A stretch of 64,000 bases of DNA from an uncultured Pseudokineococcus sp. (lineage in GTDB: Bacteria > Actinomycetota > Actinomycetes > Actinomycetales > Quadrisphaeraceae): assembly GCF_947495735.1 (NCBI RefSeq), contig NZ_CANMAA010000008.1, positions 62,001 through 126,000 of the forward strand. The letters run 5' to 3'. A model generated the notes under the pieces. The model saw only the letters and a list, made by a program, of their open reading frames with translations. It ran no database searches and had not been told where the DNA came from. Both the position numbers and the translations under genes were made by a program. Below, in pieces: positions 1-64,000 of the stretch. Position 1 is the first letter of the stretch. Each line of letters begins with the position of its first letter.

Positions 1-50
1 TCCAGCTCGCAGGCGATGCCCGCCGTGCATCGGTTCATGCCCAACGACTC

Positions 51-80
51 TTGGACAGGCATCACCGGCCTGCCTAGCGT
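51..80 (+). promoter_or_regulatory. Possible promoter of the hexarate operon
   Basis: TTGGAC at 51-56 and TAGCGT at 75-80 are separated by 18 bases and lie about 55 bases before the kdgD start, a plausible -35/-10 pair. It is a weak pattern match in GC-rich DNA. No clear operator palindrome is seen, and the upstream regulator gene would be outside the window. Confidence 0.3.
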
Positions 81-135
81 TCGCGGGGCGCCCGGTCCCG
101 GGCGGCGAGGACCCCGATGCGAGGAGGCATCCTCC

Positions 136-1077
136 GTGCCCCAGCCCGCCCTGACACGCCGACCGGCGCTCTCGCCCCAGGACCTGAAGGCGCAGCTGCC
201 GACGGGGCTGCTCTCCTTCCCCGTCACGCTCTTCGACGACCAGCTGCAGGTGGACGAGCCTCGCTACCGCGAGCACCTGGCGTGGCTGTCCGGGTACCCG
301 GTCGCGGGCCTGTTCGCGGCGGGGGGGACGGGGGAGGGCTTCTCCATGTCGAGCTCGGAGGTCGACCGGGTCGTCCGCGCCGCCGTGGGCGAGGTCGCCG
401 GTCGGGTGCCGGTCCTGGCGCCCGCCACGGGCAGCACCGTCAACGCCGTCGAGATGGCCCGGGCGGCGCAGGAAGCCGGCGCCAGCGGCCTCCTCCTCAT
501 GCCGCCCTACCTCACCGAGGCCAGCCAGCAGGGTCTCGCCGACCACGTCAGCGCCGTGTGCGCGGCCAGCGACCTGGGCGTCGTCCTCTACAGCCGCGCC
601 AACGCCGTGGTCGAGGCCGAGACGGTGGACCGCATCGCGGACCACAACCCCACGCTCGTCGGCCTGAAGGACGGTGTCGGCGACGTCGAGCGCATGACGC
701 GCACGTACGCCCGCCTCGGCGACCGGCTCGTCTACGTGGGCGGCCTGCCCACGGCCGAGACCTTCGCCCTCCCGCTGCTCGAGCTCGGGGTCAGCACCTA
801 CTCGTCGGCGATCTTCAACTTCGCGCCGGCCTGGGCCCTCGACTTCTTCGACGCCGTCCGTCGCCGCGACCGCGAGGGCGTGTACGCGCGCCTGAACGAC
901 TTCGTCCTCCCCTACCTCGACATCCGCGACCGCCAGCGCGGCTACGCGGTGTCCATCATCAAGGCGGGGCTGACGGCCGCGGGCCGTGACGGCGGGCGCG
1001 TGCGCCCGCCCCTGACCGACCTCACCGAGACCGAGCGGGCCGAGCTCGCCGTCCTGGTGGGCAGGGTCGTGGACTGA
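136..1077 (+). CDS. kdgD: 5-dehydro-4-deoxyglucarate dehydratase (KdgD)
   Basis: This is a cytoplasmic class I lyase of the DapA/N-acetylneuraminate lyase family. It dehydrates and decarboxylates 5-keto-4-deoxyglucarate to 2-oxoglutarate semialdehyde. The 313-residue product has the GGTGEGF loop near the N-terminus, a Tyr in [10 protein letters not shown] and a Schiff-base Lys in [10 protein letters not shown], all in family order, and its length is normal. I chose the GTG at 136 because GAGGAGG at 121-127 is spaced correctly; the longer reading from 16 adds 40 residues with no family likeness. It is the first gene of a four-gene hexarate operon, and its product is the substrate of the next gene's enzyme. 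The assignment over other DapA relatives rests on this context plus the motif pattern. Confidence 0.9.
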
Positions 1078-1158
1078 CGCCCCGCCCCGCGCCACGCGCG
1101 GGCCCCGCACCGCACGGCACCACACCGCTTCCGCACGAACGGGCACCGAGGAGACGAC

Positions 1159-2808
1159 GTGACGACGACGCACGAGAGCACCGACGCCCCCGAGGAGCGC
1201 CTGACGGCGACGGGCTCCTCGCTCGTCGCCGGGGAGGAGGTGCGGGGTGACGCGGGCGAGCTGCGCGCGGTCGACCCGTCGACCGGCGAGCCGGTCGGCC
1301 CCGTCTTCGCCCTCGTCGGGACCGACGTCGTGGAGCGTGCGACGCGCGCTGCCGCGGACGCCTTCCCGGTCTACCGCGACCTCGAGCCCGCGGCCCGGGC
1401 CGCCTTCCTGCGCCGCGCCGCGGACGAGGTCGAGGCCGTCGGCGACGAGGTGGTGCGCCTCGCCGGCCTCGAGACGGGGCTGCCCGCCGGCCGCCTGGCT
1501 GGCGAGCTGGGGCGCACGGTCGGCCAGCTGCGCCTGTTCGCCGACGTCGTCGAGCAGGGCGACCACCTGCGGGCGCGCCTCGACACGGCGCAGCCGGACC
1601 GCACGCCCCTGCCCAGGCCGGACCTGCGCCTCGTCCACGTCCCGGTCGGGCCGGTCGCGGTCTTCGGGGCGAGCAACTTCCCGCTGGCCTTCTCCGTGGC
1701 CGGCGGTGACACCGCCGCCGCGCTCGCGGCGGGCTGCCCCGTGGTCGTCAAGGCCCACGGCGCCCACCCCGCGACGTCGGAGCTCGTCGGCCGGGCGGTG
1801 GCGCGGGCGGTCGCCGCCGAGGGCCTGCCCGGGGGCGTCTTCTCGCTCCTGTTCGGCCCGGGCACGGAGGTCGGCCAGGCGCTGGTCGCCGACCCGCGCA
1901 TCACGTCCGTGGGCTTCACCGGGTCGCGATCAGGCGGTCGGGCTCTCATGGCGGCCGCCGCGGCGCGGCCCGTGCCGATCCCCGTCCACGCCGAGATGTC
2001 CGCGGTGAACCCCGTCGTCGTCCTGGAGCCCGCGCTCGGGGACCCGGGCGCGCTGGCCCGGGACTACGTCGCCTCGCTCACGCTCGGGGCCGGTCAGTTC
2101 TGCACCAGCCCGGGTGTGCTCCTGCTGCCCGCTGGGCCCGCCGGCGACGCGTTCGCGGCCGCCGCGGCCGCCGCCGTCCGCGAGGCCGTCGGGCAGCCGA
2201 TGCTCACCCGCGGCATCCGCGAGGCTCGCGAGCGCGGCGCGGAGGCGCTGGTCGGCCTGGCCGACGTGGAGGAGGTGGCCGGTGGCAGCGCGGGCGAGGG
2301 CCCGAACGCCCCGGGCCCGCAGCTGCTCACGACGACGGCCACCGCCTTCACGACCCGCCCCGAGCTGCAGGAGGAGGTCTTCGGCGCCGTGTCGCTCCTG
2401 GTGCGCTACCGAGGCGCTGCCGAGCTCGTCGAGGCGGTCACCGCCCTCCAGGGGCAGCTGACGGCGACCCTGCACGCCGGTGCCGCGGACGCCCAGGGCG
2501 AGGACGGGGCGGCCCTGGTGGCGCGAGTCGTCCCGCTGCTGCAGGAGCGCGCCGGGCGCGTGCTCTTCGACGGGTGGCCCACCGGTGTGGAGGTCTCCCC
2601 GGCGATGGTGCACGGCGGCCCCTGGCCCGCGACGTCGGACGGGCGGACCACATCGGTCGGCACCCTCGCGATCGACCGCTTCCTGCGCCCGGTCTGCTAC
2701 CAGTCCGCCCCGCAGTCGGTGCTGCCGCCGTCGCTGCACGACGACAACCCGTGGGGCCTCGTGCGCCGGGTCGACGGCGTGCTGCGCCTGCCCGAGGTGC
2801 GCTCGTGA
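1159..2808 (+). CDS. 2-oxoglutarate semialdehyde dehydrogenase (ALDH superfamily)
   Basis: It oxidises 2-oxoglutarate semialdehyde, made by the preceding KdgD, to 2-oxoglutarate, which feeds the TCA cycle. The 549-residue protein has an ALDH cofactor fold with [25 protein letters not shown] and GFTGSRSGG, the general-base Glu in HAEMSAVNP, and the catalytic Cys in [10 protein letters not shown]. The [11 protein letters not shown] segment and the extended C-terminus are typical of the type found beside hexarate dehydratases. GTG at 1159 follows GAGGAG. The stop overlaps the start of gudD by GTGA, so the two genes are translationally coupled. Substrate is inferred from the operon. Confidence 0.88.
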
Positions 2809-4130
2809 GCACGCCCACCGTCACCCGCGTCGAGGTCGTCCCCGTCGCCGGGCACGACAGCATGCTGCTCAACCTCTCCGGGGCGCACGGGCCGTTCTTC
2901 ACCCGCACCGTCGTGGTGCTGACGGACAGCACCGGGGCGACGGGCGTCGGCGAGGTCCCCGGCGGCGAGGCCATCGCCCGCACGGTGGAGGACGCCGCCG
3001 ACCTGGTCGTCGGCCAGTCCCTCGCCCGCGCCGGGACGCTGCTGCGGCAGGTGGCCGGCGCGTTCGCCGGCCGGGACGTGGGCGGTCGGGGCCAGCAGAC
3101 CTTCGACCTGCGCACCACCGTGCACGCGGTCACCGGTCTGGAGTCGGCCGTGCTGGACCTCCTCGGCCAGCACCTCGGGGTCCCGGTGGCCGAGCTGCTC
3201 GGCGAGGGCCAGCAGCGGACCCGGGTGCCCGTCCTGGGCTACCTCTTCTACGTCGGCGACCACGGGGCCACCGACCTGCCCTACGTCGTCGAGCCCGAGC
3301 CGGCCGACGACTGGGAGCGCCTGCGGCGGCAGCCCGCGATGACGCCCGAGGCCGTGGTGGAGCTGGCCCGGGCGGCGCAGGAGCGGTACGGCTTCGCGGA
3401 CTTCAAGCTCAAGGGCGGCGTCCTGCCCGGCGAGCAGGAGGTCGAGGCCGTCCGGGCGCTGGCGGGGGCGTTCCCCGCGGCGCGGGTGACGCTCGACCCG
3501 AACGGCGCCTGGCTCCTCGAGGAGGCCGTCGCCCTCTGCCGGGACCTGCGCGGCGTGCTCGCCTACGCCGAGGACCCGGTGGGCGCCGAGGGCGGCTACT
3601 CGGGCCGGGAGGTCATGGCCGAGTTCCGCCGGCGCACGGGCCTGCCCACGGCGACGAACATGGTCGCCACCGACTGGCGGCAGATGGCGCACGCGGTGCG
3701 CTCGGCTGCGGTCGACATCCCCCTCGCCGACCCGCACTTCTGGACGATGCGCGGTTCCGTGCGGGTGGCCCAGCTCTGCCAGGACTTCGGGCTGACCTGG
3801 GGATCGCACTCGAACAACCACTTCGACATCTCGCTGGCGATGTTCGCGCACGTCGGCGCCGCCGCCCCGGGCGACATCACCGCCCTGGACACGCACTGGA
3901 TCTGGCAGGACGGCCAGGGCCTCACGCGCGCACCGATGCCGATCACCGACGGGCACCTGACGGTGACGGACGCGCCCGGCCTGGGCGTCGAGCTGGACCG
4001 CGACGCGCTGGCGGCGGCGCACGAGCTCCACCTCGAGCACGGCCTCGGCGGGCGCGACGACGCGGCCGCGATGCAGCACCTCGTCCCCGGCTGGACCTTC
4101 GACCCCAAGCGCCCCGCGCTCATCCGCTGA
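2805..4130 (+). CDS. gudD: Glucarate dehydratase (enolase superfamily)
   Basis: It dehydrates D-glucarate (and often L-idarate) to 5-keto-4-deoxyglucarate, the KdgD substrate. The 441-residue product matches E. coli GudD in length. The Mg-dependent active site is readable: Lys pair in FKLKGG, metal ligands in TLDPNGAW and YAEDPVG, the Asn/Asp-containing [10 protein letters not shown] segment, and the catalytic His region [13 protein letters not shown]. The reading frame extends upstream to 2574, but the GTG at 2805 overlaps the preceding stop (GTGA), begins the recognisable GudD N-terminus, and is clearly the start. It is the second dehydratase-pathway enzyme of the operon, acting before KdgD and the semialdehyde dehydrogenase. 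Confidence 0.92.
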
Positions 4131-4156
4131 GCCGGCGCCCCACCCAGGAGGCACCC

Positions 4157-5326
4157 ATGAGCACCGACACCACGACGGCATCGCCCGGCTGGACCTCCGC
4201 CCCGGTCCTCGACCGCATCACCGGGGTCACCCTCTCCTCGGTCCGCCTCCCGCTCGCGACGCCCATCAGCGACGCGAAGGTCTTCACCGGCCGGCAGAAG
4301 CCGATGACCGAGGTGATGGTGCTGGTGGCGGAGGTGCGCACCGAGTCCGGCCTGGAGGGGTTCGGCTTCGGCTACTCCAAGCGCGCCGGCGGCCCCGCCC
4401 AGTTCGCCCACGCCGTCGAGGTCGCCCCCAGGCTGCTCGGCGAGGACCCCAACGACATCGCGCGGCTGTGGACGGCGATGGTCTGGGCGGGCGCCTCGGT
4501 CGGGCGCAGCGGGGCGTCGACGCAGGCGCTCGCCGCGCTCGACATCGCCCTGTGGGACCTCAAGGCCAAGCGCGCCGGCCTGCCGCTGGCCAAGCTCCTG
4601 GGGGCCCACCGCGACTCGGTCCGCTGCTACAACACCTCGGGCGGGTTCCTCCACGAGAGCATCGAGCAGGTCTGCGAGAACGCGACGCGGACCCTCGAGG
4701 CGGGCATCGGCGCCCTGAAGATCAAGGTGGGCCTGCCCGACACCTCGGAGGACGTCCGCCGGGTCTCCGCCCTGCGCGAGCACGTGGGCGGCGACGTCCC
4801 GATCATGGTCGACGCGAACCAGCAGTGGGACCGGCCCGCGGCCATCCGGGCGTGCCGGGCCCTCGAGCCCTTCGACCTGGTCTGGATCGAGGAGCCGCTC
4901 GACGCCTACGACGCCGAGGGCCACGCCGACCTCGCGCGGGCCCTCGACACGCCGATCGCCTCCGGGGAGATGCTCACGAGCGTCGCCGAGCACGCGGAGC
5001 TGGTGCGCCACCGCGCCGTCGACGTCATCCAGCCCGACGCCCCGCGCATCGGCGGCATCACGCAGTTCCTCCGGCTCATGGCCATGGCCGAGCAGCACTC
5101 CCTGACGCTCGCCCCGCACTTCGCCATGGAGATCCACGTCCACCTGGCCGCTGCCTACCCGCTCGAGCCCTGGGTGGAGCACTTCGACTGGCTGGCGCCG
5201 CTGTTCCACGAGCAGCTCGAGACGTCCGCCGGGCGCATGCACCTGTCCGGCCGTCCCGGGCTCGGCGTGACCCCGACCGACCAGCTGCGCGCCTGGACGG
5301 TCCAGTCGGCGACCGTCGGCGGCTGA
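4157..5326 (+). CDS. L-talarate/galactarate dehydratase-like enolase superfamily enzyme
   Basis: This mandelate-racemase-subgroup member probably dehydrates galactarate and/or L-talarate to 5-keto-4-deoxyglucarate, so the operon can use both glucarate and galactarate. The 389-residue protein shows the KxK acid/base pair (LKIKVG), the metal ligands in VDANQQW, WIEEPLDAYD and ASGEMLTS, Asp in QPDAPRIGG and the catalytic His in PHFAMEIHVHLAAAYP, close to what I remember of the Salmonella TalrD/GalrD enzyme. ATG at 4157 follows AGGAGG at 4146-4151. It is 26 bases after gudD and ends the operon; a convergent phosphatase gene begins 25 bases later. Other acid sugars are possible substrates. Confidence 0.82.
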   Translation: MSTDTTTASPGWTSAPVLDRITGVTLSSVRLPLATPISDAKVFTGRQKPMTEVMVLVAEVRTESGLEGFGFGYSKRAGGPAQFAHAVEVAPRLLGEDPNDIARLWTAMVWAGASVGRSGASTQALAALDIALWDLKAKRAGLPLAKLLGAHRDSVRCYNTSGGFLHESIEQVCENATRTLEAGIGALKIKVGLPDTSEDVRRVSALREHVGGDVPIMVDANQQWDRPAAIRACRALEPFDLVWIEEPLDAYDAEGHADLARALDTPIASGEMLTSVAEHAELVRHRAVDVIQPDAPRIGGITQFLRLMAMAEQHSLTLAPHFAMEIHVHLAAAYPLEPWVEHFDWLAPLFHEQLETSAGRMHLSGRPGLGVTPTDQLRAWTVQSATVGG

Positions 5327-5351
5327 GGCCCGGCGACCGCGCCGGCCGCCC

Positions 5352-7253
5352 TCAGGCGAGGGGCATCACGACGTCGCGGCGCAGGCGCACGTCGTCGGGG
5401 CGGCGGCAGTCCGTCCCCGGGCCGCGGCCGGGCTCGGCCTTCTCGAACACGACGCGCGCGGACGGGCCCGAGAGCTCGAGCGTCGCGAACCCGTTGCCGA
5501 ACATCGGGCCGGTCGTCGAGCGCCAGGACACCGCGAGCGGCGGCACGCCGACGGAGCGGCGCAGCAGCCGCCCGACCAGGCGCGCCGGCGCGGTGTGCAG
5601 GAAGCGGAAGGTCGTCGGCAGCCCGGCGGGCAGGGCGTTGCGCAGGGGCGAGCTGACGAGCTGCACGACGGGGGAGCGCACGCCGCGCTCGGGCGGGTAG
5701 CGCAGCGGCGCCACGTACCCGTGGTGGACGTCGCCGGACAGCAGCAGCACCGAGCTGGGCGCCCGGCCCAGCCGGCCGGCGGCGACCTCTCCGAGGCGGT
5801 CCACGAGGCGGTGGAAGGAGGACTCGAAGGCCCCCCAGTGCTCGAGGTCCACCGCCTGGCGGAAGGCCTCCGCGTGCGGGCGGAAGCGCTCCCCCCACGC
5901 CCCGGCGGACGCCGTCTCGGCGTTCCACAGCTCGAGGTCGTGGAGCGCCGGCTCCAGCAGCACGGGCAGGGACGCCGCGACGAGCAGGTGGTCGACGTCG
6001 CCGGTGAGGTGCTGCTCGACGTCGGCCCACTCCTGCTCGTCGAGCATGGAGCGGCGCTCCTCGGAGAGCACCCGGCCCGAGCGGGTGTCGACGACGACGA
6101 GCCGGGTGCGCCCCAGGTCGCGCACGTAGGACCACTCCGAGGTGCCGCCGCCGTCGATCTGCTCGTCGGCCGCGAGGGCGAACTCGCGCAGCACGTCGCC
6201 GGCGTCGCCCTCGGTGCCGACCTCGCGCACGCGGGCCCACAGGTCGTCCTCCGCCAGTCGGGCGGGCATGAGGTTCCCGAGGTGCTGGTGCAGCCAGTAC
6301 GAGGCGTAGGCGCCGCAGATGCGGTCGCGCCACCAGGGCAGCCGCTGGACGCCCTCGCGCCAGGCCCGGGAGGTGTTCCAGTCGTCCCGGACGTCGTGGT
6401 CGTCGAAGATCATCGCGGTCGGCGTCGTCGCGAGCAGCCAGCGCACCTCGGGGTCGGACCAGCTCTCGCGGTAGAGCCAGGTGTACTCCTCGAAGTCGGC
6501 GACCTCGCCGCGCGGCTCGGCGTCGCCCCGCTTGCCGGCGATGCGCTCGCGCAGGTGCGGCGACAGCCCCTCGTCGGCGTAGACCTGGTCGCCGAGCAGG
6601 AGCAGCAGGTCGGGCAGCTCGCGGCCGGCCTGGCAGGCGGTGGACAGCGCGACGAGCGCGTCCACGCCGACGCCCTCCGGGTCCTCCTCGACCGTGCGCG
6701 TGAACGGCGGCGTCATGGGCCGGTCGACCCGGCACGAGCCGAGGGCGATGCGCAGCGGCGGCGCGCCCCCGGTCCTCGGCGTCGCCCCGTCGGCAGCGGG
6801 CAGCGGGCGCACGGTCGGGGCCGGCCGGGGGTCGTCCGGCAGCGGCCAGGCGCGCTCGCCGTCCAGCTCGACGACGTAGGGGACCCGGACGCCGGGCGCG
6901 AGCCCCTCGACCACCACGAGGGCGTAGTGGTGGCCGCCGACGGTCACCGTGCGGTCGCGACCCACGACGCCACCGGCGCGCACGACGACCTCGCCGCGCC
7001 GGGCCGTCTCGACCCACACGGTGGCGCTGCTGCTGTCGACGTGCCGCAGGAGGGGGCCCAGCAGGACGGGTCCGTCGTGCTCTTCCGCGCTGAGGGAGCG
7101 CTCCGCCGGCTCGGACGAGCCCGGTGCGACGTCGGCGACGTCGCCCCCGGTGCCGCCGAGGAGGGGGCTCCCGGGGGCGGCGCCGTCGGGGACCGGGCCG
7201 ACGGCGTTCTCGCCGACCGCGCGGGGACCGGTCGAGCCGGACGTCGTGGTCAC
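5352..7253 (-). CDS. PhoD-like alkaline phosphatase / phosphodiesterase
   Basis: This is a metallophosphoesterase of the PhoD-like family, expected to cleave phosphate mono- or diesters. An N-terminal beta domain starts around GPLLRHVDSSSATVW and is followed by the catalytic domain with metal-binding motifs LLLLGDQVYADEG, AMIFDDHDVRDDWN and LLLSGDVHHGY. No convincing signal or Tat peptide is seen, so it may be cytoplasmic, unlike B. subtilis PhoD. The start is uncertain: the GTG at 7253 gives 633 residues, there is no good ribosome site, and the open frame runs further upstream over the usp gene on the other strand. It stands alone, convergent with the hexarate operon and divergent from usp. 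Confidence 0.82.
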   Translation of the reverse strand: MTTTSGSTGPRAVGENAVGPVPDGAAPGSPLLGGTGGDVADVAPGSSEPAERSLSAEEHDGPVLLGPLLRHVDSSSATVWVETARRGEVVVRAGGVVGRDRTVTVGGHHYALVVVEGLAPGVRVPYVVELDGERAWPLPDDPRPAPTVRPLPAADGATPRTGGAPPLRIALGSCRVDRPMTPPFTRTVEEDPEGVGVDALVALSTACQAGRELPDLLLLLGDQVYADEGLSPHLRERIAGKRGDAEPRGEVADFEEYTWLYRESWSDPEVRWLLATTPTAMIFDDHDVRDDWNTSRAWREGVQRLPWWRDRICGAYASYWLHQHLGNLMPARLAEDDLWARVREVGTEGDAGDVLREFALAADEQIDGGGTSEWSYVRDLGRTRLVVVDTRSGRVLSEERRSMLDEQEWADVEQHLTGDVDHLLVAASLPVLLEPALHDLELWNAETASAGAWGERFRPHAEAFRQAVDLEHWGAFESSFHRLVDRLGEVAAGRLGRAPSSVLLLSGDVHHGYVAPLRYPPERGVRSPVVQLVSSPLRNALPAGLPTTFRFLHTAPARLVGRLLRRSVGVPPLAVSWRSTTGPMFGNGFATLELSGPSARVVFEKAEPGRGPGTDCRRPDDVRLRRDVVMPLA

Positions 7254-7538
7254 GGCGCCGATGGTCGCAGCAGGGGGAGGGGCCCGGGCGAGGACCACCC
7301 GTCCGCGCGCCGCGAGCGACCGGCGCGCCTGACCCGGGGCCGCGCGGGGCGCGGCGGGGCGACGCACGCCCCGCGCGGCGCGCCGGGGGCGCCGGCCCGC
7401 GAGGGGGGCGCAACCACGAGCCTGCCACCGCGGTCCCGAGCGCCCCCGCCGGGGGGAGGCGCCGGTCGGCGGGCGGTCCTGCGGCGTCTGCGCGGGATGT
7501 CCTAGGGTCAGCGGAACCTGAGTCCGCGAGGAGGCCCC
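7254..7538. other. Intergenic region between divergent phosphatase and usp genes, with inverted repeat
   Basis: This 285-base, very GC-rich stretch contains a perfect 13-base inverted repeat (GCCGCGCGGGGCG at 7339-7351, complement at 7367-7379). Because both flanking genes point away, it is not a terminator; it may be simple GC bias or a regulator site. No gene is seen. Confidence 0.5.
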
Positions 7539-7931
7539 GTGAGCGTCGTGGTCGGCTACGTCCCCAGCCGTGAGGGCGCGGTCGTGCTCGAGCGCGCCAT
7601 CGAGGAGGCGCGCTCGCGCGGCACGCGCCTGGTGGCGCTGAACGTGCCGAGGGCCGCCGAGTTCGCGCAGGACTTCGTCGCGGACGCGCAGGACCTCCAG
7701 CACCTCGACGAGGCGCTGGCGGCCGCCGGCGTCGAGCACGAGGTCCGGCGCGGCTCGGGGCAGGACATCCCCGCCGACACCCTCCTGGACCTCGTCGAGG
7801 AGGTGGGTGCCGAGCTCGTCGTCATCGGCCTGCGGCGCCGCTCGCCCGTCGGCAAGATGATCATGGGCAGCACCTCGCAGCGGGTCCTGCTCGACGCGCC
7901 CTGCCCGGTCCTCGCCGTCCAGTTCGACTGA
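7539..7931 (+). CDS. Universal stress protein (UspA family)
   Basis: This single-domain cytoplasmic Usp has 130 residues. The ATP-binding signature is complete near the C-terminus: VIGLRRRSPVGKMIMGSTSQRVL, read as G-x2-G-x9-G-S/T, followed by CPVLAV. The beta1 segment VVVGYVPS is normal. GTG at 7539 is preceded by GAGGAGG at 7528-7534. Such proteins bind ATP and often belong to dormancy or stress regulons in actinobacteria (DosR regulons contain several). I do not see a GGGAC-N4-GTCCC box here, so membership in the regulon proposed for the right half of the window is not supported. Confidence 0.9.
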   Translation: MSVVVGYVPSREGAVVLERAIEEARSRGTRLVALNVPRAAEFAQDFVADAQDLQHLDEALAAAGVEHEVRRGSGQDIPADTLLDLVEEVGAELVVIGLRRRSPVGKMIMGSTSQRVLLDAPCPVLAVQFD

Positions 7932-8007
7932 CGCCGGCGACCAGACCTCAGAGACCGACCACCGGAGCATCCTCGAGAAGGGGCCTCGGCCCCGGAGAGC
8001 AGGCGCT

Positions 8008-8964
8008 GTGAGTCCCCTCCCGGTCCCGCGCGGCCCGCACCACCGCTCCTCGCACACCGTATGGGACGCCTCCCTGGAGCCGCTCGCGGTCGTGGCCTCC
8101 GGGGACGAGGTCGAGGTGGTCACCCAGGAGGCCTCGGGCGGCGGCCTGCGCCCCGACAGCACCGCCGCGGACCTCGCGAGCCTGCGGATGGACGCCCTGA
8201 ACCCGGTGGTCGGGCCCTTCGCCGTCGAGGGCGCGCGCCCGGGCGACGCGCTCGTCGTCGACGTCCTGTCCATCAGCCTCGACACGTGGGGCTGGACGGC
8301 GCTCATCCCCGGCTTCGGGCTGCTCGCCGACGACTTCCCCGACCCCTACCTGCGCACCTCGGCGGTCGACTCCACGCCGGGCGGCGGCGGGGTGCAGCTG
8401 CTCCCCGACGTCGTCCTGCCGCTCTCGCCGATGGTCGGCACGCTCGGCGTCGCGCCGCCCGAGCCGGGCCCGCACAGCGTCCTCCCGCCGAGCCGGTGGG
8501 GCGGCAACATGGACATCCGCGACGTCGGGGCCGGCTCCCGCGTCGTCCTGCCCGTCGGCGTCGAGGGCGCCCTGCTCTCCCTCGGCGACGTGCACGCCGT
8601 CATGGGCGACGGCGAGGTGTGCGGCACGGGCGTGGAGACCTCGGCCGTCGTCCGCGTGCGGCTCACCGTGGCGCCCGGCCGAGCGCCGCGCTCGCCGGTG
8701 CTCATCACCGACCAGCGCAGCCTGCGGCTGGAGACGAGCGTCGCGACGACGGGCATCGGGCCCGACCTGCTCGAGGGCGCGCGCGACGCCGTCCGCCAGG
8801 CGATCGACCTGCTGGTCGAGGAGCGCGGCACCAGTCGCGAGGACGCCTACCTGCTGCTGTCCCTCGCTGCGGACCTGCGCGTCTCCGAGGTCGTCGACGC
8901 CCCCAACTGGGTCGTCACCTGCCACGTGCCCCGCCGTCTGCTCGCCGGCTGGCCGCACGTCTGA
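8008..8964 (+). CDS. Acetamidase/formamidase family protein
   Basis: This is a zinc-type amidohydrolase of the FmdA/AmdA family, expected to release ammonia from formamide, acetamide or a related short amide. The 318-residue product contains the characteristic PSRWGGNMDIRD segment and the metal-site stretch LLSLGDVHAVMGDGEVCG, with conserved Asp, His and Glu. GTG at 8008 lies 76 bases after usp on the same strand; the ribosome site is weak (GGAGAGCAGG). No amide transporter is adjacent. Substrate cannot be told from sequence. Confidence 0.87.
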   Translation: MSPLPVPRGPHHRSSHTVWDASLEPLAVVASGDEVEVVTQEASGGGLRPDSTAADLASLRMDALNPVVGPFAVEGARPGDALVVDVLSISLDTWGWTALIPGFGLLADDFPDPYLRTSAVDSTPGGGGVQLLPDVVLPLSPMVGTLGVAPPEPGPHSVLPPSRWGGNMDIRDVGAGSRVVLPVGVEGALLSLGDVHAVMGDGEVCGTGVETSAVVRVRLTVAPGRAPRSPVLITDQRSLRLETSVATTGIGPDLLEGARDAVRQAIDLLVEERGTSREDAYLLLSLAADLRVSEVVDAPNWVVTCHVPRRLLAGWPHV

Positions 8965-8985
8965 CGCCACCGGCCCCCTCCCCGG

Positions 8986-9211
8986 GCACCTCGTCGGCAC
9001 ATCGCCGCGTGGGCCCTCCCGTGGCGGCACTCTGTCGGCACGTCGCCGTCTGCGGGGCCTCTACCGGGCACCTTGTCGGCACTTCGCCATGGGGGGCGTC
9101 TCTTGGCGGCACTCTGTCGGCACTTCGCCGTGAGGGAGCGTCCCCTGGCGGCACTTCGTCGGCACGACGCGGGGGAGGGTCGCTGACGGCGGCAGGGTGC
9201 CGACGAGGTGC
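8986..9211. repeat. 41-bp-period tandem repeat plus one inverted copy
   Basis: Five direct copies of the core GCACYYYGTCGGCAC (with variants such as GCACTCTGTCGGCAC) start at 8986, 9027, 9068, 9109 and 9151, that is every 41, 41, 41 and 42 bases, each followed by a TCGCC- or ACGC-type segment. At 9197-9211 the same 15-base core occurs inverted and is the exact complement of the first copy. The block fills the space between two convergent genes, so it may fold as a bidirectional transcription terminator. I do not recognise the repeat family. Confidence 0.85.
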
Positions 9212-9217
9212 AGGGCG

Positions 9218-10909
9218 TCAGCGCTCGGTGACGACGCCCGCCTCGACGTCCCAGCGGCGGGTGAGGGAGACGGCGTCGAGCATCCGCCGGTCGTGCGTGA
9301 CGAGCAGCAGCGTCCCGGGGTAGGCGTCCAGCGCGCTCTCGAGCTGCTCGATCGCCGGCAGGTCGAGGTGGTTGGTGGGCTCGTCCAGCACCAGCAGGTT
9401 GACCCCGCGGGCCTGCAGGAGGGCCATCGCCGCGCGGGTGCGCTCGCCGGGCGAGAGGCTCGCCACGGGGCGCAGCACGTGGTCGGCGCGCAGGCCGAAC
9501 TTGGCCAGCAGCGTGCGCAGCTCGGCCGGGGGCAGGTCCGGGACGTGCGCCGCCATCGCGTCGAGCACGGACGGCGGGGCTGCCGGTGCGCCGCCCGGCG
9601 CGCCTGCAGGCGCCAGAGCCGCCTCGCCCAGCGACCGCCGCGCCTGGTCGACCTCCCCGACGGCGACGCCGGAGCCGAGCCCGCCGTCGCCCTCGTCCAG
9701 CGGCGTCCGCCCGAGCAGCGCGCCCAGCAGCGTCGTCTTGCCCGAGCCGTTGCGGCCCGTGACGCCGATGCGGTCGCCGGCGTCGACCTGCAGGTCCAGC
9801 GGGCCCAGCCGGAACGACCCCCGCTGCACGACCGCGGCCCGCAGCGTCGCGACGACCGAGCCCGAGCGCGGCGCCGCGGCGATCTCGTACCGCAGCTCCC
9901 ACTCCTTGCGCGGCTCCTCCACGACCTCGAGCCGCTCGATCATCCGCTGGGTCTGGCGGGCCTTGGCCGCCTGCTTCTCGGAGCCCTCCCGCGCCTTGTG
10001 GGTGATGTGCTTGTCGCCGTCGCTCTTCTTCTTGACGGCGTCGCGCACGCCCTTGGCCAGCCAGCTGCGCTGCACCTGCCCGCGCTCGGTGAGCGCCGAC
10101 CGGCGGTCGTCGTACTCCTCGTAGGCCTCGCGCGCGTGGCGCCGGGCGGTCTCGCGCTCCTCGAGGTAGGCGTCGTACCCGCCGCCGAAGACGCTGACCT
10201 GCTGCTGCGCGAGGTCCAGCTCGACGACGCGGGTGACGACGCGCGAGAGCAGCTCGCGGTCGTGGCTGACGAGCACGACGCCCGCGCGCTGCTCGCGCAG
10301 GAAGCGCTCGAGGCGCGCGAGCCCGTCCAGGTCGAGGTCGTTCGTCGGCTCGTCGAGCAGCACGACGTCGAAGCGGGAGAGCAGCAGCGCCGCCAGGCCG
10401 ACCCGGGCCGCCTGGCCGCCGGACAGCGACGTCATGGCCGCCGAGGTGTCCAGCGCCAGGCCCAGGTCGGCGAGGACGGCGCCGGTGCGCTCCTCGAGGT
10501 CGGCGCCCCCGAGGGCCAACCAGCGCTCCAGGGCCTCGGCGTAGGCGTCGTCCGCCCCGGGGGCGCCGTCGGCGAGAGCCTGCGCGCCGGCGTCCATCGC
10601 GGCCTGGGCGTCGGCGACGCCGGTGCGCCGGGCCAGGTGCGCCAGCACGTCCTCGCCGGCGCGGCGCTCGACCTCCTGGGGCAGCCACCCGCGGACGGCG
10701 CCGGGCGGGGTCGTGGCGACCGTCCCCTCCTGCGGCTCCTCGACGCCGGCGAGCATCCGCAGCAGGGTGGACTTGCCGGCGCCGTTGGCGCCGACGAGGC
10801 CGACGACGTCGCCGGGGGCGACGACGAGGTCCAGGCCGGAGAAGAGGGTGCGGTCGGCGTGGCCGGCGGCGAGGCCGCGGGCCACCAGGGTGGCGCTCAC
10901 GCGGGACAT
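9218..10909 (-). CDS. ABC-F family ATP-binding protein
   Basis: This soluble duplicated ABC ATPase has no membrane domain; ABC-F proteins act on the ribosome (translation factor or antibiotic protection). In 563 residues it has two complete cassettes: Walker A GANGAGKST with signature LSGGQAARV and Walker B VVLLDEPTNDLDL, then GRNGSGKTT, LSPGERTRA and LLVLDEPTNHLDL. A charged, Lys-rich linker lies between them around KKKSDGDKHITHKARE. I chose the ATG at 10909 because GGGAG lies just upstream and the ABC domain starts within 10 residues. No resistance partner is adjacent, so housekeeping versus resistance function cannot be decided. Confidence 0.9.
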   Translation of the reverse strand: MSRVSATLVARGLAAGHADRTLFSGLDLVVAPGDVVGLVGANGAGKSTLLRMLAGVEEPQEGTVATTPPGAVRGWLPQEVERRAGEDVLAHLARRTGVADAQAAMDAGAQALADGAPGADDAYAEALERWLALGGADLEERTGAVLADLGLALDTSAAMTSLSGGQAARVGLAALLLSRFDVVLLDEPTNDLDLDGLARLERFLREQRAGVVLVSHDRELLSRVVTRVVELDLAQQQVSVFGGGYDAYLEERETARRHAREAYEEYDDRRSALTERGQVQRSWLAKGVRDAVKKKSDGDKHITHKAREGSEKQAAKARQTQRMIERLEVVEEPRKEWELRYEIAAAPRSGSVVATLRAAVVQRGSFRLGPLDLQVDAGDRIGVTGRNGSGKTTLLGALLGRTPLDEGDGGLGSGVAVGEVDQARRSLGEAALAPAGAPGGAPAAPPSVLDAMAAHVPDLPPAELRTLLAKFGLRADHVLRPVASLSPGERTRAAMALLQARGVNLLVLDEPTNHLDLPAIEQLESALDAYPGTLLLVTHDRRMLDAVSLTRRWDVEAGVVTER

Positions 10910-11028
10910 GCTCCCAGCGTCGCGGGGGGCGGGTCGACGCAGTTGACCGCGCGGTGAGCCCCTGGGGTCGGTAGACACGTCCCTCAGGCCACACCCCCGA
11001 CGCACTCCTGACGCACCTGGAGATCTCC

Positions 11029-11211
11029 GTGCCCTTCATCATCAACATGGTCCGCCGCTGGGCCCTCGCCGCCGTCGTCATCCCCCTCGCGGGCAAGCTC
11101 CTGGGCGTCGTCTCCCGCAAGGTCAAGGCCAGCCGCGGGGAGAACGGGCTCACCAGCGCCCTCGACAAGGCCAGCAGCGCCGTGACGGCCCGGGGACGCC
11201 GGAAGAAGTGA
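11029..11211 (+). CDS. Small membrane-associated protein of unknown function
   Basis: This 60-residue protein starts at a GTG preceded by GGAG. The first half is a hydrophobic helix (RRWALAAVVIPLAGKLLGVV). The second half is Lys/Arg-rich and ends in ARGRRKK, the layout of a small membrane anchor with a basic cytoplasmic tail. It is convergent with the SpoIIE-type phosphatase gene. I recognise no family, but the codon use and clean start argue that it is real. Confidence 0.65.
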   Translation: MPFIINMVRRWALAAVVIPLAGKLLGVVSRKVKASRGENGLTSALDKASSAVTARGRRKK

Positions 11212-11307
11212 TGCGCGTCCCCGCGCGGCCCCGCCTCGACGGCGGGACCGCGCGGGGGCAGGCGGGCTCGGTCGGCGGGCGCGGTCGTCGGACCGGGGTC
11301 CGCGGCC

Positions 11308-12945
11308 TCAGGCGGCCGGGTCGTCCGGGTGCAGCCGCAGCGCCAGGAGCGCGACGTCGTCCTCGGCGTCCAGGGCCAGCCGCAGGACGAGCTGGTCGAG
11401 CAGGTCGGCCAGGGGCAGGCCGCCCAGCTCCGCGAAGGCGGCCTCCAGGGCCGCCGTGCCCTCGCTGACCCCGAGGTCGCGCCGCTCGACGAGCCCGTCG
11501 GTGTAGAGCAGCACGGTCGCCCCGGCCTCGAGGTCGACGGTCCTGTCCTCGCGCGGCATCTCCGGCAGGACGCCGAGCATCAGGTCGCCGGCGCCGCGCA
11601 GGTCCGTGACCTGGCCGTCGGCCCGGCGCAGCAGCGGGGCCGGGTGGCCCGCGCGGCTCCACGTCAGCCGCCGCGAGGTGTCGGGCCCCTCCGGGGGCTG
11701 CGCCACGTGCATGACGACGGCAGTGCCCGTGCGGCCGGGCAGCAGCCGGTCCATGGCGCGGTCCAGCCGTGCGAGCAGCGCCGACGGGGGCTCGTCGCGG
11801 TCGGAGACGAACCCGCGCAGCATCGAGCGCAGCTGCCCCATGGTGGCGGCGGCGCCGACGTCGTGGCCGGCGACGTCGCCGATGACCAGCGTGGTGCCGC
11901 CGTCGGGCGCGTCCACGGCGTCGTACCAGTCGCCGCCGACGCGGGCCGTGCGCGCCGCCGTCCGGTACAGCGCCGCCAGCTCGAGGGAGTCGCGCGGCGG
12001 CAGGTCGGTCAGCATCGCCCGCTGCAGCGTCTCGGCCACGTGCTGGCGCTGCTCCAGCAGGGTGGCCCGCTGGATGGCCTGGGCCGTGTAGCCGGCGAAG
12101 ACCGACAGGAGCCCGCGCTCCTCGCGGCTCATGACGTGCTCCTCGGCCCACGTGACGGCGAGGGTGCCGAGCGCCACGTCCCCCGCGATGAGCGGCAGGT
12201 GCGCCAGCGCGTGCACGCCGGCGGTCTCCAGGTCGGGGCCGACGTCGGGGAACTCCGCCAGGGCCTCGGCCCGGCTCTCGTGCAGGTGGGCGCGCCCGGT
12301 GCGGGCCGTCGTCGCGGGCGGGCTCTCCACGTCGAAGGGGAAGACCGCCCACGCGTCCGCGGTCGCCTCGGGCAGGGGGGCCAGGCTGACGTACCGCATG
12401 GTCCGCTGGTCGGCGCTGAGGAGCGCGATGCCGGCGAAGCTCGCGGTGAACCCGGTCAGGGCCACCCGGGCGACGACGTCGGCCACCTCGGCGACCGTGC
12501 GCGGCCGGGCGACCGCCTCGGACAGGCGCAGCAGCAGGTGGGCGCGGTCGAGGGCCCGCTCCAGGTCGTCGGTGAGGCGGGCGGCCTGGCGGTCGCGCGC
12601 GCGCCGGGCGTCGGTGGTGCGGGCGGCGACGACGACCTCGCCGTCCTCCCCGGCCGTGGCCTCGCCCTGGACCCACATGTCCAGGCCGGTGTCGTACCCG
12701 TCGAAGGGCGCCGGCTCGTCGAGCGCGCGGGCCGTGGCCACCGCCGTGCGCAGGAGGCCGTCGCGCGCCAAGGGCAGCGCGTCCAGGTGCTGGCCGAGCA
12801 CCCCACCGGCCACGACGCCCAGCACCTCCGCGGCACCCCGGTTGGCGTAGAGGACGACGTCGCAGGCGTCGACGACCACGAGGCCGTCGCGGGCGCTGTC
12901 GAGCGCGCGCAGCAGCGAGGCGGGTGCCTGCGCGCCAGCCTCCAC
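11308..12945 (-). CDS. SpoIIE/RsbU-type PP2C phosphatase with PAS and GAF-like regions
   Basis: This is a signalling phosphatase of the partner-switching type that dephosphorylates anti-anti-sigma factors. The 545-residue protein reads PAS-like (LDSARDGLVVVDACDVVLYANRGAAEVLG), a GAF-like middle (DVVARVALTGFTASFAGIALL onward), then a PP2C/SpoIIE domain with RVGGDWYDAV, LVIGDVAGHDVGAA and LLYTDGLVERR, which hold the metal Asp residues. The GTG at 12945 follows GGAGG. No anti-sigma or STAS partner lies nearby, so its target is elsewhere in the genome. Confidence 0.85.
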   Translation of the reverse strand: MEAGAQAPASLLRALDSARDGLVVVDACDVVLYANRGAAEVLGVVAGGVLGQHLDALPLARDGLLRTAVATARALDEPAPFDGYDTGLDMWVQGEATAGEDGEVVVAARTTDARRARDRQAARLTDDLERALDRAHLLLRLSEAVARPRTVAEVADVVARVALTGFTASFAGIALLSADQRTMRYVSLAPLPEATADAWAVFPFDVESPPATTARTGRAHLHESRAEALAEFPDVGPDLETAGVHALAHLPLIAGDVALGTLAVTWAEEHVMSREERGLLSVFAGYTAQAIQRATLLEQRQHVAETLQRAMLTDLPPRDSLELAALYRTAARTARVGGDWYDAVDAPDGGTTLVIGDVAGHDVGAAATMGQLRSMLRGFVSDRDEPPSALLARLDRAMDRLLPGRTGTAVVMHVAQPPEGPDTSRRLTWSRAGHPAPLLRRADGQVTDLRGAGDLMLGVLPEMPREDRTVDLEAGATVLLYTDGLVERRDLGVSEGTAALEAAFAELGGLPLADLLDQLVLRLALDAEDDVALLALRLHPDDPAA

Positions 12946-13100
12946 GTCCACCTCCGTCCTCCTCCGAGCCCTCGAGCACGAGGTCCGCTGGGCTGCTGCC
13001 CCGTTCGTCCGTCTCCTGCAGAGGTTAGCCGCCGGTTCCCGACCGGGTTCCCGCGCCGGGGTGCGGCAGGGCAGCGGTGGGACGGGGAGCCCCCACGCAG

Positions 13101-13136
13101 CAGGACCGCCCACGACGAGCGTCGTGGGCGGTCCTG
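13101..13136 (-). terminator. Strong hairpin after ndh
   Basis: CAGGACCGCCCACGAC at 13101-13116 and its perfect complement at 13121-13136 leave a 4-base loop. It sits 20 bases beyond the ndh stop and before the next gene on the same strand. There is no U-run, which is usual for GC-rich actinobacterial terminators. Confidence 0.75.
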
Positions 13137-13155
13137 TGCGGTGCGCAGGAGCGGG

Positions 13156-14523
13156 TCAGGCGTTGCCGCCCTGCCTCTCGAGCTGGGGGTCGACCTCGGC
13201 CTTCGGCTCGTCGGAGAGCTGGCGGCCCGCCTGGGGCACGCGCTGGGTCTCCCCCGGGATGAGGTTCTGCATGCCGGTGCGGGTCAGGTGCGTGGCGATG
13301 TTCGTCAGCACCGCGAGGCGGTTGCGGTAGGAGTGCAGCAGCGCGATGTGCAGCCCCATCCACATGAGCCAGGCGACGGCGGCCGTGAACTTCCCCTTGA
13401 ACGGCCACTTGATGTCGGCGACCGCCGCGCCGCGGCCGATGATCGCCATCGTGCCCTTGTCCTTGTACTGGAAGGGCACCGCCGGCTCGCCGGCGAGCAG
13501 GTGCTTGACGTTCAGCGCGGCGTGCTTGCCGGTCTGGATGGCGGGCTGGGCGAGCTGCGGCAGCGGGGACCCGTCGACGACGCCGACGTCGCCGACGGCG
13601 AAGACGGAGTCGCTGCCCTGGATGCGCAGGTCGGCCTCGGTCTGGAGGCGGCCACCCCGGCCCTGCGGGAAGCCCCACTCCGACAGCGACTTCGGCGCGG
13701 ACACGCCGCTGGTCCACACGGTCAGGGCCGAGGGGATCTCCTCGCCGCCCTTGAGCACGACGACGTCCTCGCGCACCTCGGCCACGGCCGAGCCGAGGCG
13801 CAGCTCGACGCCGCGCTGCTCGAGCGCGCCCCTGGCGTACTGGCGCAGCGAGTCGTCGAAGGGCGCGAGCACGAACTCGAGCATCTCGATGCAGACGACG
13901 CGCACCCGGGAGGGGTCGAGCTCGGGGTAGTTCTCGGCGACGTAGGTGTTGCGCAGCTCGGCGATGGAGCCGGCCATCTCGGAGCCGGTCGCGCCGCCCC
14001 CGACGACGACGATGCACGGCGGCTCCTCGCCGCCGTGCTCGGCGGCCTGCTCGAAGGCCGTGAGCAGCCGGTCGCGGACGGCGATCGCGCCGTTGCGCGT
14101 GTACATCGTCAGCGTGTGCTCCTCGGCCCCGGGGATGCCGAAGTAGTTCGCCGCGATGCCGGTGGAGACGATGAGGTAGTCGTAGGAGACGTCCTCGCCC
14201 TCCGCCATGCGCAGGACCTTCGCCTCGGCGTCGAGGCCGGTCACGGTGCCCTGGCGGAAGCCCACCCGGCGGCGCCCGCCGGTGAAGGTCCGCAGCGAGT
14301 AGGTGACGTCGCCGGGGTTGAGCCCGCCGGTGGCCACCTGGAAGAGGAAGGGCTGGAAGGTGTTGTAGGCGTTCCGGTCGACGAGCAGGACGTCGGCGTC
14401 GGCGTCGACGTCGCCCAGCTCGCGGACGGCCGACAGCCCGGCGAAGCCGGCGCCGAGCACGACGACCTTGGGTCGGCCGGCGGAGCGGCCCTGGGGTCGA
14501 CCAGTGGTGGCGGTGGTGGTCAA
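13156..14523 (-). CDS. ndh: Type II NADH dehydrogenase (NDH-2)
   Basis: This membrane-bound flavoprotein passes electrons from NADH to the quinone pool without proton pumping. The 455-residue protein has two nucleotide-binding folds: KVVVLGAGFAGLSAV at the N-terminus for FAD and CIVVVGGGATGSEMAGS for NADH, plus SVFAVGDVGVV and a C-terminal amphipathic or hydrophobic stretch (KFTAAVAWLMWMGLHIALLHSY) for membrane attachment. I prefer the TTG at 14523 because GAGGAG lies 7 bases upstream and the protein then starts just before the Rossmann fold; a GTG at 14565 is the alternative. It could feed the cytochrome bd oxidase or nitrate reductase encoded later in the window. Confidence 0.88.
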   Translation of the reverse strand: MTTTATTGRPQGRSAGRPKVVVLGAGFAGLSAVRELGDVDADADVLLVDRNAYNTFQPFLFQVATGGLNPGDVTYSLRTFTGGRRRVGFRQGTVTGLDAEAKVLRMAEGEDVSYDYLIVSTGIAANYFGIPGAEEHTLTMYTRNGAIAVRDRLLTAFEQAAEHGGEEPPCIVVVGGGATGSEMAGSIAELRNTYVAENYPELDPSRVRVVCIEMLEFVLAPFDDSLRQYARGALEQRGVELRLGSAVAEVREDVVVLKGGEEIPSALTVWTSGVSAPKSLSEWGFPQGRGGRLQTEADLRIQGSDSVFAVGDVGVVDGSPLPQLAQPAIQTGKHAALNVKHLLAGEPAVPFQYKDKGTMAIIGRGAAVADIKWPFKGKFTAAVAWLMWMGLHIALLHSYRNRLAVLTNIATHLTRTGMQNLIPGETQRVPQAGRQLSDEPKAEVDPQLERQGGNA

Positions 14524-14900
14524 GAGGACTCCTCGAGCGCGCGGACAGGTGCCTGGGCGCAGCACAGCCTAGGGAAGCCGCGGCGCCCGTCGACCCCCAG
14601 GGTGCCCGGTGCGCCCTCTCCGCCCGACCCGCCGTGCTCCGGCGGCGCCCGGGGAGCGCCCAGGACGGCGCCCAGGACGGCGCCCAGGACGGCGCGCCGA
14701 CCGCCCCCGATCGCCCCCGCCTCGGACGGGCGGGGGACCGGTCCGGAGCCGGGCCCGCGCTGCGCTCCCGCCGCTGCGGCACCGCCCGTGGACGTCCCTC
14801 CCGGTGGCGCGGTGAGGCGAGGGCTTCATCGACGGCTCGGCCTGCCGATGGAGACGGGGCGGGGACGTCCCCCGCCGTCCCCTGCGCCCGAGGAGCCCCG
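14524..14900. other. Gene-free divergent intergenic region with short tandem repeat
   Basis: No convincing gene is seen in these 377 bases between ndh and the wall-protein gene. A 12-base unit GCGCCCAGGACG is repeated three times in tandem at 14656-14691. Promoters for both divergent genes should lie here, but I see no clear -10/-35 pair. Confidence 0.6.
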
Positions 14901-16727
14901 ATGAGCCGCCCCGCCGAGACGTCCGGCGCCGCCCGCGCCGCGCTGCGGCGACCCGGTGCCCCCGCGCGCGGACCGGTGCTGGCCCTGCTCGCCCTCGTGG
15001 CGGGCCTGCTGGCCCTCGCGCTGGGTGCCTCGCCGGCGAGCGCGCTGGCGGCGGAGCCCGACCTGCGCGTCGCCCCCGGCGGCAGCGCCGTCCTCCCCGC
15101 TGCGGCGCCGCCCCGCGAGGGCGTCGAGTGGCAGCTGGTGGGCGAGCCCGACGCCTCGCTGGTGCGCTCGGCGGTCGTGGACGCGGCGACCGGGGAGCTC
15201 GCCGTCGAGGTGGCCGACGGGTACCGCGGGCGCCTGGTGCTGGCGCGGCGCGCCGTCGACCGCGGGACGGGCACCGCCGACGAGCCGGAGCGCGTCGTGG
15301 TCGAGGTGGCGGACGACGAGCCGCTCGCGCCGGGCGAGCGCCTGCGCGCGCCCCTGTCCGCCGACGGCACGGCCGTCGTCGAGGTCCTGCTGCCCCCGGC
15401 TCCCGACGGCGCCGCCCGGGCGGTCGAGGCGGGCCCGGGCCTGGTCGCGGACGTGGACCCCGAGACCGGGGTGCTGCGCGTGGAGTCCGAGCCGGGCGTC
15501 GCCGGGGCGAGCCGCGTGACGGTGGTCTCCGTGGACGCCGACGGCGCCCCCGCGGGCGAGCCGCTCGAGGTGCCCGTGGACGTCGCGCCCTCGCTGCCCG
15601 CGCTGCGCGGCGAGGGCCGCGCGGACGCCCCCGTCGGGGTGCCGCTGCCGGACGTCGTCGGCGGGTCCGCGGGCGACCTGTCCGTGCAGACCGGGGAGGA
15701 CGGCCCCGCCGCGGACGTCCGCGGCGGTGCCCTCGTCCTCGAGCCGGGCGGCGCGAGCGGCCTGCTGCACCTCGCGCTCGTGCCCTCGGCCGGCGGGGTC
15801 GCGGGCGACCCCGCCCCCGTGGCGGTGGACGTGGCCCCCGTCGTCGTCGCCGAGGAGGTCTCCGGGGCCCCGGGCGAGGAGGTGCCCGTGCCGCTGGAGC
15901 TGCTGGGGACCGACGCCGCTCCCGTCCTCGTCGACGACGCCGCCGGCGCGCTGGCCGTGGTCGGCGACGGGCTCGTGGCCCGGGTGCCCGGCGACGCGCG
16001 GGAGGACCTGCGCGGCGCGGTCGCCGTCGTCGACGCGGACGGGCTGCGCGGGGAGCCCGTGCCCGTCGTCGTCCGGGTCAGCGCGCCCGTGGTGGAGGCG
16101 CCCGTGGTGGAGGCGCCCGTGGTGGAGGCGCCGGTGGGGGACGCGCCGGAGCCCGCGACCCCGGAGCCCGTCGTCGAGCCGGTGGCCGAGCCCGCGGCGC
16201 CCGCGGGTCGCGTCGCTGCCGCCGTCCTGCCCCGGGCGCAGGCGGCGTCGACGCCGGAGCCCGTCGACGTCGTCGCCGAGGCCGCGGCGCGGCAGCAGGC
16301 GGAGGACCAGGCGGCCGCCGAGCGGGCCGCCGCCGACCAGGCCGCTGCCCAGCGGGCCGCAGCCGACCAGGCGGCCGCCGACGCGGCCGGGGGGCAGCAG
16401 GTGTCCGCCTCCGGCGCGCTCCCGGACCCCGTCCTCACCAGCGCGGCCGCGACGACGACCGCGGGAGCGCCGCCGGCGGGCGACCAGGTGGCCCCCGGCC
16501 TGGTGGTCCTCGACACGTTCAGCACGTCCGCCACCACCGACGTCGGGTCCGCGGCGACCGTCCCGCCCGTCACGACCGCGCCCCCGACGACCGCGCCCGT
16601 GCTCACGGCCCTGCCGCGCACGGGCGGGGAGCTGGCGCTCGGAGGGGCGCTGGGGGGCCTCGTCCTGCTGGCCGGCCTCGCCCTGCTCGTGGGCGCGCGG
16701 CGCCGGCTGCGGGTCGCCAGGGGCTGA
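14901..16727 (+). CDS. LPXTG-anchored cell-wall surface protein
   Basis: This is a secreted protein expected to be attached to peptidoglycan by sortase. In 608 residues the order is: signal peptide with hydrophobic core (LALLALVAGLLALALG) ending near ASALAAE; a Gly/Ala/Val-rich acidic region with beta-domain-like repeats; VVEAP three times in tandem (16087-16131); an Ala/Gln/Asp-rich coiled segment around 16300-16390; a Thr/Pro stalk; and the sorting signal LPRTGG, a hydrophobic helix and a basic tail (GARRRLRVARG). ATG at 14901 follows GAGGAG. No sortase gene is in the window. The ligand or function is unknown. Confidence 0.85.
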   Translation: MSRPAETSGAARAALRRPGAPARGPVLALLALVAGLLALALGASPASALAAEPDLRVAPGGSAVLPAAAPPREGVEWQLVGEPDASLVRSAVVDAATGELAVEVADGYRGRLVLARRAVDRGTGTADEPERVVVEVADDEPLAPGERLRAPLSADGTAVVEVLLPPAPDGAARAVEAGPGLVADVDPETGVLRVESEPGVAGASRVTVVSVDADGAPAGEPLEVPVDVAPSLPALRGEGRADAPVGVPLPDVVGGSAGDLSVQTGEDGPAADVRGGALVLEPGGASGLLHLALVPSAGGVAGDPAPVAVDVAPVVVAEEVSGAPGEEVPVPLELLGTDAAPVLVDDAAGALAVVGDGLVARVPGDAREDLRGAVAVVDADGLRGEPVPVVVRVSAPVVEAPVVEAPVVEAPVGDAPEPATPEPVVEPVAEPAAPAGRVAAAVLPRAQAASTPEPVDVVAEAAARQQAEDQAAAERAAADQAAAQRAAADQAAADAAGGQQVSASGALPDPVLTSAAATTTAGAPPAGDQVAPGLVVLDTFSTSATTDVGSAATVPPVTTAPPTTAPVLTALPRTGGELALGGALGGLVLLAGLALLVGARRRLRVARG

Positions 16728-16755
16728 GCCCGCCGGCGGCGCGACGCCGGGGGCG

Positions 16756-16774
16756 GGGCCGCGGGGTGCGGCCC
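16756..16774 (+). terminator. Hairpin after the LPXTG gene
   Basis: GGGCCGC at 16756-16762 pairs perfectly with GCGGCCC at 16768-16774 across a 5-base loop, about 28 bases after the stop and before a convergent gene. Confidence 0.5.
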
Positions 16775-16838
16775 AGTCGTGGGCCAGAGGTGACGTCCCG
16801 ACCACGCGTCCTCGTCCGCGACCAGGCGGCGGGAGCGC

Positions 16839-17435
16839 TCAGACGGGGTGCGCGGCGCGCCCGCGGCGGCCGCGCAGCCGCACCACGACGACGGCGGCGA
16901 CGACGAGCAGCGCCAGGGCCACGAGGACGAGCAGCGGGGCCAGCAGCGCCGAGGCCACGAGCCCGAGGGAGAGGGCGTCCTCGGCGACCGAGGCCACCGG
17001 GGCGCCGATCCCCAGCGTCGCGGCGTCGACGCCCGCCCGCCCCGCCGCCTTGAGCAGGTGGACGGCGAGCGCCAGGGCGGCGCCGGCCACGACGGTCCCC
17101 CAGTCGACCGAGGCGAGCCACGAGGGCAGGTCCGTGACCGGGGCCCCTCCGGCGACGCCCGTGCCGGCGCCGGCGGCGACGCCGCCGGCGAGCGGGCGCA
17201 CCGCCGTCTGCAGGACGTCGTTGACGGAGTCGACCCCGGGCACCTTGTCGGCGAGGGTCTCGACGAGCAGCAGCGCGCCCAGGCCCACGAGCACGGCGGA
17301 CTCGGCGAGCCACGCCCAGCCGTCGGGCAGCGCCAGGAGGTCGGTGGTCCGGGCCACCAGCCCCAGGACCAGCAGCGGCAGCCAGGCGTTGAGCCCGGCG
17401 GCGCTCGCGAGCCCCGCCCCGGTCAGCAGCTCCAC
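16839..17435 (-). CDS. DUF4126 family membrane protein
   Basis: This integral membrane protein of 198 residues has about five hydrophobic helices. The start (LLTGAGLASAAGLNAWLPLLVLGL), the LADKVPGVDSVNDVLQTAVRP segment and the GIGAPVASVAEDALS segment recall DUF4126 proteins. Its role is unknown. GTG at 17435 follows GGAGG. The protein ends in a short Arg-rich tail. It precedes nothing obviously related; the DUF368 gene lies upstream on the same strand, 132 bases away. Confidence 0.72.
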   Translation of the reverse strand: MELLTGAGLASAAGLNAWLPLLVLGLVARTTDLLALPDGWAWLAESAVLVGLGALLLVETLADKVPGVDSVNDVLQTAVRPLAGGVAAGAGTGVAGGAPVTDLPSWLASVDWGTVVAGAALALAVHLLKAAGRAGVDAATLGIGAPVASVAEDALSLGLVASALLAPLLVLVALALLVVAAVVVVRLRGRRGRAAHPV

Positions 17436-17567
17436 GGGTCCCCCTCCGCCGGCGTCCTGCGCGCCCGTCCTCGGGCGGTGGCCACGCTACGGACGTCCGC
17501 GCGGCCGGGCTCGGCGGTCCTCAGGAGGCGGCGGTCCCAGGAGGAGGGGCTCCAGGAGGCGAGGGGC

Positions 17568-18503
17568 TCAGGTGGCGGGGCGGTCGCCGCCGCTCGCGGT
17601 GGCGTCGGGCCCGCCGGCCAGCCGCTCGACGACGAGCAGCACCACGACGAAGGCTGCGCCCGCCAGGGCGAGACCCACGACGGGAAGGACGTCGCCGGTG
17701 GGGGCGAGGACCCCGCGGTCCTCGGTCTGCCACGGCCACAGGGCGCGCAGCGACCCCGCCATCAGCCCCGTCATGACGGCGAGCGTGACGGCGCGGTGGG
17801 TGGAGAGCAGGTGCTGCAGCAGCCGCACGAAGACCGCCAGCCCGAGGCCGGCGCCCAGCGCGAAGGCCCCGAGGTAGGCGAGGTCGCGGGCGTTGACCGC
17901 GGCGAGCGTCGGCTCGTACAGGCCGACCGTCGCGAGCAGGAACGAGCCGGAGACCCCCGGCAGCACGAGGGCGCAGATGGCCACCGCGGCCGCCAGCGAG
18001 ACCACGGGCAGCGGCGGGTCGGCCGCCGTGCCCGGGGGCAGGCCCGTCAGGAGGAAGGCGAGCACCGCCGAGACGGCCATCAGCAGCACCAGCCGGCCCG
18101 TCCAGCGGCCCACCATCATCGCGGGCACGGCGAGGGAGGCGAGGACGAGCCCGGCGAACACCGCGCGCGAGCCGACGGGGTGCTCCTCGATGAGCGGCTC
18201 GATGAGCCGGGCGCCGAGGACGACGGCCACGACCATGCCCGCCAGCAGCGGGGCCACGACGAGCCAGTGCCCCCGCGCGATCTCCGCGCGGGCGCCGCGG
18301 ACGTCGCCCCGCAGGAGGCGCTGGGCGGCCGACACCGTGTGCCCGGCCGTGTCGATCAGCCGGTCGTAGACCCCGGTGATGAGCGCGATGGTGCCGCCGC
18401 TGACGCCGGGCACCACCTCGGCGGCGCCCATCAGGAGACCCCGCCCCACGTGCAGGGGCAGGTGGCTCACCGGCGTCCGGGTCTTCGCCGGCTGCGTCGT
18501 CAT
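17568..18503 (-). CDS. DUF368 family membrane protein
   Basis: This 311-residue polytopic membrane protein carries the family hallmarks near the N-terminus (GAAEVVPGVSGGTIALITGVYDRL) and a second, related LVLPGVSGSFLLATVGLYE segment in the middle, giving an inverted-duplicate look. Some DUF368 relatives have been implicated in flipping undecaprenyl phosphate; I offer that only as a family hint. ATG at 18503 was chosen because the family N-terminus begins right after it; the frame upstream of it is a shadow of the next gene. Confidence 0.8.
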   Translation of the reverse strand: MTTQPAKTRTPVSHLPLHVGRGLLMGAAEVVPGVSGGTIALITGVYDRLIDTAGHTVSAAQRLLRGDVRGARAEIARGHWLVVAPLLAGMVVAVVLGARLIEPLIEEHPVGSRAVFAGLVLASLAVPAMMVGRWTGRLVLLMAVSAVLAFLLTGLPPGTAADPPLPVVSLAAAVAICALVLPGVSGSFLLATVGLYEPTLAAVNARDLAYLGAFALGAGLGLAVFVRLLQHLLSTHRAVTLAVMTGLMAGSLRALWPWQTEDRGVLAPTGDVLPVVGLALAGAAFVVVLLVVERLAGGPDATASGGDRPAT

Positions 18504-18550
18504 GGCAGAACCGTAGGCGGGGCCGCCGCCCCCGGGCGCCGCTGCCGCGC

Positions 18551-19483
18551 TCAGCCCCTGCCGGGCCCAGCCCCGCGGCGCAGCACGTGCGCCGCGTCGC
18601 GGACCCGCGTGCGCAGCCGGTAGAGGCTCGTCGAGGCGGTGACGAAGACGTCGGTCCCGTCGTCCCCGCCGAAGCACAAGTTGCTCACGAGCTCGCCGAC
18701 CGGCACGCGCCCGACCTCGCGGCCGTCGGGGTGCAGGACCAGCACGTCGGTGTCGCTCGTCGTCCACAGGTGACCGCGCTCGTCCACGCGGATGCCGTCG
18801 GGGACCCCGGGGTCGACCTCGGCGAGCACGCGGCCGCCCTCGCACCGGCGCCCGTCCACGACGTCGTAGGCGTGGACGGCGTGCCCGGGCCCGGGAGGTG
18901 CGTCGTCGCGCGTGGGCGAGCGGGAGGAGTCCGCGACGTAGAGCACGCGCTCGTCGGGGGAGAAGGCCAGGCCGTTGGGCATCGCGACGTCCGTGACGAC
19001 GGCGTCGAGCTCGCCGGTGGCCGGGTCGTGCCGGAAGACGTGGTGCCCGCCGTACTCCTCCTCGCCCGGGTGCCCCTCGGCGGCCTTGTGGATGCCGTAC
19101 GAGGGGTCAGTGAACCAGACGGTGCCGTCGGAGCGCACGACGACGTCGTTGGGCGAGTTCAGGCGGTGGCCCCGCCAGGAGTCGACGAGACCCGTGACGA
19201 CGCCGTCGCGCTCGACCTCCACGCGACGGCGGCCGTGCGAGCACTGCACGACCTCGCCGTCCAGGCCGAGGGTGCGGCCGTTGGTGAACTCCACGTCCTC
19301 GGCGAGGACGCCCCAGGAGCCGCTCGGCGCGTGCCACTCCATCACCCGGTTCCCCGGGATGTCGCTGCAGCGCACGGCCCGCCGGGCCGGCACCCACAGG
19401 GGGCCCTCGGCCCAGGTCATGCCGCCGCCCAGCCGCTCGGGCGCCACCCCGGCCACCAGCAGGTCCTCCAGCGCGTCCGCCAC
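18551..19483 (-). CDS. SMP-30/gluconolactonase family lactonase
   Basis: This six-bladed beta-propeller calcium-dependent lactonase has 310 residues. Recognisable pieces are GGGMTWAEGPLWVPARRAVRCSD, HRLNSPNDVVVRSDGTVWFTDPSYG and VAMPNGLAFSPDERVLYVADS, holding the metal ligands Glu, Asn and Asp. Such enzymes hydrolyse sugar lactones; a link with aldarate or gluconate metabolism is possible, but this gene is 13 kb from the hexarate operon. The GTG at 19483 is preceded by GAGGAGGAG, which fixes the start. Confidence 0.87.
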   Translation of the reverse strand: MADALEDLLVAGVAPERLGGGMTWAEGPLWVPARRAVRCSDIPGNRVMEWHAPSGSWGVLAEDVEFTNGRTLGLDGEVVQCSHGRRRVEVERDGVVTGLVDSWRGHRLNSPNDVVVRSDGTVWFTDPSYGIHKAAEGHPGEEEYGGHHVFRHDPATGELDAVVTDVAMPNGLAFSPDERVLYVADSSRSPTRDDAPPGPGHAVHAYDVVDGRRCEGGRVLAEVDPGVPDGIRVDERGHLWTTSDTDVLVLHPDGREVGRVPVGELVSNLCFGGDDGTDVFVTASTSLYRLRTRVRDAAHVLRRGAGPGRG

Positions 19484-19552
19484 TGCTCCTCCTCGAGCCG
19501 CTCCCCGTCGTGCGCCCTTCCCCTCGGGGGCGGGCGGCGCCAGGCTGGCGCC

Positions 19553-20053
19553 ATGCCGATCTTCGCCGACACCGCGCCCGACGAGCGCGGTCAGCTGCTC
19601 GCCTTCCTCGCCGGCCAGCGCGCCAGCCTGCGCGCACTCCTGGCCGGGCTCCCCGACGACCGCGCCCGGGCGACCCCGACCGCGAGCGCCCTGTCGCTCG
19701 CGGCGCTCGTCAAGCACGCCGCGGCCGTCGAGCGGCGGTGGGTCGGCGCCGCGGTCGCGGGCCGTCCCGAGGGGCTGTGGCCGGTCCCGGACCCGAGGGC
19801 GGAGTGGACGCTCCAGCCGGAGGACACCGTCGAGCACCTGTGCGCCGAGCTGGACGCCGCCGGCGCGCAGACGGAGGAGGTCGTCCGGGGCGTGGAGGAC
19901 CTCGGCGCCCCGTGCCCGATGCCCGGCGCCGAGCAGTGGACGGTGCGGTGGGTGCTGCTCCACCTGCTGGAGGAGAGCGCGCGGCACTGCGGCCACGCCG
20001 ACCTCCTGCGCGAGCAGCTCGACGGCTCCACGACGCAGCAGCTGGGGGCGTGA
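19553..20053 (+). CDS. DinB/DUF664-like four-helix protein
   Basis: The 166-residue product looks like a member of the DinB superfamily as found in actinobacteria. His residues in SLAALVKHAAAVERRWVG, and in LLHLLEESARHCGHADLLRE at the C-terminus, are placed as in the family's metal site; related proteins include mycothiol-dependent enzymes. The substrate is unknown. ATG at 19553 lies 70 bases from the divergent SMP-30 start, so the two may share a promoter region. Confidence 0.78.
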   Translation: MPIFADTAPDERGQLLAFLAGQRASLRALLAGLPDDRARATPTASALSLAALVKHAAAVERRWVGAAVAGRPEGLWPVPDPRAEWTLQPEDTVEHLCAELDAAGAQTEEVVRGVEDLGAPCPMPGAEQWTVRWVLLHLLEESARHCGHADLLREQLDGSTTQQLGA

Positions 20054-20083
20054 GGTCGGCCGTCGCGGCTGGAGGTGCCGCGG

Positions 20084-20533
20084 CTAGAGGTACAGGCTGC
20101 CGTCGGCGAACCAGCGGTCGCCGCCCGTGGTGAGGCGACGACCGGTGACGCGGTGCGGGATCAGGCGGACCCAGTGCTCGCGCTCGCCGGGGGCCCACGG
20201 GTCCGCGCCGGAGCGGCGGGTCCGCTCGACGATCTCGGCGGAGTGCTCGCCCCCGACCTCCTCGGCCAGGCCCTGCACGAGCACGCTCCACCCGCTGCGC
20301 GTGGACGGGTCGACCTGGTCCACCTGGAAGGCGACGTTGCGGTGGTCCACCCGCCGGCGCATCGGCTCGCCCGTCCGCAGGACGACGACGCCGCCGCTCA
20401 TCGCGTAGTTCACCGGGACGACGAGGGGGTGCTCGCCCTCGACCACCGCCAGCCGCCCCAGCACCTGCGAGGCCAGCAGCTCGTGGCACTGCTCGCTCGT
20501 CAGCTCCTCGAGGCGCTGCTCCTGCGTCGTCAT
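20084..20533 (-). CDS. Pyridoxamine 5'-phosphate oxidase-like flavin-binding protein
   Basis: This small split-barrel protein of 149 residues probably binds FMN or F420. Typical pieces are LLASQVLGRLAVVEGEHPLVVPVNYAM, RRVDHRNVAFQVDQVD and SGWSVLVQGLAEEV. Related proteins occur in the mycobacterial DosR regulon. ATG at 20533 has GGGAGG upstream. A DevR-type palindrome at 20601-20614 lies in its promoter region, which suggests control by the DevR-like regulator encoded at 53751. The reaction is unknown. Confidence 0.82.
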   Translation of the reverse strand: MTTQEQRLEELTSEQCHELLASQVLGRLAVVEGEHPLVVPVNYAMSGGVVVLRTGEPMRRRVDHRNVAFQVDQVDPSTRSGWSVLVQGLAEEVGGEHSAEIVERTRRSGADPWAPGEREHWVRLIPHRVTGRRLTTGGDRWFADGSLYL

Positions 20534-20600
20534 GGTGCCCTCCCGCTCGTGCGTCGACCTGCCTCGCCTCCAGCACACCAGCCCCGGGTCGCGCCGACGC

Positions 20601-20614
20601 GGGACCTTGGTCCT
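20601..20614 (-). promoter_or_regulatory. Putative DevR/DosR box upstream of the PPOX gene
   Basis: GGGACCTTGGTCCT fits GGGAC-N4-GTCCC with one mismatch in the last base. Its centre is 74 bases before the PPOX start. Assignment rests on the spacing, the palindrome and similar sites at 40822, 52224 and 53701. Confidence 0.6.
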
Positions 20615-20664
20615 GAGGTGGCTGCACGAGGACGGTCTCTACGCCGTCCTCGTGCAGCCACCTC
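20615..20664. repeat. Palindromic element copy 1 (perfect 21-base arms)
   Basis: The left arm 20615-20635 (begins GAGGTGGCTGCACG) and right arm 20644-20664 are perfect complements around an 8-base loop. The 46-base core 20617-20662, read in reverse complement, differs from copy 2 (21629-21674) at only three positions. The copy lies between two divergent genes, so it is not simply a terminator. Confidence 0.92.
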
Positions 20665-20716
20665 GGGTGTCCACAGGGCCCCGGCGCGACCGGCTCGTCC
20701 CGGCCACCCTGGTCCC

Positions 20717-21652
20717 GTGCCGAGGACCACCGCGCTGCCCGCCGACCTGCGCGCGCTGGCGGCGCACCAGGGCGGGTGTCTCTCGCGGGCGCAGCTGCGC
20801 GATCACGCCGTCGACGCCGACCGGGTGGCCGCCGAGGTGCGCGCCGGGCGGTGGTGCGTCGTCGGCCCGCTCGTCGTGCGCACCTGCACCGGGGCGCTCG
20901 ACGCGGCGGCGCGGCGCTGGGCGGCGGTCCTGTCCGCAGGAGAGGGGGCCGCCCTGTCGGGGCTGACGGCGCTGGAGGTCCACGGGCTGCGCGGGTGGGA
21001 GCGGCCGTCCGTCGCCGTCCGGGTGGCTCGTGGGCACCGGCTGCCCGCGCTGGTCGGCGTCGTCGCGACGTCGAGCCGCCGGCCCGCCCGGGTGGTGCGG
21101 CGCGGGGGCCTGCCGCTGCTCGCCGTCGAGGACGCCGCGGTCGGGGCCGCGGGGGCGGCTCGGTCTCCGGCGACGGCGGGCGGCCTGCTCGCGGCGGTCG
21201 TCCAGCAGCGCCTGACGACGCCGGCGCGGCTGCGGGACGCCGTCCTCGCCGCGGGGCCGGTGCGCCACCGGCGGGAGCTGCTGGCCGTGCTCGACGACGT
21301 CGAGGGCGGGGCGCAGGCGCTGTCGGAGGTGCGGCTCGTGCGGCTGTGCCGGACGGCGCGGCTCCCGGCGCCGGCGCAGCAGGTGGTCCGGCTCGACGGC
21401 GCCGGGCGGCGTCGCTACCTCGACGCGCTGTGGGTGCTCGACGACGGGCGCCGCGTCCTGCTCGAGGTCGACGGCGTCAGGCACGTCGAGGAGGCCCGCT
21501 GGTACGACGACCTGCTGCGCGCCGCAGAGGTGGCGCAGCCGGGGGAGGTGGTGCTGCGGCTGCCGGCCCGGGCCCTGCGGGTCGAGCCGGCGCGGGTGGT
21601 GGCGCTGCTGCGCCGGCATCTCGGGCCGGGTGGCTGCACCAGGACGGCGTAG
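20717..21652 (+). CDS. AbiEi-like N-terminus with DUF559/Vsr-like endonuclease C-terminus
   Basis: The 311-residue product has an N-terminal winged-helix-like segment (LRALAAHQGGCLSRAQLRDH) followed by RAGRWCVVGPLVVRT, as in AbiEi-type antitoxin or regulator proteins. Its C-terminal domain resembles DUF559/very-short-patch-repair nucleases: RRYLDALWVLDDG then VLLEVDGVRHVE and WYDDLLRAAEV, giving the Asp...Glu-x-Asp pattern of a PD-(D/E)XK fold. The start at GTG 20717 has no strong ribosome site. The last codons and the TAG stop are supplied by palindromic element copy 2. No AbiEii toxin partner is adjacent. Function is unknown; a role tied to the flanking elements is possible. Confidence 0.75.
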   Translation: MPRTTALPADLRALAAHQGGCLSRAQLRDHAVDADRVAAEVRAGRWCVVGPLVVRTCTGALDAAARRWAAVLSAGEGAALSGLTALEVHGLRGWERPSVAVRVARGHRLPALVGVVATSSRRPARVVRRGGLPLLAVEDAAVGAAGAARSPATAGGLLAAVVQQRLTTPARLRDAVLAAGPVRHRRELLAVLDDVEGGAQALSEVRLVRLCRTARLPAPAQQVVRLDGAGRRRYLDALWVLDDGRRVLLEVDGVRHVEEARWYDDLLRAAEVAQPGEVVLRLPARALRVEPARVVALLRRHLGPGGCTRTA

Positions 21653-21674
21653 AGGTCGTCCTCGTGCAGCCACC
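21629..21674. repeat. Palindromic element copy 2 (inverted relative to copy 1)
   Basis: Arms 21629-21646 and 21657-21674 pair with a single mismatch around a 10-base loop that contains the TAG stop of the preceding gene. The loop sequence shows that it is an inverted copy of the element at 20617-20662 (43 of 46 positions identical). It lies between convergent genes and could also act as a terminator. Confidence 0.92.
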
Positions 21675-21680
21675 ACCGGC

Positions 21681-23174
21681 TCAGTGGGGCGCGACCTCGG
21701 GCGAGGGCAGCTGCGCCGGGCGCCGCACGAGCAGCGAGATGGCCACGGCGACGACCGAGAGGCACGCGCCGACGAGGAAGGCGGCGCGCACGCCGTCCGC
21801 CGTCGCGGCGACCTGGTCGGCGCCCTCGGCGAGCCGCGAGGCCGCCGTCGTGCTGAGCAGGGTGACGAACAGCGCCGTCCCGGCACCGCCGGCGAGCTGC
21901 TGCACCGTGCTGACCACGGCGCTGCCGTGGGAGTACAGGTGCGGCGGCAGGGAGCCGAGCGCCGAGGTGAGCAGCGGGGTGAAGACGAAGGCCAGCCCGG
22001 CGCTGAGCAGGACGTGCGCGGCGACGACGTGCAGCGTCGAGGAGCCGACGCCGAGCGTCGTCATGGTCCACAGCGCCGCGCTCACGACGACGACGCCCGG
22101 CGTCACGAGCGGCCGCGGGCCGACCTTGTCGAACAGCCCGCCGACGACCGGCGAGAGCACGGCCATGACGAGGCCGCCGGGCAGCAGCAGCAGGCCGGTG
22201 CTCAGCGTGGACAGGCCGAGGACGTTCTGGAGGTAGAGCGGCAGCACGATGAGCGAGCCGAACAGCGCCATCATGCTGATGACGACGAGGCCCACCGCCA
22301 CCGCGAAGGAGCGGGTGGCGAAGACGCGCAGGTCGAGCAGGGCCGCGTCCTGCCGGGCCAGCCGCAGCTGGCGGCGGACGAAGACGACCAGCGCGACGAC
22401 GCCCACGACGAGCGGCAGCCACACCGGGACGACGTGCTCGCCGCCGCCCTCGCCGATGCTCGCGAGGCCGTAGAGCAGGCCGCCGAAGGCCAGCGCCGAG
22501 AGCACCACGGAGGGGACGTCGAGGTGGCTCGGGCGCGGCGTCGTGGCGTTGCGGATGCGCAGCGCGCCCAGGGCCAGCGACGCGAGCGCGATCGGCAGGA
22601 CCAGCCAGAACATCCAGCGCCAGTCGAGGACGGAGAGCACCAGGCCCGAGAGCGTCGGGCCGATGGCCGGGGCCACGGCGATGACGATCGAGATGCGCCC
22701 CATCATCCGGCCGCGCGAGGAGGCCGGGGCCAGGGTGAGGACGGTCGTGAAGAGCAGCGGCAGCATGATCGCGGTGCCGCTGGCCTGCACCACGCGGCCG
22801 AGCAGCAGCACGCCGAAGCCCGGGGCCAGCGCCGCGATCAGCGTGCCGGCGCTGAACAGCGACATCGCCGTGAGGAAGAGCGGCCGGATGTGGAAGCGCT
22901 GCAGGAGGAACCCGGTCACGGGGATGACGACGGCCATCGTCAGCAGGAAGCCGGTGGTGAGCCACTGCGCCGTCGCCGTCGTGACGGCGAGGTCCTCCAT
23001 GAGCCGCGGCAGGGCCACGCTCATGATCGTCTCGTTGAGGATGACGACGAAGGCCGACACGAGCAGCAGCCCGATGACGAGCCCGCTGCCCGGCGCCATC
23101 TTCTCGGCCGTGCCGGTGACGCCCGTTCCCGCGCTGGGGTCGCCGCCCGCGCTCTTCTCTGTCCTGGTGCTCAT
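21681..23174 (-). CDS. MFS multidrug exporter, DHA2 (EmrB/QacA) family
   Basis: This proton-driven drug efflux protein has 497 residues and about 14 membrane helices. The motif D1-like segment FVVILNETIMSVALPRLMEDL, motif A LLQRFHIRPLFLTAM and motif C-like VIAVAPAIGPTLSGLV are present. ATG at 23174 was chosen because only a short charged tail precedes the first helix. A TetR regulator is divergently encoded 140 bases away, the usual arrangement for an inducible exporter. Substrates cannot be inferred. Confidence 0.88.
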   Translation of the reverse strand: MSTRTEKSAGGDPSAGTGVTGTAEKMAPGSGLVIGLLLVSAFVVILNETIMSVALPRLMEDLAVTTATAQWLTTGFLLTMAVVIPVTGFLLQRFHIRPLFLTAMSLFSAGTLIAALAPGFGVLLLGRVVQASGTAIMLPLLFTTVLTLAPASSRGRMMGRISIVIAVAPAIGPTLSGLVLSVLDWRWMFWLVLPIALASLALGALRIRNATTPRPSHLDVPSVVLSALAFGGLLYGLASIGEGGGEHVVPVWLPLVVGVVALVVFVRRQLRLARQDAALLDLRVFATRSFAVAVGLVVISMMALFGSLIVLPLYLQNVLGLSTLSTGLLLLPGGLVMAVLSPVVGGLFDKVGPRPLVTPGVVVVSAALWTMTTLGVGSSTLHVVAAHVLLSAGLAFVFTPLLTSALGSLPPHLYSHGSAVVSTVQQLAGGAGTALFVTLLSTTAASRLAEGADQVAATADGVRAAFLVGACLSVVAVAISLLVRRPAQLPSPEVAPH

Positions 23175-23250
23175 GCCTGGCCTCTCACCGTCCGTGTCGT
23201 CCTGCTTGCGACGCGACGGACGGCGGTGTCCACGGCATCGACGCGCAGCA

Positions 23251-23265
23251 TGGCACAGGCTGCCA
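23251..23265. promoter_or_regulatory. Possible TetR operator between exporter and regulator
   Basis: TGGCA-N5-TGCCA (TGGCACAGGCTGCCA) is a perfect inverted repeat between the divergent DHA2 exporter (start 23174) and TetR (start 23315) genes. It is a short site, so it is a candidate only. Confidence 0.4.
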
Positions 23266-23314
23266 CGTCGGCACATCCTGTTAACCTCGGCGCCACCCGA
23301 CCCGTGGAGCGCCC

Positions 23315-23971
23315 GTGACCGCTGAGACCGCCGACGCCGCCCCCGCGGCGCCGCCGCTGCGCCCCGACCTGCGCGAGCGCCGACGCCGCGAGACGCGCGC
23401 CGAGATCAGCGCCGTCGCGCTGGGCCTGGTCGAGGCGCGCGGGTACGCGGCGACGACGGTCGAGGACATCGCCCGCGCGGCCGGCGTCTCCCCGCGCACG
23501 TTCTTCCGCTACTTCCCCAGCAAGGAGGCCGCCGTCCTCGCCCCCGACGAGGAGGCGGAGGCGGCGCTGGCCGACGGGCTGGCCCGGCCGCGGCCCGGCT
23601 GCTCGCTGCTCGAGCGCGTGGAGGCGGCGTTCGGCGAGCTCGTCGCGCGGCTGGCGGCCGAGCCCGACGACGACGTCGTCCCCCGGATGCTGCGCGTGCG
23701 CCGCGTCGTCCTCGCCGACCCGGCGCTGACCGCCGCGGCCCTGGGCCTGCAGTCCCAGCAGGCCGACCGCGTGACCGAGCTGGTGGCCGAGCAGGCGGGC
23801 ACGAGCGCGCACGACGTGCGCACGCGCGTGGTGGTCGAGCTCGCCGGCACCGCCGTGCGGCTCACCTGCGACGAGTGGGCCCGCCGCGCCGAGGCCGGCG
23901 AGCGGCCCGACCTCGTAGCGCTGCACGTGCAGACCTGGGCCCTGCTGCGCGAGGTCGTCGCGCCCGGCTGA
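23315..23971 (+). CDS. TetR family repressor beside DHA2 exporter
   Basis: The 218-residue product has the N-terminal HTH (TTVEDIARAAGVSPRTFFRYFPSKEAAV) and a helical ligand domain. GTG at 23315 begins just before the Arg-rich N-terminal arm. It is divergent from the exporter and probably represses it and itself until a drug-like ligand binds. Three tandem 13-base units (CCGGCCGGACCCA) start 8 bases after its stop. Confidence 0.88.
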   Translation: MTAETADAAPAAPPLRPDLRERRRRETRAEISAVALGLVEARGYAATTVEDIARAAGVSPRTFFRYFPSKEAAVLAPDEEAEAALADGLARPRPGCSLLERVEAAFGELVARLAAEPDDDVVPRMLRVRRVVLADPALTAAALGLQSQQADRVTELVAEQAGTSAHDVRTRVVVELAGTAVRLTCDEWARRAEAGERPDLVALHVQTWALLREVVAPG

Positions 23972-23978
23972 GGCGCCC

Positions 23979-24017
23979 CCGGCCGGACCCACCGGCCGGA
24001 CCCACCGGCCGGACCCG
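23979..24017. repeat. Three tandem 13-bp units
   Basis: CCGGCCGGACCCA occurs at 23979, 23992 and, with the last base changed to G, at 24005. Each unit is partly self-complementary (CCGGCCGG). It lies between two co-directional genes. Confidence 0.85.
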
Positions 24018-24077
24018 TCGGCGGGCCGCCGCGCCGGAGCGGCACGATGCGGCCTCGACGTCGACGCAGGAGGCCTC

Positions 24078-24848
24078 GTGGGAGACCGGACGACGGGCGC
24101 GCTCGTGCTGCTGCGCCACGGCCAGAGCGCGTACAACGCCGAGCGGCGCTTCACCGGGCTGCTCGACCCCGACCTGACCGAGCGCGGCGTCGCCGAGGCG
24201 CGGCGCAGCGCCGCCGAGCTGGACGCCGCTGCGCTGGTCCCGGACGTCGTGCTCGCCTCGCCGCTGCGCCGGGCGCGGCGCACGGCCGACCTCGTCGTCG
24301 AGGAGCTGCGCGGGCGCGGCCGCGAGGTCCCCGACCCGGAGCACGCGTGGGCGCTCGCCGAGCGCCACTACGGCGCCTGGACGGGCCGGCTCAAGGAGCC
24401 GCTGCGCGCGGAGGTCGGCGCCGACGCGTTCCACGTGGAGCGGCGCTGCTACGACGGCGCCCCGCCGCCGACGGCGCCAGACCACGAGCGCCTCGCCGAC
24501 CTCGGTCCCGCCCTGGCGCACCTGCCCGCGGCGGCGGCGCGCGGGACGGAGGCGCTCGCCGACGTCGTCGAGCGGGTGGGGCCGTGGTGGCGCGAGGTCG
24601 CGTGGCCGCTGCTGCGGGAGGGCCGCACCGTCCTCGTCGTCGCGCACGGCAACTCGCTGCGCGCGCTGTGCGCGGTGCTCGACGACCTCGCCCCCGAGGA
24701 GGTCGAGGCGCTGAACCTGCCGACGGGGCAGCCGCTCGTCTACCGGCGCGGCGACGACGGCGCGCTGCACCCCCGCGGCGGCACCTACCTCGACGGGGAG
24801 GGCGCGCGGGCCGCCGCAGCGGCCGTCGCCGCCGAGGGCGGCACCTGA
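24078..24848 (+). CDS. gpmA: 2,3-bisphosphoglycerate-dependent phosphoglycerate mutase
   Basis: This glycolytic/gluconeogenic mutase interconverts 3- and 2-phosphoglycerate. The 256-residue product shows the phospho-His motif LLRHGQSAYNAERRFTGLLDPDLTERG, the ERHYGAWTG segment, the second catalytic His in VAHGNSLRAL and LNLPTGQPLVY. These follow the dPGM subfamily order rather than the broad histidine phosphatase pattern, although the middle (VERRCYDGAPPP) is somewhat divergent. GTG at 24078 follows GCAGGAGGC. If another gpmA exists in the genome, this copy may have a different phosphatase role. Confidence 0.82.
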   Translation: MGDRTTGALVLLRHGQSAYNAERRFTGLLDPDLTERGVAEARRSAAELDAAALVPDVVLASPLRRARRTADLVVEELRGRGREVPDPEHAWALAERHYGAWTGRLKEPLRAEVGADAFHVERRCYDGAPPPTAPDHERLADLGPALAHLPAAAARGTEALADVVERVGPWWREVAWPLLREGRTVLVVAHGNSLRALCAVLDDLAPEEVEALNLPTGQPLVYRRGDDGALHPRGGTYLDGEGARAAAAAVAAEGGT

Positions 24849-24994
24849 CCGGAGCGCGCCGCCGCGGTCGCGGGCCGCCCTGGGGCTCCCTACGTTGGAC
24901 GGGGGTCGCCCGAGCGCGGGCCCCGTGCGGAGCAGCGACGCACGAGCAGCGCGGGGCCCCTGGTGCCTGCGAGCACCCGAGCAGAGGACCTCCC

Positions 24995-25657
24995 ATGGCC
25001 GACACCGCGATCTTCGACGTCGACGGCACCCTCGTCGACACCAACTACCAGCACGCGCTGGCCTGGTTCCGGGCCTTCCGGCGCTACGACATCACCCTGC
25101 CGATCTGGCGCCTGCACCGCGGCGTCGGCATGGGCGGCGACGTCTACGTCCCCGAGCTCGCGGGCCAGGACGTCGAGGAGGCGCACGGCGACGACCTGCG
25201 CCAGGCGTGGACCGAGGAGTTCGACCAGATGATCGGGGAGATCCAGGCGGTCGAGGGCGCCCACGAGCTGCTGCAGGACGTCAAGGACCGCGGCTTCAAG
25301 GTCGTCCTCGCCAGCTCGGGCAAGAGCGAGCACGTCGAGGCCTTCCTCGACCTGATCGACGGCAAGTCGATCGCCGAGGCCTGGACGACCTCGGAGGACG
25401 CGGAGACGAGCAAGCCCGCGCCCGACCTGGTCCAGGTGGCCCTCGCCAAGGTCGGGGGCGCCTCGGGCGTGATGGTCGGGGACTCGGTCTTCGACGCCAT
25501 CGCCGCCGGGAAGGTCGACGTCCCGACGATCGCCGTGCGCACCGGCGGGTTCTCCATCGGCGAGCTCGAGGACGCCGGCGCGGTGCGGGTCTTCGACTCC
25601 CTCGTGGAGCTCCGCCAGAACCTCGACGACACCGCGCTGGCGCGCCCGAGCAGCTGA
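24995..25657 (+). CDS. HAD superfamily hydrolase (phosphoglycolate phosphatase-like)
   Basis: This cytoplasmic phosphatase of 220 residues has HAD motif I FDVDGTLVDTN, motif II in VVLASSGKS, Lys of motif III in SKPAPD and motif IV MVGDSVFDAIAA. A helical cap (residues about 18-85) fits subclass C1, as in phosphoglycolate or beta-phosphoglucomutase-like enzymes. ATG at 24995 has only a modest ribosome site (GCAGAGGACC). The substrate is unknown. Confidence 0.87.
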   Translation: MADTAIFDVDGTLVDTNYQHALAWFRAFRRYDITLPIWRLHRGVGMGGDVYVPELAGQDVEEAHGDDLRQAWTEEFDQMIGEIQAVEGAHELLQDVKDRGFKVVLASSGKSEHVEAFLDLIDGKSIAEAWTTSEDAETSKPAPDLVQVALAKVGGASGVMVGDSVFDAIAAGKVDVPTIAVRTGGFSIGELEDAGAVRVFDSLVELRQNLDDTALARPSS

Positions 25658-25660
25658 TCC

Positions 25661-25680
25661 GGCGGGGGCTGCGCCCCGCC
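25661..25680. terminator. Hairpin between convergent HAD and NmrA-like genes
   Basis: GGCGGGG at 25661-25667 pairs with CCCCGCC at 25674-25680 over a 6-base loop, directly after the HAD stop. Confidence 0.6.
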
Positions 25681-25718
25681 CGCCTCGGCCCGTGGCTCGG
25701 GCCGGCCCCGACGCCGCC

Positions 25719-26597
25719 TCAGGCGGAGGCGCTGCCCGCGGCGTCGACGCCGAGCTGGGCGGCCAGGGCGTCGCGGGCGGTGGTGGGGGTGCGGCCCAGC
25801 AGGTCGGCCAGGGCCGGGTCCGTGGTGGCGAAGTCGCCGCGGCGGCCGGCCGTGAAGAAGCTCATGATCAGCGGCACGTAGGCCTCGGGGGTGCCGCTCG
25901 CGACGAGGCCGGCCGCGTACTCCTCGTCGGAGACGGTCGAGCGGGTGATCTGCCGCCCGGTGAGGTCGGACAGCAGGCGGGCGACGTCGTCCATGTCGAG
26001 CAGCTCGGTGCCCGTGAGCGGTGGCGTGGTCGTCCCGAAGCGGTCGGGGTCGGTGAGGGCGAGGACGGCCGCCGCCGCCAGGTCCTCCTGGGTGGTCCAG
26101 CAGACGGGGCCGTCGGCGGGCAGGCGCAGGTCGCCGGTCTGCAGGCCGGCGCCGATCATCTGCAGCGCGCTGGCGGTGTGGAACCCGTTCCGCAGGGCGG
26201 TGGAGGCCACGCCGGAAGCGCGCAGGTCACGCTCGGTCTCGGCGTGCTCGACGGCCGGCGCGAACAGCGGTGCGGGGCTCGCCGCCGCGGCCATGTGCGA
26301 GGTGTAGACGATCCGCTCGGCGCCGGCGGCGACCGCTGCCTCGACCGCCGCCCGGTGGGCCCGGGCGTCGCTGGGGCCCGAGACGAGCAGGACCTGCGTC
26401 GCCCCCTCGAAGGAACCGGCCAGGGTGGCCGGCTCGGTGAAGTCGCCCCGACGCACCCGCACCCCGCGCTCGGCCAGGTCCTGGGCGCTCTCGGGGTCGC
26501 GGACGCTGACGGCCACCTCGGAGGCCGGCACCCGCTGCAGCAGGTGCTCGACGGCGGCGCGGCCCAGTCGGCCGGTGGCTCCGGTCATGACGATCAC
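25719..26597 (-). CDS. NmrA-like NAD(P)H-binding oxidoreductase (QorB type)
   Basis: This atypical short-chain dehydrogenase of 292 residues starts with the Rossmann motif VMTGATGRLGRAAVEHLL. It has the SVRDPES and GDFTEPATLAGSFEGATQVLLVSG segments of NAD(P)H:quinone oxidoreductase 2-like proteins and lacks the YxxxK catalytic pair of classical SDRs. GTG at 26597 follows GAGGAG. It is divergent from a TetR gene 87 bases away, which probably represses it. A role in quinone or electrophile detoxification is inferred from the family. Confidence 0.83.
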   Translation of the reverse strand: MIVMTGATGRLGRAAVEHLLQRVPASEVAVSVRDPESAQDLAERGVRVRRGDFTEPATLAGSFEGATQVLLVSGPSDARAHRAAVEAAVAAGAERIVYTSHMAAAASPAPLFAPAVEHAETERDLRASGVASTALRNGFHTASALQMIGAGLQTGDLRLPADGPVCWTTQEDLAAAAVLALTDPDRFGTTTPPLTGTELLDMDDVARLLSDLTGRQITRSTVSDEEYAAGLVASGTPEAYVPLIMSFFTAGRRGDFATTDPALADLLGRTPTTARDALAAQLGVDAAGSASA

Positions 26598-26613
26598 AGT
26601 GTTCTCCTCAACG

Positions 26614-26677
26614 TGGTTCCAGTGGTAACACCGATGCTAGTCCCATGGTTCCGTCGGTAGCAAGCCCTCGGTACCAT
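26614..26677. promoter_or_regulatory. TetR operator region with repeated TGGTWCC half-sites
   Basis: Half-sites TGGTTCC (26614), TGGTAAC (26623), TGGTTCC (26646) and inverted GGTACCAT (26670) fill the 87-base gap between the NmrA-like and TetR genes. The outer pair ATGGTTCCG...CGGTACCAT forms a 9-base inverted repeat with one mismatch. These look like binding sites for the adjacent TetR protein. Confidence 0.55.
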
Positions 26678-26684
26678 CGGCAGC

Positions 26685-27458
26685 ATGAGCGAGCAGGACG
26701 ACGCGTCGCCGGCGACGGGACGGGCGCGCACGCGCGAGCACGTGGTCCGTGCGGCGGCGGCCCTGCTGGCCGACGGCGGGCGCGACGCGGTGTCGACGCG
26801 CTCCGTGGCGGCCGCGGCGGGGACGCAGCCGCCGACCATCTACCGCCTCTTCGGGGACAAGGCCGGCCTGCTCGGCGCCGTCGCCGAGCACGGGTACGCG
26901 ACCTACCTCGCCGCGAAGCCGCCCGCGCGCACGGGGGTCGACCCGGTGGGCGAGCTCCGGGCGGGCTGGGACCTGCACGTCGAGTTCGGCCTGGCCAACC
27001 CGGCGCTGTTCTCCCTCATGTACGGCGACCCCCGGCCCGGCGAGCCCTGCGAGGCCGCCGTCCGGGGGCTGGAGGTCCTGCGGGCCAAGGTGGACGCCGT
27101 CGCCGCCGCCGGACGCCTGCGCGTCGACACCGGCCACGCGGCCCGGCTGATGCACGCGGCCGCCTGCGGCGTCGTGCTGACGCTGCTCGCCTCGTCCCCG
27201 GAGCGGCGCGATCCGGCGCTCTCGGGGGCCGCCTTCGACGCCGTCATCGCCGCCACCACCACCGACGGCCCCGCCGCTGCGGGAGGTGGGCCCGTCGCCG
27301 CCGCGAACGCCCTGCGCGCCGACCTGGGCGCCCTCACGGCGCTCACCGAGGCCGAGCGCTCGCTGCTCGACGAGTGGCTCGCCCGCACCACGCGCGGGCC
27401 GTCCGACGGGGGTCCCGACGAGCGCACCGCTCGCGCCTCCCCGGCGGGATCGTCCTAG
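26685..27458 (+). CDS. TetR family regulator divergent from NmrA-like gene
   Basis: The 257-residue product has an N-terminal HTH (DAVSTRSVAAAAGTQPPTIYRLFGDKAGLL) and a longer than usual helical ligand domain of the TetR_C_33-like kind. ATG at 26685 is the first plausible start. It most likely represses the divergent quinone-reductase-like gene and itself. Confidence 0.87.
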   Translation: MSEQDDASPATGRARTREHVVRAAAALLADGGRDAVSTRSVAAAAGTQPPTIYRLFGDKAGLLGAVAEHGYATYLAAKPPARTGVDPVGELRAGWDLHVEFGLANPALFSLMYGDPRPGEPCEAAVRGLEVLRAKVDAVAAAGRLRVDTGHAARLMHAAACGVVLTLLASSPERRDPALSGAAFDAVIAATTTDGPAAAGGGPVAAANALRADLGALTALTEAERSLLDEWLARTTRGPSDGGPDERTARASPAGSS

Positions 27459-27489
27459 GGTGCCTCGGTGGCGTAGGGCCGGTGGGGCG

Positions 27490-27981
27490 TCAGCCCGAGG
27501 TCCGCGGCGGCAGCGCCCGCACGCAGTCCGGGCGCAGCGGGGTCAGCACCGCCTCGGTGAGCCCCTCGAGCTGCTCGGCCCGGTCGGCGTCGAGGCGGTC
27601 GAAGACGAGTCGGCGCACCTCCCGGGCGTACCCCGGCTCGACGCGGTCCACCAGCTGCGCGCCCGCCTCGGTCAGGCGCGCCAGCGTGCGGCGGGCGTCG
27701 TCGGGGTCGCTGCTGCGGGTGATCCAGTGCCGCTTCTCCAGCCTGGCGACGATGCGCGACAGGTGCGAGGGGGTGACGTTGGCCGTGGTGGCGAGCCCGC
27801 TCATGTGGACCTCGCGGTCCTCGCTGGCCGACAGCCAGCGCAGGGCCTGGTACTCCGCGTGGCTGACCCCGGCTGCGCGCTCGAGGTGGGCGTCCAGCTC
27901 GGCCGGGAGCCACGTCATCACCCCGACGAGCAGGGACCAGGTGCGGTCCTGCTGCGGCGAGAGGTGCGTCGGCTCGTCCAT
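27490..27981 (-). CDS. MarR family repressor
   Basis: This 163-residue winged-helix regulator has its recognition region in GLATTANVTPSHLSRIVARLEKRHWITR and wing segment SSDPDDARRTLARLT. ATG at 27981 was chosen; the long open frame upstream is a shadow of the quinone reductase gene. It is divergent from that gene, and two related 16-base palindromes lie between them, so it probably represses both and responds to an electrophile or phenolic ligand. Confidence 0.88.
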   Translation of the reverse strand: MDEPTHLSPQQDRTWSLLVGVMTWLPAELDAHLERAAGVSHAEYQALRWLSASEDREVHMSGLATTANVTPSHLSRIVARLEKRHWITRSSDPDDARRTLARLTEAGAQLVDRVEPGYAREVRRLVFDRLDADRAEQLEGLTEAVLTPLRPDCVRALPPRTSG

Positions 27982-27998
27982 CGCCCCACCGTAGCGTT

Positions 27999-28046
27999 GC
28001 TTGCCACGGCAAGCGTCTGTGCGTACGGTCGCTTTCCGCAGCAAGC
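27999..28046. promoter_or_regulatory. Paired MarR operator palindromes
   Basis: GCTTGCCACGGCAAGC at 27999-28014 is a perfect 7+7 palindrome. A second, weaker copy GCTTTCCGCAGCAAGC lies at 28031-28046. Their centres are 32 bases apart, about three helical turns, so two dimers would bind the same face of the DNA. Confidence 0.7.
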
Positions 28047-28080
28047 ATCTGCTGCGCCCGTCGACCTCCGGAGAGATGCC

Positions 28081-28983
28081 ATGAAGGCTGCCCGCTACCA
28101 CCGCTACGGCGACCCCGACGTCCTGGTCGTGGAGGACGCCCCCGAGCCCCGCGCCGGCGCCGGCGCGGTCCGCATCCGGGTCCGGGCCGTCAGCGTCAAC
28201 CCCATCGACGTCCTGCTGCGCGCGGGTCACCTGCAGGCCGTGCTCCCCCTGGAGCTGCCCGCGGTGCCCGGCCGGGACGCGGTCGGGGTCGTGGACGAGG
28301 TGGGTCCGGACGTCGAGGGCGCGCAGGTGGGTGACCTGGTCTTCGGCCTCGGCGGCCTCAGCGACACCACCGCCGAGCTGGCGGTCCTGACGGCGTGGAG
28401 CGCCGTCCCCGCCGGCTGGTCGACCGAGCAGGCGGCCGCGGCCGGGCTCGCCTCGGCCACCGCCGCTGCCGCCCTCGAGGCCCTCGGTGACCTGGACGGA
28501 GCCACCCTGCTGGTCGAGGGGGCCTCCGGCGCGGTCGGCAGCGCCGTCGCCGCCTTCGCGCTGGCCGCGGGGGCGCGGGTGATCGGCACCGCCCGGCCGG
28601 CCAACCAGGTGCACCTCGCGGACCTGGGGATCACGGCGACCACGTACGGCCCGGGGCTGGACGAGCGGGTCGCGGCCCTGGCCCCGGCCGGTGTCGACGC
28701 GGCCGTGCACGCCGCGCCGTCGGCCTCCCTGCCGGACCTGCTCGCGATCGTCGGCGACCCCGCCCGCGTCGTCACGGTCGTCGACGGCGAGGGCGCGGCG
28801 CGGCTGGGACTGCGCCAGGTCAACGCCCGCAACGACTCCGCCCTGCTGCGCCACGCCGCCGACCTCGGCCGTCGAGGGCTCTACACCCCCCGCGTCGAGC
28901 ACGTCCTGCCGCTGGGCTCCGTCGCCGAGGCCCACACCCTCGCCCAGGGCAGCAGCGGCAAGGTCGTCATCACCCTGCCCTGA
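28081..28983 (+). CDS. NADP-dependent quinone oxidoreductase (MDR superfamily)
   Basis: This zinc-independent medium-chain reductase has 300 residues: GroES-like half with RIRVRAVSVNPIDVLLRAG and PAVPGRDAVGVVDEVG, then a Rossmann half with LLVEGASGAVGSAVAAFALAAGA. The C-terminal YTPRVEHVLPLGSVAEAHTLAQGSSGKVVI is typical. It probably reduces quinones or enones with NADPH. ATG at 28081 follows GGAGAG. It is under the divergent MarR gene and its paired operator. Confidence 0.87.
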   Translation: MKAARYHRYGDPDVLVVEDAPEPRAGAGAVRIRVRAVSVNPIDVLLRAGHLQAVLPLELPAVPGRDAVGVVDEVGPDVEGAQVGDLVFGLGGLSDTTAELAVLTAWSAVPAGWSTEQAAAAGLASATAAAALEALGDLDGATLLVEGASGAVGSAVAAFALAAGARVIGTARPANQVHLADLGITATTYGPGLDERVAALAPAGVDAAVHAAPSASLPDLLAIVGDPARVVTVVDGEGAARLGLRQVNARNDSALLRHAADLGRRGLYTPRVEHVLPLGSVAEAHTLAQGSSGKVVITLP

Positions 28984-29326
28984 GCCGCTGGACCGCAGCC
29001 GCTGGATCGACCGCCGACGACGCGGTGGACGACCTCGACCACGACGACGCCGGCCCGGGGGCACGTCCCGGGCCGGCGTCGCCCCGCCTGATCGGGGCTG
29101 GAGGGGGCCGTGCACCTCGCCCCGGAGCAGCTCGCCGCCGCCGTGGCGCGCGGGCCCAGGCGGACGAGGAGCGCGCCCTCCCACCTGAGGAGGGCCCGGA
29201 GCGCCCGCGGGGTGTCCCGTCCAGCGCGCGTGCGCGGAGATCCGTGTCCGACGGGCCAGCTGGGACGACGGCGCTCGCCTCCGCCTGCGCTGCGCCGCAC
29301 GCGCTGGGCGACACCACGACACCTGG
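28984..29326. other. Gene-free region between convergent genes, with terminator hairpin
   Basis: No supported gene is seen in these 343 bases. Apart from the hairpin at 29046-29080 nothing distinctive is visible; the open frames here are short shadows. Confidence 0.6.
29046..29080 (+). terminator. Terminator hairpin downstream of the quinone reductase gene
   Basis: GACGCCGGCCCGGG at 29046-29059 and its perfect complement at 29067-29080 form a 14-bp stem with a 7-base loop, about 60 bases after the stop codon. Confidence 0.72.
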
Positions 29327-30184
29327 TCAGCTGAGGCCGGTCAGCTCGACCGTCGCCCGCCACAGCTCGGCCGCTCTCGCGGCGTCCAGCCCCCGACGGC
29401 CGGGTCGGCGCACCACCGGGTGGCCCTTGACGCTGCCGAGTCCGTCCGGGCCGACGTAGGCGTTGCCGGGCACGTCCCGCGTCGCGGCGAACAGCGTCGG
29501 CAGCGCGCCGTGCTCGGCGTCGTTGAGCAGCCGCCCACCCAGGCGCAGGACCGCCTTCTGCGACGAGTGGTCGACCAGGCCGGTGCGGGCGATGCCCGGG
29601 TGCGCCAGCACCGACCGCACCGCGCTCCCCGACGCGGTGAGCCGGCGCTGCAGCTCGAGGGAGAACAGCACCTGGGCGAGCTTGGAGTCGCGGTAGGCCT
29701 GCAGCGGCCGGTAGGGCCTGGCCCGCCAGTCGAGGTCGGGCACGTCCAGCCTCCCCAGCCGGTGCAGCTGGCTGGTCACGCTCACCACCCGGTCGGTGAT
29801 CCGCGGGAGCAGCAGGTTCGTGAGCACGAAGGGGCCGGTGTAGTTCGTCGCCGTCTGCAGGTCCATCCCGTCCGCCGTCCGCGCGGCCGGGACGTCCATG
29901 ATCCCGGCGTTGTTGACCAGCACGTCCAGCGGTCCGACCCAGGAGCCGGCGAACGCGCGCACCGAGCTCAGGTCCGAGACGTCCAGCCGGCGCAGCTCGA
30001 GCTCCCCGGGAAGGCCGTCGACCGCCTGCCGGGCCCGCTCCGGGTCCCGCACCCCCACCACGACCCGGGCACCGGCCCGGGCCAGCTCTCGCGCGGTGAC
30101 CAGCCCGAGGCCCCGCGCACCGCCGGTCACCACGATCGTCCTGTCGGTCTGGTCCGCCAGGTCCGCCGCTGTCCAGGTCGCCAT
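29327..30184 (-). CDS. Short-chain dehydrogenase/reductase
   Basis: This is a classical SDR of 285 residues with TIVVTGGARGLGLVTARELA, Asp in LRRLDVSDL, LVNNAGIM, the catalytic Ser in VSVTSQLHRLG and YRDSKLAQ (Tyr-x3-Lys). It resembles the retinol-dehydrogenase/protochlorophyllide-reductase-like group, with a C-terminal extension after the active site. ATG at 30184 follows GGAGG. A divergent XRE regulator and an operator palindrome suggest specific control. The substrate is unknown. Confidence 0.88.
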   Translation of the reverse strand: MATWTAADLADQTDRTIVVTGGARGLGLVTARELARAGARVVVGVRDPERARQAVDGLPGELELRRLDVSDLSSVRAFAGSWVGPLDVLVNNAGIMDVPAARTADGMDLQTATNYTGPFVLTNLLLPRITDRVVSVTSQLHRLGRLDVPDLDWRARPYRPLQAYRDSKLAQVLFSLELQRRLTASGSAVRSVLAHPGIARTGLVDHSSQKAVLRLGGRLLNDAEHGALPTLFAATRDVPGNAYVGPDGLGSVKGHPVVRRPGRRGLDAARAAELWRATVELTGLS

Positions 30185-30267
30185 CTCGTCGCCTCCTCCG
30201 GCGGCCGCCCGGTGCGCCCGCCGTCGTCGAGTGCACGCCGCCGCAGCCGTCGGCAGGAAGGACACGT

Positions 30268-30296
30268 GCAGCCGCTGACCGGCGGTCAGTGGCTGC
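30268..30296. promoter_or_regulatory. 29-bp near-perfect palindrome, likely XRE operator
   Basis: From the outer arms GCAGCC/GGCTGC through the inner arms CTGACC/GGTCAG, the 29-base site is symmetric except for one non-complementary flanking pair and the centre. It lies in the 158-base gap between the divergent SDR and XRE genes. The length and symmetry fit a dimeric HTH regulator. Confidence 0.7.
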
Positions 30297-30342
30297 GGGA
30301 CGGGCGACCAGTGACCCTGGACGACGACGGGAGGAGCAGCCG

Positions 30343-31194
30343 ATGGGGATGCACGTCGATCGATCAGCGCTGGGTGACTTCCTGCGGGCACGGCGCGAGG
30401 CGCTGAGCCCGGAGGACGTCGGGCTCGTCGCGCGCCCGCGCCGACGGACACCGGGGCTGCGACGCGAGGACGTCGCCGAGCTGTGCGCCATGTCCGTGGA
30501 CTACGTCGCGCGCCTGGAGCGCGGCGACGGCCCTCGGCCCTCGCCGCAGATGGCGGCGGCTCTGGCCCGCGGCCTGCGGCTGACCCTGGAGGAGCGCGAC
30601 CACCTGTTCCTGCTCTGCGGGCACCGGCCGGCGGCACGGGAGCTGCGCGGCGAGCACGTGGGCCCCGGCTTGCTGCGGGTGCTGGACCGGCTGGGAGACA
30701 CCCCCGCCCAGGTGATCGGTGCGGCCGGGGAGACGCTGCTGCAGACACCCGCTGCCGTCGCCCTGCTCGGCGAGCAGACGCAGTACGACGGCCTGGCTCG
30801 CAGCGCGCCGTACCGGTGGTTCACCGACCCGGCCGAGCGCGCCCGCTACCTGCCCGACGACCACGAGCACAACGGCCGGGTGCAGGTGTCCCAGCTGCGG
30901 GCGGCAGCCCTGGTCGGCGCCCGCTCGCGCGCGGCGCACGTGGTCGCCGAGCTGCGGCAGCGCAGCCCCGAGTTCGCCGGCTACTGGGACCGGCACGAGG
31001 TCGGGCTGCGATGGAGCGACGCCAAGCGCTTCCTCCACCCCCAGCTGGGCCGGTTGCAGCTGCACTGCCAGACGCTGCTCGACCCCGACCAGAGCCAGTC
31101 CCTGCTGGTCTTCACCGCGACCCCCGGCACCGAGGACGCCGAGAAGCTGGCGCTGCTCGCCGTCCTGGGCACCGACTCGTTCCCGGTGGGCTGA
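30343..31194 (+). CDS. XRE-type regulator with MmyB-like ligand domain
   Basis: This 283-residue regulator has an N-terminal HTH (RTPGLRREDVAELCAMSVDYVARLERGDGPRPS) and a C-terminal PAS-like MmyB domain (RWFTDPAERARYLPDDHEHNGRVQVSQLRAA ... ELRQRSPEFAGYWDRHEV), a pair very common in actinobacteria, where it often controls a neighbouring SDR. ATG at 30343 follows GGAGGAG; an in-frame ATG 6 bases on is also possible. It probably binds the palindrome at 30268 and controls the divergent SDR. Confidence 0.88.
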   Translation: MGMHVDRSALGDFLRARREALSPEDVGLVARPRRRTPGLRREDVAELCAMSVDYVARLERGDGPRPSPQMAAALARGLRLTLEERDHLFLLCGHRPAARELRGEHVGPGLLRVLDRLGDTPAQVIGAAGETLLQTPAAVALLGEQTQYDGLARSAPYRWFTDPAERARYLPDDHEHNGRVQVSQLRAAALVGARSRAAHVVAELRQRSPEFAGYWDRHEVGLRWSDAKRFLHPQLGRLQLHCQTLLDPDQSQSLLVFTATPGTEDAEKLALLAVLGTDSFPVG

Positions 31195-31384
31195 GTCCCC
31201 GACTGCCGACGTCTGCGGTGGGCGACGCCTCGCCAGGTGCCTGAGCTGGACCGCCGCGGCAGACGGTCGCCTGCCGGGGTGCCGCCCGGACGGCCACGGG
31301 GCCGTCAGGGGGTGGAGCGCCGGTGGTGGGTCGCCTCCTGAGCAGCCAGAGCAGCCGTCTCCTCGCTCGGCCGGCAGGGAGCTG

Positions 31385-31786
31385 TCAGGTCGCAGTGGGT
31401 GCTTCGCCGGGGTGTGCGGCGTCCTGCCGGCGGGCCATCGCCCACGACTGCCAGACGGCCAGGAGCGCGGCGCCGCCCCCGAGGACCGGACCCAGCACCG
31501 ACATCCCGGTGAGCCGGGCTCCGCTGAGGACCCCGAGGACGCCGACGACGGCCACGACCGCGGCCGTGGCGGACACCGCGGCGGCGACCCGCCAGGTGTG
31601 CCCGCTGTCCAGGAGCCGGCCGGCGAGGGTGCCGCACCCTGCGCCCAGGAGGCCGGCGAGGACGACGAAGGGGAGCGTCAAGGGCGCGAGGTCCGCGCCT
31701 CCGCTCAACAGCACGGGCAGCGTGACCACCGCGAGGACGAGCGCTGCCGCCGTCGCTGCGCCGCGGACGGCTCCTGGCCCGGCCAT
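31385..31786 (-). CDS. Hypothetical membrane protein
   Basis: About 133 residues with four hydrophobic segments (AAALVLAVVTLPVLL, LTLPFVVLAGLLGAGCGTLAG, AAAVSATAAVVAVVGVLGVLSG, VLGPVLGGGAALLAVWQSW) and a short polar tail. No family is recognised. ATG at 31786 is the most natural start, but a GTG at 31843 is open. The gene lies 112 bases after another small membrane-protein gene on the same strand. Confidence 0.55.
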   Translation of the reverse strand: MAGPGAVRGAATAAALVLAVVTLPVLLSGGADLAPLTLPFVVLAGLLGAGCGTLAGRLLDSGHTWRVAAAVSATAAVVAVVGVLGVLSGARLTGMSVLGPVLGGGAALLAVWQSWAMARRQDAAHPGEAPTAT

Positions 31787-31898
31787 GCTCACCGCGTCAC
31801 CCCACCTCGGGTCGCCCGGTCGTCGCCGGCCGAGGCGCACCACGTCGACCGGGGGCTGCTGCGCAGGAGCGGGTGGCGGTGGGCGCCCACGGGGCGCC

Positions 31899-32351
31899 TC
31901 AGCGGGCGGCAGCGCGCCGGCGGCGCGCTGCGTCGACAGCCCCGACCGCGGTGAGCGCCAGCAGGGTGAGGGCGAACAGGCCCGCAGGGTGGAGGAAGGC
32001 GAAGATCTCGAGGCCGGAGCCCCACCCGCTCCACTGGTACCGCGCGAAGACCACCGCAGCGACGACGACGTGCGGCACGACGAGTGCAGCGCCGACGGCG
32101 ACGTAGGTCGTGAAGCCCGCCGCAGCTCGCCAGAGGAGGACGGCAGCCACGGGCACCAGCGCGTAGGCGAGCCACCACAACCACTCCGTGACGAAGGTCG
32201 TGTCGTAGCTCGTCCCGTCGACCGTGGTGGCTCCCGGGGCGGTCGTCAGGGCCAGCACGCCGAGGATCGTCGAGAGCGCACCGACCATGGCGACGGGAGC
32301 CCAGGAGACCCGAGGCGGGCGAGGCGGTGCGTCGATCTCTTCCACGGTCAT
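31899..32351 (-). CDS. Hypothetical membrane protein
   Basis: 150 residues with about four membrane helices (VAMVGALSTILGVLALTT, LWWLAYALVPVAAVLLWRAA, YVAVGAALVVPHVVVAAVVFARY, LFALTLLALTAVGAV) and an Arg-rich C-terminus. No family is recognised. ATG at 32351 was chosen over a GTG at 32381. Probably co-transcribed with the next small membrane-protein gene. Confidence 0.6.
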   Translation of the reverse strand: MTVEEIDAPPRPPRVSWAPVAMVGALSTILGVLALTTAPGATTVDGTSYDTTFVTEWLWWLAYALVPVAAVLLWRAAAGFTTYVAVGAALVVPHVVVAAVVFARYQWSGWGSGLEIFAFLHPAGLFALTLLALTAVGAVDAARRRRAAAR

Positions 32352-32509
32352 GGCGGAGGGTCTCACCACGACGTCCACCACCGCCGTGGTTCCCGGAGAC
32401 CTGCTTCGACCGCGGACCGCACCTGGCGCGCTGCCCCAGTGCGTCCCTCCGTCCCGTCCTGGAGCCGATCGGCGCTGGGACGGCCTCGCCCTCGTCGACG
32501 ACGCGCCGG

Positions 32510-32959
32510 TCAGCCGCTGCCCTCGTCGGCGATGAGCCAGGGACCGTCGCCGTCGCGGACGAGCAGGAAGGACCAGGTCGTGGGGCCGTCGGGCACCGAG
32601 TCGTCTCCGCCGCTGAGCTCGAAGGTGGTGCGCACGCTGGTCGCCTCGTCGTGGCCGTCGGCGAGGCTGGCGCCGGTCTCGACGTCGTCGTCGGTGGGGC
32701 GCTCCTCAGCGGGCTCCAGCGCGAGCTCGGTGATGGTGGGGGCGGCCCCGGCGGCGAGGCCGGTGCCGGCCTCGGCGTGCTCCGTCGTGGACAGCGAACC
32801 GGCGGTGTCGTCGTCGCCGACCTGTGCTGCGGCGAGGTAGGTGGCGACGACCGCCTCAGGGGCGTTGCCGGCAGCGAGGGTCGGGACGCCGGCGCTGCCG
32901 CACCCCGTGAGGACGAGGAGAAGGAGGAGAGGTGTCAGGCGTGGCGTGGGTGAGCGCAT
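32510..32959 (-). CDS. Hypothetical lipoprotein
   Basis: 149 residues with a lipoprotein signal peptide (PLLLLLVLTGCGSAG; the lipobox Cys follows LTG). The mature part (APEAVVATYLAAAQVGDDDTAGSL ... WSFLLVRDGDGPWLIADEGSG) resembles small NTF2-like or DUF4878-type secreted domains with an alternating helix and sheet pattern, but I make no firm family call. ATG at 32959 sets the signal peptide correctly. Confidence 0.68.
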   Translation of the reverse strand: MRSPTPRLTPLLLLLVLTGCGSAGVPTLAAGNAPEAVVATYLAAAQVGDDDTAGSLSTTEHAEAGTGLAAGAAPTITELALEPAEERPTDDDVETGASLADGHDEATSVRTTFELSGGDDSVPDGPTTWSFLLVRDGDGPWLIADEGSG

Positions 32960-33263
32960 GTGCTGGATCGTGGCAGTGCTCTGCGCGCCCAGGAGTCGAG
33001 CTGCCCGGTCCGCGCCTCGCTGGCTGGCCGCGCTCCGGTCGACGTGGGCTCCGCCGTCCCACGTCGGCCCAGCAGGCGACGGCGGTCCTTCGCGGGGGAA
33101 CCGGTGCGCCGCCCGGGGAGTCGTCGAGAGCGCCGCGACCGGCATCACCACGTCGAGGGCGGCTCGTCGTGGGCGGACCAGCGCGTCCGTCCTCGTCGCG
33201 ATCGCGGCGGACACATCTCCGTGACTTCCGTCCCCACTGCTGCTGGTGCTCGGTCGCGCCGGC
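32960..33263. other. Gene-free region between two lipoprotein genes
   Basis: About 300 bases. Open frames exist on the plus strand, but their translations are Arg/Ser/Ala-rich without any family feature, so I leave them out. No repeat or hairpin of note. Confidence 0.5.
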
Positions 33264-33704
33264 TCAGTCGTCGACGGGCTCGAAGAGGCGCCAAGCGCCC
33301 TCTTCGTAGGCGGTGAGCGCTTCCGCCGGGGCGCGTCCTCGGACCTGGTGGACCTGGGTGCCCACGGCGAGGTAGGCGGCGTCGCCGTCGCGGGGCTCGA
33401 AGTCGGGATCGCCGACGTCGGCGATGCGGCAGGTGACGGTGGTGATGACGTCGCTGACCTGGTCCTCCTCGAGCACCTCCTCGAGGCTGTCGTAGCTGGT
33501 CGCGTACATCTGCCCGTCGACGACGACGAAGGGGACCCAGTCGATCAGCGCATCGCCTCGGGCCGGGGGCGGGCAGGGCGGGGTCGAGGACTCCTCACCG
33601 GCGCGGGCCGACGAGCATCCGCCCACCAGCACGGAGGCGACGGTGGTCAGCAGGGCGAGGGCTGTCCGTGCGCCGCGGGCTGAGGTCGTCGTGGCCATGG
33701 CCAT
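33264..33704 (-). CDS. Hypothetical lipoprotein
   Basis: 146 residues with a lipoprotein signal (ALALLTTVASVLVGGCSSA, lipobox VGGC). The mature domain (ALIDWVPFVVVDGQMYATSY ... RDGDAAYLAVGTQVHQVRGRAPAEALTAYEEGAWRLFEP) looks like a compact extracytoplasmic beta domain; similar orphan lipoproteins are frequent in actinobacteria. ATG at 33704 (or 33698) is the start. Its 5' end overlaps the end of the membrane-protein gene upstream. Confidence 0.68.
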   Translation of the reverse strand: MAMATTTSARGARTALALLTTVASVLVGGCSSARAGEESSTPPCPPPARGDALIDWVPFVVVDGQMYATSYDSLEEVLEEDQVSDVITTVTCRIADVGDPDFEPRDGDAAYLAVGTQVHQVRGRAPAEALTAYEEGAWRLFEPVDD

Positions 33705-34114
33705 GGGACGCGCGCGTGGGCCGGGCCGGTTCCGCGCCGGACCCAGAGCGCCGTGCGGCCCGCCCGGCGCCGGCGGCGTCGGGCCTGGTGGAGCAGGTGG
33801 ATGCCATGACCGGCGACGAGCCCAGCGGTCACCACGGGGAAGGTCCCGGACACGGACCCGAGCAGCTCCAGGCCACTGGCCTCCTCGGCGGCGAACGTCC
33901 ACGGCAGGTAGGACGTCACCGCCGCGGCGGCCCCCGCCGCCACCGCTGCCCACGTCCGGGCGATGAGGAGCCCGCAGGCGAGGGCCAGCCCTGCCACCAG
34001 AAGCAGACCTGCCGGGCCGGCGGGCTCGTCGGGGGAGTACTGCCCGGTCAGGGCGAGCAGCGCCGGGACGCCGCAGACGCAGGTCAGCGCCCCGCTGAGC
34101 TCCACGCGATCCAC
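33647..34114 (-). CDS. Hypothetical membrane protein overlapping a lipoprotein gene
   Basis: About 155 residues: a hydrophobic core of three or four helices (LLLVAGLALACGLLIARTWAAVAAGAAAAVTSYLPW, VVTAGLVAGHGIHLL) and a long basic tail. The last 58 bases overlap the lipoprotein gene in another frame, so either the tail is real and the genes are coupled or this frame ends artificially. The start (GTG at 34114) is uncertain. No family recognised. Confidence 0.45.
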   Translation of the reverse strand: MDRVELSGALTCVCGVPALLALTGQYSPDEPAGPAGLLLVAGLALACGLLIARTWAAVAAGAAAAVTSYLPWTFAAEEASGLELLGSVSGTFPVVTAGLVAGHGIHLLHQARRRRRRAGRTALWVRRGTGPAHARVPWPWPRRPQPAAHGQPSPC

Positions 34115-34151
34115 GCGTCGTCCTGCGCCGCCGCACCCACCTCCTGGGTCG

Positions 34152-34559
34152 TCACGCGCGGGCACCCGGCCGCTCGGCCCCGATGGTGCGCTGGGCAGAC
34201 GCAGCTCGACGTCGGTCCCGCCACTGCAGCACCCAGGCGTGGAGGACCACGTTGATCCACGCCGGGACGTAGAGCATCGCGTAGAAGATCACGAAGACCC
34301 GCACGGGAGGGGGCCAGGCGCCGTCGTCGGCACCCGGCGAGAGGGCGGGCACGAAGGCGGCCAGCGACCACGGCAGGCCCAGGGGGATCAACGGCGAGCC
34401 GGCCAAGCCCGCGCCGATGTTCGCGTCCTCGTCGGGGTGCCCGGCGACCCAGGCCGCGACCGACAGCACCGTCGGGACCGCCACCACGACGACGTGGGCC
34501 AGCAGGGACGGGTGACGCACCGACCAGCGTCCACTCAGGGCCAGAGGATGGACCCTCAC
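34152..34559 (-). CDS. Hypothetical membrane protein
   Basis: About 135 residues with three hydrophobic segments (HVVVVAVPTVLSVAAWVAG, LGLPWSLAAFVPALS, VFVIFYAMLYVPAWINVVLHAWVLQW) and an Arg-rich end. GTG at 34559 is the best start; the frame further upstream codes for low-complexity sequence. No family recognised. The 214 bases between it and cydC (34560-34773) hold nothing I can name. Confidence 0.55.
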   Translation of the reverse strand: MRVHPLALSGRWSVRHPSLLAHVVVVAVPTVLSVAAWVAGHPDEDANIGAGLAGSPLIPLGLPWSLAAFVPALSPGADDGAWPPPVRVFVIFYAMLYVPAWINVVLHAWVLQWRDRRRAASAQRTIGAERPGARA

Positions 34560-34773
34560 GCAGACCGGGGGGAGGCGAACGGCCAGCCGAGGAGTGCTCG
34601 TTCTCGGCGAGGCAGGTGCTGGTGCGCTCGAGCTCGGCCCGGTGACGCAGGGCCCGACCCGGCACCTGTCGCGGGTGGGGGCACCGGCCGATGTCGGCCG
34701 GAGGCGTCTGCGGAGACGGCCGGGGCCACGTGTGCATGACCGCCGGAACTGCTCGGTCAGACGCACGAGCTCT

Positions 34774-36459
34774 TCAGCGGCACCGCCCTGCAGGCGCCAT
34801 CTCGACGACTGCGTCGGCGAGCGCTCGGTCCGAGCGGTGCGTCGCCACGGCGACCGTCCGTCCCTCCACGCCGGTCAGCAGCTCGTCGAGCACCGCCGTC
34901 GCGGCGCCGGCGTCCAGGTGCTCGGCGGGCTCGTCGAGCAGGACGACGGGCGCGCCGGTGAGCAGGGCGCGGGCCACGAGCAGCCGGCGGCGCTCACCGC
35001 CGGAGACGTCGGTGCCGGCGGAGCCGAGGACGGTGCCGAGGCCCTCGGGCAGGGCCGTGGCCCACGCGGCGAGACCGACCTGGCCCAGCGCCGCGAGCAG
35101 CACCGCGTCGTCCACGGCACCGCTGGCGAGGCGGAGGTTCTCGCGCAGCGTGGTGGCGAACAGGTGCCCGTCCTCGGCGGCCAGCGCCACGAGCCCGCGG
35201 CGCTGGTCGTCGGAGAGCTCGTGCACCGGGACGCCACCGACCGTGACGGTGCCGGCGACCGGCGGGATCAGCCCCGCCAGCGTCAGGAGCAGCGTCGTCT
35301 TGCCGCAGCCGCTGGGGCCGGTGATCGCCAGGGTGGCGCCGGGCTCGAGGTCCAGGTCGAGGCCGGTCAGCACCGGCGCGGCGCCGGGCCAGCCGACCGA
35401 CAGGCCGCGGGCGCGGATCGTCGTCCCGTCCGGGGTCTGCTCCACGACCGGCGCAGCCGTCGGGGCGCCGTCCACGAGCGCCAGCACCCGCGCCGCCGCG
35501 GCGCGGCAGCGCACGAGCGACGTCGCGGCGGCGGGCAGCGCGGCCACCCCCTCGAACGCGGCGAGCGGCAGCAGCGCCACCACGACGAAGTGCACCGCCG
35601 ACAGCGCGCCGTCGGACGCCGCGGGCACGCCCACGACCAGCGAGCCGACGACCGCCGCGCCGAGGGCCAGCTGCACCAGCGCCTTCGCCGCGGCCGCCGG
35701 TCGCGCCGCGCGCTCGGCGGCCTCGTCGAGCCGGGCCTGGGCGCTCGCCAGCGCGTCCTGCCGCGCGGTGAGCTGACCGGCCACCGCGAGCTCGTCCGCG
35801 CCGTCGAGGACGGCCAGGGACTCCGCGGCCACGGCGCCGCGGGCGTCGGCGGCCTCGACCTCCGCCGCCCGGGCGGCGCGGCCCGCGAGCAGGGGGGCGC
35901 CGACGCCCGCCACCAGCAGCGCGGCGGCGAGCACCGCGCCGGCCGCGGGCAGCAGCGCGGTGGCCAGCACCACGGTCGCGAGGCCGGTCACCAGCGCGAC
36001 GAGCGCCGGCAGCAGGACGCGCACCACCAGGTCGGCGAGGGCGTCGACGTCCGCGCCGAGCCGGGCGAGGAGGTCGCCGCGCCGCAGCCGCGCGACGGCG
36101 GAGGTGTCCGCCGCAGCCAGCCGCCGGTAGACGCCCTCGCGCAGGTCGACGACGCCGCGCAGCGCGACGTCGTGCGACACCAGGCGCTCGACGTACCGGA
36201 AGACCCCGCGCCCGAGGCCCAGCGCCCGCACGCACACCACCGCGACCGACAGCGCCAGCACCGGCGGCTGCTCGGCCGCCCGCGCGATCAGCCACGCCGA
36301 CGTCGCCGCCAGCCCGACCGCGCACCCCAGCGCCAGCGACCCCGCGCCCACGGCACCGGCGAGGCGCCAGCGGGGGAGGTCGAGCATCGCCAGCGCGCGG
36401 ACGGCCGGGTCGGCCAGCACGGCCGAGCGCACCCGGCGGGGGAGGCTCACGAGACGCAC
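34774..36459 (-). CDS. cydC: Thiol reductant ABC exporter subunit CydC
   Basis: Half of the heterodimeric CydDC ABC exporter, which moves cysteine/glutathione-type reductants (and haem-linked factors) to the periplasmic side and is needed for cytochrome bd assembly. The 561 residues comprise six membrane helices and a C-terminal ATPase with Walker A AITGPSGCGKTTLLL, signature DVSGGERRRLLVARALL and Walker B PVVLLDEPAEHLD. GTG at 36459 overlaps the end of cydD by 13 bases, so the pair is translationally coupled. Last gene of cydABDC. Confidence 0.9.
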   Translation of the reverse strand: MRLVSLPRRVRSAVLADPAVRALAMLDLPRWRLAGAVGAGSLALGCAVGLAATSAWLIARAAEQPPVLALSVAVVCVRALGLGRGVFRYVERLVSHDVALRGVVDLREGVYRRLAAADTSAVARLRRGDLLARLGADVDALADLVVRVLLPALVALVTGLATVVLATALLPAAGAVLAAALLVAGVGAPLLAGRAARAAEVEAADARGAVAAESLAVLDGADELAVAGQLTARQDALASAQARLDEAAERAARPAAAAKALVQLALGAAVVGSLVVGVPAASDGALSAVHFVVVALLPLAAFEGVAALPAAATSLVRCRAAAARVLALVDGAPTAAPVVEQTPDGTTIRARGLSVGWPGAAPVLTGLDLDLEPGATLAITGPSGCGKTTLLLTLAGLIPPVAGTVTVGGVPVHELSDDQRRGLVALAAEDGHLFATTLRENLRLASGAVDDAVLLAALGQVGLAAWATALPEGLGTVLGSAGTDVSGGERRRLLVARALLTGAPVVLLDEPAEHLDAGAATAVLDELLTGVEGRTVAVATHRSDRALADAVVEMAPAGRCR

Positions 36460-38162
36460 AGCGCGCCGTCCTTCGTGTCGTCAGACGTGGTGGGGGAGAG
36501 GTCGTCACCGGGGCGGGTCGGCGCCGGGACGGCGGGAGCGGCCGCGTCGACGGCCGCCGAGCGGACGGCCACCACCTCGTCGGCGACGGCCAGCAGCTCG
36601 GGCCGGTGCGCGACGACGAGCACCGCGCACCCGGCCGCGGCGAGCTCGCGGATCGTCGCCAGCACCACGGCCTCGGTGCCCGCGTCGAGGTGGGCCGTCG
36701 GCTCGTCGAGCACGACGACGTCCGCGCCCGCCTCCACGCGCAGCAGCACGCGGGCCAGCGCCACCCGCTGCCGCTGGCCGGCGGAGACGCCGACCCCGCC
36801 CTGCCCGAGCGGGGCGTCCCACCCGCGCTCGGCGACGACGGGCGCGAGCCCGACGCGCTCGGCGGCGCGTTCGAGCGCGGCGTCGTCGGCGTCGGGGGTG
36901 GCGAGGCGCACGTTGTCCGCGAGCGTCCCGGGGACGACGAGCGGGCGCTGCGGGACCCACGCGACCCGGCGGTGCGCCACGGGCACCGCGGTGCCGGAGG
37001 TCGGCGCCGCCAGGCCGAGCAGGACGGCGGCGGCCGTCGACTTCCCGCACCCGTTCGGCCCGGCCAGCGCGACGATGCGGCCGGGCGCGAGCGACATCGA
37101 CAGCCCCGCCGGCGCGAGCACGCCGCGCCCGGGCTGCTCGACGCTGACGTCCACCAGCCGCACGGGGGCGCCGTCGGCACGGCCCGGCTCGCGGGCAGGA
37201 GCCGCGGGGAGCGGCGTCTCGAGCACCGCGAAGGCCTGCTCGGCCGCGGCGACGCCGTCCGCGCTGGCGTGGAAGGAGGCGCCGACCGCGCGCAGCGGCA
37301 GGTACACCTCGGGCGCGAGCAGCAGGACGACGAGCGCCGTCTCCAGGTCCAGCGACCCCGACACGAGCCGCAGCCCGACGCCCACCGCGACGAGGGCCAC
37401 CGACAGCGTCGTCAGCACCTCGAGCACGAGGGAGGACAGGAAGGCCATCCGCAGCGTCGCGCCCGTCGCGGCCCGCGCGGCGTCGCCCGCGGCGCGCACC
37501 CGCGAGGCCTGGCCGGTCGCGCGGCCGAGCGCCCGCAGCGTCGGCAGGCCGGCGACGAGGTCGAGCACCTGCGCGCCGAGGGCCTGCAGGCTGTCCTGGC
37601 GGCGCAGGGCGGCGTCGCGCGTCGCCCACCCGACGAGGGCCATGAACAGCGGGACCAGCGGGAGCGTGAGCGCGATCGTGGCCACCGCCAGCAGGTCCGC
37701 GCGCAGCATCACGAGCAGCAGCGCCGGCGGCAGGAGCGCGGCGAGCAGCAGCTGCGGCAGGTAGGTGACGAGGTAGCCCTCGAGCCCGTCCAGCCCGCGG
37801 GTGGACAGCTCGGTGACGGCGACGGAGCGGTCCCCGAGGCCCCGCCGTCCCAGCCGTGCGGCGTGCGCGACGACGGCCGCCCGCAGCTGCCCGATCGTCT
37901 GAGTCGCCGCGCGGTGGGCGAAGCGCTCCTGCACCCAGACGACCCCGACGCGCAGCGCGAGGACGACGGCGAGCCATCCCGCGCTCGTCGCGACGTCGGA
38001 CCACGCGTCGCCCCGCATCGTCACGCCGGCGACGGCGCGGGCCAGCAGCAGCGACTGCACGACGACGAGCACCGCCGTGGCGCCGCCCAGCAGCGCCGTC
38101 AGCACGACGTAGCGGCGGGCCGCGCGCGAGGTGCGCAGCAGGCGGGGGTCGAGCGGGCGCAC
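36447..38162 (-). CDS. cydD: Thiol reductant ABC exporter subunit CydD
   Basis: The second half of the CydDC exporter, 571 residues: six-helix transmembrane domain with the family segment ATQTIGQLRAAVVAHAARLG, then an ATPase with Walker A ALAGPNGCGKSTAAA, signature GVSAGQRQRVALARVLL and Walker B DVVVLDEPTAHLD. GTG at 38162 is just 3 bases after the cydB stop. The gene order cydA-cydB-cydD-cydC is the usual one in actinobacteria. Confidence 0.9.
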   Translation of the reverse strand: MRPLDPRLLRTSRAARRYVVLTALLGGATAVLVVVQSLLLARAVAGVTMRGDAWSDVATSAGWLAVVLALRVGVVWVQERFAHRAATQTIGQLRAAVVAHAARLGRRGLGDRSVAVTELSTRGLDGLEGYLVTYLPQLLLAALLPPALLLVMLRADLLAVATIALTLPLVPLFMALVGWATRDAALRRQDSLQALGAQVLDLVAGLPTLRALGRATGQASRVRAAGDAARAATGATLRMAFLSSLVLEVLTTLSVALVAVGVGLRLVSGSLDLETALVVLLLAPEVYLPLRAVGASFHASADGVAAAEQAFAVLETPLPAAPAREPGRADGAPVRLVDVSVEQPGRGVLAPAGLSMSLAPGRIVALAGPNGCGKSTAAAVLLGLAAPTSGTAVPVAHRRVAWVPQRPLVVPGTLADNVRLATPDADDAALERAAERVGLAPVVAERGWDAPLGQGGVGVSAGQRQRVALARVLLRVEAGADVVVLDEPTAHLDAGTEAVVLATIRELAAAGCAVLVVAHRPELLAVADEVVAVRSAAVDAAAPAVPAPTRPGDDLSPTTSDDTKDGALCVS

Positions 38163-38165
38163 GGC

Positions 38166-39272
38166 TCAGGCCTGACCGGGAGCGCTGCTGCTGGTGTCGG
38201 TGTCGGCCTCGCGCACGACCGTCGCGGGGCTGCTGCCCCCGCCGCCGCGCTGGCGCGGGACGACCTCCAGGCCGATGCCCGCGGGGATGTGGTCCACCGA
38301 CAGCCGGCGGCGGAACACCCACAGCGTCCACCCCTGGTAGAGCAGGACGAGGGGGGTGAGGAAGCCGGCTACCCACGTCATCACGGTGAGCGTGTACTGC
38401 GTGGACGAGGCGTTCGCGATGGTGAGGGTGCCCGCCGGGTCGGTGCTCGAGGGCATCACGGCCGGGAAGAGCGACCCGAAGATGAGCACCACCGCCGCGA
38501 CGACGACCAGGCACGTCCCGGCGAACGCCAGCCCCTCGCGGCGCCGCGGCGCCAGGACGACGACGGCCAGCAGGCCCGCGGCGGCGACGGCCACCACGCC
38601 CCAGGTCCAGCCCTTGCCGTGCGCCAGCTGGGTCCAGACCGCCCAGGTCCCGGCGACGAGGAGCGTCGGCACCGACAGCCGGACGGCGGTGCGGTGCGCG
38701 CGCTCGCGGACGTCGCCGAGGGTGCGCAGGCCCAGGAACAGCGCGCCGTGCAGCAGGAAGAGCATCAGCGTGGTGACGCCGCCGAGCAGCGCGTAGGGGC
38801 CCAGCAGGTCGAGCACCGAGCCGGTGGAGGTGAAGTCCGCGTCGATCGGCACGCCGCGCACGATGTTGGAGAACGCGACGCCCCACAGCAGCGCCGGGAG
38901 GACCGAGCCCACGAAGATCGCGACGTCCCACCGGGTGCGCCAGCGCTGCTCGTCGAGCTTGCCGCGGTACTCGAAGGCGACGCCGCGGATGATCAGCGCG
39001 AACAGGATGGCCAGCAGCGGCATGTAGAAGCCGCTGAAGAGCGTGGCGTACCACTCGGGGAACGCCGCGAACGTGGCGCCGCCGGCGACGATCAGCCAGA
39101 CCTCGTTGCCGTCCCAGACGGGGGCGATGGTGTTGATGACGAGGCGGCGCTCGGCGTCCGACCGCGTGACGAACGGCATCAGCATGCCGACGCCGAAGTC
39201 GAAGCCCTCGAGCACGAGGTAGCCGGTCCACAGGACGGCGATGAGCAGGAACCAGACCAGCTGGAGGTCCAC
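38166..39272 (-). CDS. cydB: Cytochrome bd ubiquinol oxidase subunit II
   Basis: Membrane subunit of the high-affinity bd oxidase, 368 residues with eight or nine helices. The N-terminus (LQLVWFLLIAVLWTGYLVLEGFDFGVGML) and PVWDGNEVWLIVAGGATFAAFPEWYATLFSG are hallmark segments; the conserved Trp and Asp around the haem interface are present. GTG at 39272 begins exactly at this N-terminus; upstream open frame belongs to a shadow of cydA. It has a polar C-terminal tail. Confidence 0.93.
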   Translation of the reverse strand: MDLQLVWFLLIAVLWTGYLVLEGFDFGVGMLMPFVTRSDAERRLVINTIAPVWDGNEVWLIVAGGATFAAFPEWYATLFSGFYMPLLAILFALIIRGVAFEYRGKLDEQRWRTRWDVAIFVGSVLPALLWGVAFSNIVRGVPIDADFTSTGSVLDLLGPYALLGGVTTLMLFLLHGALFLGLRTLGDVRERAHRTAVRLSVPTLLVAGTWAVWTQLAHGKGWTWGVVAVAAAGLLAVVVLAPRRREGLAFAGTCLVVVAAVVLIFGSLFPAVMPSSTDPAGTLTIANASSTQYTLTVMTWVAGFLTPLVLLYQGWTLWVFRRRLSVDHIPAGIGLEVVPRQRGGGGSSPATVVREADTDTSSSAPGQA

Positions 39273-39322
39273 GGGGAGGTCTCGCTTCTCGGGGAGGGGG
39301 CTTCTCGGGAGGTGGAGGCGCG

Positions 39323-40762
39323 TCAGTACGCGAAGTGCAGAGGGGCGTCGGGCTGGCGCTGGTCGTCGCCCGGGGGCGCCTCGGCCGGCTGCGCGCCGTG
39401 CTGGACGTAGCGGCGCAGCAGGCCGAACCACACGACGGCGAGAACGCCGTACACGAGCGTGTAGACGACCAGCGAGGTGAGCACGGCCCACTCCGAGATC
39501 GGCGACACCCCCACCGCGGTCAGCAGCCGGACCTCCGTCTCGCCCGTCGGGTTCGGCGCGACGACCCAGGGCTGGCGCCCCATCTCCGTGAAGATCCAGC
39601 CCGTCGCGTTGGCGAGGAAGGGCATGGGCAGGGCGACCAGCGCGAGCCGGCCGAACCAGCGCTGCGACGGGATGCGGCCGCGGCGCGTGAGCCACAGGCC
39701 GGCCAGTGCGAGCGCCGCGGAGAAGACGCCGAAGCCCATCATCAGGCGGAAGGACCAGTAGGTGACGGGCAGCAGCGGCGTGTAGCTGCCGGGGCCGTAG
39801 AGCTGCTCGTAGCTGGCCTGCACCTCGCGGACGCCGGGGACCGTGGCGTCGACGTCGCCCGTGGCGAGGTAGGCCGTCACGCCCGGGACGGTGAGCTGGC
39901 GCACGTCGCAGCGGTTCTCGAGGTCGCCGACGGCGAAGATGCTGAAGCCCGCGCCGGTCTCGGTGTCGCACAGCGCTTCGGCGGCGGCCATCTTCATGGG
40001 CTGCTGCTCGAACATGAGCTTGGCCTGCGCGTCACCGGAGACGAAGACCCCCACGCCGCCGACGAGCAGCGCGACGAGCCCGACCATGAGCGCGGGGCGG
40101 TAGACCGCGGCCTCGTCCGTGCGGCCGGCCCTCATGTGCCGCACGCACCACCAGCCCGCGATGCCGGCGACGAACGTCCCGGCGACGACGAGGGAACCCG
40201 TCACCGTGTGCGGGAACGCCGCCAGCAGCGTCGAGTTCGTGAGGACGGCGAGGATGCTGTCCATCTCGGCGCGGCCGGTCTCGGGGTTGTAGTGGGTCCC
40301 GACCGGGTGCTGCATCCACGAGTTCGCGGCGAGGATGAAGTACGCCGAGGCGTTCACCGACAGCGCCACGAGCCAGATGCAGGCCAGGTGGACGAGGCGG
40401 GGCAGGCGGTCCCAGCCGAAGATCCACAGGCCGAGGAACGTGGACTCGACGAAGAACGCCGCGAGGCCCTCGATCGCGAGCGGCGCGCCGAACACGTCCC
40501 CGACGAAGCGCGAGTACTCGCTCCAGTTCATCCCGAACTGGAACTCCTGCACGATGCCGGTGACGACGCCGGTGGCGAAGTTGATGAGCAGGAGCTCGCC
40601 GAAGAACTTCGTCAGCCGCAGCCAGCGCTCCTGGCCCGTGCGGTGCCAGGCGGTCTGCATGACGGCGACGAGCGGTGCCAGGCCGATCGTGAGCGGCACG
40701 AACATGAAGTGGTAGATCGTGATGATGCCGAACTGCCACCGCGCGAGGTCCAGGGTGTCCAC
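39323..40762 (-). CDS. cydA: Cytochrome bd ubiquinol oxidase subunit I
   Basis: Catalytic haem-bearing subunit of the bd-type terminal oxidase, active at low oxygen and resistant to NO. The 479 residues include the first haem ligand His (TIYHFMFVPLTIGLAP, His 18), the FPHTVTGSLVV segment, and the quinol-loop end GWIFTEMGRQPW. There is no long Q-loop insertion. GTG at 40762 (VDTLDLARWQFG) matches the family N-terminus. A DevR-type palindrome at 40822-40835 lies 60 bases upstream, so the whole cydABDC operon is probably induced under hypoxia. Confidence 0.94.
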   Translation of the reverse strand: MDTLDLARWQFGIITIYHFMFVPLTIGLAPLVAVMQTAWHRTGQERWLRLTKFFGELLLINFATGVVTGIVQEFQFGMNWSEYSRFVGDVFGAPLAIEGLAAFFVESTFLGLWIFGWDRLPRLVHLACIWLVALSVNASAYFILAANSWMQHPVGTHYNPETGRAEMDSILAVLTNSTLLAAFPHTVTGSLVVAGTFVAGIAGWWCVRHMRAGRTDEAAVYRPALMVGLVALLVGGVGVFVSGDAQAKLMFEQQPMKMAAAEALCDTETGAGFSIFAVGDLENRCDVRQLTVPGVTAYLATGDVDATVPGVREVQASYEQLYGPGSYTPLLPVTYWSFRLMMGFGVFSAALALAGLWLTRRGRIPSQRWFGRLALVALPMPFLANATGWIFTEMGRQPWVVAPNPTGETEVRLLTAVGVSPISEWAVLTSLVVYTLVYGVLAVVWFGLLRRYVQHGAQPAEAPPGDDQRQPDAPLHFAY

Positions 40763-40821
40763 GCGAGCGACGCTAAGGACGGCGCCCGCCCGGGAGGCTC
40801 GCCGAGAGTCGCCCCTCCTCG

Positions 40822-40835
40822 GGACCAAGGTCCCT
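40822..40835 (-). promoter_or_regulatory. Putative DevR/DosR box upstream of cydA
   Basis: GGGACCAAGGTCCC has perfect GGGAC-N4-GTCCC arms (six-base arms around AA). Its centre is 66 bases before the cydA start. The same spacing is seen in sites near the hemerythrin and devR genes. Confidence 0.72.
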
Positions 40836-40894
40836 CACGTGCGCGCATCCGTCCCGGATGTCCGGATCAGCCAGGCTCGTCCACACGTCCCCCC

Positions 40895-40960
40895 GGGGCG
40901 AGTCGTCGCCTGCTCGCCCCGGGGGTCGCCCTCGTGGGGCGAGTCGTCGCCTGGTCGCCC
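40895..40960 (-). terminator. Two tandem hairpin units (41-bp period) after the L,D-transpeptidase gene
   Basis: A 25-base unit (GGGGCGAGTCGTCGCCTG then STCGCCC) occurs at 40895-40919 and 40936-40960, 41 bases apart. Each folds as GGGGCGA pairing with TCGCCC-type sequence. It lies between the L,D-transpeptidase stop and the cydA promoter on the same strand and so can act as a double terminator. Confidence 0.6.
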
Positions 40961-40999
40961 ACGTGCTGTCGTGCCGCGCCCCCTGGTCGGGGCGACGTC

Positions 41000-41767
41000 T
41001 CAGCGCACGACCACGGTGCTCCCGATCGGCATCAGGCCCTTGCTCCAGATCATGTCCATCGCCGCGGTGCTCACCCGGGCGCACCCGTGGGACGCCGGGT
41101 AGGCCGGGATGCTCGTGGAGCCGTGGACGGCGATGCCGTCCGGGTGGAAGTACCGCGGCCGGTACAGCCGGCCGAGCGCCGCGTCCCGCCAGCCGTCCTG
41201 GGCCCAGCTGACGCGGAAGGTCCCCGCGGGGGTGTCCGCGAGGCTCCGCCCGCCCTTGCTGTTCCGGTAGTACTCGAACGTCCCGGTGGACGTGTGCAGG
41301 ACCGTCCGGACGCGCCCGCCGTCGACGAACAGGACGAGCCCGGCGTCGCGCACGACCTCCACGGCGCGCCCGCTGCGCGTGCTGGCCCGCGGGACGACGC
41401 CGGAGTCCAGCGCCCGGCGGGTCCTCGGCCCCAGGACGCCGTCGCGCGACAGCCCGGCCGCCCCCTGCAGGGCGAAGACCGCCTGCTCCGTGAGCGGGCC
41501 GAACGCGCCGTCCGGCGTGCCGAGCCAGTACCCCAGCGCGCTGAGCCGCTTCTGCGCCGCCAGGACCGCGGCGCTGCGGTCGCCGCGGCGCAGGACCGGC
41601 GCCGCTGCGGTCGAGCCGGCAGCCGAGGCGGTGAGGGCAGGTGGCGCCGACCCGACCCGCGGGGTCGTCGCCCCCGCCCCCGCGCCCGTGCCGAGGACGA
41701 CCAGAGCTGCTGCCGCAGCTGCCGTCGCCGTCCTCACCAGGTGTGTCGTCGTCGTCCCTCGTCGCAT
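41000..41767 (-). CDS. L,D-transpeptidase with peptidoglycan-binding domain
   Basis: This exported cell-wall enzyme makes 3-3 cross-links or attaches proteins to peptidoglycan. The 255 residues begin with a signal peptide (TATAAAAAALVVLGTGAGAGA), followed by a PG_binding_1 domain (VLAAQKRLSALGYWLGTPDG ... VLGPRTRRALDSG) and a YkuD catalytic domain ending in HGSTSIPAYPASHGCARVS with the catalytic Cys and two His. ATG at 41767 gives a proper signal peptide. It sits between cyd and hmp without an obvious functional link. Confidence 0.9.
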   Translation of the reverse strand: MRRGTTTTHLVRTATAAAAAALVVLGTGAGAGATTPRVGSAPPALTASAAGSTAAAPVLRRGDRSAAVLAAQKRLSALGYWLGTPDGAFGPLTEQAVFALQGAAGLSRDGVLGPRTRRALDSGVVPRASTRSGRAVEVVRDAGLVLFVDGGRVRTVLHTSTGTFEYYRNSKGGRSLADTPAGTFRVSWAQDGWRDAALGRLYRPRYFHPDGIAVHGSTSIPAYPASHGCARVSTAAMDMIWSKGLMPIGSTVVVR

Positions 41768-41919
41768 GGCCGCCCCCACGTCCTCGCACCGAGCGTGACG
41801 ACGTGGTCGTCGCCGCGCACGCCTGATCGTCCTCGCCGCGACGGCTCGTGTCCGGCGCTTCGGCGGATCGGTGGACGACGCACCGGCGCACCGGGGGACG
41901 ACGCAGGGCCCCGCGGGGC

Positions 41920-43170
41920 TCAGCCCGCCGACCCCGTGGCGGCCCACAGGTCGGGGCCGAAGACCTCGTAGTGGATGCGCTCGGCCGGCACGCCCTGGCG
42001 CAGCAGCCCGGCGCGCACCTCGCGCATGAACGGCAGCGGCCCGCACACGTACGCCACCGCGCCGTCGGGGACGGCGACGTCGGCCATGTCGACGAAGCCC
42101 TCCCGCGGCACCGCGCCGCCGCCGGTGACCGGGTCGGCGCCGGGGCGCTCGTACCAGACGTGCTGCTCGGCCCGCGGCAGCTGCGCGCTCAGGGCGTCGA
42201 CCTCCTCGCGCAGCGGGTGGACGTCCCGCGAGCGGTCGGCGTGCACCAGCACGACCTGCCGGTCCGGCGTCCGCCGCGCCACGGTGTCGAGCATCGCCGC
42301 CATCGGCGTGATGCCGACGCCGGCGCTCGCGAGCACCAGCGGCGCCGTCGAGGTGTCCAGCACGACCTCGCCGAAGGGCTCGCTGAGCAGCAGCGCGTCG
42401 CCCTCGCGGACGTCGTCGTGCAGGTACGTCGACACGGCGCCCTCCGGGGCGCCGTCGTGCGCCGCGACCCGGCGCACGCTGATGCGCAGGGAGTCCCGGC
42501 CGGGGCCGCGGGAGAGCGTGTACTGGCGGGGCTGGCGGCGCCCGTCCGGCAGGTCGACGACCACGGAGACGTACTGGCCCGGCGAGAAGTCGGGCACGGC
42601 GTCGCCGTCCGCCGGGGTGAGGACGAAGGACGTGACCTCCTCGGTGCTCGCCTCCTTGGCGCGCACCACCCACTCCCGCCACGGGTCCTCGGGGTCGACG
42701 CCGGCCCCCTGGTACAGGCGGGCCTCGGCGGCGACGAGCTGCACGGCGAACAGCCAGTACACCTCGTCCCACGCCCGGGCGACCTCCGCCGTCACGGCGT
42801 CGCCGAGGACCTCGCCGACCGCCTCCGTCAGGTGCCGGCCGACGACCAGGTACTGCTCGGGGCGGATGTCGAGCGCCGCGTGCTTGTGCGCGATGCGGGC
42901 CATCACGCGGTCGAAGTCGACGTCACCGCCCGGGCCGGCGTCGTCGCCGTCCTGGGCGAGCAGGTGCTCTGCGTAGGCGACGACGGACATCGCCAGAGCC
43001 TGCTGCTGCTCGCCGCTGGCCTGGTTGGCGGCGTTGAAGGTGCGCAGCAGCTCGGGGTGCGCCGAGAGCATCGCGGCGTAGAAGGTCGTCGTGATCTGGA
43101 CGCCGTGGGCCTGGACGGCGGGCAGCGTCGCGCGCACGACCTCGGCGGAGCTGGGGGACAGGATCGACAT
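41920..43170 (-). CDS. hmp: Flavohemoglobin (nitric oxide dioxygenase)
   Basis: It detoxifies NO to nitrate with O2 and NAD(P)H. The 416 residues comprise an N-terminal globin with proximal His 97 (IAHKHAALDIRPEQY), B10 Tyr 31 and the FNAANQASGEQQQALA segment; an FAD domain with RQYTLS; and an NAD domain with LVLASAGVGITPMAAML and YVCGPLPFM. ATG at 43170 matches the family start. Its place next to narK and narGHJI makes sense because nitrite reduction by nitrate reductase can generate NO. Confidence 0.94.
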   Translation of the reverse strand: MSILSPSSAEVVRATLPAVQAHGVQITTTFYAAMLSAHPELLRTFNAANQASGEQQQALAMSVVAYAEHLLAQDGDDAGPGGDVDFDRVMARIAHKHAALDIRPEQYLVVGRHLTEAVGEVLGDAVTAEVARAWDEVYWLFAVQLVAAEARLYQGAGVDPEDPWREWVVRAKEASTEEVTSFVLTPADGDAVPDFSPGQYVSVVVDLPDGRRQPRQYTLSRGPGRDSLRISVRRVAAHDGAPEGAVSTYLHDDVREGDALLLSEPFGEVVLDTSTAPLVLASAGVGITPMAAMLDTVARRTPDRQVVLVHADRSRDVHPLREEVDALSAQLPRAEQHVWYERPGADPVTGGGAVPREGFVDMADVAVPDGAVAYVCGPLPFMREVRAGLLRQGVPAERIHYEVFGPDLWAATGSAG

Positions 43171-43215
43171 GGGACCTCTTCCGGGTCGTCGGGTCGTGAG
43201 ACGTGGTGCCGCGCA

Positions 43216-43267
43216 GCGGGTCACGACTGCGGGTCACGACTGCGGGTCAGGGCTCCGGGTCAGGGCT
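43216..43267. repeat. Four tandem 13-bp units overlapping the narK 3' end
   Basis: Two identical units GCGGGTCACGACT (43216, 43229) are followed by two variants (GCGGGTCAGGGCT at 43242, CCGGGTCAGGGCT at 43255). The narK stop codon lies in the last unit. Confidence 0.85.
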
Positions 43268-44549
43268 GCGCGGGACGGCCTGCGAGGGAGCGCATGGCGA
43301 ACCACGTGTAGAGCGCGGCGACCAGGGCGACCGCTGCGAGCAGGGCCAGCCCGGGCCGGTAGTTGCCCTGCCAGCCGTAGATGGCGCCCATCAGCAGGGG
43401 CGGGGCGAAGCCGCCGAGCCCGCCGGCCGCGCCGACGACGCCGGTCACCGAGCCGACCGTCCCGGCCGGTGCGACGAGGGCGACGAGCGCGAACACGGCG
43501 CCGGAGGCGGTGCCGAGCGCCGCCGCCATGGCCAGGAAGGCGATGGTGCCCACGGGAGCGAGCGGCCGCTCGAACGCGGAGACGGCGGCGAAGACCGCCA
43601 CCACCGAGAAGCAGGTGACGAGCACGGGCACGGGGTGCACCCGGTCCGAGAGCCACCCGCCGATGGGGCGCATCGCGACGGCGAGGACGACGAAGCCGGC
43701 GGTGCGGACGGCGGCGTCGCCCGGGGTGAGGCCGAAGGCGTCCCGCAGGTAGGTGGGCAGGTAGACGCTGAAGGCGACGAACCCGCCGAAGCCGACGGCG
43801 TAGAGGAAGGACAGCTGCAGCGTCACCGGCATCCGGGCGGTGTCCCAGGCGCGGCGCAGCGCGCTGCCCGAGGCGGGCTGGCGACCGGGCGGGTCGCGGA
43901 GCACGATCGCGGAGACGACCGCGAACGCGGCGAGCGCCACGGCGACGAGGACGAACGGGAAGCTCAGCGCCAGCGCGTCCTTCAGCGCCACGGTGGTGAA
44001 GGAGGCGATGGCCGTGCCGCCCATGCCGATGCCGAAGATGCCGATGGCCGTCCCGCGCCGCTCCGGCGGGAACCAGGCGTTGACGAAGGGCACCCCGATG
44101 GCGAACGTCGTGCCGCCGAGCCCGAGGACGACGCCGCCCAGCACGAGCAGCGTGTACGAGTCCGGCGCCACGAGCCCCACGAACAGGACGGGGACGATCG
44201 TCAGCGCCGTCACCACGGGGAACATCACGCGGGCGCCGAAGCGGTCGGTCAGCGCGCCGACGGGGATGCGCCCGAGGGACCCGACGACGACGGGCACGGC
44301 GACCAGCAGGGACTTCTGCATCGCGGACAGCTGCAGGGAGTCGGCGAAGAAGGAGCCGAGCGGGGCGATGAGGGCCCACGCCCAGAAGTTCACGGCGAAG
44401 CCGACGGTCGCGACCGCGAGCATGGCCCAGGCGCCCGGCGGGACGGGCGTCGCCGCGGGACGGGACGCGGCGGCCCCGCCGGTGGTCGTGCCGGGAGTCG
44501 TGCCGGGGGTGCTGCCAGCGGTGTGGCGGGTGGTGCGCGCGGACGGCAT
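43260..44549 (-). CDS. narK: Nitrate/nitrite MFS transporter (NarK family)
   Basis: Imports nitrate and/or exports nitrite. The 429 residues form about 12 helices; nitrate-signature Gly-rich segments GLGGTTFAIGVPFVNAWFPPERRGTAIGIFGIGMGGTAIAS and VGAAGGLGGFAPPLLMG, plus the Arg in SLGRIPVGALTDRFG, are present. The start at ATG 44549 leaves a Thr/Gly-rich cytoplasmic tail. It follows narGHJI on the same strand (129-base gap, containing only short GGTGCGGC-type repeats) and precedes hmp. Confidence 0.9.
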   Translation of the reverse strand: MPSARTTRHTAGSTPGTTPGTTTGGAAASRPAATPVPPGAWAMLAVATVGFAVNFWAWALIAPLGSFFADSLQLSAMQKSLLVAVPVVVGSLGRIPVGALTDRFGARVMFPVVTALTIVPVLFVGLVAPDSYTLLVLGGVVLGLGGTTFAIGVPFVNAWFPPERRGTAIGIFGIGMGGTAIASFTTVALKDALALSFPFVLVAVALAAFAVVSAIVLRDPPGRQPASGSALRRAWDTARMPVTLQLSFLYAVGFGGFVAFSVYLPTYLRDAFGLTPGDAAVRTAGFVVLAVAMRPIGGWLSDRVHPVPVLVTCFSVVAVFAAVSAFERPLAPVGTIAFLAMAAALGTASGAVFALVALVAPAGTVGSVTGVVGAAGGLGGFAPPLLMGAIYGWQGNYRPGLALLAAVALVAALYTWFAMRSLAGRPAQP

Positions 44550-44678
44550 CGCGCTGCTCCTCAGGGGTGCGCAGGGATGAGCGGGAAGGGGCGGGGCGCC
44601 CCCGGGGGTGCGGCTGCAGTGGTGCGGCGGCGGCGGTGCGGCCGAGGTGGTGCGGCCGAGGTGGTGCGGCGGGGCGGC

Positions 44679-45419
44679 TCAGCGGCGGGAGGACCCGACG
44701 CGGTCCCACCCGCGAGCGGTGGCGCGGCTGCCCAGCTGCGGGGTCCGGCTGCGGTAGACGATGTACGGGCGCGTGAAGTACCCGAGGGGCGCGCTGAACA
44801 CGTGGACGAGCCGCGTGAAGGGCCACGCCGCGAACAGCGCGCAGGCCGACAGCGCGTGCAGCTGGTAGCCCAGGCCGGCCTCGGCCATCAGCTCGGGCTT
44901 CGGCGAGAAGTAGAAGAGCCCGCGGAACCACGGGGAGACCGTGTGCCGGTAGTCCACGCCCTCGCCGACGAAGTTGCCGAGCACGGTGTTGCTGAGCCCG
45001 AGCAGGATCGTGGTCGTCAGCAGGACGTACATGAGCTTGTCGTTGCGCGTGGTGGCCGAGAAGACCGGCCCCACGGTGCGCCGCCGGTAGATGAGGATGG
45101 CGAGGCCGGCGATCGTGCCGATGCCGGCGACGGCGCCCAGGCCCACGGCGACGACGTGGTAGGCGTGCTCGGGGATGCCCGCCGCCTCCGTCCAGGACGT
45201 GGGGATCCCGAGGCCGACGACGTGCCCGCCGAGGGCGGCGAGGATGCCGAAGTGGAACAGCGGGCTGCCCCAGCGCAGCAGCCGGCTCTCGTAGAGCTGG
45301 GACGAGCGCGTCGTCCACCCGAACTTGTCGTACCGGTAGCGCCAGTAGTGCCCGACGACGAACACCGCCATGGCCACGTAGGGGACGACCACCCAGAGCA
45401 CGACGTCGAGGGGGTTCAC
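44679..45419 (-). CDS. narI: Respiratory nitrate reductase gamma subunit
   Basis: The dihaem cytochrome b membrane subunit that oxidises quinol for NarGH. The 246 residues have five helices: start VVLWVVVPYVAMAVFVVGHYWRYRYDKFGWTTRSSQLYE, paired His ligands in SPLFHFGILAALGGHVVGL and YQLHALSACALFAAWPFTRLVHVFSAP. GTG at 45419 overlaps the narJ stop (GTGA), so the two are translationally coupled. Confidence 0.93.
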   Translation of the reverse strand: MNPLDVVLWVVVPYVAMAVFVVGHYWRYRYDKFGWTTRSSQLYESRLLRWGSPLFHFGILAALGGHVVGLGIPTSWTEAAGIPEHAYHVVAVGLGAVAGIGTIAGLAILIYRRRTVGPVFSATTRNDKLMYVLLTTTILLGLSNTVLGNFVGEGVDYRHTVSPWFRGLFYFSPKPELMAEAGLGYQLHALSACALFAAWPFTRLVHVFSAPLGYFTRPYIVYRSRTPQLGSRATARGWDRVGSSRR

Positions 45420-46186
45420 GCGGAGGCTCCTGTCGAGGAGGCGCTCTCGAGGTCCGAGGGGCGCCGGAGGGTGGGAGTCGGCAGGGCGGTCGTGCTCCGC
45501 CCGGGAGGGGTCCCGGTAGGTGGCCCGGGCATGACGTCGGGCGGGGAGAACGGCGTCGTGCCGTACGGGTCCAGGCCCACGTCCTCGGTCGGCGGGCCCT
45601 GGCGGGCCAGCGCCAGCACGGACTCGCGGTCCTGCGCGGGCAGGGCCGGCAGAGTGGCGCACACGGCCCGCAGCACGTCGACGTAGGGCGAGCCGCGCTC
45701 CTCCAGGGCCAGCCGGATGAGCTCGACCCCCGTGCGGTACGAGGTCAGCAGCCGCTCCCCGCGCCGGGCGTCGCCCGTGGCGGCGAACTCCAGGACGACC
45801 GCGAGGTGGTCGGGGAGCTCGGCGTCGCCGAGGGCCAGCCCGGCGCGGGAGTACAGGTGCTTGAACTGCAGCAGCGCCATCCCGCGCTTCCGGGTGTCGC
45901 CGTAGGTGTAGTAGGTCAGGTACAGCGAGCACCGCCGGCGCAGGTCGAAGGTCGCGACGTAGTCGGCCTGCTGCTGGGCCAGGGGCGTCGTCTCCACGTG
46001 GTCGAGCGCGCGGCCGAGCGGACCGGCGAGGTCGACCGGCAGCGGCGCTACGGCGGCGCGCAGCAGCGGCAGCCGGGACTGCAGCTCCTCGCCGGGGTAG
46101 TCGAGCAGGAGCGAGGCGACCTGGCGGGCCGTGGCCCGCTGGGCGTCGCCGGCGCTCCCCGCGGAGCCGCGGGTGCCCCGCCTCAC
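45416..46186 (-). CDS. narJ: Nitrate reductase assembly chaperone NarJ
   Basis: Cytoplasmic chaperone that inserts the molybdenum cofactor into NarG and helps membrane docking. The 256 residues include the family core VASLLLDYPGEELQSRLPLL, YVATFDLRRRCSLYLTYYTYGDTRKRG and DHLAVVLEFAATGD. It has an unusual Pro/Ser/Thr-rich C-terminal tail of about 45 residues. GTG at 46186 overlaps the narH stop by GTGA; the next overlap is with narI. Confidence 0.92.
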   Translation of the reverse strand: MRRGTRGSAGSAGDAQRATARQVASLLLDYPGEELQSRLPLLRAAVAPLPVDLAGPLGRALDHVETTPLAQQQADYVATFDLRRRCSLYLTYYTYGDTRKRGMALLQFKHLYSRAGLALGDAELPDHLAVVLEFAATGDARRGERLLTSYRTGVELIRLALEERGSPYVDVLRAVCATLPALPAQDRESVLALARQGPPTEDVGLDPYGTTPFSPPDVMPGPPTGTPPGRSTTALPTPTLRRPSDLESASSTGASA

Positions 46187-47949
46187 GGCCTCGGCTCCGG
46201 GTCACCGCTCGTCGGGTCGTGGTCGAGGCTGCCCGGCTCACCGGGCTGGGTGCCCCCGCCGGTGGGCTCGTCCGTCGGCCGCGCCTCGCCGTCGCGGCGC
46301 GGGAACAGCCTCTCGGGCGCGCCCTTGCCGTCCCAGTTCAGGAGGTTGACGCGCTGCGACTTGTCCCGCGGGGCGGCGATCGTGTCCGTGGTCTGCCGCT
46401 GGGCGAGCATGTGGAAGTTCTCCACCGCGATGGGGGTGGTGCCCCCCGACGTCTCGCCGAACGGCCCCCAGCCCCCGTCCGGCCCGCCCATCCCCGGGCC
46501 GCCGTCGTAGTCGAGAGAGCAGCCCGAGGCGTACTCCTCACCGCCCGGGCCGTGCTCGCTGTGCGCGGTGGGGATGACGTACCGGTCCTCGTACTTGGCG
46601 ATGGCGAGCAGGCGGTGCATGTCCTCGACGTCGCGCCCGGTCATGCCGACCGCCTCGGCGATCGACTCCTGCGCCGGGCGGCCCAGGTTCAGGTCGCGCA
46701 TGTACGAGCGCATGGCGCCGAGCTTGCGCAGCACCCGGGTCACCCGGTCGGTGTCCCCGGCGGTGAAGAGCTCGGCCAGGTACTCCACGGGGATCCGCAG
46801 CGACTCGATGGCGCCGAAGAGGTTGCCGGCCTCCTCGCCGTCGTGGCCCGTCTCGGTGAGGGCGTCGACGACGGGCGACAGCGGCGGGATGTACCAGACC
46901 ATCGGCATCGTGCGGTACTCCGGGTGCAGGGGCAGGGCCACCTGGTACCGGTTGATCAGCGCGTAGATCGGGGAGCGCTGGGCCGCGTCGATCCAGTCCT
47001 CGGCGATGCCGGCCCGGCGGGCGGCGCGGATGACCTCCGGGTCCTCGGGGTCGAGGATCAGCGACCGCTGGGCGTCCTGGAGGTCCTGCGGGTCGGGCGT
47101 CGAGCCGGCCTCGAGGACGCGGTCGGCGTCGTAGAGGACGATGCCCATGCAGCGCAGGCGCCCCACGCACGTCTCGGAGCAGACCGTCGGGATGCCGACC
47201 TCCACGCGCGGGAAGCAGAACGTGCACTTCTCGGCCTTGCCGGTGCGGTGGTTGAAGTAGATCTTCTTGTAGGGGCACCCGGTGACGCACATGCGCCACC
47301 CGCGGCAGCGGTCCTGGTCGACCAGGACGATCCCGTCCTCCTCGCGCTTGTAGATGGCGCCGGAGGGGCAGGAGGCCGCGCACGAGGGGTTGATGCAGTG
47401 CTCGCAGATCCGCGGCAGGTAGAACATGTAGGTCTGCTCGAACTTCTCCTTGACCTCGGCCGAGATCTTGCGGAGCACCGGGTCGGCCTGCGTCAGCTCC
47501 GGTGCGCCGCCGAGGTCGTCGTCCCAGTTGGCGCTCCACTCCACCTTCATGGGCTTGCCCGTGATCATCGACTCCGGCCGCGCGACCGGCGTGTGCTCCT
47601 GCACCGGGGCGTTCAGCAGGGTGTCGTAGTCGTACGTCCACGGCTCGTAGTAGTCGCCCATCGACGGCTGCACCGGGTTGGAGAAGATCGTCATCAGCCG
47701 CCGGAGCCGGCTGCCGGTGCGCAGCTGCAGCCGGCCCCCGCGGCCGACCACCCAGCCGCCCTTCCAGCGCTCCTGGTCCTCGTAGGTCCGCGGGTAGCCC
47801 TGGCCGGGGCGGGTCTCGACGTTGTTGAACCACACGTACTCGACGCCCGAGCGGTTGGTCCACGCCTGCTTGCAGGTGACCGAGCAGGTGTGGCATCCGA
47901 TGCACTTGTCGAGGTTCATGACCATGCCCATCTGGGCCATCAGCCTCAT
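46183..47949 (-). CDS. narH: Respiratory nitrate reductase beta subunit
   Basis: Iron-sulfur electron-transfer subunit. The 588 residues start MRLMAQMGMVMNLDKCIGCHTC, and carry four Cys clusters (CIGCHTCSVTC, CEHCINPSCAASC, CRGWRMCVTGC, CTFC/CSETC regions); the Trp in RGWRMC marks the 3Fe-4S site. A low-complexity Gly/Pro-rich C-terminal tail of about 60 residues extends beyond the E. coli length. It starts 37 bases after narG and is coupled to narJ. Confidence 0.95.
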   Translation of the reverse strand: MRLMAQMGMVMNLDKCIGCHTCSVTCKQAWTNRSGVEYVWFNNVETRPGQGYPRTYEDQERWKGGWVVGRGGRLQLRTGSRLRRLMTIFSNPVQPSMGDYYEPWTYDYDTLLNAPVQEHTPVARPESMITGKPMKVEWSANWDDDLGGAPELTQADPVLRKISAEVKEKFEQTYMFYLPRICEHCINPSCAASCPSGAIYKREEDGIVLVDQDRCRGWRMCVTGCPYKKIYFNHRTGKAEKCTFCFPRVEVGIPTVCSETCVGRLRCMGIVLYDADRVLEAGSTPDPQDLQDAQRSLILDPEDPEVIRAARRAGIAEDWIDAAQRSPIYALINRYQVALPLHPEYRTMPMVWYIPPLSPVVDALTETGHDGEEAGNLFGAIESLRIPVEYLAELFTAGDTDRVTRVLRKLGAMRSYMRDLNLGRPAQESIAEAVGMTGRDVEDMHRLLAIAKYEDRYVIPTAHSEHGPGGEEYASGCSLDYDGGPGMGGPDGGWGPFGETSGGTTPIAVENFHMLAQRQTTDTIAAPRDKSQRVNLLNWDGKGAPERLFPRRDGEARPTDEPTGGGTQPGEPGSLDHDPTSGDPEPRP

Positions 47950-47986
47950 CGAGCCGCTCCGCTCGTGGTCGCTGCGCTCCTGGGCA

Positions 47987-50900
47987 TCAGTACTGGACCT
48001 CCTGGTCGCGGCGGCGGATCACGGTGACCTCGTCGCGCTGGTTGCCGGTCGGGCCGAGGTAGTTGAAGGCGAAGGAGAGCTGGGCGTACCCGCCGATCAG
48101 GTGCGTCGGCTTGAGGAACAGGCGCGTGAGGGAGTTGTGGATGCCGCCGCGCTTGCCGGACGTCTCCGCGAGCGGGACGTCGATGAGCCGGTCCTGCGCG
48201 TGGTGCATGTAGACGGTGCCCTCGGGCATGCGCTCGGACACGATCGCCCGGGCGACGACGACGCCGTTGCGGTTGACCGCCTCGATCCACTCGTTGTCCT
48301 TCACGCCGATCGCGGCGGCGTCCTGCGTGCTCATCCAGATCGTCGGGCCGCCCCGGGAGAGGGAGAGCATGAAGAGGTTGTCCTGGTACTCGGAGTGGAT
48401 CGACCACTTGTTGTGCGGCGTCAGGTACCGCACGGTGATCCCGAGCTCGCCCTTCTCGCCGACGTGCGGCTCGCCGAAGAGCGCGTGCATGTCGAGCGGC
48501 GGCCGGAAGACCGGCAGGTTCTCGCCCGCCTCGGTCATCCAGTCGTGGTCGAGGAAGAAGTGCATGCGCCCCGTGAGGGTGTGCCACGGCTTGAGCCGCT
48601 CGACGTTCACCGTGAAGGGCGAGTACCGGCGCCCGCCGGTCTCGCTGCCCGACCACTCCGGGGAGGTGATGACCGGCGTCGGCCGCTGCTGCGTGTCGAC
48701 GAAGGTGATCAGGTCGCCCTCGCGCTCGGCGGCGAGGTCGGCCAGGCGCCGGCCCGTGCGCTCCTCGACGTGCTCGAACCCCTGGACGGCCAGGCGCCCG
48801 TTCGTCGTGCCCGACAGGGCGAGGATGGTCTCGCACCAGTGCACGTCGCGGGTCAGGTTCGGGCGCCCGTCGGCCACCCCGCTCCCGCGGAAGGCGCCGT
48901 TCTTGCGGCGCAGGTGGTCGACCTCCCGGTCCGGCGTGGTCAGGACGCCCTTGACCTGCAGCCCCTTCTCCTCCACGAGCGGCCCGAGCGAGGCCCACTT
49001 GCTGGCCACGGCCCCGTAGTCCCGCTCGATCACCTGGATCTTGGGCATCGTCCGGCCCGGGACCGGCTCGCACTCGCCCTTCGCCCAGTCCTGCACGACC
49101 CCGCGGGGGTTGGCCATCTCGTCCGGGGTGTCGTGCAGCAGCGGCAGGGCCACCAGGTCGCGCCGCACGCCCAGGTGCTCGGTGGCGAGGCGGCTGAAGG
49201 AGCGGGCGATGGCTCCCCACGCGTCGAAGTCCGTGCGCGTCTCCCACGGCGGCGAGATCGCCGGGTTGAAGGAGTGCACGTAGGGGTGCATGTCCGTGGT
49301 GCTGAGGTCGTGCTTCTCGTACCAGGTGGCCGCCGGCAGCACGATGTCGGAGAAGACCGTGGTGCTGGTCATCCGGAAGTCCAGCGTCAGCAGCAGGTCG
49401 AGCTTGCCGGTGGGCGCCTCCTCCCTCCAGCGCAGGTCCTTCGGCCGCGCCTCGGGCGGCGTCTCGGACGCGCGGACGGAGGAGTCGGCGCCGAGCAGGT
49501 GCTTGAGGAAGTACTCGTTGCCCTTGGCGGAGGAGCCCAGCAGGTTCGCGCGCCAGATGGACAGGATCCGGGGGAAGTTCTCCGGTGCGTCGGGGTCCTC
49601 GCCCGCGAAGCGCAGCCGGCCCTCCGTGAGCTCGTCGACCACGTGCTGCCCCGGCTCCTTGCCCGCGGCCTCGGCCTCGTCCGCCAGGTCCAGCGGGTTG
49701 CGGTCGAAGGTCGGGTAGGAGGGCATCCAGCCCATCCGCGCCGACTCCGCCAGGACGTCGGCGGGGGCCCTGCCCTCGAACCGCCCCGTGCCGAGCGGGG
49801 AGGAGACGCCCTCCATCGTCGTCTGGTCGTAGCGCCACTGGTCGGTGTGCAGGTACCAGTACGCGGTCTGGATCATCTGGCGCGGCGGACGCGCCCAGTC
49901 CAGCGCGCCGGCCAGCGTCATCCACCCGGTGACGGGTCGGCACTTCTCCTGCCCGACGTAGTGGGCCCAGCCGCCGCCGTTGACGCCCTGGCAGCCCGTG
50001 AGCGTCGTCAGGGTGAGGAAGGCGCGGTAGATGGTGTCGGAGTGGTACCAGTGGTTGGTGCCGGCGCCCATGATGATCATGGAGCGGCCGCCGGAGTCCT
50101 CCGCGTTCTGGGCGAACTCGCGCCCGATCTTCGCGGCGGCGGCGGCGGGGACGCCGGTCAGCTCCTCCTGCCAGGCGGGCGTGCACGGCTCGCTCGCGTC
50201 GTCGAGCCCGCTCGGCCACTGCCCGGGCAGCCCGGGGCGGCCGACGCCGTACTGCGCGAGCAGCAGGTCGTAGACCGTGGTCACCAGGTGGCCGCCGACG
50301 CGGCGCGCCGGGACGCCGCGGCGCAGGACGGCGCCCTCGCCGCGGGGGGTGTCGAAGCGCGCGAGGTCCACCTCGACCGCGTCCTGCACGGCGCCGTCGG
50401 CGCCGCTCCCGGAGCCGGGCAGGTCGAGCAGGGACAGCGCGGGGTCGACCTCGCCCAGGTCGAGGTTCCAGCGGCCCTTGCCCTCCTCGCCGAAGCGGAA
50501 GCCGAGCGAGCCGTTCGGGGCGTGCGCCTGCCCGTCGGCGGAGTCGATCAGCACGGTCTTGAACTCCGCGCCCTCGCCCGTGGCGCCGAGGTCGGCGGCG
50601 GTGAGGAACTTGCCCGGGACGTAGGCGTCGCCGCGCTGCTCGAGGGTGAGCAGGAACGGCAGGTCGGTGTAGCGCTTGACGTAGTCGACGAAGCGCGGCA
50701 CCTGCCGGTCGACGAAGAACTCCTGGAGGACGACGTGGCCCATCGCCATCGCCAGCGCGCCGTCGGTGCCCGGGTGCGGGGCCAGCCAGTCGTCGGCGAA
50801 CTTGGTCGCGTCCGAGTAGTCGGGCGACATCACGACGACCTTCTGCCCGCGGTAGCGCGCCTCGGTCATCCAGTGGGCGTCGGGCGTGCGGGTGACGGGG

Positions 50901-51733
50901 ACGTTGGAGCCCCACAGCACGAGGTAGGACGCGTCCTACCAGTCGCCGGACTCCGGCACGTCGGTCTGGTCGCCGAAGACCTGCGGGGAGGCGACCGGCA
51001 GGTCGGCGTACCAGTCGTAGAAGGACAGCATCGGGGCGCCGATGAGCGACATGAACCGCGAGCCGGCCGCGTGGGAGACCATCGACATCGCGGGGATCGG
51101 GGAGAAGCCGGCGACGCGGTCCGGGCCGTAGGTCCCGATGGTGTGCACGTGGGCGGCGGCGATCATCTCCGTCGCCTCGTCCCAGCTGGCGCGGACGAGG
51201 CCGCCCTTGCCGCGCTCGGACTTGTACCGGCGAGCCCGCTCGGGGTCGCTGACGACGTCCTCCCACGCCAGCACCGGGTCGCCGAGGCGCTGCTTCGCCT
51301 CGCGGTACATCTCCAGCAGGGACCCGCGCACGTAGGGGTAGCGGACCCTGGTGGGGGAGTAGGTGTACCAGGAGAAGGCGGCGCCGCGGGGGCAGCCCCG
51401 GGGCTCGTACTCGGGGCGGTCCGGCCCGGTCGACGGGTAGTCCGTCTGCTGCGCCTCCCACGTGATGATGCCGTCCTTGACGTACACCTTCCACGAGCAC
51501 GAGCCCGTGCAGTTCACGCCGTGCGTCGAGCGGACGACCTTGTCGTGGGACCAGCGGTCCCGGTAGAAGCTGTCGGCGTCGCGGCCGCCGGCCTGGTGCA
51601 GGGAGCGCAGGTCGGCGCTCACCTCGCCCTTGCGGAAGAAGCGCGACGTGCGGACGAGGGCCTCGTAGACCTGCCCGTCGAAGCCGCCCTCCCCCAGGCT
51701 CGTGCTGGTCCTGCCCTCGCTGGTGCTGGTCAC
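47987..51733 (-). pseudogene. narG: narG with in-frame TAG stop (nitrate reductase alpha subunit)
   Basis: Molybdopterin catalytic subunit that reduces nitrate to nitrite. The frame spans 1248 codons, the normal NarG length, and is intact from VNCTGSCSW (Fe-S/FS0 region) and SFYDWYADLP (Mo-ligand Asp) to the C-terminus, except for one TAG at codon 266 (50936-50938) within VPESGDW-stop-DASYLVLWGSNVP. In homologues this position holds Trp or Tyr. Both parts are in the same frame, so this is a substitution, not a frameshift. GTG at 51733 follows GAGGAGG. Without readthrough or repair the product is a useless 265-residue fragment, while narHJI look functional. A sequencing or assembly error is possible because the site is a perfect palindrome. 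Confidence 0.9.
50923..50940. repeat. Perfect 18-bp palindrome containing the narG TAG
   Basis: GGTAGGACGCGTCCTACC reads identically on both strands; its right half contains the CTA that is TAG in narG. With TGG (CCA) or TAC at that codon the palindrome would have one mismatched pair. Confidence 0.95.
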
Positions 51734-51836
51734 AACCGTGTCCTCCTCGTGCCCGTGGCCGTCCGCCCGTGGCGCTGCTGCTCTCGGTCCGGCGGGGGGC
51801 GTCCTCCTGCCCCGCCGGGTGCGCGCTGCGACGTGG

Positions 51837-52187
51837 TCAGCCCTCGGCGAGCACCTGCTCGTGCTCGGCGACGGTGAGCAGGACCACCGAGTCCTCCAGC
51901 GCCTCCAGGGCGTGGACGGCGTCGGGGACGGCGAGGAGCTCGCCCTCGGCGGCCTCGCCCGCGTCGTCGCCGGCGGTCATCCGCACCCGGCCGAGGAGCA
52001 CCTGGACCGTGGCCTCGCCCGGGTTGCGGTGCTCGGAGAGGGAGGCGCCCGACAGCAGCGCGATCGCCGTCTGCCGCAGCAGGTGCCCGGAGCCGCCGGA
52101 GACCGTCCGCGCCGACCGCTGCGCCGGCGCCGTCCGGGCGCGGTCGAGCTCGTCTCGGGCGAGGGCGGTCAAGGAGGTCCTGTCCAT
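51837..52187 (-). CDS. Small cupin-like protein
   Basis: 116 residues with a single cupin-like barrel: QTAIALLSGASLSEHRNPGEATVQVLLGRVRMTAGD and ELLAVPDAVHALEALEDSVVLLTVAEH. The His/Glu set for a metal site is partly present. It is probably a small regulatory or redox-linked cupin. ATG at 52187; the DevR-like site at 52224 lies 43 bases (centre) upstream, suggesting co-induction with the respiratory genes. The function is unknown. The gap between it and narG is only 103 bases. Confidence 0.78.
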   Translation of the reverse strand: MDRTSLTALARDELDRARTAPAQRSARTVSGGSGHLLRQTAIALLSGASLSEHRNPGEATVQVLLGRVRMTAGDDAGEAAEGELLAVPDAVHALEALEDSVVLLTVAEHEQVLAEG

Positions 52188-52223
52188 GCCCCGACCCTGG
52201 GGGACCTGGGCGGTCCGCCCCCT

Positions 52224-52237
52224 AGGACCTACGTCCC
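52224..52237. promoter_or_regulatory. Putative DevR/DosR box between cupin and hemerythrin genes
   Basis: AGGACCTACGTCCC fits GGGAC-N4-GTCCC with one mismatch in the first base. Its centre is 43 bases before the cupin start and 97 before the hemerythrin start, in a divergent promoter region. Confidence 0.62.
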
Positions 52238-52326
52238 GCGACCAGGGACCTCCGGCGAGCGGTCGGCCGCGGAGGGGAGCGGAGACTGCCTGCGGGGCAG
52301 ATGGTCCCGCCGGAGGAGGTCTCTCG

Positions 52327-52863
52327 ATGTGCAGCTACTGCGGGTGCCGGGACGTCGTCCTGATCGGCCAGCTCACCGCGGAGCACGAGGCCGTCGTCAA
52401 CGCCGGCGGCCTGCTCCAGCGGGCGGTCGCCGCGGGCGAGACACACCGGGCGGTCCGGCTCCTGGAGGAGCTGGAGTCCCTCCTGCACCCCCACACCGCC
52501 CTCGAGGAGCGCGGCCTCTTCGCCGAGCTGCGCCAGGACGAGGTCTTCACCGAGCACGTCGACCGGCTCTGCGGCGAGCACCGAGACCTCGACGAGCGGC
52601 TCGCCGTGTGCCGCGGCGGGGACTGGTCGGGCCTCGAAGCCCTCCTCTTCGCCCTGCGCGAGCACATCGAGAAGGAGGAGAACGGCCTCTTCCCGGCGGC
52701 GCTCACCTCCCTCGACGGCGACCAGTGGGAGCGCCTGCACGAGGACCCCGCCGTCACCGGCACCCCCCAGCACGCGCACCCGCACGACCAGGACCACCAG
52801 CACGCCCACGGCCACGACCACCCGCACGACCACGACTCCGCGCGCCCCCAGGCCCAGGTCTGA
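52327..52863 (+). CDS. Hemerythrin-like O2/NO-binding protein with His-rich tail
   Basis: 178 residues of the hemerythrin HHE family: AEHEAVVNAG, LLHPHTALEERGLFAEL, FTEHVDRLCGEHRDLDERL and FALREHIEKEENGLFPA carry the His/Glu di-iron ligands in order. The C-terminal 30 residues are almost pure His/Asp repeats (HAHPHDQDHQHAHGHD), a probable metal-storage or delivery tail. The N-terminal CSYCGC adds Cys residues. ATG at 52327 follows GGAGGAGG. Such proteins bind O2 or NO or repair iron clusters; the location between nar and devRS fits. Confidence 0.88.
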   Translation: MCSYCGCRDVVLIGQLTAEHEAVVNAGGLLQRAVAAGETHRAVRLLEELESLLHPHTALEERGLFAELRQDEVFTEHVDRLCGEHRDLDERLAVCRGGDWSGLEALLFALREHIEKEENGLFPAALTSLDGDQWERLHEDPAVTGTPQHAHPHDQDHQHAHGHDHPHDHDSARPQAQV

Positions 52864-53160
52864 CCAGCACCGGTGCTGCGGCCCTCGGCCGCCTCGTCAG
52901 CAGGGGCGCCCGCGCCGACGGGAGCCGCGCGGGCGACCCCCTCCGGTCGCCCGCCGCTCCTCGCCCGCCGGGCACCTCCGGGAGCGCGCCTCGCCGCGCC
53001 CCGACTTCTCCGCCCGCCCGCCCGCCCGCCCGCCCGTCCGCTCGCCCGCCCAGCGGGCGGGCACGGGCCGACCGGTCCGCGCCGTGGGCGGGACGGACTG
53101 CGGCGCAGGGCGACGCGTCCGCGCGCCCCGTCGAGGCCACCGTCGTCGACGGCGCGCGGG
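52864..53160. other. Gene-free GC-rich region with (CCCG)n tract and hairpin
   Basis: A run of CCCG units covers about 53010-53036. It is followed by a perfect hairpin (GCCCGCCC at 53044-53051, GGGCGGGC at 53055-53062) that can serve as terminator for the convergent genes on both sides. No gene is seen. Confidence 0.65.
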
Positions 53161-53697
53161 TCAGCGGCGCCGGCCCTCGACGATGTCGGCGTGCACCCGC
53201 ACCAGGACCTCGCCGGGGCGGCGGGGCACACCGGTGCGCGCCATCGCGGCGGCCAGGCCGCCGTCGACGTCGACGACCTCCGCCCGGCCGGTGACGGTGA
53301 CCGACCACTCAGCCGGAGCCGGCGCGGTCGAGGGCCCGCCGAGGACCGGCACCGGGCCGCCGTCGGCCTGCACGGCGACGACGCCGCCGTGCGCCGCGCG
53401 GGCCAGGGTCGACCCCGCGCGGGCCAGCAGCACGAGCGTCGAGCCGTCCAGGACCACCGGGACGGCGTCGAGCGCCGGCAGCGCCCCGCTGGTGTAGGCC
53501 ACCCGCACCCGCCGGACGCCGCTGAGCAGCCGCCAGCACGTGGCGAGGTCGACCTCGGTGCCGTCGCCGGTGCCGTCGCCGGGGTCCAGGTCGGGGCCCA
53601 GGTCGGGGCCCGGGCCGCGGCGCGGGGCTGCACCGACGGGGGCGGTCGGGGGGAGGGGGCTCACCGAGCCAGGATCGGCACCCGCGGGGCGGCTCAC
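53161..53697 (-). CDS. Pyridoxamine 5'-phosphate oxidase-related flavin-binding protein
   Basis: A split-barrel protein of up to 178 residues, with family segments TCWRLLSGVRRVRVAYTSGALPALDAVPVVL and SVTVTGRAEVVDVDGG; a long Pro/Gly-rich N-terminal tail precedes the barrel. The GTG at 53697 gives the longest product, but the DevR box at 53701-53714 then touches the start; the GTG at 53664 would leave a normal 43-base distance to the box centre and may be correct. Similar proteins belong to DosR regulons. The reaction is unknown. Confidence 0.75.
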   Translation of the reverse strand: MSRPAGADPGSVSPLPPTAPVGAAPRRGPGPDLGPDLDPGDGTGDGTEVDLATCWRLLSGVRRVRVAYTSGALPALDAVPVVLDGSTLVLLARAGSTLARAAHGGVVAVQADGGPVPVLGGPSTAPAPAEWSVTVTGRAEVVDVDGGLAAAMARTGVPRRPGEVLVRVHADIVEGRRR

Positions 53698-53700
53698 CCC

Positions 53701-53714
53701 GGGACGAAGGTCCC
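53701..53714. promoter_or_regulatory. Putative DevR/DosR box upstream of devR
   Basis: GGGACGAAGGTCCC has perfect GGGAC-N4-GTCCC arms. It lies in the 53-base gap between the divergent PNPOx and devR genes, centre 44 bases from the devR start, consistent with autoregulation. Confidence 0.75.
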
Positions 53715-53750
53715 CCGCGACGGGCCCCAGGCCCCCTCTACGGTGCTCGG

Positions 53751-54389
53751 GTGCCCCTGCGCGTCTTCCTCCTCGACGACCACGAGATCGTCCGCCGCGG
53801 CCTGCGCGACCTGCTGGAGCAGGCCGGCGACCTCGAGGTGGTCGGCGAGGCGTCGACCGCCGCCGAGGCGCTGCGCCGCATCCCGGCGACGCGCCCGGAC
53901 GTCGCCGTCCTCGACGCGCGCCTGCCGGACGGCTCCGGCATCGACGTGTGCCGCGAGGTCCGCTCCGCCGACCCGAGCATCCGGGCGCTGGTCCTCACGT
54001 CCTTCGACGACGACGACGCGCTCTTCGCCGCGATCATGGCCGGGGCCGCGGGGTACGTGCTCAAGCAGGTGCGCTCGGCCGACCTCGTCGACGCCGTGCG
54101 CCGGGTGGGCGCCGGCCAGTCGCTGCTCGACCCGGCGGTGACCGCGCGCGTGCTGGAGCGGCTGCGCAGCGGCCCCGCCGAGGACCCGCGGCTGGCCTCG
54201 CTGACGCCGACCGAGCGCTCGGTGCTCGACCGCATCGCCGAGGGGAAGACCAACCGGCAGATCGGCTCCGAGCTCTTCCTCGCCGAGAAGACGGTGAAGA
54301 ACCACGTGACGGGGCTGCTCGCGAAGCTGGGGATGGAGCGCCGGACCCAGGCCGCGGTGTTCGTCGCGCGCCTGCACGAGGAGCGCTGA
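53751..54389 (+). CDS. devR: DevR/DosR-type response regulator
   Basis: NarL/FixJ-family response regulator, 212 residues. The receiver has Asp 9/Asp 10, phospho-acceptor Asp 55 (VAVLDARLPDGSG), Thr 83 and Lys 105. The C-terminal LuxR-type HTH includes LTPTERSVLDRIAEGKTNRQIG and a recognition segment AEKTVKNHVTGLLAKLGMERRTQAAVF that matches Mycobacterium DosR closely as I recall it, including the DNA-contacting Lys and Asn. GTG at 53751. It is convergent with the DevS-like kinase gene 30 bases away and is probably its partner, controlling the boxes listed at 20601, 40822, 52224 and 53701. Confidence 0.88.
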   Translation: MPLRVFLLDDHEIVRRGLRDLLEQAGDLEVVGEASTAAEALRRIPATRPDVAVLDARLPDGSGIDVCREVRSADPSIRALVLTSFDDDDALFAAIMAGAAGYVLKQVRSADLVDAVRRVGAGQSLLDPAVTARVLERLRSGPAEDPRLASLTPTERSVLDRIAEGKTNRQIGSELFLAEKTVKNHVTGLLAKLGMERRTQAAVFVARLHEER

Positions 54390-54419
54390 CCCGCGGCGCC
54401 GCCCGGCGGCGGTGCGTCC

Positions 54420-56872
<2,453 letters not shown>

Positions 56873-56893
56873 CCCGCCCGCCCCTCGGGCCGG

Positions 56894-58426
56894 TCAGTCG
56901 GCCGACGCGACGGGCTCGCGGTCGCGCGCCCGGGGCTCGCGCGGCACGAGCAGCCCGACGAGCGCACCGGAGGCGACGATCACCGCGCCGACGAGCAGGC
57001 CGCGGTCGTAGCCGGCGGCCAGGGCCTCGACGCCCGCGGCCCCGGCGGACGCCGCGGCGTCGGCGTCCTCGGTGCCCAGCACCGAGGCGGTGTGGGCGGC
57101 GGCGATCGTGGACAGGACGGCCAGGCCGATGGCGCCGCCCATCTGCCGCGAGGTGTTGATGAGCCCCGACGCCAGGCCGGCCTGCTCGCCGGGGACGCCG
57201 GCCGTGGCCGCGGCGGCCAGCTGGACCATGGTCAGGCCGATGCCCAGGCCGGCCAGCATCGTCGGCCCGAGCAGCTCGCCGACGTAGCTGCCGCTCGGCG
57301 AGGACGCCGACAGCCACAGGAGGCCGGCCGCGGAGACGAGGGGCCCGACGACGAGCAGCGGCCGGGGACCGGTGCGCTGGGCGATGCGCCCGGAGACCAC
57401 CGTCCCGGCCACGAGGGCCAGGCTCGCGGGCAGGAACGCCAGGCCGGCGTCGAGGGCGTCGAAGCCGTAGACGCGCTGCAGCTGCAGCGACATGAAGAAC
57501 CAGAACGAGAACATGCCCATGCCGACGGTGAGGGCGACGCCGTTCGCGGCGGACAGGGCGCGGCGCCGGAAGATGTCCAGCGGGACGAGCGGGCGGGGCG
57601 CGTGGCGCTCGATGAGCACGAACAGCGCCAGCAGCGCGAGGCCGACGGCGATCGGGGCGAGCACGACCGCGGACGTCCACGAGCTCGTCTCCGCGCTCAC
57701 GACGCCGTAGACGACGGACGTCAGGCCGAGGGTCACGGTCAGGCTGCCGGGCACGTCGAGGTCGCGCAGGCGGCGGACGACGGGCGCGGAGCCGACCAGC
57801 GCCCACGCCGCCCCCGCGATGAGCAGGACGCCGAGCGGCACGTTGACGAAGAGCACCCACCGCCAGCTGAGCAGCTCGGTCAGCACACCGCCGACGAGCC
57901 CGCCCATCGCGCCGCCGGCGCCGCCGACCGCGCCCCACACGCCGAGGGCCCGGGCGCGCTCGGCCGGCTCGGTGTAGGTCGTCGTCAGGAGGCTGAGCGT
58001 GGCCGGCGCGAGGACGGCACCGCCGACGCCCTGCGCCGCGCGCGCCGCCACGAGCCAGGTCTCGGTCTGCGCGAACCCGCCGACCAGGCTGGCCAGCGAG
58101 AAGAGCGCCACCCCCCACAGGAACACGCGCTTGCGCCCGAAGAGGTCGCCCGCGCGCCCGCCGAGCAGCAGCAGCCCCGCGAAGGCCAGGGCGTAGGCGT
58201 TGACCACCCACTGCAGGCCGGCGGTCGACAGGCCCAGGTCCGTGCGCATCGACGGCAGCGCGACGTTCACGATGCTCACGTCGAGGATGACCATGAACTG
58301 CGCCGTCGCCGCGACGACCAGGACCATCCAGTGCGGCACGTCGCGCCGTCGGCGCGCGCGGCCGCCCGACGGCCGACCGCCGACCGGGTCGTCGGCGCCG
58401 CTGGTGCGGGGCGCAGTGGCGGTCAC
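56894..58426 (-). CDS. MFS multidrug exporter, DHA2 family
   Basis: 510 residues, about 14 helices, with FMVILDVSIVNVALPSMRTDL (motif D1), GGRAGDLFGRKRVFLWG (motif A) and GVWGAVGGAGGAMGGLVGGVL (motif C region). GTG at 58426 leaves a short Arg-rich cytoplasmic tail before helix 1. Unlike the first exporter it has no adjacent TetR. The substrate is unknown. Confidence 0.88.
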   Translation of the reverse strand: MTATAPRTSGADDPVGGRPSGGRARRRRDVPHWMVLVVAATAQFMVILDVSIVNVALPSMRTDLGLSTAGLQWVVNAYALAFAGLLLLGGRAGDLFGRKRVFLWGVALFSLASLVGGFAQTETWLVAARAAQGVGGAVLAPATLSLLTTTYTEPAERARALGVWGAVGGAGGAMGGLVGGVLTELLSWRWVLFVNVPLGVLLIAGAAWALVGSAPVVRRLRDLDVPGSLTVTLGLTSVVYGVVSAETSSWTSAVVLAPIAVGLALLALFVLIERHAPRPLVPLDIFRRRALSAANGVALTVGMGMFSFWFFMSLQLQRVYGFDALDAGLAFLPASLALVAGTVVSGRIAQRTGPRPLLVVGPLVSAAGLLWLSASSPSGSYVGELLGPTMLAGLGIGLTMVQLAAAATAGVPGEQAGLASGLINTSRQMGGAIGLAVLSTIAAAHTASVLGTEDADAAASAGAAGVEALAAGYDRGLLVGAVIVASGALVGLLVPREPRARDREPVASAD

Positions 58427-58616
58427 GGGCTGCTCCGAACTCTCGGGTCGTGCGAGGACGGCCGCGCGCGTGCCCGACCACGAGCGGCAAGCGCGGCGGC
58501 CGCCGCGGCATTCCGAGGGCCTCCCGGCACCCCGCACCGGCGGGGCCGGTCACGCGCGTCCCGCGGGGGCGAGGGAGCTCCTGCGGGGCGCCCGGCGGGC
58601 GGGCCGAGCACCGGGC
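58427..58616. other. Intergenic space between co-directional genes
   Basis: 190 bases, GC-rich, with a perfect 16-base palindrome CGCGGCGGCCGCCGCG at 58492-58507. It may be a terminator for the GGDEF-EAL gene or a simple-sequence effect. Confidence 0.4.
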
Positions 58617-60497
58617 TCAGGACGCGGTCGGCGGCACCGGCCCCGGGGGGACCGGTCGGCTGAAGGAGTAGCCCTGCGCCAGGTCGCAGCCGAGGGCCTC
58701 GAGCGCCGCGCGCTGCTGGGGCGTCTCCACGCCCTCGCCGACGACGACCACGCCCAGGGCGTGGCCGAGGCCCACGCAGCTCGCCACGATGGCGTGGTCG
58801 CGCGGGTCGGTGGTCATCCCCGCGACGAAGGAGCGGTCGATCTTCAGCTCGTCCACGGGGAACCGCTTGAGGTAGGTGAAGCTCGAGTAGCCGGTGCCGA
58901 AGTCGTCGACCGCCAGGTGCAGGCCGAGCGCCCGGAGGCTGCTCAGCGCGGCGAGCGCCACCTCGGGCTCGCGCATCAGCGCGGTCTCGGTGATCTCCAG
59001 CACCAGGCGGGGCGCGGGGAGGCCGTGCCGCTCGAGCAGCTCGGTGATGGCGGGGACCAGCTCGGGGTCGACCAGCTGGCGCGCCGACACGTTGACGGCC
59101 ATCTGCACCGCCGCGCCGTCGGGGTGCCGCTCCCAGCGCACGGCCTGGGCGACCGCCTCCTCGAGGACCCAGGCGCCGAGCTCGCGGACCAGGCCGGACT
59201 CCTCGGCGACGTCGACGAACTCCGAGGGAGGCAGCAGGCCGCGGGTGGGGTGCTGCCAGCGCACGAGCGCCTCGACGCCCACGACGGCGCCGCTGCCGAC
59301 CTCCACGCGCGGCTGGTAGTGCAGGCGCAGCTGGCCGTCGGTGATGGCGTGCCGCAGCTGCTCGAGCAGGAGGAGGCGGTCGGCGGTCGGGTCCGCGCAG
59401 CCCGTCTCGTGCCGCCGCCAGCAGGCGCGGCCCGCGGCCTTGGCGCGGTACATCGCGGCGTCGGCGCGCTGCAGCAGGCGCTCGCCGGCCTCGTCCGCGC
59501 CGTCGCCGGGGCCGCCCTCCCGGGTGGCGACGCGCGCGCCCGCGGCGTCGTCGGCGACCGCCACCCCGATGCTCGCCGACACGACGACCTCGACGCCGGA
59601 CAGCAGGACGGGCGCCCCGAGGGCGGCGAGGAGCCCCTCCGCGAGGGGCGGCACGTCGTCGACCGGCACGCCGTGCAGGACGGCGAACTCGTCGCCCGCC
59701 AGGCGCGCCAGCACGGCGTCCTCCGGCAGCGCGGTGCGCAGCCGGGACGCGGCCGCGACGAGGAGCTCGTCGCCGGAGGCGTGGCCGAGGCTGTCGTTGA
59801 CCGTCTTGAAGCCGTCGAGGTCGATGTAGAGGACCGCCGCCGGCGCCTCGCGGTCGGCTGCCCGCAGCGCGCGGTCGAGGACCTCCAGCAGCCCGGTGCG
59901 GTTGAGCAGCCCCGTCAGCGGGTCGTGGCGCACCAGGTGCTGCGCCTGCGCCTCGGCCTCGGCGGTGCGGGCCTCGGACGCCTCCGCCCGACGTCGCGCC
60001 GTCAGCAGGCCCAGCTCGTAGCGCCGCCGCCCGGCGGCGCTGAAGAGGGCCACGAGCACCGACCCGTCGCCGTCCAGGCGGACGGCGCTCAGCAGCGCGG
60101 CCTGCCGGGTCCCGTCGGCGCCGCGGATCTGCAGGGCGACCTCGTCCAGGCGACCGGTGAGGGTGAGCTGGGGGAGCCCGTTCGTGCTGTAGAGGATGCG
60201 GTCGCCCACGGGCAGCAGCCGCGTGAAGGCGGAGCCGACGACGTCCTCGCGCCCGTGGCCGGTCCATCGCAGGAACGTCTCGTTGACGTCGGTGACCAGG
60301 CCCTCCGCGGACACGAGCAGGTGGGCGCAGGGCGCCGCGTGCCACAGGGCCTCGACGTCGGGGCGTGCGGGGACGAGCGGCGGCACGGCCGGCTGCTCGC
60401 CCCCCTCGCGGTCCGCCCGCGGCCGGGGCGGGGCGGACGAGCGCGGCGGGGCGCCGGCAGCCGGCGCCTCGACGCCGCGGTCGCGGGGCTCGGTCAC
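58617..60497 (-). CDS. PAS-GGDEF-EAL cyclic-di-GMP protein
   Basis: 626 residues: Pro-rich N-terminus, PAS domain (LWHAAPCAHLLVSAEGLVTDVNETFLRWTG), GGDEF domain (LYIDLDGFKTVNDSLGHASGDELL; signature AGDEF, first Gly replaced by Ala, no clear RxxD inhibitory site), and EAL domain (VGVEALVRWQHP, EITETALM, DDFGTGYSSFTYLKRFPVDELKIDRSFV, EGVET) with catalytic residues present. It probably both makes and cleaves c-di-GMP. GTG at 60497 overlaps the stop of the RsbQ-like gene (GTGA), so the pair is translationally coupled. Confidence 0.9.
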   Translation of the reverse strand: MTEPRDRGVEAPAAGAPPRSSAPPRPRADREGGEQPAVPPLVPARPDVEALWHAAPCAHLLVSAEGLVTDVNETFLRWTGHGREDVVGSAFTRLLPVGDRILYSTNGLPQLTLTGRLDEVALQIRGADGTRQAALLSAVRLDGDGSVLVALFSAAGRRRYELGLLTARRRAEASEARTAEAEAQAQHLVRHDPLTGLLNRTGLLEVLDRALRAADREAPAAVLYIDLDGFKTVNDSLGHASGDELLVAAASRLRTALPEDAVLARLAGDEFAVLHGVPVDDVPPLAEGLLAALGAPVLLSGVEVVVSASIGVAVADDAAGARVATREGGPGDGADEAGERLLQRADAAMYRAKAAGRACWRRHETGCADPTADRLLLLEQLRHAITDGQLRLHYQPRVEVGSGAVVGVEALVRWQHPTRGLLPPSEFVDVAEESGLVRELGAWVLEEAVAQAVRWERHPDGAAVQMAVNVSARQLVDPELVPAITELLERHGLPAPRLVLEITETALMREPEVALAALSSLRALGLHLAVDDFGTGYSSFTYLKRFPVDELKIDRSFVAGMTTDPRDHAIVASCVGLGHALGVVVVGEGVETPQQRAALEALGCDLAQGYSFSRPVPPGPVPPTAS

Positions 60498-61321
60498 GAC
60501 CGCACGCGCAGGTGGGCGCGGATCGCCGCGGCGGTCTCCGCGGGCGCGCTGACGTGCGGGCAGTGGCCCGTCGCGCGCAGGTGGACGAGCGTGCTGTGCG
60601 GCAGGGCGCGGTGCACGTGGGCACCGACCTCCGGGGGGGCGAGCGCGTCCTGCCGGCACTGCAGGACGACGGCGTGGACGGGCACCCGCGGGAGCAGGTC
60701 CCGGCTGTCGGACAGGAAGGTGAGCCGGGCGACGTCGCGCGCGACGTCGGGGTCGAGCCGGCAGAAGCCCGCCTCGAGCGCCTCCCCCAGGTGGGGCGCG
60801 TCCGGGTTGCCCATGACGACGGGGGCCATCGTCTCCGCCCAGGCGAAGTAGTTGCTGTCGAGGGACTCCAGCAGCTCCTCGACGTCCTCGGTCGAGAAGC
60901 CGCCGACGTAGCCGGTCTCCGGGTCGTCGACGTAGCGCGGCGAGGGGGCCACGAGCACGAGCTGGGCGATCCGGCTCGCGTCCCGCGCGGCGGCGGCGAC
61001 CGCGACCATCGCGCTGATGGAGTGGCCGACCACGACGGCCTCCCGCAGGTCGAGGGCCTCGCAGATCTCCAGCAGGTCCTCGGCGTAGCCGTCGACCGTC
61101 GCGTAGCGCCGGGGGTCGTACGCCTCGCGGTCCGAGCGCCCGGCTCCCACCTGGTCGTAGAGGACGACCCGGTGGTCCTCGGTGAAGCGCAGGGCGACGT
61201 CGCGCCACATGTCCTGGTCGGAGCCGAACCCGTGCGCGAAGACGACCGGGGTCGCCCCCGACCGGCCCAGCTGGGTGACGTGGTGGCGTCGCGTGACCGC
61301 GGCGGCGCTCGGAGCGGGCAT
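60494..61321 (-). CDS. RsbQ-like alpha/beta hydrolase
   Basis: 275 residues of the RsbQ/KAI2-D14 subfamily: VVFAHGFGSDQDMW oxyanion loop, nucleophile Ser 101 in GHSISAMVAV, Asp 225 in LQCRQDALAPP and His 253 in ATGHCPHVSAP. In B. subtilis RsbQ provides a small molecule to the PAS domain of the phosphatase RsbP. Here it is coupled by a 4-base overlap to a PAS-GGDEF-EAL gene. ATG at 61321 follows AGGAGA. The substrate is unknown. Confidence 0.88.
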   Translation of the reverse strand: MPAPSAAAVTRRHHVTQLGRSGATPVVFAHGFGSDQDMWRDVALRFTEDHRVVLYDQVGAGRSDREAYDPRRYATVDGYAEDLLEICEALDLREAVVVGHSISAMVAVAAAARDASRIAQLVLVAPSPRYVDDPETGYVGGFSTEDVEELLESLDSNYFAWAETMAPVVMGNPDAPHLGEALEAGFCRLDPDVARDVARLTFLSDSRDLLPRVPVHAVVLQCRQDALAPPEVGAHVHRALPHSTLVHLRATGHCPHVSAPAETAAAIRAHLRVRS

Positions 61322-61534
61322 GGTCGTCTCCTGGGGCTGTCGCGGTCGTCTCCTCGAGGTGGGTGGGCGAGCGCGCCTCGTGCTGGACGCGCTGCGCCAC
61401 CTGCGCTCCCCATCGGCACCGGCGCCGGCGGACTTGAGCGCCCGCGCGCCGCGAGCTGGGCGGCCGCTGACCTGGACGGGTGCTGCCGCAGCGCGCGGGC
61501 TCCCGCGGGCGGCGCCCGCGCCGATGGCCGGGGT
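61322..61534. other. Divergent intergenic region
   Basis: 213 bases between the RsbQ-like gene and the diguanylate cyclase gene. No clear promoter motif or operator is seen. Confidence 0.4.
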
Positions 61535-62650
61535 GTGGACCTCTTCGCGCCCCGCGACGCCAGGGCGGCCGCCCGCGCCCTCCAGGTGGTGCTGCTGCTG
61601 GCGGCGGCCGTGCTCGGGGGCGGCGCGGCCGTGCACCCGCCCGCGGCGGGCGGAGCGGTCGTGGTCGCCGTGGTGCTGTCCATGGTCGTCGTCGCGGGAC
61701 TGCTCGTGCGCGTGCGCTGCCCCGGGTGGGCCTTCGGCCTGCTGCCCGTGCTCGGCGTCGCGGCGGTGGCGGTCCTCGACGCGCTGACGCGCGACGCCAC
61801 CACCGCCGCCCAGGTCTTCTTCCTGCTGCCCGTCCTCTTCGCCGCCACGCACCTGCGCCCCACGGGCGCCTGGCTCGTGACGGCGATCTCCGTCACGGGC
61901 GAGGCCGTCACGACCCTCCTGCTGCTGCCGCTCCCGCAGGCCCTCACGGACTGGGCGTTCGTCAGCGTCGTGGCCGTCACGACCACGCTCCTGCTGGTCC
62001 GCGTGAACGGGCAGCGCGACCGGCTGCTCGCCGAGCTCCGCCGCCAGGCCGCCGTGGACCCGCTGACCGGGCTGGTCACGCGGCGGGTCCTGGACGACGC
62101 GGCCGCCTGCGCCCTGACGTCCGCGGACGCCGCGGACGGCACGGCGCTCGTCGTCGTGGACGTCGACCACTTCAAGGGGGTCAACGACACCCACGGGCAC
62201 CCGGTCGGCGACGCGCTGCTGGTCCACCTCGGCGGGCTGCTGCGCGAGGTGAGCGGCCCGTCCGCGGTGGTGAGCCGCCTGGGCGGGGACGAGCTGGCGG
62301 TGCTCCTGCCCGGGGAGTCCCTCGCCGGCGCCGCGCGGCGCGGCGCGGCGGTCGTCGAGGTGGTGCGCGCACGGCCGCTCCTCCTCGACGGGCGCGGCGG
62401 GGCGCCGCTGCCCACCACCGTCAGCGTCGGGGTCGCCCACGCGCCGTCCCACGCCGCCGACCTGCCGGGGCTCTACCGTGCGGCGGACGCAGCGCTCTAC
62501 CGGGCCAAGCGCACCGGTCGGGACGGCGTCGCCGTGGCCGGGGCGCCGGAGCGGGAGAGCGGTGCGGCGGTCCCCGGCGGGGCGCCGACCCCGGCGCCAC
62601 CCGCCCAGCGCGCCTCGACCCCGGGCGCGGCGCTCGCGCCGCGGGCCTGA
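61535..62650 (+). CDS. Membrane diguanylate cyclase (GGDEF)
   Basis: 371 residues: about five N-terminal membrane helices (sensor part, no recognised MASE type), a short linker, and a GGDEF domain (DPLTGLVTRRVLDDAA, VVVDVDHFKGVNDTHGHPVGD, signature GGDEL, VSVGVAHAPS, AADAALYRAKRTGRDGV). The last signature residue is Leu instead of Phe; activity is still possible. A Pro/Ala-rich tail follows. The GTG at 61535 is the only fitting start and has a weak ribosome site. Confidence 0.82.
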   Translation: MDLFAPRDARAAARALQVVLLLAAAVLGGGAAVHPPAAGGAVVVAVVLSMVVVAGLLVRVRCPGWAFGLLPVLGVAAVAVLDALTRDATTAAQVFFLLPVLFAATHLRPTGAWLVTAISVTGEAVTTLLLLPLPQALTDWAFVSVVAVTTTLLLVRVNGQRDRLLAELRRQAAVDPLTGLVTRRVLDDAAACALTSADAADGTALVVVDVDHFKGVNDTHGHPVGDALLVHLGGLLREVSGPSAVVSRLGGDELAVLLPGESLAGAARRGAAVVEVVRARPLLLDGRGGAPLPTTVSVGVAHAPSHAADLPGLYRAADAALYRAKRTGRDGVAVAGAPERESGAAVPGGAPTPAPPAQRASTPGAALAPRA

Positions 62651-62659
62651 GGGGCCCCG

Positions 62660-64000
62660 GTGGAGCACCTCGGGCCGGGCGTCGAGGACGCCGGGCCCCG
62701 TGCCGCGCGCACGGGGGCGAGCCGGACGTCCAGCACGGCAGCGCGCACCGCCCACGACCCCGCGCTCCTCGTCGGCTGGTGCGTCCTCGTGGCCCTGGCG
62801 GTCGCGCTCGGGCGCTCGACGCGCGCGGAGGGCACCGAGATGAGCCTCGTGGGCCCCGTCGCCGCCGTGACCTACCTCGGGTCGCTGGCGGCGCGCCGCC
62901 GCGGCTGGCCCGCGGTGCTGGCCGTCGTCGGCCTGGGCGGCGCCGTGTCGGCGACGACCAACCTCGTCCTCGGCGCCGAGCCCGGGGTGGCCGCGGCCTT
63001 CGGCGCCGCCCACGCGGTGCACGGCCTCGTCGCCGCGGAGGCGCACGTGCGGCTCGCCCGCCGGGGGCGCAGGCCCCTGCGCCCGGCAGCGCGCCCCCGG
63101 TTCCGCGAGCCGGCCGACCTCACCGCCCTCATCGCCAGCGCCCTGGCGGGGTCGCTGGCCAGCGCGCTCGTCGGCCCGGCCGCCCTGGCCGTGGCGGACG
63201 GGGACCCGCTGCTGCAGACGGCGGGCGAGTGGACGCTGCGCAACGTCGCGAGCACGGTCGTGCTGGCGGGCGCCGTCCTCGCGCTGGGCGACCGCGCCGC
63301 CCGCCGGTCCGCGGGCCGGCCCCCGGCGGCCCGGTCGCTGCGCCGGCTGCCGCGCGGGCGCCACCTCGGGCTGGGAGGGCTGCACCTCGGCGCGTGGCTG
63401 GTCTACGCGCTGGTCTACGTGGTCTGGAGGGACGTGCCCGTCTCCTTCGTCACCCTCCCGCTGTCCCTGCTGCTGGCCCTGCGCACCACCCCCGCCCACG
63501 CGGCGGTCCACTCCGTCGTCGCGGGCGTCGTCGTCGTGGCCGGGACGCACGCGGGGAGCGGGCCCTTCTCGATGCTCGACCCCGGGGCGCGCGTCGTGGT
63601 GGCGCAGGGCTTCGTGGCGGTGGCGGCCGGCGCCGCGATGGCGCTGGCGCTGTACCGCCGCCAGCGCGACGAGCTGCTGGCGGGGCTCACCCGGGCGCAG
63701 GCGGCGGCCGACGACCGGGCGGACCTGCTGCGCCGCGGCTTCGACGACGCCCCGGCGGGCATGGCCCTCGTCGACCTCGCCCGGTGCCCGACGAGCGTCC
63801 TGGGAGGTCCCCCCGGGGGCGCTGCTGCCGGGGGCGCGCCGCCGTCCTCGGGCGGCTGCGCGCGGGTCCGCGTCGTCAACGCCTCCTTCGGCGCCTTCCT
63901 CGACGTCGCTCCCGCCGCGCTCGCGGGCACCCCCGTCCGGGAGCTCCCGGCTGCGCACCAGGGCGAGGGCCCGTGCGCGCTGGAGGTCGTGGGCGCCGGC
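62660..64000 (+). CDS. Membrane sensor protein with PAS domain (partial, runs off window)
   Basis: The frame opens at GTG 62660, 10 bases after the previous stop, and stays open to the end (447 codons). It encodes about eight hydrophobic segments of the kind seen in MASE1 sensor domains, then a polar linker (RRQRDELLAGLTRAQAAADDRADLL) and the start of a PAS-like domain (GFDDAPAGMALVDL ... RVRVVNASFGAFLDVAPAALAG). The output domain lies beyond the window and, by analogy with its neighbour, is probably GGDEF. Confidence 0.75.
   Translation, partial: MEHLGPGVEDAGPRAARTGASRTSSTAARTAHDPALLVGWCVLVALAVALGRSTRAEGTEMSLVGPVAAVTYLGSLAARRRGWPAVLAVVGLGGAVSATTNLVLGAEPGVAAAFGAAHAVHGLVAAEAHVRLARRGRRPLRPAARPRFREPADLTALIASALAGSLASALVGPAALAVADGDPLLQTAGEWTLRNVASTVVLAGAVLALGDRAARRSAGRPPAARSLRRLPRGRHLGLGGLHLGAWLVYALVYVVWRDVPVSFVTLPLSLLLALRTTPAHAAVHSVVAGVVVVAGTHAGSGPFSMLDPGARVVVAQGFVAVAAGAAMALALYRRQRDELLAGLTRAQAAADDRADLLRRGFDDAPAGMALVDLARCPTSVLGGPPGGAAAGGAPPSSGGCARVRVVNASFGAFLDVAPAALAGTPVRELPAAHQGEGPCALEVVGAG

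Follow-up and report, generated by a model that had tools for sequence, protein, structure and literature searches.

The described systems closest to the locus analyzed here are REP/RAYT (REPtrons; TnpA-REP), in which a gene sits between paired palindromes that belong to a private family and diverge along with the protein, and solitary palindrome copies occupy intergenic space, frequently close to where genes end or in gaps between convergent genes, with some families left as orphans (PMC2817692, PMC3733652, PMC8266576). AbiEi proteins, in turn, bind to their own promoters at inverted repeats (PMC7319586). The original prediction for this locus, i.e., a possible new mobile unit made of hairpin ends plus a nuclease and recalling REP/RAYT or MITE-like elements, chose the right comparison in REP/RAYT. 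The finding is larger than the single case it described: throughout the class Actinomycetes, genes of this nuclease family commonly have a palindrome pair private to them.

The window, i.e., the whole 64,000-nucleotide stretch of DNA analyzed, comes from an uncultured Pseudokineococcus sp. (genome G000) and was compared with P. marinus (G001), a third Pseudokineococcus species (G002), and another uncultured Pseudokineococcus (G003). The unit and its surroundings comprise:

17568-18503, minus strand: DUF368-like gene, one edge of the unit-free gap
18504..18550, no strand: unit-free site, the gap between the DUF368-like and SMP-30-like genes (from comparison with G003)
18551-19483, minus strand: SMP-30-like gene, other edge of the unit-free gap
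20084..20533, minus strand: pyridoxamine 5'-phosphate oxidase-like gene, left neighbor, outside the unit
20615..20664, no strand: hp1, the 5' cognate hairpin, with a perfect 21-bp stem and an 8-nt loop (from sequence)
20667..20676, plus strand: DnaA-box-like motif GTGTCCACAG just inside hp1 (from sequence; kept in the family)
20717..21652, plus strand: gene for a 311-aa fusion of an AbiEi-like half (residues 2-196) and a Vsr/DUF559-like nuclease (residues 199-308) (from fold and homologs)
21629..21674, no strand: hp2, the 3' cognate hairpin, which codes for the C-terminal tail and the stop codon (from sequence)
21681..23174, minus strand: MFS transporter gene, right neighbor, outside the unit

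From hp1 through the gene to hp2, the unit spans ~1.06 kb. Both predicted hairpins were reproduced, the second with an 18-bp stem containing one mismatch, and over the 46-bp core hp1 agrees with the reverse complement of hp2 at 43/46 positions, against 39/46 when hp2 is read directly. The gene starts with GTG and ends, as had been noticed, within the loop of hp2 (TAG at 21650-21652). Rfam returned nothing real at the two window hairpins, and a tblastn search of plasmid records with the window protein gave zero matches.

The window protein alone had zero matches in Pfam and NCBIfam. Among 27 homologs, Pfam models matched as AbiEi_4 (14/27), DUF559 (6/27), and MTES_1575 (3/27), and an AlphaFold model from 27 homologs reached a mean pLDDT of 90. 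In structure comparisons of this model, the N-terminal half (residues 2-196) resembled the AbiEi antitoxin 6y8q (Z 11.9) and Rv2827c (Z 8.2), and thus has the wHTH plus C-terminal antitoxin domain fold by which AbiEi proteins are defined. For the C-terminal half (residues 199-308), the matches were 3hrl, a protein of DUF559 type (Z 10.5), I-Bth0305I, a homing nuclease (Z 10.3), and Vsr (Z 9.5), i.e., Z 9.5–10.5 to structures 3hrl, 3r3p, and 1cw0, and a profile search also matched 3hrl (E 5e-7). Residues E204, D236, and H256, which by analogy with Vsr probably form the active site, are invariant among the 27 homologs; both the fold and the conserved acidic/histidine core of the Vsr/DUF559 (EDxHD) superfamily are present. 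Fold and homologs together bear out the AbiEi-like N-terminus and DUF559/Vsr-like C-terminus originally proposed, and the window gene, on the predicted structure, joins an AbiEi-like half to a nuclease of the Vsr superfamily.

We evaluated hairpin pairs across the family. Among 59 homologs, strong hairpins were detected upstream of 37, downstream of 33, and on both sides of 25, the 30 class-level loci being among the best-scoring and a few families being over-represented. In all 25 homologs with both hairpins, the only ones in which a pair could be assessed, the two matched each other (one gene being counted twice, as L054 and L189), with a mean within-pair similarity of 0.86 compared to 0.21 for pairs exchanged between genes. 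Hairpins on both sides were found for 6 of 394 control genes (other genes of the Pseudokineococcus loci plus one locus of a same-family relative), with 0 matching pairs. Hence the window pair goes beyond chance, and the proposal that hairpins and nuclease form one unit is supported.

Each gene clade has a palindrome sequence of its own, completely different from that of neighboring clades. MFS-adjacent relatives in G001 and G002 carry a different hairpin at their two ends, GGTGGCAGCCCCTCGTCG and its complement, the G003 relative has this hairpin at its 5' end, and other paralogs, as well as homologs in other families of the class, are bracketed by distinct pairs of their own. Hairpin similarity averaged 0.93 at ≥80% protein identity, 0.42 at 70–80%, and ~0.2 below, and hairpin and protein divergence were correlated (Mantel r 0.61, p 0.0001). 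The inverted orientation of the window pair was confirmed for that pair and did not extend to a rule: the loops of the 85%-identical G003 relative are in direct orientation, and across the family, where 11 pairs are direct, 12 inverted, and 3 tied, orientation is random. In same-family relatives (L045, L047, L055, and L043), each hairpin arm is itself near-palindromic, e.g., TGGCACGGGGTGGCCCCGTGCCA, forming a palindrome within a palindrome. The G003 B-type gene (L069, about 15213-15670) loses homology after about 276 residues, continues in an unrelated frame, and lacks the 3' hairpin; this unit looks broken by rearrangement or misassembly. Long G runs beside a family gene at a G003 contig end (L092; C9, about 172300-172440) are probably an assembly artefact.

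A second element recurs inside the unit. In 34/36 homologs, the stretch from the 5' hairpin to the start codon contains TTGTCCACAG, TTATCCACA, or a near variant, ≤25 bp from the hairpin in 27 of them, compared to 9/419 control upstream regions and 1/54 solitary hairpins with an adjacent box. The two sequences are those given as DnaA boxes for Streptomyces/Mycobacterium and E. coli (PMC4285127). Judging from sequence, the DnaA-like box may tie the unit to replication.

The original prediction had singled out absence of the 46-bp core elsewhere in the genome and in relatives as evidence against a mobile unit. We found the core at three more places in G000 (C7, C2, and C5) and at about 4–7 places in each sister species. 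Most copies are solitary, contrary to the idea that they might always flank such genes: genomes carrying a cognate gene usually hold 4–14 solitary intergenic copies per family. None of 54 Pseudokineococcus sites lies inside a called gene, and gaps between convergent genes hold 30/70 solitary copies (43%) and make up 80/350 gaps (23%; p 3e-4), bearing in mind that genes were called with a simple codon-usage script, so that gene ends are approximate, and that some sites are orthologous between species and hence not independent.

Hairpin types in the four Pseudokineococcus genomes agree with the gene clades present. C51-type hairpins occur only in G001 (9 solitary) and G003 (14 solitary), D52-type only in G002 and G000, and F60-type only in G002. 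Overall, solitary copies were found in 12/12 gene-bearing and 4/12 gene-less genome/type combinations (Fisher p 0.0013), gene presence being called by protein search, which a very diverged gene could escape. Orphan hairpins, for which the cognate gene was undetected, are type A in G002, type B in G000, and type E53 in G001/G003, which shows that copies can persist where the gene is undetected. The type A orphans of G002 are found at L079, L080, L082, and L012, and several G002 A-type hairpins have an inner stem private to that genome (CG..CG instead of GC..GC), as if homogenized within it. The hairpin belonging to one G207 gene, from a distant family, recurs at about a dozen further places in G207, at many in G094, and at a few in G188; G168 yielded one partial match, and G251 yielded none.

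Sister species also differ in whether a whole unit occupies a given orthologous site, which speaks against the locus being fixed chromosomal sequence, the other outcome that the prediction had named as adverse. G003 carries a complete hp1-gene-hp2 unit, with the protein 85% identical to the window protein, between the DUF368-like and SMP-30-like genes, where the window has a hairpin-free gap of 47 bp. The G000 and G003 units share homology from the outer edge of hp1 onward, ending at hp2. At the same site, G001 has the 3' half of a unit beside SMP-30 and then a contig end, and G002 does not polarize the site, as SMP-30 is not beside DUF368 there. The stop codon of the MFS gene adjoins the window unit in G000 and, within a few bp, a B-type unit in G001 and G002. 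A further unit, at C8:28.1-29.2k in G000, is missing between the corresponding neighbors in G001, G002, and G003, and one other site holds a solitary hairpin of another type in G000, a whole unit in G001 and G002, and the start of one in G003. No hidden units were found in the large G003 gaps C11:51.6-52.7k and 57.4-59.0k, which hold other genes.

We found no target-site duplication, which had been suggested as something to look for, in four G001/G003 hairpin/no-hairpin comparisons and one unit gap, the alleles being diverged or partly deleted. Likewise, G001 versus G003 yielded no clean insertion footprint of solitary hairpins: hairpin-less alleles hold partial remnants or indels, look at least partly like deletions that left remnants, and do not separate gain from loss. 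Since many solitary copies are common to G001 and G003, the spread is not very recent.

The reading that we favor, with somewhat more confidence than doubt, builds on bracketing, privacy, co-divergence, dispersal, unit presence or absence between species, purifying selection on the gene, and the predicted two-part fold: the locus would represent one of the copies of a REP-like selfish element in which a hairpin, a DnaA-like box, the nuclease gene, and a second hairpin follow one another, and whose nuclease would recognize its own hairpin and be spread along with it through cutting and host repair. Specifically, the protein, an AbiEi-type DNA-binding half joined to a Vsr-superfamily nuclease, would most likely recognize the palindrome of its own unit, probably once replication exposes it as an extruded hairpin or cruciform; the DnaA-like box may couple the unit to replication. 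A cut at the palindrome would let host repair place copies of the hairpin alone (the solitary copies), and now and then of the whole unit, at intergenic positions close to where genes end. The protein and its palindrome would then diverge together as private pairs, and hairpins would stay as orphans upon gene loss. Several points count against the selfish unit. More than half of the sampled homologs (34/59) are without detectable strong hairpins on both sides, some having a weaker second hairpin (e.g., hp2 of G003) or a contig end, others none visible. Orphan families count on the same side, as do the deletion-like alleles, the lack of a target-site duplication, and the many solitary hairpins common to G001 and G003; no movement of hairpins or units was seen, and Vsr-type nucleases have, to our knowledge, no strand-transfer activity of their own. 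For the class as a whole, we consider it an even call whether these units represent an undescribed class of mobile palindromes, widespread in Actinomycetes, in which an AbiEi-Vsr nuclease would spread a private hairpin family through replication-coupled cut-and-repair, independently of HUH enzymes; REP-like elements would in that case have originated two or more times, with unrelated enzymes.

The alternative that survives best is that the nuclease and its dispersed hairpins are domesticated by the host as a resident system for hairpin processing, recombination, or chromosome maintenance, kept under selection and spreading as a by-product. The gene does evolve under purifying selection (dN/dS 0.20–0.25 in three pairs; 0.25 against the G003 relative), near-perfect palindromes are kept at orthologous G001/G003 sites, and the nuclease family occurs in 250/297 sampled genomes of the class, all of which speaks for a resident function. 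However, conserved housekeeping is not expected to involve hairpins that are wholly different between neighboring clades or units that come and go between sister species, and we consider this alternative unlikely.

A regulatory role is less probable still as the main explanation. There, the AbiEi-like half would bind hp1 as an operator, in line with the promoter binding of AbiEi proteins (PMC7319586) and with the position of hp1 about 50–190 bp upstream of the start codon in the family, the hairpins would act as insulating terminators, and the solitary copies, which often sit after stop codons, would be just terminators. Ordinary terminator-like hairpins do occur at such positions: the end of the OYE-like gene holds a complete C51 unit in G003 and G001, and unrelated terminator-like hairpins in G000 and G002 (L258, 1686-1722; L259, 1849-1892). 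Such gene-end hairpins may be preferred landing places. Yet autoregulation leaves unexplained why hp1, hp2, and the dispersed copies have a common sequence, why the hairpin is absent from most genomes without the gene clade, and why units lie in different places. A simple terminator was rejected as the main explanation, as sequence, beyond structure, is common to the copies; autoregulation may nonetheless be a secondary role, and termination a by-product under any reading.

We regard as quite improbable a toxin-antitoxin or defense function, in which an AbiEi-type antitoxin fused to a nuclease would act against invading DNA and the hairpins would mark self or regulate: the N-terminal half has the AbiEi fold, but the neighbors of the window gene, a pyridoxamine-phosphate oxidase and an MFS transporter, are not toxins, no AbiEii (DUF1814) toxin gene lies beside it, and the dispersed gene-private hairpins go unexplained. 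The least probable reading, with a very slim chance of being correct, takes the hairpins to be MITE-like repeats that a different transposase moves, with the bracketing a product of easy recombination between repeats. It fits the locally rearranged region around the window unit and the hairpin families without a detected gene but accounts neither for private matched pairs in many genera nor for the co-divergence of protein and hairpin, and Y1 transposases are absent from the four genomes.

Should DUF559/AbiEi-type genes, which are abundant in actinobacteria and so far unexplained, be the engines of private hairpin families, a large gene set would acquire a function and REP-like elements a second, unrelated enzyme. 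How palindromic repeats lacking a known transposase spread could then be tested on a single protein and its cognate hairpin, for which dozens of naturally occurring pairs would serve as specificity controls.

Taken together, the unit can be placed against four kinds of known systems. MITEs and IS elements likewise have short repeats around a gene plus copies without one, but here the ends are complete hairpins in either orientation, the unit is without a transposase of any kind, and target duplication was unseen. AbiEi antitoxins (S. agalactiae AbiEi, Rv2827c) have the two-domain N-terminal half, and differ in lacking the nuclease fusion and in being accompanied by a toxin gene, absent beside the window gene. 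EDxHD homing endonucleases (I-Bth0305I) and Vsr have the fold of the catalytic domain, whereas the unit described here is free-standing and intergenic, outside any intron or intein, with palindromic ends, repeated dispersed hairpins, and an AbiEi-like half in front. Comparison of sites with and without a unit gives no more than hints of homing-type behavior, in which an unoccupied target would be cleaved and copied into. So far as we are aware, no published system couples an AbiEi-Vsr nuclease to private palindromes, and nothing relevant on DUF559 or AbiEi paired with palindromes was found in the open-licence literature, while the subscription literature may hold a prior description.

REP/RAYT remains the closest match, with the gene between private palindromes, co-divergence, intergenic solitary copies, and orphan families all in common. 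The enzyme, however, is AbiEi plus a Vsr-like nuclease instead of the Y1 HUH transposase that defines RAYTs, and, as far as Y1 is concerned, the absence noted in the original prediction extends to whole genomes: the Y1 model (PF01797) gave 0 matches in G000–G003 and was positive in 5 control genomes. The two palindromes are randomly oriented here, unlike the inverted REPs flanking RAYTs, solitary copies usually number 4–14 instead of >100, and a DnaA-like box lies inside the unit. No constant GTAG/CGTC tag was noticed at the stem foot when hairpins and flanks were inspected by eye, GTAG occurring in A-type loops. With Y1 absent and orientation random, the unit is not a member of REP/RAYT; copy number is also lower, and a constant GTAG/CGTC foot went unnoticed. 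Although the separation would be weaker if the kind were defined by architecture alone, we judge that the unit would work like a REPtron and yet stands apart from it, the defining enzyme being absent.
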